Below are positions 1 through 24,498 of a stretch of 24,498 nucleotides of DNA, piece by piece. The DNA comes from a virus: positions 1-24,498 of IMG/VR virus record IMGVR_UViG_3300017739_000109; one strand, written 5' to 3'. Within the stretch, counting starts at the first letter, position 1. Every line of letters begins with the position of its first letter. The notes beneath the pieces were generated by a model that did no database searches, was not told the DNA's origin, and saw nothing but the letters and a program-made list of their open reading frames with translations. A program made the translations under genes and the position numbers.

Positions 1-415
1 TGCTTACGTAGATGTCCCCTTGTGCCTGACCTCGCCGATACTCCGCTTGAACAGCAGCAGAGTAAGCGCCGTTCTGCAAAGCAGTATCACGGATGAGCTG
101 AAGGTCACGCAGATGTCGTTGGTAAGTCACGCCAAATTTCTCGTCGAGCTCGCGGCGGTAAGCTTGGATTGCGGCTACCACGTGCGGAGAGATGTGTGGG
201 TTGGTCAGCTCATACGCACGAGTGTGAGCAGAGCCGACAGAGTAGCCCGCGTTGATCGCCGCTTCTCTCAAAGTTATCTGACCGTCCTTGCTGACCAGCT
301 CTTTGACAAAGAGCTCCTGCTTTCGAGTCAGCGGGGATTGTGCTGTCACCGGGGGACGGCCCCGGGTCTCCATGGGTTTGCCGGTGAGCTTGGATGCTCT
401 CTTTCTTGCCGCCAT
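1..415 (-). CDS. Phage terminase small subunit, C-terminus cut by window edge
   Basis: The reading frame starts at an ATG at 413-415 and stays open to the left edge (138 codons visible), so the C-terminus is missing. An SD-like TGAGGA lies just upstream of the ATG. The N-terminal ~25 residues are basic (MAARKRASKLTGKP), followed by LTRKQELFVKEL (29-40) and a helix-turn-helix-like stretch, REAAINAGYSVGSAHTRAYE (50-69). That arrangement is typical of the Terminase_2 family, whose members recognise the phage packaging site and load the large subunit/ATPase. The later part (YRRELDEKFGVTYQRHLRDL, 87-106) resembles the oligomerisation helices of the family. It lies alone downstream of the repeat-rich non-coding region at 416-700, a natural place for a packaging site. 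The large terminase gene would be expected beyond the left edge; this is inferred. Confidence 0.8.
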   Translation of the reverse strand, partial: MAARKRASKLTGKPMETRGRPPVTAQSPLTRKQELFVKELVSKDGQITLREAAINAGYSVGSAHTRAYELTNPHISPHVVAAIQAYRRELDEKFGVTYQRHLRDLQLIRDTALQNGAYSAAVQAEYRRGQAQGDIYVS

Positions 416-530
416 CGTTTCCTCAGTTAAAACGGTCAACTCCCATCCTTTTTACAGGGGTTACTTATATAGAGCAAAAAATATTTTTTTTTAAAAAAGC
501 CCGCGACCCCCCTTTAAGGTCATTTTCTCT

Positions 531-558
531 GTTACATATTTGGTTTTAAATATGTAAC
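531..558. repeat. Perfect 11-bp inverted repeat
   Basis: GTTACATATTT (531-541) and AAATATGTAAC (548-558) are perfect complements around a 6-nt spacer. Both ends are GTTAC/GTAAC pentamers. There is no adjacent T tract that would make a good terminator, so a protein-binding dyad is more likely. Confidence 0.75.
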
Positions 559-582
559 ACAAAAAGTAACACCTTTATCCTT

Positions 583-611
583 CTGTAATCCTTAGTGAGT
601 AACGATTACAG
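583..611. repeat. Perfect 8-bp inverted repeat
   Basis: CTGTAATC (583-590) and GATTACAG (604-611) are perfect complements around a 13-nt spacer that contains another GTAAC (599-603). It may be a protein-binding site or a hairpin in the terminase leader RNA. Confidence 0.7.
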
Positions 612-700
612 AGTGTTGTTACTTTTTTTACACCAGTTACACCATATTTTTTGTGTTTTTTATTTTTTTAATTTTCTCCTTATATAAGTAACAGTAACGG

Positions 701-726
701 AAAAGGGCCCCGCCGAAGCGGAGCCC
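701..726 (-). terminator. Rho-independent terminator with UUCG tetraloop
   Basis: On the minus strand GGGCTCCGC, loop TTCG, GCGGGGCCC form a 9-bp stem with one G-U pair, followed by TTTTCC. It lies 5 bp past the stop of the 126-aa gene and would stop leftward transcription before the repeat-rich region. Confidence 0.85.
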
Positions 727-731
727 TAGTT

Positions 732-1112
732 TTATTGGCTCTGTTCCTCCACGTGCGCTTCGTGTGATATCCGAAGCTGATTGCACCAATCCTTCTGAAA
801 CGTCTCATGCGTGAGCCGTTCATCGTTGGACGGAGTCATCGTGCTGCGGGTCAACTTGAAGAAGCCGATGGGTATCACCCGGTCAGCGTCTTCTGAGTGC
901 CAAGATAGGCACCCCATGCCCGTGATGTTTGTTCGATCAGTTGGGCAGTACCAAACTTGAACGAACTGTGGATATGACGAGCCGTATGCTTTGGCAGCAT
1001 TCCGGGCCGCGGTCACCGGATCGGTAGCTTTGGCCCAAGTGCCGTGGATACCGGCTGTTGAGGCGAGGAAGGTGCCGCCGTTAGGCAGCACCCAATCTTT
1101 GATGTCAGTCAT
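732..1112 (-). CDS. Hypothetical 126-aa protein
   Basis: I do not recognise this protein. It is soluble, mixed-charge, without a signal peptide or membrane segment. It has three cysteines (in VWYCPTD, GMGCLSW and DWCNQL) that do not form an obvious zinc motif, and an N-terminal stretch VLPNGGTFLASTAGIHGTW followed by an alanine-rich helix (ATDPVTAARNAAKAYG). The ATG at 1110-1112 is preceded by a strong SD, GGGAGG, at good spacing. It forms a single-gene cassette: a terminator lies upstream at 1247-1281 and another directly downstream at 701-726. A small accessory or host-takeover role would fit, but nothing in the sequence shows one. Confidence 0.7.
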   Translation of the reverse strand: MTDIKDWVLPNGGTFLASTAGIHGTWAKATDPVTAARNAAKAYGSSYPQFVQVWYCPTDRTNITGMGCLSWHSEDADRVIPIGFFKLTRSTMTPSNDERLTHETFQKDWCNQLRISHEAHVEEQSQ

Positions 1113-1246
1113 GCTGACCTCCCGTAGTTGATAGACGTTGAGAAAAAGCGTTGGCGGTTTTCGATACCGCTCTTCTTACTATTCCATTATATATCAATGA
1201 GTTATGGGTGCTATCCCATATGCGACTTATCTTATACCGTATGCGA
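1113..1246 (-). promoter_or_regulatory. Leader/control region with TATGCGAC repeats
   Basis: This non-coding stretch must drive the leftward 126-aa gene. Plus-strand TATGCGAC occurs at 1219-1226 and 1240-1247, 21 bp apart (about two helical turns), and a third ATGCGAC at 1258-1264 lies inside the adjoining terminator stem. A TATAAT hexamer reads leftward at 1186-1191 but without a good -35. A small hairpin (GCGGT/ACCGC arms) lies near 1154-1170 in the leader. No clear promoter can be named. Confidence 0.45.
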
Positions 1247-1281
1247 CAAAATGAGGGATGCGACAATGTGCCGCACCCCTC
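1247..1281 (-). terminator. Rho-independent terminator
   Basis: On the minus strand GAGGGGTGCG and CGCATCCCTC form a 10-bp stem with one G-U pair around a 9-nt loop, followed by ATTTTG. It lies 15 bp after the stop of the 60-aa gene, closing the four-gene cassette 2255-1297. Confidence 0.75.
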
Positions 1282-1296
1282 GTGTTTGGTTGTTTG

Positions 1297-1479
1297 TTAG
1301 TCGTTCTCGTCTCGCAACCGCGCCTTCAGCATCAGGGACTGCGCTTCGTGGAGCTTGCTGATCGCTTGATCGAGGAAGGGCTTGCCTTCGCCTTCAATCT
1401 CCAGACACAGGTCATTGACGGCGTGGATAGCTTGGTTCAGCAGCGCGGCGGCGGCTTGGTGGTCACTGGGCTTCGTCAA
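1297..1479 (-). CDS. Hypothetical 60-aa protein
   Basis: This small, probably all-helical protein has hydrophobic heptad-like spacing (ALLNQAIHAVNDLCLEI; LDQAISKLHEAQSLMLKA) and an acidic C-terminus. The family is unknown to me. Its ATG (1477-1479) overlaps the stop of the upstream gene as ATGA, so translation is probably coupled to it. It is the last gene before the terminator at 1247-1281. It belongs to a cassette of four short, acidic, helical proteins and may act together with them. Confidence 0.65.
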   Translation of the reverse strand: MTKPSDHQAAAALLNQAIHAVNDLCLEIEGEGKPFLDQAISKLHEAQSLMLKARLRDEND

Positions 1480-1727
1480 TGCTTGGTCTCCTCTTCTTCA
1501 TCATATGCACGAGCGATGGTTGCCGCTTGGTGCATAGCTGAAGACAGCATACCGATGGCGGTGCTGCCGTTAGGTGCTTGAACCACGAGCCGGAACAAGA
1601 GAGCTGTGAGAGCTCCGCCCAGTACCGCGCCTGTATCAAACCCGTCGGTTTCCAGTTGATCGAGCAGGGCGTTCATTTCGTTGCCCGCATAGTCGAACTG
1701 CTTTTCAAGATCTTCGTTGTCGCTCAT
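1476..1727 (-). CDS. Hypothetical 83-aa protein with one hydrophobic segment
   Basis: I place the start at the ATG at 1725-1727 because it overlaps the TGA of the upstream gene (ATGA), a junction used repeatedly here; a GTG 21 bp further upstream is the alternative. The protein is acidic at both ends (MSDNEDLEKQ; YDEEEETKH) with a Gly/Ala/Leu segment GAVLGGALTALLFRLVV near residues 34-50 that could be a membrane helix or a buried helix. A holin role was considered because a cell-wall hydrolase is encoded nearby, but one short segment containing an arginine is weak support. Function unknown. Confidence 0.6.
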   Translation of the reverse strand: MSDNEDLEKQFDYAGNEMNALLDQLETDGFDTGAVLGGALTALLFRLVVQAPNGSTAIGMLSSAMHQAATIARAYDEEEETKH

Positions 1728-1909
1728 CCGCGTTGTACCCTTATCCACGCCGCAAGCAGCTTCTCTGCTGCTTCGACGGCCTCACGGCTATAATCACCCT
1801 TGGCTGCAATGGTGGACGTTTGCGCGTTGATCGCGCTGGAGACTGCGGCCACGGCATCAGTATACTCTATGCTGCGGACGATATCGAACAGCTCTTCTTT
1901 CTTACGCAT
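1724..1909 (-). CDS. Hypothetical 61-aa helical protein
   Basis: The ATG at 1907-1909 overlaps the end of the upstream gene by 8 bp and is preceded by an SD-like GGATGG inside that gene. The product is short and helical (MRKKEELFDIVRSIEYTDAV; AVEAAEKLLAAWIRVQRG), with a charged N-terminus and a basic C-terminus. No motif is recognisable. Its position as the second of four tightly overlapping small genes under one promoter (2283-2311) suggests joint expression. Confidence 0.6.
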   Translation of the reverse strand: MRKKEELFDIVRSIEYTDAVAAVSSAINAQTSTIAAKGDYSREAVEAAEKLLAAWIRVQRG

Positions 1910-2255
1910 CGTGACCCATCCTATCTAGCGCCAGAAAACCGGCCATTTGGTTCTTATGGTTATCAAACACAAACTCGTGTTTGATGTCGTGATACACACA
2001 GTATCCAACAGCATTATAGGTTAGATTTTCTGGCGCTTGCGACTCGTCGATCAGGACGCGGAAGGTGTTCTTGGCCCACCTTCCATGACCGGTGTGTTCG
2101 ACGACAAGCCAGAACCAGTAATCTTCTTTACCGGCCCATGCCATCATGCGGCCATCGCCGCGGATCGAGGTGACATCACCAATCACCGTGGACAGGCCAC
2201 TGACTTTGGCAATGATATCGACGACGACAGGCGGCAGTGCTTGCTGATCTTCCAT
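1902..2255 (-). CDS. Hypothetical 117-aa protein, first gene of a four-gene cassette
   Basis: The start is the ATG at 2253-2255, which has a well-spaced SD (AGGGAGA). An in-frame ATG at 2283-2285 falls inside the proposed -10 box and is therefore unlikely to be used. The N-terminal half is beta-rich (PPVVVDIIAKVSGLSTVIGD; EDYWFWLVVEHTGHGRW) and the C-terminal half is aromatic and histidine-containing (YCVYHDIKHEFVFDNHKN). I do not recognise the family. It is the promoter-proximal member of the 2255-1297 cassette and so probably the best expressed. Confidence 0.65.
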   Translation of the reverse strand: MEDQQALPPVVVDIIAKVSGLSTVIGDVTSIRGDGRMMAWAGKEDYWFWLVVEHTGHGRWAKNTFRVLIDESQAPENLTYNAVGYCVYHDIKHEFVFDNHKNQMAGFLALDRMGHDA

Positions 2256-2282
2256 TATGTTCTCCCTAGTTGATGTAACCCA

Positions 2283-2311
2283 CATATAAGACTTGTCGCA
2301 TACATAGTCAA
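2283..2311 (-). promoter_or_regulatory. Sigma70-like promoter, leftward
   Basis: On the minus strand TTGACT (2306-2311), a 17-bp spacer and TATATG (2283-2288) give a near-consensus promoter whose start point would lie about 20 bp before the ATG of the 117-aa gene. The spacer carries TATGCGAC (minus, 2295-2302), the element also repeated at 1219-1264. It begins only a few bases after the terminator at 2316-2348. Confidence 0.7.
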
Positions 2312-2315
2312 CACA

Positions 2316-2348
2316 AAAAGAAAAGCCCCGGAGATTTCTCTCCGGGGC
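2316..2348 (-). terminator. Rho-independent terminator
   Basis: On the minus strand GCCCCGGAGA, loop GAAA, TCTCCGGGGC form a perfect 10-bp stem with a GNRA tetraloop (2325-2348), followed by TTTTCTTTTT. It ends the 3525-2382 cassette. Confidence 0.9.
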
Positions 2349-2381
2349 CCAACTACGGGAACGCTCCCAACATACGCGATT

Positions 2382-2576
2382 TTATGGGAAAGACAAGGAC
2401 TTTTTCGGGTCTAAGTTTCCGGGAAGTTGCAGGTTGCAAGAGCCGCAGCGCGTGGGCTCTTTGAGTTGAATATTGCACTTTGGGCAGCGGCCCGCGTCCA
2501 GACGTTTTTGGATCATGCCCGGATCCCCGAAGGTCGGGTACTGGAGCTCTCTATTCTTCGGCCTCGTCATCCTCAT
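2382..2576 (-). CDS. Small zinc-ribbon protein, 64 aa
   Basis: Residues 31-47 carry CPKC and CGSC pairs separated by nine residues, a rubredoxin-like zinc ribbon that would bind one zinc ion. The rest is short and charged. The ATG at 2574-2576 lies inside the end of the upstream microprotein gene (26-bp overlap) and has an AGGAG seven bases upstream. It is the last gene of a cassette with the 131-aa protein, the SleB-like hydrolase and the DnaJ-type microprotein, and is followed by a perfect terminator. Such small phage zinc ribbons often contact nucleic acid or host transcription proteins; no specific target can be read from the sequence. Confidence 0.75.
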   Translation of the reverse strand: MRMTRPKNRELQYPTFGDPGMIQKRLDAGRCPKCNIQLKEPTRCGSCNLQLPGNLDPKKSLSFP

Positions 2577-2712
2577 CGACTTCTCCTGTTCCTTCGCATA
2601 GTTGACATTCCATGATGCGTTCTTCGAGCCAGCCGCCGCTCCACGCCATGGGCGCGGGGACTGCTACCTCGTATTCACATTCGCCTTCGCCGCCGCACTC
2701 CGGGCACTTCAC
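2551..2712 (-). CDS. DnaJ-type CxxCxGxG microprotein, 53 aa
   Basis: The frame starts at GTG 2710-2712, which overlaps the TGA of the hydrolase gene as GTGA, and has a strong SD (GGGAGG) 8 bp upstream. It encodes CPECGGEG near the N-terminus and CQLCEGTG at about residues 36-43, two copies of the CxxCxGxG signature of the DnaJ central zinc domain. They are joined by VAVPAPMAWSGGWLEERIM and followed by an acidic tail. In DnaJ four such motifs bind two zinc ions; here two motifs could make one zinc site. There is no J domain. DNA polymerases of some marine podoviruses (the HMO-2011 type) are reported to carry a partial DnaJ central domain, so a free-standing version beside a phage polymerase is suggestive, but the link is inference. 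Confidence 0.75.
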   Translation of the reverse strand: MKCPECGGEGECEYEVAVPAPMAWSGGWLEERIMECQLCEGTGEVDEDDEAEE

Positions 2713-3137
2713 CTGTAGCCCTCCCACTTGTAAAATATGTGATCGTTTATGCGGACAGTCCTGTATTTAACCTCGGCCCACTCAGGCTGAACATAGTCCG
2801 CATGATAGTGGGTTGCGCCGTCGGTGGGATCATAGGTGCGCTCTGTCATCGCGCCAAAAGCTGCGAGGACCGCGGTCTGCCATGCGTCTTCTTCGGTTGG
2901 CATGTCAGACTTGCCGTCGCAATAGTAGCTGAACTGGCACATGTTCCGAATGGGAAACTCAGGTTTCCAAGAGTAGGTGGGGCCCTGTTTAACGACGGAG
3001 CAAACGTCGTTGGGGAACCGGGTGTCATCCACCCGGTTCAACACAACGTGGGCTACGGCGGACTGTCCGACGAAAGGTTCGCCTCTGGACTCAAAGTAGA
3101 CCGCCGTAGCAAGACAGATTAAAGCTGCATCAAGCAT
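2709..3137 (-). CDS. Cell-wall hydrolase, SleB family (probable endolysin), 142 aa
   Basis: The protein carries the SleB/Hydrolase_2 signature: AVYFESRGEP at residues 12-21 with the likely catalytic Glu16, then GQSAVAHVVLNRV, CQFSYYCDG, and a C-terminal TDGATHYHADY. SleB-type enzymes cleave the glycan strand of peptidoglycan, so this is the likely host-lysis enzyme. I use the ATG at 3135-3137, where homology begins; an upstream in-frame start would add 27 basic residues inside the previous gene. There is no convincing signal peptide, so a holin or other exporter would be needed; none is obvious next to it. The start overlaps the upstream gene by 8 bp, and the stop overlaps the next start as GTGA. 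Confidence 0.85.
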   Translation of the reverse strand: MLDAALICLATAVYFESRGEPFVGQSAVAHVVLNRVDDTRFPNDVCSVVKQGPTYSWKPEFPIRNMCQFSYYCDGKSDMPTEEDAWQTAVLAAFGAMTERTYDPTDGATHYHADYVQPEWAEVKYRTVRINDHIFYKWEGYR

Positions 3138-3525
3138 TCTTCTTCTTCTTCTGATACCACTTCTTTTGGTAAGCGTTGACCTTGTCTTGGTTTTGTTGCT
3201 TCCAATAAGCCTGAGCATACCTGTGAGAAGCGAACTTGCGCTGCTTACCCGTCAGGCGCTCTCCCGAGTATATGCAATATTTCCGCTTACGGCCTCTTTT
3301 TTTCGCCACATTTCCTTTGACGGGCTCAAGGGCTTTCGCCATTTCTTCGGGGTTTTGCATGAGCGGCTTGTGCTCACCGAGGGTCTTTTTAGCCGTGAGA
3401 TCGTCGATCTCGATCTGACAAAGCACGGACAGAGCGACGACAGCTTTGACACTGTTGGGCGGAGCATCGTCGAAATCGTTAGCCATGTCGTTGATGGCGT
3501 CGAAAAGTTGTTCCAAGTAAGACAT
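3130..3525 (-). CDS. 131-aa protein with basic C-terminus and degenerate zinc-finger-like segment
   Basis: Residues 1-60 are acidic and helical; from about residue 70 the protein becomes strongly basic and ends in KKWYQKKKKNA. Residues 83-108 read like the phage zinc-finger pattern YCxxCG...QRKFCSxxCxxAYW, but three of the four cysteines are replaced: C84 is kept while S87, A99 and Y103 occupy the other positions. It may bind nucleic acid through the basic tail, without zinc. The ATG at 3523-3525 has a GGGAG SD, and a promoter lies upstream at 3560-3588. It is the first gene of the cassette that includes the lysis hydrolase. No family name can be given with confidence. Confidence 0.65.
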   Translation of the reverse strand: MSYLEQLFDAINDMANDFDDAPPNSVKAVVALSVLCQIEIDDLTAKKTLGEHKPLMQNPEEMAKALEPVKGNVAKKRGRKRKYCIYSGERLTGKQRKFASHRYAQAYWKQQNQDKVNAYQKKWYQKKKKNA

Positions 3526-3559
3526 TCAAGTCTCCCGTATAAGAGTTGATAGAAGTTAT

Positions 3560-3588
3560 CCCATACTACAGCTAAAAAAAGATGTCAA
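3560..3588 (-). promoter_or_regulatory. Sigma70-like promoter, leftward
   Basis: A perfect -35 TTGACA (3583-3588, minus strand), a 17-bp spacer and a weak -10 TATGGG (3560-3565) precede the 131-aa gene. The -35 box is the right arm of the dyad ATGTCAA-CTGAA-TTGACAT (3582-3600), so a dyad-binding repressor there would block it. Confidence 0.5.
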
Positions 3589-3600
3589 CTGAATTGACAT
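3574..3600 (-). terminator. Short AT-rich hairpin with T7 tract (weak terminator)
   Basis: On the minus strand ATGTCAA, loop TTCAG, TTGACAT form a 7-bp stem followed by C and seven T. It lies 15 bp after the stop of the ribbon-helix-helix gene. The stem is weak, so partial termination or a protein-binding dyad is equally possible; its 3' arm is also the -35 of the next promoter. Confidence 0.45.
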
Positions 3601-3614
3601 ATTTTATTCAGCCG

Positions 3615-3755
3615 TCAGGATGCGTGTTTTTTGTAGATATCCCACATGATCCGGAGTTGACCACTAATAGTACGTCCTTCTACGCGGGCTATCTTGCGAA
3701 TCTGTTCGTACACCTCGATGGGCACCAGCACAGATTTCCATTTTGATGTGTCCAT
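3615..3755 (-). CDS. Ribbon-helix-helix (Arc/CopG-like) DNA-binding protein, 46 aa
   Basis: The ATG at 3753-3755 follows a textbook SD (AGGAGGTG). The 46 residues match a ribbon-helix-helix fold: a short beta strand KSVLVPIE (residues 7-14), helix A VYEQIRKIARVEG and helix B TISGQLRIMWDIYKKHA. Proteins of this fold bind DNA as dimers, contacting the major groove through the paired strand. The gene has its own promoter and terminators on both sides, which suits a small phage repressor or an early regulator. The TTGACA dyad just downstream (3582-3600) and the TATGCGAC repeats are possible targets, but no binding can be deduced from sequence. Confidence 0.8.
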   Translation of the reverse strand: MDTSKWKSVLVPIEVYEQIRKIARVEGRTISGQLRIMWDIYKKHAS

Positions 3756-3773
3756 TTACACCTCCTGTAAGGG

Positions 3774-3802
3774 AATATATAGGACAAGTGACGGAGATAC
3801 AA
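3774..3802 (-). promoter_or_regulatory. Probable leftward promoter of the ribbon-helix-helix gene
   Basis: Minus-strand TTGTAT (3797-3802), a 17-bp spacer and TATATT (3774-3779) lie between the polymerase terminator and the gene. The -10 is one base from consensus; the -35 is weak. Its position 3 bp after the terminator T tract matches the other cassettes. Confidence 0.5.
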
Positions 3803-3805
3803 GAG

Positions 3806-3834
3806 AAAAAAGGCCCCAAGCAGAGCTCGGGGCC
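3806..3834 (-). terminator. Rho-independent terminator of the replication operon
   Basis: On the minus strand GGCCCCGAGC, loop TCT, GCTTGGGGCC form a 10-bp stem with one G-U pair (3812-3834), followed by TTTTTT. It lies 27 bp past the DNA polymerase stop codon and ends the leftward replication operon. Confidence 0.9.
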
Positions 3835-3860
3835 AGTTTAGGGAGGAATACCATGAAAAA

Positions 3861-5753
3861 CTACGTTGCTTCGCCCCAGCTAGGACCGATCTCAACATCG
3901 CATTTGCTTGGCACCTCTAACGGTACAGCATTTTCCATGATCTTGGCAACAGATTCTGCATCTTCACGATTTTTCACAGACATGGCGATCTCATCGTGAA
4001 TTTGCACTAAGGGCAAGCGGCCCTGTTCATAAATATTCACCATGGCTTGCTTGGTCATGTCCGCAGCCGAAGCTTGGATAAGCCGGTTAAGAGCTTTGTA
4101 GGTGTATGCCCGCTTCAACCGGGTAGTCTCCCCATACTCTTTCAGAGCATCTTGATACGGCAGGGCCTTGTTCATGGCAAAGGTTGCGGGCTCCCAAAGA
4201 TTGAACCGGCACTTGCGGCCCAGTATGGAGCGGACGGAGCCTTTTGAGCTGCGGCTATTGAGGCTGTTCATCACGCCGTTCATCAGTCCTTTAACAAACG
4301 GAACGCGGTCGTGGTACTGGCCGACTAGCCCTTTGGCTTCATCTACATCGATGTCGAGCTGGTCGGACAGCTTGTTCACGCCCATGCCGTACATCATGCC
4401 CAGATTGATTGTCTTGGCCTGCTTGCGCGGAATGTTAGCCATTTCTGCCACCATGGTATGGAAGTCCATGTCCGGATCTTCGCGGTAAGCGGTGACAAAC
4501 TCCTCGACTCCTGCCATCTGCTGGCCGCGGGACCGGCCATACACATAGGCGTAATGGACCAAGATCCGCGGTTCCTGTTGCGAGAAATCAATCGCCGCCC
4601 ACTGCTCGCCTTCTTCCGGCAGAAACAGACTGCGTATCATGGGGCCTAGCTCAGGGTCGCGGGCCGGGATTTGTTGCAGGTTGGGGTTGGACATGGATAT
4701 GCGGCCCGAAACGGTGCCACCGTCATCTGATCTGATCTGGTTGATGTGCCCGTGAATGCGTCCATCTGCGCGGCAGTGCTTCATGATGGTGTTGATGAAG
4801 GTGCCGCTGGTCTTGTTTAGGTTGCGGGCCCGGACAATTAGTTGTGCGAGCTCGTGCGGGTGGTCCGCCAGAAACGACTTGGTGAAGGACGGGGCGTTCT
4901 TCTCGGTGCGTGGGTAGGGGATGCCAAGCTTGTCGAAGGCTTTCGCAATGGATGCTGCGGCCCAAAGCTCTACATCCTGACCAGCTACGTGCTTGATCTT
5001 GGCAAGCGTGGCCTTCTCTTCCTTGATCAGGTGGTTGCGAGTGCGCTCGACACGATCTTGGTCTATTCGGACGCCGCGCCATGTCATGTCTATCAGACAC
5101 GGCAGGAGCTTGAGCTCAAGATTAGCAATCGGCCAAATCTGTTCTTGGGTCAGTTGTGTAGATAGGTGGTTCCAGAGCTTGAGTGTCAGCTCCGCATCTA
5201 CTTGTGCGTAGGGCCCGACATACATTGCGGGCATCTTCCACATCTCAGCTTTTGGATCGAGACCAAACTCGCGGGCCGCGTCCTGTAGTGTGCGCTCCTG
5301 CTTCACCTCACCGAGCAGGTCGTAGGACAAGGCGTTGAGGCTGTAGCTGAACCGGTTCTCATCTAACAGGGACGCGATCAGCATGGTGTCGATGATGCGC
5401 CCGTTGATGGTAAATCCCATTTGCCGGATCCAGCCCGCGTCGTACTGGGCGTTGTGCATGATCTTGTCGGCGGGGCACTCGAACACTTTCTTGAGCCATT
5501 TGTTGACGATGCGCTCGTCGAGGTTACCGCCGCCAAGGTGGCGGGTAGGTATGTAGCCTGACCAGCCGTCAACTGCTACGGCGTAGCCCACCACCTCACC
5601 GTCACCGGTAGGCCAGCCGGGGCCGTTGGACTTGATGTTGGGGTCTCTGGTCTCAACATCGATAGCGATCTGCTTGGCGTCGAAGATGTCTGGCAGCTCA
5701 GCGGGCGGGACCCACTCACTTTTTGGTGCGAACATTGCCATCTGTAAGGCCAT
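3861..5753 (-). CDS. Family A DNA polymerase with 3'-5' exonuclease, 630 aa
   Basis: This is the phage replicative polymerase. The exonuclease domain (~25-190) keeps its acidic residues: D32/E34 in IDVET, D105 in HNAQYD and D186 in YAQVD. In the polymerase domain, motif A is DFSQQEPR (D389), motif B runs R443-K447-Y455, and motif C is HDE (586-588, catalytic D587). The position matching E. coli Pol I Phe762 is Leu451, a variant frequent among marine phage polymerases. There is no 5' nuclease domain and no DnaJ-like insert; the length is ordinary for T7-like enzymes. The start has a purine-rich SD (GGAGGAGAAGG) and overlaps the DUF6378-like gene by 38 bp. It is the last gene of the operon and is followed by a strong terminator. 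Confidence 0.95.
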   Translation of the reverse strand: MALQMAMFAPKSEWVPPAELPDIFDAKQIAIDVETRDPNIKSNGPGWPTGDGEVVGYAVAVDGWSGYIPTRHLGGGNLDERIVNKWLKKVFECPADKIMHNAQYDAGWIRQMGFTINGRIIDTMLIASLLDENRFSYSLNALSYDLLGEVKQERTLQDAAREFGLDPKAEMWKMPAMYVGPYAQVDAELTLKLWNHLSTQLTQEQIWPIANLELKLLPCLIDMTWRGVRIDQDRVERTRNHLIKEEKATLAKIKHVAGQDVELWAAASIAKAFDKLGIPYPRTEKNAPSFTKSFLADHPHELAQLIVRARNLNKTSGTFINTIMKHCRADGRIHGHINQIRSDDGGTVSGRISMSNPNLQQIPARDPELGPMIRSLFLPEEGEQWAAIDFSQQEPRILVHYAYVYGRSRGQQMAGVEEFVTAYREDPDMDFHTMVAEMANIPRKQAKTINLGMMYGMGVNKLSDQLDIDVDEAKGLVGQYHDRVPFVKGLMNGVMNSLNSRSSKGSVRSILGRKCRFNLWEPATFAMNKALPYQDALKEYGETTRLKRAYTYKALNRLIQASAADMTKQAMVNIYEQGRLPLVQIHDEIAMSVKNREDAESVAKIMENAVPLEVPSKCDVEIGPSWGEAT

Positions 5754-6006
5754 TGCCTTCTCCTCCTAGCGCGCCGTAGCCGCAGATATCTACCCAGCTA
5801 TCTTCGTGGTCTGGCGTCACTATAAGCCTCGCCAGCTTCACCGCAACCATACATTGGTATACTTGTGAGACACTTACGTCAGTGTCGAGCAGCACAGACC
5901 ACATGTTGGCTATGCGCTCGTGGTTCTCGTAGGCATCGCCGTAGTCTTGGGCCCGTGGGCCGTTGACTAAGCTCTCTGCCTTCTCAAGTATCTCTTTGCG
6001 GTTCAT
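5716..6006 (-). CDS. DUF6378-like phage protein, 96 aa
   Basis: The protein begins MNRKEILEKAESLVNG and continues with RAQDYGDAYENHERIANMWS (residues ~18-37) and HEDSWVDICGYGALGGEG near the C-terminus. This is the conserved pattern of the family I know as DUF6378, widespread in phages and commonly found near nucleotide-metabolism or replication genes. The conserved His/Asp/Glu residues hint at metal or nucleotide binding similar to MazG-like all-alpha proteins, but the function is not established. Its ATG overlaps the TGA of the zinc microprotein (ATGA) and its 3' end overlaps the polymerase start by 38 bp, so all three are probably translated in a coupled way. Confidence 0.75.
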   Translation of the reverse strand: MNRKEILEKAESLVNGPRAQDYGDAYENHERIANMWSVLLDTDVSVSQVYQCMVAVKLARLIVTPDHEDSWVDICGYGALGGEGNGLTDGNVRTKK

Positions 6007-6134
6007 TGTACCTTGTCCTTCGGGCTGACATGTCGCCTACATTTCTGGCACTCGTCTTTTGCATATCGGACGTTCCAGCATTTCCAGACGTTTCCGCAAA
6101 CGCACTCATACGTAAAATGAAATAAGAGGCTCAT
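6003..6134 (-). CDS. Small zinc-finger protein, 43 aa
   Basis: This short gene is locked into the operon by ATGA overlaps at both ends: its ATG (6132-6134) with the helicase stop, and its TGA (6003-6005) with the next start. It encodes YECVCGNVWKC (residues 9-19) and ECQKCRRHVSP (28-38), giving CxC and CxxC cysteine pairs typical of a single-zinc ribbon. Proteins with this shape are frequent beside phage replication genes, and a role as a nucleic-acid-binding or protein-contact module is likely. It has no recognisable catalytic residues. Confidence 0.8.
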   Translation of the reverse strand: MSLLFHFTYECVCGNVWKCWNVRYAKDECQKCRRHVSPKDKVQ

Positions 6135-7699
6135 ATCAGATAGCTCCTGTTGTCATCTTCGGGGTCTACCAGATACAGATTCTCTTTGGTGCGTGTGACG
6201 CCTACATAGAACACCCGGTGCAGGTCGTCAGGAGCCTGCTCAGCGGCTCGTGCTGCTGCGGGAGATAGATCGGTAAACAGGACGACGTTGTCGGCCTCAC
6301 CGCCCTTGGAGCCGTGAATCGTGGACAGCTCAACGCGAGGCGTTGCATTGAACTTTTCTCCCCGGCGAAGTAGTGCCGTGATGTAGGCACGGTCGGCGCT
6401 AGGCAGCTTGTCCATTGCCTCGTGCCATATGCAGCCCCGGATGTTTTCTTCGATGCGTGGGGTGCCCATGATATGCACCAGTTCCATAAGGCCGTGATGC
6501 GCGATCAGCTCATCGAGTGACACGGTCTCGTCGTCATCGAGTCCGGGTAGTTTTTTGAATCCGCGCTTGACCCGCTCGCCGACAGACATATAACTATACA
6601 CGGCTCGTGCGGCTGCACCGGTTATTCGGTGACCCTTCCTCATTTGCTCCCAGCCGTTAATGGCATCACTCAGTCTCTCGGAAATGGACCTCCGTCCGCG
6701 ATAGCTGTAGAGGATGCCTCGGCTTTTGAGTTCTTGGGTCACGGGTGCTAAGAAGTAACCGGCTTGCGCCAGCACGAGCCACGATCCCTCACTAAAATCC
6801 AAATAGCTTACGTCAGGTACGCGCTCCACGAGCCCCGGGTCCTTACGGGGCAGGTAGGTCTTTGGGACACGGCGGTTGATCCGTTTGGCTACGCGCTCGG
6901 CTAGCGGGTGGACAGAAGCAGGTACGCGGTGCGATTGCTCGAGCACCTCATAGCCGCCGTTGAGGTTGATGAAGTGTTCTACATCTGCACCCGCCCAGCG
7001 GTAGATTGCTTGGTCGTCGTCCCCCGCGCAGTAGATGCGCTCGGAGCTCTGCTCAAGTATGTGGGCTACGTCCCATTGCAACGGCGATAAGTCCTGCGCC
7101 TCGTCGATAAATGTGATGGCAAGACGAGGGCAGAACTCCGCGCCTTCCCGGACGAAGACCTCTAGCATATCCGTGAAGTCGTAAAGCTGAAACCGGTTTT
7201 TGTATTCGGTCAGGCTGTCGGCAATGTACTTGACCCGATTCCAATCCATGCCCATGCCGCTTTCGTCATATTCTTCACGCAGGGTGACCTTGCGAAGGCG
7301 GGCTAGGTTGATAAGGCTGATCACGGGGTTGTCATTCTTGGTCAGGTCAAAGGCGTCGTCTTCACTCATGCCCTGCCCGCCAGCAGTCAGGTCGAACCCG
7401 ATAGCGTGACCCAGTTCCTTATAGTGCTCTGTTTGCATCACCTGTTCTTGACGGATGCCTGACAGGCGCAAAGCGAAGCTGTGCAATGTGCGAAACCATG
7501 GCAGTTGTGTGGGCTCGAGGTGAAAGCGTTTGCAGGCACGTTCAATCGCTTCGTTAGCTGCTTGCCGTGTGAAGGCAAAGTAGCCGATATGAGCGGGATC
7601 TACACCAGAGCTAAGAGCCTCGTCCACTTTGTTAAGCAGCGCGGTAGTCTTACCGGTGCCGGGCGGTCCGTAGATGCGGAATATTTTATTCTTTTCCAT
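6131..7699 (-). CDS. UvrD/Rep-like superfamily 1 DNA helicase, 522 aa
   Basis: The protein has the SF1 helicase motifs in order: Walker A GPPGTGKT (residues 11-18), motif Ia-like GYFAFTRQAANEA, motif II DEAQD (199-203), motif III GDDDQAIYRWAGAD (226-239), motif IV-like QSHRVP, motif V TIHGSKGGEADNVVLF and motif VI YVGVTRTKENLYLV close to the C-terminus. It is shorter than bacterial UvrD (about 720 aa), with reduced accessory domains. It probably unwinds DNA ahead of the polymerase or during recombination-dependent replication. I choose the ATG at 7697-7699, 14 bp inside the upstream gene and preceded by GAGG, because the Walker A follows at once; a TTG seven codons upstream is possible. Its stop overlaps the zinc microprotein start. 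Confidence 0.92.
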   Translation of the reverse strand: MEKNKIFRIYGPPGTGKTTALLNKVDEALSSGVDPAHIGYFAFTRQAANEAIERACKRFHLEPTQLPWFRTLHSFALRLSGIRQEQVMQTEHYKELGHAIGFDLTAGGQGMSEDDAFDLTKNDNPVISLINLARLRKVTLREEYDESGMGMDWNRVKYIADSLTEYKNRFQLYDFTDMLEVFVREGAEFCPRLAITFIDEAQDLSPLQWDVAHILEQSSERIYCAGDDDQAIYRWAGADVEHFINLNGGYEVLEQSHRVPASVHPLAERVAKRINRRVPKTYLPRKDPGLVERVPDVSYLDFSEGSWLVLAQAGYFLAPVTQELKSRGILYSYRGRRSISERLSDAINGWEQMRKGHRITGAAARAVYSYMSVGERVKRGFKKLPGLDDDETVSLDELIAHHGLMELVHIMGTPRIEENIRGCIWHEAMDKLPSADRAYITALLRRGEKFNATPRVELSTIHGSKGGEADNVVLFTDLSPAAARAAEQAPDDLHRVFYVGVTRTKENLYLVDPEDDNRSYLI

Positions 7700-8261
7700 C
7701 GAGGGCCTCGGGGTCAGCAAGGAAGCGATGGATGATTTGAGTGACGCCGCCGTAACTCATATTTAACTCTCGAGCGATCCACTTGACGCTGCGCTGCTCT
7801 TCTCGCCATTGCATGATCTGACGGTACTTAGCGTATCGAGCTTCACGTTTGGATTGTATGACTCCACGCTTTAGACTGGCTTTGCTACGCAAGCCCCCGG
7901 GCATGTCATGCCCCTGTTCCAAGAGCCGCGTTTCGAGTATCGCGATACTGCCCTTGCCGAGGTTAGGTATGTTATCGAGCTCCTTCTTCTCGGCGTACTC
8001 AATGAACTCCTCGAATGTCAGGTCGAACAGGAACTCGTTCTTGAGGCAGTTTCGGATACGTCGAGGCAGGACGAGATGGCACATCTTGCTGGGTTTATCC
8101 GGCAGTGCTTCAATCTCTTGTTCCCAGCGGACGCGCTGTGCGATGTTGACCACAATTTGGCACACACGTTGGCGTGACAAGCCCATTTCATCGGCAATGG
8201 ATTGATATGTGCGAAGCTGCACTACGCGCTGCTCATGGATGTAATCGTTACGGTCTTTCAT
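7686..8261 (-). CDS. HTH / RNA polymerase alpha-CTD-like / HTH regulator, 191 aa
   Basis: Three DNA-binding segments are visible. Residues 16-38 (RTYQSIADEMGLSRQRVCQI) form a helix-turn-helix like sigma region 4. Residues 63-117 resemble the C-terminal domain of the bacterial RNA polymerase alpha subunit: LPRRIRNCLKNE aligns with E. coli residues 262-273 and IPNLGKGS with 292-299. DNA-contact positions R265, N268, C269, N294, G296 and S299 correspond to R68, N71, C72, N100, G102 and S105; K298 is G104. Residues 158-180 (RSVKWIARELNMSYGGVTQI) form a second HTH. The ATG overlaps the primase stop (TGATG). It lies between primase and helicase, so it may control phage promoters or act at an origin; both ideas are inference. 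Confidence 0.75.
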   Translation of the reverse strand: MKDRNDYIHEQRVVQLRTYQSIADEMGLSRQRVCQIVVNIAQRVRWEQEIEALPDKPSKMCHLVLPRRIRNCLKNEFLFDLTFEEFIEYAEKKELDNIPNLGKGSIAILETRLLEQGHDMPGGLRSKASLKRGVIQSKREARYAKYRQIMQWREEQRSVKWIARELNMSYGGVTQIIHRFLADPEALDGKE

Positions 8262-9799
8262 CAGAAAGGTGCTCCTTCACCACTGCCAAAGGATGGCGTT
8301 TTGATATCTACGTCTGCTTCGTCAAAAGCGGACACTTCCCAAACCCGAACAAGTCGTCCTTTAATTCGGAGAGCGCGACTTTGCCCGCCTAAATCCCGCA
8401 GACGTTGCGCTATCTTGTGCGTCTTATACTCAAAAAACTTATTGCGCTTGAGATACGCCTCAAAGTCTTTCAGACGAAACAGGGTGGTGCCGGTTTCTTC
8501 ATCAGTCCACGGGCGCTTGAGCAATATCTCTTCCTTGTCATTGGCCTTTTGCATGTGAGCGCAGAACTCCTCTAAATAATCATAAAACTGGCCGCTTATG
8601 CTGGCGTCTTCGGCTACATCTATGATGGCGCTTTCGTTGTCCCGCATCTCATTCATTAGACCGCCTATGCGGCCCTCCCAAACCTGCTTACTAACAGACC
8701 GAGGCATGAAGTTAAGCTGCTCCATGCAGCACTTTTGAAACGCGGGTTGGCTCATCAGAGCTTCTGTATCCAACTCGACGGGCTCGCCGTTGACATCTAG
8801 AAACCAGACCGGCGGATTTGAGTTGTACTTGCGGAGGTTCGCGATAGCCGCGCCTTGGATAGCGGCACCGATGCCGTGCTTGCGGGTCTGGCACAAATCC
8901 TTATTGCAATGAGCGTTTATTGGAGAGTCGCTACACCGGTAGGCGTAGTCCTTCTTCTCAATCTGCTTGGCAACGATGTTGACCTCGCTGAGCGGCAGCG
9001 GCGGCTCCAGATACTGCAAGTTGTAGGTCAGGATCTCCGATTCCCAGCTATCCGGGTACGCTTTACGCAGATAGACGCCGATGTTGAACAGGCCGTTGTT
9101 GCGGCCACCCTCGGATATCTTGTTCTTGAGCAGGAACTGAAGGCACGGTGGGCCGTCCTTCATGGGTGATACCTCTTCAGGATCGCCTACCTGTAATGCC
9201 ATCAGTTGCTCGGGCGTCTGCTTGTAGCTCTCGTAGAGCTCAAAGAACTCATCGAGAGTGGCGGAGGTGCCGTCGTCCTTGATCGCGTAGCGCAGCCCGT
9301 CCTCGGCGTCGTAGTACGGCAGGTTCAAAAAGTTGCCGACATCGTCGCGGTCAAGGTTGAGCTTAATTTGCTTTGGAAAGATTTCGCTGCCGCCGTACCC
9401 CAGCGCAGCGGAGATTTGTTGCAGCGTAGCCTGCATGTCCTTGGCATCTACCCATTCGGTGGTGAACAGGAAGCAATGCGCTCCACCGGACTTTGACCGG
9501 CAGACGACGAGAGGCAGCTTCAGCTTGCGTATTTTCTCGACAAGTACCTTATGGTCGAGTGGGTACTGATCAACGTCTACACAACCCCAGACACACTTGT
9601 TGTCCTCGTTAATAGGGATGATGCCGATGCCCCGTCCCTTACCGGACAGGTGTCCCTCCCACAGGGCCGTGTTCCGCGGTTCGCGGATGATGGCGGCTCT
9701 ACCAGTGTTCTTACCGTTAGCCTGCTGTTTTTCGATTTTATATGTGCCGTAGGCGAGCTTGAGCCCGTCAAATATAGCTGAGAAAGTATCAACTGACAT
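8261..9799 (-). CDS. Archaeo-eukaryotic primase superfamily protein, 512 aa
   Basis: The N-terminal half carries archaeo-eukaryotic primase (AEP/PrimPol) signatures: motif I CVDVD with D75 and D77, motif II SKSGGAHCF with H108, then GGSEIFPKQ (137-144) and VGNFLNLPYYD (154-164), close to the primase domain first described in TOTE conflict-system proteins. A likely zinc-binding segment YRCSDSPINAHCNKDLCQTR follows at about residue 290. The C-terminal ~170 residues (from MSQPAFQKCCMEQLNFMP) contain no Walker motifs, so the protein is primase-like without its own helicase. It would make primers for the family A polymerase downstream, with the UvrD-like or SNF2-like enzymes supplying unwinding. 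The ATG is preceded by GGGGG. It does not resemble the T7 gp4 TOPRIM type. Confidence 0.85.
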   Translation of the reverse strand: MSVDTFSAIFDGLKLAYGTYKIEKQQANGKNTGRAAIIREPRNTALWEGHLSGKGRGIGIIPINEDNKCVWGCVDVDQYPLDHKVLVEKIRKLKLPLVVCRSKSGGAHCFLFTTEWVDAKDMQATLQQISAALGYGGSEIFPKQIKLNLDRDDVGNFLNLPYYDAEDGLRYAIKDDGTSATLDEFFELYESYKQTPEQLMALQVGDPEEVSPMKDGPPCLQFLLKNKISEGGRNNGLFNIGVYLRKAYPDSWESEILTYNLQYLEPPLPLSEVNIVAKQIEKKDYAYRCSDSPINAHCNKDLCQTRKHGIGAAIQGAAIANLRKYNSNPPVWFLDVNGEPVELDTEALMSQPAFQKCCMEQLNFMPRSVSKQVWEGRIGGLMNEMRDNESAIIDVAEDASISGQFYDYLEEFCAHMQKANDKEEILLKRPWTDEETGTTLFRLKDFEAYLKRNKFFEYKTHKIAQRLRDLGGQSRALRIKGRLVRVWEVSAFDEADVDIKTPSFGSGEGAPF

Positions 9800-9817
9800 G
9801 TGTGCCCCCGTGAAGGA

Positions 9818-9857
9818 TGAGGCGACAGGGGAAACACGACAATACCCTGCCGCCTCA
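9818..9857 (-). other. Intergenic hairpin without U tract
   Basis: Arms 9818-9830 and 9845-9857 are complementary over 13 positions (one G-U pair in the leftward RNA) around a 14-nt loop. No T tract follows, so it is not a standard terminator. It lies between the SSB-like gene and the primase gene and could be an RNA-processing or stability element. Confidence 0.6.
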
Positions 9858-9862
9858 ACTGA

Positions 9863-10654
9863 TTAGAACGGTACGTCGTCGGGGTTGATATCCCCACTCG
9901 CGGACTCGTCCTGATGCTTCACGACGACATCTCCAGAGGCTATGCTGGCAGCAAAGTCCTTACCACGCTGGTAGGTTGCCATGTCTTGAATTGGGCCGAC
10001 GCGGCTCATTTCCCAGCCGTGCCAGCTACCCTTGGAGTTCTCCTCAAGTTGCGTCTTCAGCAGGTAAACGTGGCTGAAACGCGGCGGAGTGAACGGGCCG
10101 TTCTTGCCCTGCACGGTCAGGGAGGAGATCATGCTGTTCCACTTACGCGACTTTTTGAGCTGCGTAGACTTCATGGCAACCAGCGCGGTCTCAACCTGAC
10201 CGTCCTCGTGCAGCACGAGCACATAGTGCTGGTGCGTCTCTTCTATGTAGTCACCGGAACCGTCTTCGACATAGTCCTTATTGTCCTCGGTAGACCGCTT
10301 GGTTTTCGGCATGGCCTCGCCCGGTGCGTAGACGGCCACAGGAGCGCCCGTCCCTTCGCCCAGAGGGGCCCAACGGATGAAACGACGCTGGTAGGCACAC
10401 GGGACAACCTTAACGCCGTCCTTGCCCTTTAAGACGGCTCCAGTGACGGTGTTGTAAATGTCACCTTTGCGAGCGTCTTCCAGTACATCAAGTTCCTTGC
10501 TCATGCCGCCCAGAATTTTCAGGAACGGCAGCGCAAGATCTTCAGTGCCCATGTTCTCCAGACCCATTCCGGCATCTGCCTCAAACATGGTAGGATCGAA
10601 TTGCACTACTTCCGCAGATTTGGTCTCTGCAACCTCATTTTTTTTACCAGCCAT
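9863..10654 (-). CDS. Probable phage single-stranded DNA-binding protein, 263 aa
   Basis: The protein ends in DINPDDVPF, an acidic tail with a terminal aromatic residue like the DDIPF tip by which bacterial SSB recruits replication partners. The body (residues ~45-240) is beta-rich with aromatic and basic residues (VVPCAYQRRFIRWAPLGEG; LKKSRKWNSMISSL; FTPPRFSHVYLLKT), consistent with an OB-type fold, though no named family is certain. It lies directly before the primase and after the coiled-coil protein, the position where many phages encode their SSB. An SD-like AGAGGAGC overlaps the end of the upstream gene. An alternative is a recombination mediator with the same kind of tail. Confidence 0.6.
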   Translation of the reverse strand: MAGKKNEVAETKSAEVVQFDPTMFEADAGMGLENMGTEDLALPFLKILGGMSKELDVLEDARKGDIYNTVTGAVLKGKDGVKVVPCAYQRRFIRWAPLGEGTGAPVAVYAPGEAMPKTKRSTEDNKDYVEDGSGDYIEETHQHYVLVLHEDGQVETALVAMKSTQLKKSRKWNSMISSLTVQGKNGPFTPPRFSHVYLLKTQLEENSKGSWHGWEMSRVGPIQDMATYQRGKDFAASIASGDVVVKHQDESASGDINPDDVPF

Positions 10655-10657
10655 GGC

Positions 10658-11254
10658 TTAGGTGCTCCTCTTGATTATGGCTTTTTGTCCGACGTAGGCC
10701 CCAAACAACTCCATGGGAAACTCATCGCCAGCTTCACAACGCTCCTTTACAAAGGCGCGGAGGGTGGATGAATGAACAGAAGTGTTCTGTTCAGCCAGAT
10801 AACCGTTTCGTTCTGCAATACTGCGGAACTGCTCAGCTTTTTGGTCCTCTCCCATGCCGAATTGACAGGAGATGATATTTTTGACGAGATCGCCGTAGCC
10901 GTTATCGCGCAGCCATGCGTAAGCCTGTGGACGGTTGTCCACAGTGCCATTGGTGCCGTTAGTAATTGATGCACCATATGTCTGCTTGATTGTGACTTCG
11001 GAACCGTCATCCAGCTTGAAGCTGGACAGACCAATCTCGGCCAACATAGTTGGGAGCTCTTCATCCGTCATCTTGAGGAGCTGCTTCTTAGCAGCCTTGA
11101 GGTCGCCCTCGAGACTTGCAACAAAGTCCTCTTGTTCACGGATTGCTTTAGCCAGACCGGCTACGCTACTCAAGTCGCTCTGTTCGAGCTTCTCGACGGA
11201 GGTATTCAACTTCTTCTCGAAGTCCTCCTCCATAGCTTCAAAGATATCGCTCAT
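10658..11254 (-). CDS. Hypothetical coiled-coil protein, first gene of the replication operon, 198 aa
   Basis: Residues 1-70 are acidic and predicted helical or coiled-coil (MSDIFEAMEEDFEKKLNTSV; EQEDFVASLEGDLKAAKKQL). They are followed by a compact domain with LSSFKLDDGSEVTIKQTYGA (~76-95) and AYAWLRDNGYGDLVKNIISC (~111-130), and a C-terminal part ending GQKAIIKRST. The family is common in phage replication regions, but I know of no established function; a Gam-like or replication-accessory role is speculative. The ATG has a GAGGA SD. It is the promoter-proximal gene of the leftward operon, fed by the promoter at 11306-11334, and ends 3 bp before the SSB-like gene. Confidence 0.65.
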   Translation of the reverse strand: MSDIFEAMEEDFEKKLNTSVEKLEQSDLSSVAGLAKAIREQEDFVASLEGDLKAAKKQLLKMTDEELPTMLAEIGLSSFKLDDGSEVTIKQTYGASITNGTNGTVDNRPQAYAWLRDNGYGDLVKNIISCQFGMGEDQKAEQFRSIAERNGYLAEQNTSVHSSTLRAFVKERCEAGDEFPMELFGAYVGQKAIIKRST

Positions 11255-11293
11255 CGTGATTCCTCTTTCGTGATTAAAGACGCCTATCGGGTC

Positions 11294-11321
11294 TTGACAG
11301 ACATGTATATATGCCTATATT
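11294..11321 (+). promoter_or_regulatory. Sigma70-like promoter for the SNF2 gene
   Basis: A perfect -35 TTGACA (11294-11299), a 16-bp spacer and TATATT (11316-11321) point rightward; the start would lie near 11328, just before the SD and GTG of the helicase gene. Its -10 sits between the -10 and -35 of the leftward promoter. Confidence 0.75.
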
Positions 11322-11334
11322 TTCGCATAGTCAA
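11306..11334 (-). promoter_or_regulatory. Sigma70-like promoter of the replication operon
   Basis: On the minus strand TTGACT (11329-11334), a 17-bp spacer and TATATA (11306-11311) drive leftward transcription of 11254-3861. TTGACTATG and a nearby ATGCGA are shared with the promoter at 2283-2311. The elements interleave with those of the rightward promoter, so both cannot be occupied at once. Confidence 0.7.
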
Positions 11335-11344
11335 GGAGGAAATC

Positions 11345-12793
11345 GTGAAAAAGTACAAGTTCAAGACTGAACCGTTTGACCACCAGAGGCAGGCACTCAC
11401 AGATTCGTGGGCCGCGGAATATTATGCGCTGTTCATGGAGATGGGAACAGGCAAGTCCAAGGTGGCTATCGATACCATCGGCATCTTGCATATGATGGAC
11501 AAGATCGATGCTGCCTTCATAGTGGCACCGAAGGGCGTCTATGACAACTGGGTAAAGGGAGAAATACCGACACATCTCCCAGACGACATCGAGCGGCAAA
11601 TAATGCGGTGGACTCCTAGCGGCACCAAGAAATATCAGGACGAGATGTGGAACTTCCTGTTCAGCGAGTTCCGAGGGCTGCGGATATTCGTTATGAATGT
11701 TGAGGCGTTGTCCACTTCTCGTGGCACCAAGGCTGCTGTAGCATTCCTGCAAAAGTTCCCGGACAATATTATGGTAGTAGACGAGAGCACGACCATAAAA
11801 AATCGCAAAGCAACGCGCACTAAAAATATCATTAAGTTATCGGACTTTGCCAAATACAAGCGCATCCTGACCGGCTCGCCGATTACCAAAAGCCCAATGG
11901 ACCTGTTCAGTCAGTGCGCGTTCCTGTCTGCCGCTGCGCTCAGTTTTAAGAGCTACTTCGCTTTTCAGAACCGGTATGCCGTGGTGCAGAACCGCAAGAT
12001 GGGTAACCGGGCGTTTCAAGAGATTGTGGGTTACCGTAGGTTGGATGAGCTGAACGAGCGGCTGGATCGGTTTAGCAACCGCGTCTTGAAAGAGGACTGC
12101 CTTGACCTGCCAGACAAATTATACACGCGGCGGGACGTACCGCTGACCGATGAGCAGCAGCGCCTGTATGTGCAAATGAAAAAGCTGGCGCTAGCGAAGC
12201 TGAACAATGGTGAGCTGGCTACGACTGCCAGCGTCCTGACGCAGATTATGCGTTTGCAACAGATATGCTGTGGCTTCCTGCAACCGGATGAAGGCGAGAT
12301 ACAGCTCGTCGAGAACAACCGGCTAAATGAATTACTTTCAATTACAGAAGAGCTACAGGGAAAGGCAATCATTTGGGCGTCGTACACGCACGGCATTCAA
12401 CAGATAGCTTCGTCCCTGCGCGACCGCTTTGGGCCCGAAGCGGTCGCAACCTATTATGGCGCAACGCCACAAGACGAACGGCAGGCTATTGTGGACAAGT
12501 TCCAAGAGCCGAGTAGCAAGCTACGCTTCTTTGTGGGCCAGCCGTTGACCGGCGGCATGGGCATCACGCTGACTGCGGCTAATACGGTCATCTACTACAA
12601 CAACAGCTATGACCTCGCTACGCGCCTACAGTCCGAGGACCGGGCGCACCGCATCAGTCAGACTAATAAGGTGACATATATCGATCTGGTGTCGCCGGGC
12701 ACGATTGACGAGAAGATCCTGAAAGCCCTACGCGGCAAGATCAATCTTGCGGGGCAGGTGTTGGGCGAAGAGGCCCGGGAGTGGTTGGTTTAG
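11345..12793 (+). CDS. SNF2-type superfamily 2 helicase, 482 aa
   Basis: This is the only rightward gene in the window. I start it at GTG 11345-11347, which follows a perfect AAGGAGG SD; upstream in-frame codons lie within the promoters and the opposite gene. Motifs in order: Walker A MGTGKS (33-38), VVDEST (144-149, motif II with S in place of the common A/H), LTGSP (175-179), and in the second RecA domain GQPLTGGMGITLTAANTVIY and the arginine-finger motif QSEDRAHRISQ followed by VTYIDLVSPGTIDEKIL. This is the small-phage SNF2/UvsW-like type, which can translocate on double-stranded DNA, remodel forks or displace proteins. It shares a divergent promoter region with the replication operon and overlaps the last structural gene tail to tail by 4 bp. 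Confidence 0.9.
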   Translation: MKKYKFKTEPFDHQRQALTDSWAAEYYALFMEMGTGKSKVAIDTIGILHMMDKIDAAFIVAPKGVYDNWVKGEIPTHLPDDIERQIMRWTPSGTKKYQDEMWNFLFSEFRGLRIFVMNVEALSTSRGTKAAVAFLQKFPDNIMVVDESTTIKNRKATRTKNIIKLSDFAKYKRILTGSPITKSPMDLFSQCAFLSAAALSFKSYFAFQNRYAVVQNRKMGNRAFQEIVGYRRLDELNERLDRFSNRVLKEDCLDLPDKLYTRRDVPLTDEQQRLYVQMKKLALAKLNNGELATTASVLTQIMRLQQICCGFLQPDEGEIQLVENNRLNELLSITEELQGKAIIWASYTHGIQQIASSLRDRFGPEAVATYYGATPQDERQAIVDKFQEPSSKLRFFVGQPLTGGMGITLTAANTVIYYNNSYDLATRLQSEDRAHRISQTNKVTYIDLVSPGTIDEKILKALRGKINLAGQVLGEEAREWLV

Positions 12794-13848
12794 ATACCAA
12801 ACGGAAACTCTTTTTTGAAACGCATCCTTTGCCGCATTTTTGGAGTCATGGGCCGTTCTTGCCCCGGCAATGGTCGGTTGCGAAACTCATCTATGTTCTG
12901 CCCTGAAACTATCGGCATATTGCTTTGGATATCTGGATTAATTACTGGGGTCTGGAGTATATCTTTAAACGGATTCATGCCGTCAGGCGTCGTGACCCCT
13001 CCGTCTGGAACGAATTGAGAACTGATAGGAATCTTGTAATTGACTCCAACCTGTCTTTTATTTGAATCAAACTCAAGCCCAAATATACCGGGACCGGCTT
13101 TGAATTTTTTTTGAACGGGGTCAAAGAATCGACCAATACCGGTTCTTGGGAGATTTTCTATGAAACCCTCAACATCAAGTAGGGACCTGTTGTCTCGTGG
13201 TTGGGCGCTAGTTAGGATAAACCCGCTAGGGGCAGCTTCCCCCGGCTGTAGGGCAGAAGTAGGTCCAAGGGCCGAGGGCGGTCTACGAGATCCCCGAGTG
13301 GCTGGCCCCTGCCCTACCGGTTCAAACTCTACGCTAGGATTAAACAGCCCTTGAAGCATACGAGTTGTTGGCATGAACCGCATGATGCCTTCCGCGGTGG
13401 ATGGCGCACGAACAGCTTGTTGAGTGCGACCATCTATGAACGCCAAGTCTCCCGGACGAAATGATCTTATTTGTCCATCACGCTGCGGATTCAAATATTT
13501 GTCGTATGCCTGCTGATTTAGCGCACTAATTATTCCCGAAGATAGGTTGTTGCGGTAATCCAGTGTCCCCAGCTTGCCGAGGGCGCTACCTACAAAACCC
13601 TTTGATGACCCATAAGGATCACTTTCTGAACGACCGGTAGAGGACAAAAAATCTTGAAAGTTTAACGCGCCGCTCGGGATAGATTGAGCAACTGGAGCAG
13701 CTCTTTGAGCCGCTTCTTCTTGACGAGTTACGCCAATTTGCGCGGGCTGTCCGGTATTCGGGTCTCGAACTATATTACCAGAGCTGATTTGTGCTGAGCT
13801 TCTACCTGTCACAGGGTCTCTGGGCCCAGATCTAAACGTGGTAGCCAT
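12790..13848 (-). CDS. Probable virion-associated protein, 352 aa
   Basis: This is the last gene of the structural operon. It is a low-complexity, Pro/Gly/Ser/Gln/Arg-rich protein with little predicted structure: MATTFRSGPRDPVTG at the N-terminus, a basic C-terminus (MTPKMRQRMRFKKEFPFGI), and a more ordered segment near 225-275 (LLDVEGFIENLPRTGIGRFF and following). Residues 177-185, PVGQGPATR, nearly match PVGQGPANR at the C-terminus of the large protein encoded upstream. The start ATG shares one base with the upstream stop (TGATG). Such disordered proteins at the end of podovirus structural operons are often internal virion or tail-linked components, but this one is not recognised by name. 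Confidence 0.65.
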   Translation of the reverse strand: MATTFRSGPRDPVTGRSSAQISSGNIVRDPNTGQPAQIGVTRQEEAAQRAAPVAQSIPSGALNFQDFLSSTGRSESDPYGSSKGFVGSALGKLGTLDYRNNLSSGIISALNQQAYDKYLNPQRDGQIRSFRPGDLAFIDGRTQQAVRAPSTAEGIMRFMPTTRMLQGLFNPSVEFEPVGQGPATRGSRRPPSALGPTSALQPGEAAPSGFILTSAQPRDNRSLLDVEGFIENLPRTGIGRFFDPVQKKFKAGPGIFGLEFDSNKRQVGVNYKIPISSQFVPDGGVTTPDGMNPFKDILQTPVINPDIQSNMPIVSGQNIDEFRNRPLPGQERPMTPKMRQRMRFKKEFPFGI

Positions 13849-16800
13849 CAGCCGAGACTCCCTATGCCTTCGATGAGCGCACGATCTTCAGGGAACAGGG
13901 CCGCGAACCGCGAGCGGTTGGCAGGGCCCTGACCTACGGGGTTCATGCTAGGAGAAACCGACGCAATGTCCGTGGTGGGAAGGTCCGGAAACAGTTGCGT
14001 CGGTGTTGCTTGCACCGCAGAGGATTGATCGCCAATCAACTCCTCTGCGCGTTTCTTCATCTCTTCAGTGCGTTGGTTCAAAGATCGAGGTGCGTTTCGT
14101 CCACGAGATCTAGGCGGAAGAGTTGCTTCTCGCTGCGGCTCCATGCGCCCTTCGGATTGCGTGGATATGAAACCAGCATTGATAAGTGCGGCGCGAAGAC
14201 GGTTTCTGGAGTTTATCCGAGCTCTAGGCGTGTTTCCAGCTATGCCTTTCTCCAGAAGCGTCTTAAAGAATTTTTGATTGAGTGCCGCTTTTTCCAAAAC
14301 TGCAAAAGTTTCTACATTCGGAATGTCTGACAGGACCCGCTGCACTTCATCTGCAATCATCACAGGTTCTGCAAGACCTTGCCCGGAGCCCGGCACCCTT
14401 TCTGTTGTTGCGCGACCCAAACGCAAACCAAGGAATCGAATGCCTTTTGTAGCCAGCCGCTCGGTTGTCGGAACCACTTGACTAAGATCCGCCGCTTCTC
14501 CGGTCTTTGCTACAGCCTTTTGAGTCTGAACACCTGTGTTCATAATCTCTGTCAAACGAAGTGCAAAGCCCTCGTCAACAAGACCTTCCTGACGCATGAT
14601 TTCCAAAGCACTGGGCTGACCCGGGACCATGGGCTCTGTCAAAAACTCTTTGAACTTGGCAAAGTTGAAAAACTTCTCTCCACCCTTGGTCGGCTTGCCT
14701 GTAGCATACATCCGGGCTTTTTGCAGGATCATGCTGCGAAGTCCTGCACTTGCTCCGGGTACTCTAGCCTCGGAGCGTTGCGCGAGTTTGATCATCCGGC
14801 GGAGACCATTTACATCACTGGCTTTCTTGCTTCCCGGATCTGCGATCACCATGCCCACAAGACTCATAGGGTCCTTGTCCGATCCAAGGGCCGTTTTCCA
14901 AGACACCTGTTCATCCAAAGACTTCTGATAAAAGCCGCTGGCGGGAGTGTTGGGTCCAAGAGGAGAACCCTCGACAGTGGCAGATCTCGGGTCCCCGGTT
15001 TGGCGGAGCCTCTTACCCAACAAGGCTTGAGCAGATTCTACAGAGGCCAGATCGTTTACAAGGTCCGGGAACCGCGCTGTGCCGTCCTCGAGGAACAATA
15101 CATTTCTGTATTCCTTGTTGAATTTAGCCAGAGCCTCCGGGTCAACCCGGTTTGTCTGAGGATCCATTATCTTTTCAAAAGCCGCTCGCATGAGGGTTTC
15201 TTGAGCGCCGTCCATGGTTCCCAGCGTTGCTGTGGGGCCAAGCTCACTTACTTTTTTACCCGCTTTTTCAGCGACAAAGTCCATGGCTTGGTTGATCTGA
15301 TCAAGTCGCAGAGAGGTTTCATCTCCGCCGCCGGAGAAGATGGCCTTGTGCGCCAGCTCCGGCATTATATGCCGGGCACCAGAGGCATCCTTTTCAAGGA
15401 GCTTGGCAGGGAAGGCGCGTGTAAACACATCATTTAACTGGCGCGAGAAGTTGTACGCATCGCGTATGGCAATCTGGTTTTCGGTAAGGTTTTCGGCATC
15501 ACTGAACTTGATGCTGCCATCCTCTTGCCGTACTCCACCAGACTTGACGCCAATGTCGTCTGTCAAGCTGCCCGCGAGTTCGTTGAGAACCCGTGCTTCG
15601 TTGAACTCGCTTCTACCAGCGTAACCGCGAGCCGCGTCTTGAAGACGACTTTTGGCGGTCATCACGACGCTCAATGTAACGCCGCTCAGGTCTCCAACCT
15701 CTTCCAGATCGACCATCATGTCATCCTGAAGATCTCGTATTTCTAAGCTGTTACTAATGATTTTAGCTTGATTACGCAGCGCAGTAAGGACTCTGTTTCG
15801 GCCCGGAGACCGCATTTCCATAACAGCAGGTAACCCGGTGGCGCTAGTGTCGCGGGTGTCCTCCCGAAAACTTTTCAGCCGCCCTAAGTTATCTATGGCC
15901 CTAAAGAGAGGACGAATTTTCCCAATATCTCCGGGCCGTGGCGCTTCATCTAGACCCGCCTCGTCTCGGAGCCGTGCTTCTGCTCTTAGTGCTCGAACAG
16001 CCGCATTGATACCCTCTTCCGTTGTAAGATCGGTTGCGCCAGTGCTTTCTAAAACGTCCTCGACATCCCGAAGTTGTATGTCTGTAAGGCCCTGTGTAAG
16101 CGGATTTCCTTCCTCATAAACACCTCGCGGTTGGCGGCGTTCAATTATGTCGAGCCGAAGAGTTTCTGCCAGTTTCGCAATATTCTGTTGGTTCTTTCTG
16201 ACAGCAGGCCCGCCCGCTTTTACGCGAGATAAGGCTTGATTCTCAATATCAATCAATCTTTGAATGACAGCGTCTGCGGGTATTTCGCCAATCAGCCTCA
16301 TGTCGTCGTAGTTGAAGCCTATCTTCTTCAACTCCGCATCAAAGAAAGTGCGAGCATTGGTCCCCTGAAGTTTGACGTTCAGCCGTTGATACGGGGTCTT
16401 TTTCGGCGCGTCAGTGGGAGCTCCGGTGGCGGCACGAGCGCGAGGCGGCGGCGGCAAGTTTTCGATCTGGGAGATCAGGGACTGAACCGTAGTTAACTGC
16501 CCCTCTAACGTATCTCCTCTAAGCTGCGGATTTACACTTTCTGCAAAGAAGGACCCGACGGCAGGATCTGTAGACTCGATGTCTCGAATGACATCTTGAC
16601 CATTTTGCACCTTCTTTTCGAGCGTCTCCATGCGGGCGCTGGTCGTCGCCGTGGCCTCTGCATCTACACCACGCAGCTCATCAGCAAGACGGCGAGCCTC
16701 TATGGGCAGGTAGGGTATTGCGCCGCCTGTTTCATCTTCATTTCGAGTAAGAGCCTCAAGGAAGATGGGAACATCGACATCGTCAGTTCCATCTATCCTG

Positions 16801-18215
16801 TCATAATACTTTTTCTCAGCCTTACGAACATCTTTGATGGCTTGACCGGTTACCGTTTCAATCGTCTTGCTCGCCTTCATAGCGGCGCGAGGGTCGTCCG
16901 GAGCAACCTGTTTGTTGATCCGAACTGCTTGATCATTGGCGTCGGACAGACGCTGAATGATAATAGCTTCCATCATGTTCTTACGGAGCTCGGCAGATTG
17001 AGCCAAGAGAGTCGGATCCCCTGTGGCGTCCAAAACCTCGATAAGGTTGCCCATTGCCTTGTAGTCCGCAGACAACGCTTTGCGAAGAGTTGGGCCAAAA
17101 GTCTTGTCTTGAGCCAGTGCGTTTTGGATCTCAAATAGAATTTCGTTGCCCGCTACGTTAGCCGGTGTCCTCTCAGGCATGGTAATGCCCATCTCCGCAG
17201 CAAACGCTTTTATGTCATCGGGAGTGCGAAGTCGGTTTAGGATAGCTTTTGGATCTTGCCCATTTTCCTCCAGAAACTGAACAAGCTGCACGGCCTGACG
17301 ATTAGTCCGACCGCTTTCGGAAAGCATTTGAATACTGTTTTTTGCGCCGGAAACCAGACGTTCTAGCCCGCCAACGATCAAAGGTGAGGTAGAGCCCGCG
17401 CCTGCCTCAAACAGAAAACGCATGGTGCCGTCACCGGGGTAGTTCTGTTCAGCGATAAAACCACCAACGCCAGATTGCCCGATAGCTGTCCCCTCTAGGG
17501 CAAGAAACCTTTTGGGCTGGTCCAGTGCCGTGCGCTGTATGGCCTCTATGGGCGTGTCCTTGATACCTTGCAACCGAGCCACCCGGTCCAGATAACTCTT
17601 GGTTCCCGGCAGAAATTTAAAAGTGTGCATGTAAGTAGTAAAGGGCAGAGGCAAGCCAGAGCCGACCGTGTATGCGCCCTCGGCATACGGGCGAACTGAC
17701 GGAAGGAACTTCGGCTCTTCGCCCAAAACGGCATCTGACACGGTGTCCCCGGCCAGAAGGCCAGAACCGAAGCCAGCCGCGGTCATTAGCCCAACCGTAG
17801 CGGGAACAGTAACGGGGGCCGCGGGCCCCGATAGACCGGCCACGACGGGAGCTAAGGCCATGCCGCTCTTAAAGCCCATGATGCCGCCCGCGGTTCCCCC
17901 GCCGCCTTCGGCTACGCCGCGGTACAAGGCGTCAGTCATGGCCTCGACCTTGCCTCTAGGATCAAAGCCGTAAAGGCGGGACAGGATTTGCTCTTCCGTC
18001 GCCCCGGACGTTAATGCTTTTTCAATATTCACGCCTCCGGGAAAGTTGTCCTGAGCATATTCTAGCAGGCGCTTGTTGCTGAACGCTGAGAAGCCCTGCG
18101 GATTAGCCTCAAGAAATCCGCGCTGAAAATCCAAAATACGATCAGCGCGTTCTTGTGATACCTCGTAACCCGGGGAGTCCGGGGTCATCTCTTGTGCGCC
18201 GGTTTCTTCTGCCAT
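13848..18215 (-). CDS. Large internal virion (ejection) protein, 1455 aa
   Basis: This is the largest gene in the window. The start is ATG 18213-18215, right after the upstream stop and preceded by GGTGG; a TTG four codons upstream is less likely. An N-terminal helical region is followed by a Gly/Ala-rich hydrophobic stretch at about 104-164 (GTAGGIMGFKSGMALAPVVA onward) that could insert into a membrane. The rest is long, helical and charged, without a visible lysozyme or peptidase motif. The C-terminus ends with PVGQGPANRSRFAALFPEDR and a short tail. Size, position after the coiled-coil protein and the membrane-like stretch fit podovirus ejection proteins such as T7 gp15/gp16, which form a channel across the cell envelope; the assignment rests on context, not on sequence identity. 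Confidence 0.7.
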   Translation of the reverse strand: MAEETGAQEMTPDSPGYEVSQERADRILDFQRGFLEANPQGFSAFSNKRLLEYAQDNFPGGVNIEKALTSGATEEQILSRLYGFDPRGKVEAMTDALYRGVAEGGGGTAGGIMGFKSGMALAPVVAGLSGPAAPVTVPATVGLMTAAGFGSGLLAGDTVSDAVLGEEPKFLPSVRPYAEGAYTVGSGLPLPFTTYMHTFKFLPGTKSYLDRVARLQGIKDTPIEAIQRTALDQPKRFLALEGTAIGQSGVGGFIAEQNYPGDGTMRFLFEAGAGSTSPLIVGGLERLVSGAKNSIQMLSESGRTNRQAVQLVQFLEENGQDPKAILNRLRTPDDIKAFAAEMGITMPERTPANVAGNEILFEIQNALAQDKTFGPTLRKALSADYKAMGNLIEVLDATGDPTLLAQSAELRKNMMEAIIIQRLSDANDQAVRINKQVAPDDPRAAMKASKTIETVTGQAIKDVRKAEKKYYDRIDGTDDVDVPIFLEALTRNEDETGGAIPYLPIEARRLADELRGVDAEATATTSARMETLEKKVQNGQDVIRDIESTDPAVGSFFAESVNPQLRGDTLEGQLTTVQSLISQIENLPPPPRARAATGAPTDAPKKTPYQRLNVKLQGTNARTFFDAELKKIGFNYDDMRLIGEIPADAVIQRLIDIENQALSRVKAGGPAVRKNQQNIAKLAETLRLDIIERRQPRGVYEEGNPLTQGLTDIQLRDVEDVLESTGATDLTTEEGINAAVRALRAEARLRDEAGLDEAPRPGDIGKIRPLFRAIDNLGRLKSFREDTRDTSATGLPAVMEMRSPGRNRVLTALRNQAKIISNSLEIRDLQDDMMVDLEEVGDLSGVTLSVVMTAKSRLQDAARGYAGRSEFNEARVLNELAGSLTDDIGVKSGGVRQEDGSIKFSDAENLTENQIAIRDAYNFSRQLNDVFTRAFPAKLLEKDASGARHIMPELAHKAIFSGGGDETSLRLDQINQAMDFVAEKAGKKVSELGPTATLGTMDGAQETLMRAAFEKIMDPQTNRVDPEALAKFNKEYRNVLFLEDGTARFPDLVNDLASVESAQALLGKRLRQTGDPRSATVEGSPLGPNTPASGFYQKSLDEQVSWKTALGSDKDPMSLVGMVIADPGSKKASDVNGLRRMIKLAQRSEARVPGASAGLRSMILQKARMYATGKPTKGGEKFFNFAKFKEFLTEPMVPGQPSALEIMRQEGLVDEGFALRLTEIMNTGVQTQKAVAKTGEAADLSQVVPTTERLATKGIRFLGLRLGRATTERVPGSGQGLAEPVMIADEVQRVLSDIPNVETFAVLEKAALNQKFFKTLLEKGIAGNTPRARINSRNRLRAALINAGFISTQSEGRMEPQREATLPPRSRGRNAPRSLNQRTEEMKKRAEELIGDQSSAVQATPTQLFPDLPTTDIASVSPSMNPVGQGPANRSRFAALFPEDRALIEGIGSLG

Positions 18216-18216
18216 A

Positions 18217-20853
18217 TCAACCACCAAACAAATCGTCGTCTATAGCTTGGTTTGAAACCGCAGGTTTAGGTTTTGGATCAACCACACTCTGTAGCTTCGA
18301 TACCAGCTTAGCGTAGGTATCACGAACTTGCTTCAAACTTTCAAGAGCGCCTCTACGTTTCCCAACATCTTGACCTTTTAGATTTTGTAGTTCTCGCTCG
18401 ATTGGTGCAATCTTGGCGTTCAAGAAAGCAATCGTAGATTCTGCCTTGTTTAACGCGGATTTTTCACCTTTAGTGAAAGCTGCGGCATTTGGAAGAGTTG
18501 CCTCTATTTCTTTACGCAGCTCTTTGTCAGTTTTTCCAGTTATTGCCTTCATGTAAATGATCGTAGCATTTTTGTTTATGCTTTCGATGATTGCTGTGGA
18601 TCTCGATGCTTTAGGCGCAGCCTGTGCGGTGCCCAAACTAACAAGTTCAACGCCCCTGTTTAGAAGCTGACCGAAAGCGGTGGGTGCGCCAAAAGCATCC
18701 GCCACATCTATGCTGTCTAACAGGGAAGAGTAGGTTGTTTGAGTGAGCTTATCCAACTCTAAATCACCCGTGAGAGGCGCACCTACGTCTTGTGTAGTTC
18801 GAGAGCTCGCAAGCGAAGGTTGTTCGCCAGTATCCGGGGCAGGAGCGGTGGTGGTAGTATCACCAGTTGTAGTTGCCGTCGTCGCAGCAGCGGCAGTGTC
18901 ACCAGTTGCAGTTGCTGCCGGAGCAGGAGCAGGAGCTCCCGCAGCACCGCCCAGCGGAGCCACGGCTAAGCCGTTCTCTTGTCTTTTTGCCCGGGCACGA
19001 ACAGCGCGATCCGGGAGCTTTGCACCCGGCTTACGAACCATGGCCCCAACCTCGGCATCAAATACAGTGCGGAAGTCGGTGTACGCCAGCATAGAAGCTT
19101 CAAGGTCCGCGGTCTCCTGTGGACCGAGCTTGCCTTGTTCGTAAGCTTCAAGGTTTTCGACGTTTGTAATCGTGCTCAAAAGCTTGCCGGTGAGGCCCTT
19201 GCCGAACTTATCAAGACCTGACGCAGCCTCTGTAACCGCAACTTTGCGCTCGTCCAGAGCAAGCTTCTCCTGCTCAAGAATCTGCTTCTGAGTAGTTTCG
19301 TCCGCAACTTGAAGCATCTTAGCACGTTCAATCTCTTGATCTTCCATCTTAATCGCCTGTTCAACGCCGCGATATGCTGCGGTGTCTTCAAGACCTTGTT
19401 TTTGTAAATCAATCCTCTGCTGCTCTAGAGCTGTGCGGTTGGACTCTGCCGCAGCTTGTTGCGTGATCGCAGCCTCACGGATTGAGTTGCTATCCATCGC
19501 GATCGTTTGATCGATAGCCTTCATCTGCTGGTCAATCGACTTCATCTCACGAGTCAGAACTGCGTTGTTCTCCTGTATCACAAGGGCTTGAACATGAGTT
19601 TTTTCCAACTTGGCAATGTCGTTCATAGACCGTAAACCAATTTCCTCTAAGGCTTGCTCTCCTTTGAGTAATTGAAGGCGTATGGAGTTTTCGTTTTCTA
19701 GTTTTTTCCTAAGTTGTATGGCCTCTTGAGTCTGTATGCCCTCCAATTTCTTGAGAGCTTCAGCAGCTAACTGTTGATCATCCTGAAGACCAGCTTTCCA
19801 GTTGGATTCAGCTTGTGCCAACTCCATCTTTCCGGTTTGTTCCAAAAGTATGTTGGAAATTCTATAGCCCTGTTCAATCGCAAGTTTTTTGCGTTCTGTT
19901 TCAGCTTTGTCTTCTGCGGTGAGCTGCCCTTCTGCCGCAGTCAACGCAGAGGCCCGGATACCTTGCTGAGCCTTTTCTGCCGCAGCGACACGGTCCTGTT
20001 GAGCCTGAGCGCGAGCTCCAACCTTGTCAAAGAGCTGGCTTTGTTGCGCGGCCATAGCCAGACGCTCTGCCGGGGACAGGCCCGGCTGCTCGCCCTTCAT
20101 AGGCGCAGCAAATGCTAAACCGGTATTGGCAAGATCAAACAGCATCTGCGCCTGTGTCAGACGCTTCTGATCAGCAAGTTGTGCGCTGGGATCGCCAAGA
20201 ATTTGTTCATAAACCGGTAACCGGCCTTCAAAAGCTGTTTGAAGCCGGGAGTTTCCGACCTCTCCACCGGGAGCGTACATTTGAACCGGCTGGTTGTCGC
20301 CTCGGCGGACCAGCCCGCCATCCTTAAAATTTGCGGGTGGGGGCCCTCCCATGGGCGGGGGCGGTGCTACATTCTCCATAATGCCGCCCGCCATCGGACC
20401 TTGCATCGGCTGCTGCATCTCCTGCTGCGCCAACTCACCAATGCCCTGATCTACAGCAGCGATCTGCATGACCGGCTGTACAAGAGCCAGAACTGACTCA
20501 GGGGTCTGCATAGCGTCTTCTGGGCCAACCACGCCTGCCAGCTCTTCGCGGCGCTCGCCCATAGAGGCATCATCCCCGCGGACCATGTTCATCATCTGCT
20601 CAAAGTCCTGAGCGCCTTCAAGGTCTCCAGTAGTCTGGCTAGCTGTTGCCAGCATCTGCTCAACAGCCTGCGGGTCAAGCTGCTCTGGGGCAGGTGGCTG
20701 CATCATACCTGCAATGCCGCCCTCTTGCTTGAACTCCACGCCACGGCCCATCAGAATGTCGGCCTGTGTGACCTCGCCATCCTTGTTCAGATCCGGGAAC
20801 GCCGCTCCGCCCTTGGCGAACATCTGGCGACTTAGTACACCTCGATTCATCAT
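18217..20853 (-). CDS. Coiled-coil internal virion protein with an EF-hand-like loop, 878 aa
   Basis: Residues 19-38 (AFPDLNKDGEVTQADILMGR) contain a calcium-binding loop of the dockerin/EF-hand type: D21, N23, D25, G26, T29 and D32. The first ~200 residues are Met/Pro/Gln-rich with recurring double-glycine turns (FAKGGA, QEGGIA, KDGGLV, APGGEV). Residues ~240-560 are a long Gln/Ala/Glu/Lys-rich coiled coil, then an Ala/Pro/Thr linker (~645-690, GDT repeats), then a second helical segment to the C-terminus DDDLFGG. Start ATG overlaps the preceding stop (ATGA). Similar proteins are frequent in marine podovirus virions. A role in the internal core or DNA ejection is inferred from neighbours. 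Confidence 0.7.
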   Translation of the reverse strand: MMNRGVLSRQMFAKGGAAFPDLNKDGEVTQADILMGRGVEFKQEGGIAGMMQPPAPEQLDPQAVEQMLATASQTTGDLEGAQDFEQMMNMVRGDDASMGERREELAGVVGPEDAMQTPESVLALVQPVMQIAAVDQGIGELAQQEMQQPMQGPMAGGIMENVAPPPPMGGPPPANFKDGGLVRRGDNQPVQMYAPGGEVGNSRLQTAFEGRLPVYEQILGDPSAQLADQKRLTQAQMLFDLANTGLAFAAPMKGEQPGLSPAERLAMAAQQSQLFDKVGARAQAQQDRVAAAEKAQQGIRASALTAAEGQLTAEDKAETERKKLAIEQGYRISNILLEQTGKMELAQAESNWKAGLQDDQQLAAEALKKLEGIQTQEAIQLRKKLENENSIRLQLLKGEQALEEIGLRSMNDIAKLEKTHVQALVIQENNAVLTREMKSIDQQMKAIDQTIAMDSNSIREAAITQQAAAESNRTALEQQRIDLQKQGLEDTAAYRGVEQAIKMEDQEIERAKMLQVADETTQKQILEQEKLALDERKVAVTEAASGLDKFGKGLTGKLLSTITNVENLEAYEQGKLGPQETADLEASMLAYTDFRTVFDAEVGAMVRKPGAKLPDRAVRARAKRQENGLAVAPLGGAAGAPAPAPAATATGDTAAAATTATTTGDTTTTAPAPDTGEQPSLASSRTTQDVGAPLTGDLELDKLTQTTYSSLLDSIDVADAFGAPTAFGQLLNRGVELVSLGTAQAAPKASRSTAIIESINKNATIIYMKAITGKTDKELRKEIEATLPNAAAFTKGEKSALNKAESTIAFLNAKIAPIERELQNLKGQDVGKRRGALESLKQVRDTYAKLVSKLQSVVDPKPKPAVSNQAIDDDLFGG
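18856..18918 (-). repeat. Imperfect 39-bp in-gene repeat (Ala/Thr linker)
   Basis: TCACCAGTTG occurs at 18860-18869 and 18899-18908, with flanking matches to about 19 bp, 39 bp (13 codons) apart and in frame. It encodes the repeated TATxTGDT block of the low-complexity linker. Confidence 0.6.
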
Positions 20854-21761
20854 CCGAAAAGCCCCGCTTTATGTGCGCCCGCTGCTGCGGACAAGCCCGC
20901 AATCCCTAGACCGGCGAACTGTTGGAAGGGCGAAACAGCCGGTGATGCTGCTTGCAGAAGCGTCTGTTGCGAAGACGGAGCGCCCTTGAAGATATCTGAC
21001 AGGAAGCCATACCGCTGATACGGCTCATACATCTGTTGTAGCTGTGTTTGACGCACGGCATCAATACCCGCCTGACGTTGTGCGCGGTCCCGCTCGCCAA
21101 GATCAAACAAGAACCCAGCCTCTTCCCGGCCCATGGCAGTGCCAAGTTGCCCGAGACTTGCAAGATTCTGCCCCAACTGCGCCTGACGAAGGCCCATGAT
21201 GCCCATCTGATCGGCGATACCGCGCTCACGCTCCAACTGCCGCTCAGCCATGCCCGCAGCATTCATATAGTTTTCAGCAGCAGCGCGGGCCAAGGCGTCC
21301 GCCCGACCACGCTCAATCTCAGCACCAAGAAGACGCCCGCGAGACCCAAAGGCCGCGGCCCCTCCGCCCTGTGCTACGGCTTGCAAGCCCTGCTGCGCCC
21401 TGCTTTGGTCGAAGCCGCGGTTGATCTCATCCCGAATAGCAGCTTGAAACGGATTCATATACTGAGATACTTCGTCCCCAGTTACTCGTCGGGCAGCACC
21501 CTGAAGCATGGGCTCCGCGCCAGTAACACGGCCAAGACCGCCTTCCATGGCGGTTTGTCCTGCATCCAGAAACGGCTGATACCCACCGATTCCAGCGTCT
21601 GCAAGTTCAAAAGCTCTGTCTTGAAGATCACCAAAACCCGCAACTTGGTATTGCGGCAAAGTTATTTTCTGCTCGGCGAGCTTTTTGGCCTGCTCCAGAA
21701 GCCCTAGTTTATAGGCTTCTACTTCGGGAGCTTCTCGGACTATCTGAGTGGATGTAGACAT
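20850..21761 (-). CDS. Internal virion protein, marine podovirus type, 303 aa
   Basis: The protein is Ala/Gln/Gly/Arg-rich and mostly helical. The central motif SQYMNPFQAAIRDEINRGF (about 99-117), followed by QGLQAVAQGGGAAAFGSRGR (124-143) and repeated AERQLERERG/GLRQAQLGQN segments, is a pattern I associate with conserved structural proteins of uncultured marine podoviruses. The C-terminus is hydrophobic and small-residue-rich (FAGLGIAGLSAAAGAHKAG), a possible membrane-active or peptide-like tail. Start and stop overlap the neighbours as TAATG and ATGA, so expression is coupled with the 490-aa and 878-aa genes. A role in the internal core or DNA ejection is inferred from context. Confidence 0.65.
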   Translation of the reverse strand: MSTSTQIVREAPEVEAYKLGLLEQAKKLAEQKITLPQYQVAGFGDLQDRAFELADAGIGGYQPFLDAGQTAMEGGLGRVTGAEPMLQGAARRVTGDEVSQYMNPFQAAIRDEINRGFDQSRAQQGLQAVAQGGGAAAFGSRGRLLGAEIERGRADALARAAAENYMNAAGMAERQLERERGIADQMGIMGLRQAQLGQNLASLGQLGTAMGREEAGFLFDLGERDRAQRQAGIDAVRQTQLQQMYEPYQRYGFLSDIFKGAPSSQQTLLQAASPAVSPFQQFAGLGIAGLSAAAGAHKAGLFG

Positions 21762-23233
21762 TACGCCATAGCCCTTCCTTTAGATTCAAGGCCCCGCATC
21801 ATATCGTACATCTTGCGGATGCCCTGATCGTTGTCGCCGTTGCCAAGGCCCTTAACGGCATCTGTGGTCATCACAAACTCACCCGGCATCAGCATGGCCC
21901 GGACGCTGTCTTCGCCAGCAATGCCCTCGTCAGGCATGATACCACCTGTGCGCCGTGGGAATACATCCGCTACTCCGCCCTCTGCCGCTTGCATCACGGG
22001 CCGCTGCGGAACAAACGGATCATACGGCGCTACGTACTGAATCTGCTCGTCAGGCAGCGCATACTTGTCTCGATCTTGCTCTAGCAGATCAGCGCCTGTT
22101 ACAAACGTAACCTCTTCCTCTTCGGGGGTGTCAAAGAAGCCCAAGGCTCCTGCGCCAAGGCCCGCGAGGGCTACGCTAGGGCCAAACTTTTCTATGAACC
22201 CGGGGGTCAATTCCTTTGTGGCTAGCGCGGTTGCATCCGCGCTAGATAGACTCGGATTGATTTGCATAAGTTCTTTAGACTTTTGAGCAATATCTGCCGC
22301 GGTTGGGTCGGACGGCATAATAAATTCTTGAGCCCGGTCAAGGAACGAGGTGTCGGCGACCTTCGTTTCGGGCACTCTGGTATTTCCTAAGTCGAACTGG
22401 CCCGTCTCAGGGTTGTAATTTGGTTGAGAAACCTGCGGTTGATTAGAAGCTAGATCGAACTGGCCCGTCTCAGACATTTGAACAGCTTCTCCGCTGCCGG
22501 TCGTTGGCGTTCCCGCCACTGCGGAAGTGTCAAACGAACGGAAGAAATTCTGTTCGCCCGTAATGCCCTGACCCAGTTGCGAGAACCGAGCGCCGGGGTT
22601 CGCGAGCTCCGCTTTGATGTTTGCACCAAAAGAGCCCGCATTTCCAGTAAAGCCCTTGAAGATAGCACCGGTGCCGCCTGCAATGACCGCGCTCTTCAAC
22701 GCATCATCAATGCTGCCACCCTGCATCAATGTGCCAATACCAGAGCCCAGAGCTGCGCCATAAACTGCGCCAAGAGGCGTGTTCGCTAACACAAGGGGCA
22801 GGACAACCGGAGCAGCCTTTTTCAAGACCTTGCCCACTTTCTTGGCAATCTTGCTCAGGAAGAACTCAGGCAGGCCGGTCTCGGGGTTCAGGCTGTTAGC
22901 CGAAGAGCCCACGACATACCGCTCGGGGTCTTCTACGCCCTGCTCCCGAAGGTGTGAGAATATGGACTCTTTCAGTTCAGGGCTTTGCTCGATCAGGGCC
23001 CGCGGTACAACAATTTCGCCACTTTCTACGTGAACAATGCGGTCATCGCCAAAACGACCGTAAGAGGCCATCCTCTTGGCAACACCGTCAAAGGCTGCAA
23101 CCCCTTCAGAACCAAAGGCTTTTTGCGCCTCTTCCTGTTCAATTACAGCAATGTCCTCGTCAGACATGTAAAAATCAGCGATACCTCCTGACGGTACGCT
23201 GAACATGTCTTGTGTTTGAGCGGATTGTCCCAT
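21761..23233 (-). CDS. Structural protein with membrane-like segment, 490 aa
   Basis: The N-terminal ~115 residues include HVESGEIVVPRALIEQSPEL (69-88). Residues ~140-196 are hydrophobic and glycine-rich (APVVLPLVLANTPLGAVYGA and beyond), enough for one or two membrane passes. The central part carries an in-frame repeat, ETGQFDL twice 21 codons apart. The C-terminus has GGIMPDEGIAGEDSVRAMLM followed by PGEFVMTTDAVKGLG, which resembles the N-terminal GEIVVP segment. The PGEFV motif recurs in many marine phage virion proteins. The start ATG lies 24 bp after the upstream gene with only a weak SD (GTAAGG). It is probably an ejected or tail-associated virion protein; no enzyme domain is seen. Confidence 0.65.
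   Translation of the reverse strand: MGQSAQTQDMFSVPSGGIADFYMSDEDIAVIEQEEAQKAFGSEGVAAFDGVAKRMASYGRFGDDRIVHVESGEIVVPRALIEQSPELKESIFSHLREQGVEDPERYVVGSSANSLNPETGLPEFFLSKIAKKVGKVLKKAAPVVLPLVLANTPLGAVYGAALGSGIGTLMQGGSIDDALKSAVIAGGTGAIFKGFTGNAGSFGANIKAELANPGARFSQLGQGITGEQNFFRSFDTSAVAGTPTTGSGEAVQMSETGQFDLASNQPQVSQPNYNPETGQFDLGNTRVPETKVADTSFLDRAQEFIMPSDPTAADIAQKSKELMQINPSLSSADATALATKELTPGFIEKFGPSVALAGLGAGALGFFDTPEEEEVTFVTGADLLEQDRDKYALPDEQIQYVAPYDPFVPQRPVMQAAEGGVADVFPRRTGGIMPDEGIAGEDSVRAMLMPGEFVMTTDAVKGLGNGDNDQGIRKMYDMMRGLESKGRAMA
22392..22473 (-). repeat. 19-bp direct repeat, 63 bp apart, in frame
   Basis: TCGAACTGGCCCGTCTCAG is present exactly at 22392-22410 and 22455-22473. The 63-bp period equals 21 codons and duplicates ETGQFDL in the 490-aa protein. 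The exact match suggests a fairly recent duplication. Confidence 0.85.
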
Positions 23234-23257
23234 GGCCGAATCTTACCTTACTTTTTA

Positions 23258-23488
23258 TTAAGTAACAATCTTCACTGTTCCACTATCGTTAAACAAAGCC
23301 CCAGTCTCCAAACCAGAGGAACTTGTAGGCAAATCTGTCAACGTAATCTTTGTGCCACGCATTTCCCCGGGTGTTCTTTCTTGCGAGATAAATATCTCTA
23401 AAGTGCGAAGGAGATCAGACATGTACTGGGCGCTGTATTCTTCAGGCGCTTCTGGGAGTCTAGGCGGTGGGTTTTGTACTTGTGCCAC
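23258..23488 (-). CDS. Small conserved structural-operon protein, 76 aa
   Basis: The sequence MAQVQNPPPRLPEAPEEYSA, then YMSDLLRTLEIFISQERTPG and ITLTDLPTSSSGLETGALFN, follows a pattern I recall as conserved in marine podovirus structural operons, always small and next to the stabilization-protein gene. It has a proline-rich N-terminus, one central helix and a beta-rich C-terminus; it could be a minor tail or connector part, but the function is not established. It starts at GTG 23486-23488, which shares its first base with the upstream TAG stop. Confidence 0.7.
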   Translation of the reverse strand: MAQVQNPPPRLPEAPEEYSAQYMSDLLRTLEIFISQERTPGEMRGTKITLTDLPTSSSGLETGALFNDSGTVKIVT

Positions 23489-24498
23489 TACTGTCTCCCG
23501 TCAGGCCGTAAATCAACACGCGGACTGCCTAACTTCCATTTGGTTCCAAGGGCCGTGCTTTCTACACGAACAGCAAAGGATCTGCCGCGTGAGCGAATAT
23601 GCAACTGCTCTGTAAAGGTCTCAACGTCACCTGATATTGAACCAATCGCGGTCCCTGAATCCGTGTTGTCAAATGATGCACCGGGGAACCGACGAGACTT
23701 TACCGTAAACACTGCTTGCGGGCTACTTAGATTAGTCGATCCCAAAAAGGTCAGATCTGGTATCACACGCCGAATGTAGGTGAATTTGTCGCCATCACCG
23801 ATGTCAATCGCAGCAGATTCAATGAACGAAGTCATAGCTGACCCGTCATCGTCAAAGCCAATCTCGTGATTGAAGATGTACTGACTGCCAGCAGCCAAAG
23901 GATTGGCCCGCGTTCCACGATCTAACCATGCTGTTCTAGCTAGACTACCAAAGTACCAGACTTTTTCGCCGTAGTTATATATGACGTACTTGTCATTTTC
24001 TGTGGATGATGCAGACGGGTAGAACCAAAATATCTCACTAAACTCTGAATTAATACCCGAGGTTACTTTGTCGGACTCCGCCGTGTTGAAATCACCAAAC
24101 ACCTTTTGTTTTACCGAACAGGGAAGCTGTTGTGTTTGTCCCGCATAGACATAGAAATTATCTATGCCCATCCAGTAAACAACGTCTTCCGTAGCAACTG
24201 CTGCATTTGGACTCATGATCGTGATGTTTGATGCAAGCTGTGACAGGCCAAAGGTAAAGGGTGGCCCGATGAACCGCATGGAGAACAGGGCCGTATCCGT
24301 CCAAACAAGAATCTCACGCTTTGTTTCAACCGCTTGGACAAAGGTTGACCCTGATCCGAGCCGCAAGTCTCCAGCAGTGTTTGTTGCAAGTGGGTACCAA
24401 GTGACTGGATCTTCTTGTGACGAAAATCGGATCAATAGTGGATCTTGTACGCCGTCACCCTGCGTGTCTGATGCTCCCCCCAAGCCGTCACAACCGAA
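23488..24498 (-). CDS. P22 gp10-like packaged-DNA stabilization protein, N-terminus cut by window edge
   Basis: The frame is open to the right edge without a stop, so the N-terminus is missing; the visible 336 residues begin FGCDGLGGASDTQGDGVQDP. Repeating blade-like units are seen: QDPLLIRFSSQEDPVTWYPL, ETKREILVWTDTALFSMRFI, EDVVYWMGIDNFYVYAG, DKYVIYNYGEKVWYFGSLAR, TSFIESAAIDIGDGDKFTYI. These are typical of the beta-propeller family of P22 gp10-type proteins and their marine podovirus counterparts, which close the portal vertex and hold packaged DNA. It is the most upstream structural gene visible here, with the internal virion proteins following it. Confidence 0.65.
   Translation of the reverse strand, partial: FGCDGLGGASDTQGDGVQDPLLIRFSSQEDPVTWYPLATNTAGDLRLGSGSTFVQAVETKREILVWTDTALFSMRFIGPPFTFGLSQLASNITIMSPNAAVATEDVVYWMGIDNFYVYAGQTQQLPCSVKQKVFGDFNTAESDKVTSGINSEFSEIFWFYPSASSTENDKYVIYNYGEKVWYFGSLARTAWLDRGTRANPLAAGSQYIFNHEIGFDDDGSAMTSFIESAAIDIGDGDKFTYIRRVIPDLTFLGSTNLSSPQAVFTVKSRRFPGASFDNTDSGTAIGSISGDVETFTEQLHIRSRGRSFAVRVESTALGTKWKLGSPRVDLRPDGRQ

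Follow-up and report, generated by a model that had tools for sequence, protein, structure and literature searches.

We asked what a small protein that carries an RNA polymerase alpha-CTD-like domain between two HTH segments may do for an aquatic phage. The protein is encoded in the window (the whole 24,498-nt stretch of viral DNA that was analysed, IMG/VR record IMGVR_UViG_3300017739_000109) by a 191-aa gene (Table 1), homologs of which, 80–100% identical, are held by 17 IMG/VR contigs. Comparison of the gene with its close homologs gave a dN of ~0.1 and a dS of ~0.6–1.1 (dN/dS ~0.1). The 17 homologous loci and the low dN relative to dS indicate that the ORF is a real gene and that purifying selection acts on it. 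At TGATG its start shares 1 nt with the stop of the primase gene, and at its other end it overlaps the UvrD helicase gene, the ATG of which is at 7699, by 14 nt; these overlaps on both sides mean that the gene is translationally coupled between primase and helicase. This location had been proposed from the letters alone (the sequence-only reading), and the domain matches of both neighbours supported it. The operon also contains Pam3-like gp33/gp34 upstream, and DUF6378 and a family A DNA polymerase (PolA) downstream. When annotated phages were searched directly with the window protein, no match was obtained even at E = 10.

Table 1. Features of the 191-aa protein and its surroundings in the window
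Feature	Residues	Coordinates	Strand	Basis or remark
HTH1 + alpha-CTD-like + HTH2 gene		7686..8261	minus	191 aa, ATG start
Sigma-70 region-4-like HTH, HTH1 (4.1-like helix + 4.2-like HTH)	4-50	8112..8252	minus	Pfam, residue table, AF2
RNA polymerase alpha-CTD-like domain	62-118	7908..8078	minus	Pfam, profiles, AF2
Second HTH (HTH2), lineage-specific	146-182	7716..7826	minus	Pfam HTH_28
TOTE-type archaeo-eukaryotic primase, upstream gene		8261..9799	minus	AEP-TOTE 2.9e-11; phrog_21866 7.9e-96
UvrD-type helicase, downstream gene		6131..7699	minus	UvrD-helicase 9.2e-29
Overlapping face-to-face sigma70-type promoters, candidate target (inferred)		11294..11334	both	11/12 match

Judged by profile and residue matches, HTH1 is a member of the sigma region-4 domain family, in agreement with the sequence-only reading. 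Pfam Sigma70_r4 (PF04545) matched residues 16–45 with E = 2.5e-8, over the cutoff, and the AF2 model placed helices at residues 4–13, 19–26 and 30–52, a layout in common with sigma-70 region 4. The recognition segment of the window protein is S29-R30-Q31-R32-V33-C34-Q35, and most phage members carry a recognition helix of the form [ST]RERVRQI. With the sigma70 position numbers that we take to match the residues of HTH1, the -35-reading residues were mostly conserved among 27 diverse members (R584 in 26/27, R586 and Q589 in 27/27 each, and at E585 19 E and 8 Q). The window lineage differs from sigma70 at E585 (Q31) and R588 (C34), two of the six -35-contact residues, which counts against the function that we propose below. 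Unlike sigma-70, the phage protein has no regions 2/3; Sigma70_r2 was found neither in the window protein nor in 13 related records (controls positive), indicating that the 191-aa protein is not a sigma factor. A search for a T7-like RNA polymerase gave no match, and the controls gave none either.

The middle domain was weakly matched in the window protein itself, with Pfam RNA_pol_A_CTD (PF03118) at residues 62–106 scoring E = 0.0032, under the curated cutoff. All 14 close homologs matched the same family (best 3.2e-5), and the curated cutoff was passed by distant homologs (L107, 3.5e-9; L038, 2e-9; L121, 9.1e-7) that align with the window protein across HTH1 and the alpha-CTD at 32–40% identity. 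RNAP alpha subunits came out on top when a profile of the close homologs was compared with PDB sequences (E 0.007). In the reverse direction, an alpha-CTD profile made from phage proteins only, and built without L152 and L149, recovered, far above chance, 23/23 RpoA at E<=9e-5 and 22/23 at <=4e-9, the next protein having E = 0.14. Alignment with RpoA by hhalign gave 97.9% and E 5e-13 for the family, and 89.8% and E 1.8e-6 for the window subfamily alone. Furthermore, in 149 Firmicutes genomes, searched with a profile that included L152, nearly all the best ones among the matches listed were RpoA-sized frames. The relatives above the cutoff, the reverse profile and hhalign thus make the alpha-CTD identity firm at the family level in spite of the weak match of the window protein alone, and on this sequence evidence the middle domain is a member of the alpha-CTD family, homologous to that of RNA polymerase. 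The identity proposed by the sequence-only reading was borne out, the significant profile matches being obtained in relatives.

Comparison of an AlphaFold model with the alpha-CTD pointed in the same direction. An AF2 model made from 27 diverse homologs had a pLDDT of 83 with all three domains confident, and among PDB structures Foldseek ranked 8f1i_H, an RNAP alpha subunit, first (probability 0.99, E 0.06), listing also further alpha subunits as well as sigma region 4 and ArdK, which is KorA-like. In a viral structure library, a phage protein named 'RNA polymerase, alpha subunit, C-terminal' was matched with a probability of 1.00, and an earlier AF2 model from close homologs only (pLDDT 59) likewise placed RNAP alpha first in Foldseek. 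The Foldseek E-values were never <0.001, as is expected with a small-domain query, so that we regard the structure as supporting and not as decisive.

Six of the seven main DNA-contact residues of the E. coli domain are present, as had been counted before: R68, N71, C72, N100, G102 and S105 of the window protein correspond to R265, N268, C269, N294, G296 and S299. The seventh, K298, is replaced by G104 and is variable across the 27 members, which counts against the function that we propose below. The others were strongly conserved (R265 in 24/27, N268 in 27/27, C269 in 26/27, N294 in 26/27 and G296 in 27/27, with S or T at the S299 position in 23/27). In E. coli alpha, R265 and N268 contact the minor groove and the backbone (PMC11434276), and R68, N71 and S105 are expected by homology to lie on one face. 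The phage domain shares with the RpoA alpha-CTD the fold, the NCLxxE...PNLGxxS motif and these contact residues; apart from K298, it differs in having no alpha N-terminal (assembly) domain and in being fused behind a sigma4-like HTH. Since only HTH segments flank it, the protein is not an RNAP alpha subunit.

The sequence-only reading had also described a three-part architecture, with a second HTH behind the alpha-CTD-like domain. HTH2 was present in the window protein (Pfam HTH_28 at residues 148–182, E = 1.6e-6, over the cutoff), and the three-part arrangement held in the window subfamily and in some relatives, but it is not the rule. In 80 loci from a primase-based scan, the slot between primase and UvrD was in most cases occupied by a sigma4-like HTH alone (47–72 aa). 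Many loci held HTH+alpha-CTD, either in proteins of 115–139 aa or in more divergent forms (L072, L077, L092, L133 and L138), and the slot was empty in some, as in L091, L096, L098 and L100–L103, where the gene is lost and the helicase directly follows the primase. The divergent forms matched the phage alpha-CTD profile with E 8e-9 to 4e-6 (hhalign 98.4%), L087 being marginal at 0.007. HTH2 is carried by the window subfamily, by L038/L109/L112/L113 and by L132, and is absent from the short forms L025/L026 and L131, from L107, L114 and others. This means that HTH2 is lineage-specific, and that the three-part architecture is one version of a modular family and does not define it. That most relatives manage without an alpha-CTD counts against our best explanation.

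Some further observations were made in the slot. L109 combines an HTH1+alpha-CTD part near-identical to that of L107 (97%) with a second HTH that is L038-like, and from these alignments it looks like a domain-boundary recombination. A second small gene family (~80–95 aa, with the pattern 'MLKADGFDKAFIGV...AYDYDKCIAILCERDGM...AVEYFWFNVLGAWVG..TP') often lies between the primase and the HTH gene and was seen in L036:3309-3560, L034, L037, L038, L019:9518-9775 and others. Two annotated slot proteins proved to be unrelated: the 'RNA polymerase sigma-G factor' of DSL-LC04 is a member of this second (MLKADGF-type) family and has no Pfam match, and the 'DNA-directed RNA polymerase' of MW202510 is a zinc-ribbon protein.

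The two modules were also found together outside the slot. L152:4927-5310, on an otherwise different 28-kb viral contig with SbcCD-like genes and 36% GC, codes for a protein of 127 aa in which a canonical sigma4 (3.8e-13) precedes an alpha-CTD (9e-18), and L149:4806-5207 encodes a viral alpha-CTD protein without an HTH, the N-terminal part of which is unrelated. In bacterial genome contigs no homologs were found with the A5 profile, and the L152 query found only sigma factors there. When the 149 Firmicutes genomes were searched with a fusion profile (including L152), no small sigma4–alpha-CTD fusion was among the matches listed, which were RpoA- or sigma-sized frames. In the literature searched we found no description of a sigma4 + alpha-CTD fusion architecture, and the combination of modules, unusual and recurrent as it is, has apparently gone undescribed.

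What could such a protein do? Our best explanation, to which we would give somewhat less than an even chance, is that it is a phage-encoded, sequence-specific DNA-binding transcription regulator made from the two modules of the RNAP holoenzyme that read the upstream part of promoters. In the holoenzyme, the -35 element is read by sigma region 4, and AT-rich DNA at -40 to -60 by the alpha-CTDs (PMC2988021). By analogy, HTH1 and the alpha-CTD-like domain would bind neighbouring promoter DNA as their polymerase counterparts do: HTH1 would read a -35-like hexamer, the alpha-CTD-like helix-hairpin-helix domain would grip the adjacent AT-rich minor groove via R68/N71/S105, and HTH2 would add a further contact in the window lineage. 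As sigma regions 2–3 and the alpha N-terminal domain are missing, the protein would form no holoenzyme and would act beside the host RNA polymerase. The analysis shows the gene, its domains and their homology, the conserved contact residues and the operon, and from these we infer its DNA target, its partner and the direction of regulation. By occupying or re-marking -35/UP regions, it could repress host-type (early) promoters or recruit the host polymerase to chosen phage promoters, and such a redirection of host RNA polymerase, also suggested in the sequence-only reading, is plausible. Given the translational coupling inside the primase–helicase–polymerase operon, the protein probably also regulates the divergent promoter pair of this operon.

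This pair lies where the replication operon and the SNF2 gene are separated by a gap. The plus-strand promoter (TTGACA-16-TATATT, 11294-11321) is that of the SNF2 gene and the minus-strand promoter (TTGACT-17-TATATA, 11334-11306) that of the replication operon; the two overlap face to face, and their -35 hexamers make up an inverted repeat, the outer length of which is 41 nt in most relatives that have it. All 11 close relatives that were compared conserve the element, and DSL-LC04, whose slot has no HTH gene, lacks it. Across dereplicated loci, the element co-occurred with the HTH gene (26:2 against 5:11; Fisher p 3e-5, with one entry counted as 'none', L073, really having the HTH). Judging from the primase tree, this co-occurrence is phylogenetically confounded and in part reflects shared ancestry, so that it is a weak lead. 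Moreover, the element is kept without an HTH gene in the slot in L034, L039 and L043 and is missing from L138, which has HTH+alpha-CTD, indicating that it does not require the 191-aa protein. Ahead of its -35 at 11294, the plus-strand promoter has GC-rich DNA that is not UP-like, which counts against our best explanation. We treat the pair as a hypothetical binding target suggested by its sequence and not as evidence for the function. As a separate observation within 11278-11334, a conserved hairpin-like GGCACCnTTCGGGCC stretch lies directly downstream of the operon promoter, probably where the transcript of the replication operon begins.

A second candidate target, the AT-rich non-coding region at 416–700 just upstream of terS, had been put forward in the sequence-only reading. 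It holds many GTTAC repeats, and within 460–700 GTTAC/GTAAC was enriched (9 in 300 bp, block shuffles giving a mean of 3.5 and a maximum of 6). The same part also contains a dyad, TGTTACATATTT...AAATATGTAACA, and the arms TCTGTAATC...GATTACAGA. Upstream of terS, GTTAC is clustered in G001, G002, G004, G010, G011 and G164 as well. The slot of G010 and G011 has the HTH only and that of G164 has no HTH, and the cluster therefore does not point to an alpha-CTD protein. We dropped it as a specific target; roles in packaging (pac), as an origin or in the control of terS are equally likely for this region.

Since the gene sits among replication genes, its location would fit a role in replication just as well. 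The protein could be an accessory of the replication origin or primosome that marks the phage origin and helps to load the TOTE primase and the UvrD helicase, the alpha-CTD-like domain simply serving to clamp the minor groove of AT-rich DNA at the origin. In nearly all members the gene keeps its place and is translationally coupled between primase and helicase, which would agree with this, as would the presence of PolA in the same operon and the AT-rich repeat region nearby in the genome. We nevertheless consider it unlikely, as the loci with an empty slot listed above keep primase and helicase without the gene, the GTTAC region adjoins terS and also occurs without an alpha-CTD, and the domains are transcription-type modules.

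No more probable, in our judgement, is that the protein is a KorA/Mor-like regulator, in which HTH1 would be an operator-binding HTH of the plasmid/phage type and the alpha-CTD-like domain a module for protein–protein contact or dimerisation and not a DNA reader. KorA/ArdK and Mor/C regulators have a related type of HTH and gave weak profile matches to the window protein, although they lack an alpha-CTD domain. KORA was matched by 14/14 members (best 2.1e-4, below cutoff) and Mor in relatives (best 1.1e-4), ArdK and KorA were among the Foldseek matches, and phrog_836, a late transcriptional activator, also speaks for this type. For the window protein itself both KORA and Mor stayed below cutoff, KORA reaching 21.0 bits where the cutoff lies at 26.7, which leaves the protein outside the KorA (TrfB) family, and Sigma70_r4 scored far better than either. 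In addition, the residues by which an alpha-CTD contacts DNA rank with the best-conserved positions in the family, and they would be unneeded for pure protein contact.

That the protein is a decoy for the host polymerase, acting primarily on the enzyme (through competition with sigma4 for the beta-flap, or with the alpha-CTD for activators and sigma) and not on DNA, seems very unlikely to us: the HTH does span both a 4.1-like and a 4.2-like segment, with which sigma also contacts the beta-flap, and sigma4 and the alpha-CTD are frequent targets of phages (PMC2988021), but the residues that contact bases and backbone are conserved. Finally, convergence of a generic helix-hairpin-helix on the alpha-CTD, for which the below-cutoff Pfam match of the window protein alone and the weak Foldseek E-values could be cited, is largely refuted and hardly credible, given that relatives score above the cutoff and that searches by profile, reverse profile and structure all put RpoA specifically at the top.

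We return to the proposed promoter-upstream regulator and to how it compares with known systems. Phages modify, block or appropriate sigma4 and the alpha-CTD. In phage T4, AsiA/MotA carry out sigma appropriation, and the likeness, if our hypothesis holds, would be a phage factor that re-marks the -35 region for the host polymerase; unlike the window protein, MotA is not a copy of sigma4 or of the alpha-CTD. Annotated phage proteins with an alpha-CTD include the 'RNA polymerase subunit alpha' of Bacillus phage Goe8 (QDP42789.1), gp26 of Microbacterium phage Mazun and BFVD A0A6J5M7I6. Those of Goe8 and Mazun carry a phage-encoded alpha-CTD over the Pfam cutoff, and they differ from the window protein in having no Pfam sigma4/HTH match and other gene contexts.

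The phage group described here appears to have both modules as copies of its own, fused in one small protein that is found in dozens of environmental viral contigs. If binding to -35/UP DNA is true, the protein would be a minimal, separable reader of the upstream part of promoters, sigma4 + alpha-CTD as a promoter-recognition unit apart from the polymerase would become directly testable, and a tool for blocking or marking host-type promoters would be at hand. A broader reading, which we hold to be doubtful, is that phages have repeatedly built a free-standing sigma4 + alpha-CTD chain that competes with or replaces the host modules at -35/UP DNA. If so, such free-standing copies would be a third route by which phages retarget the host polymerase, the other two being new sigma factors and the appropriation of sigma.
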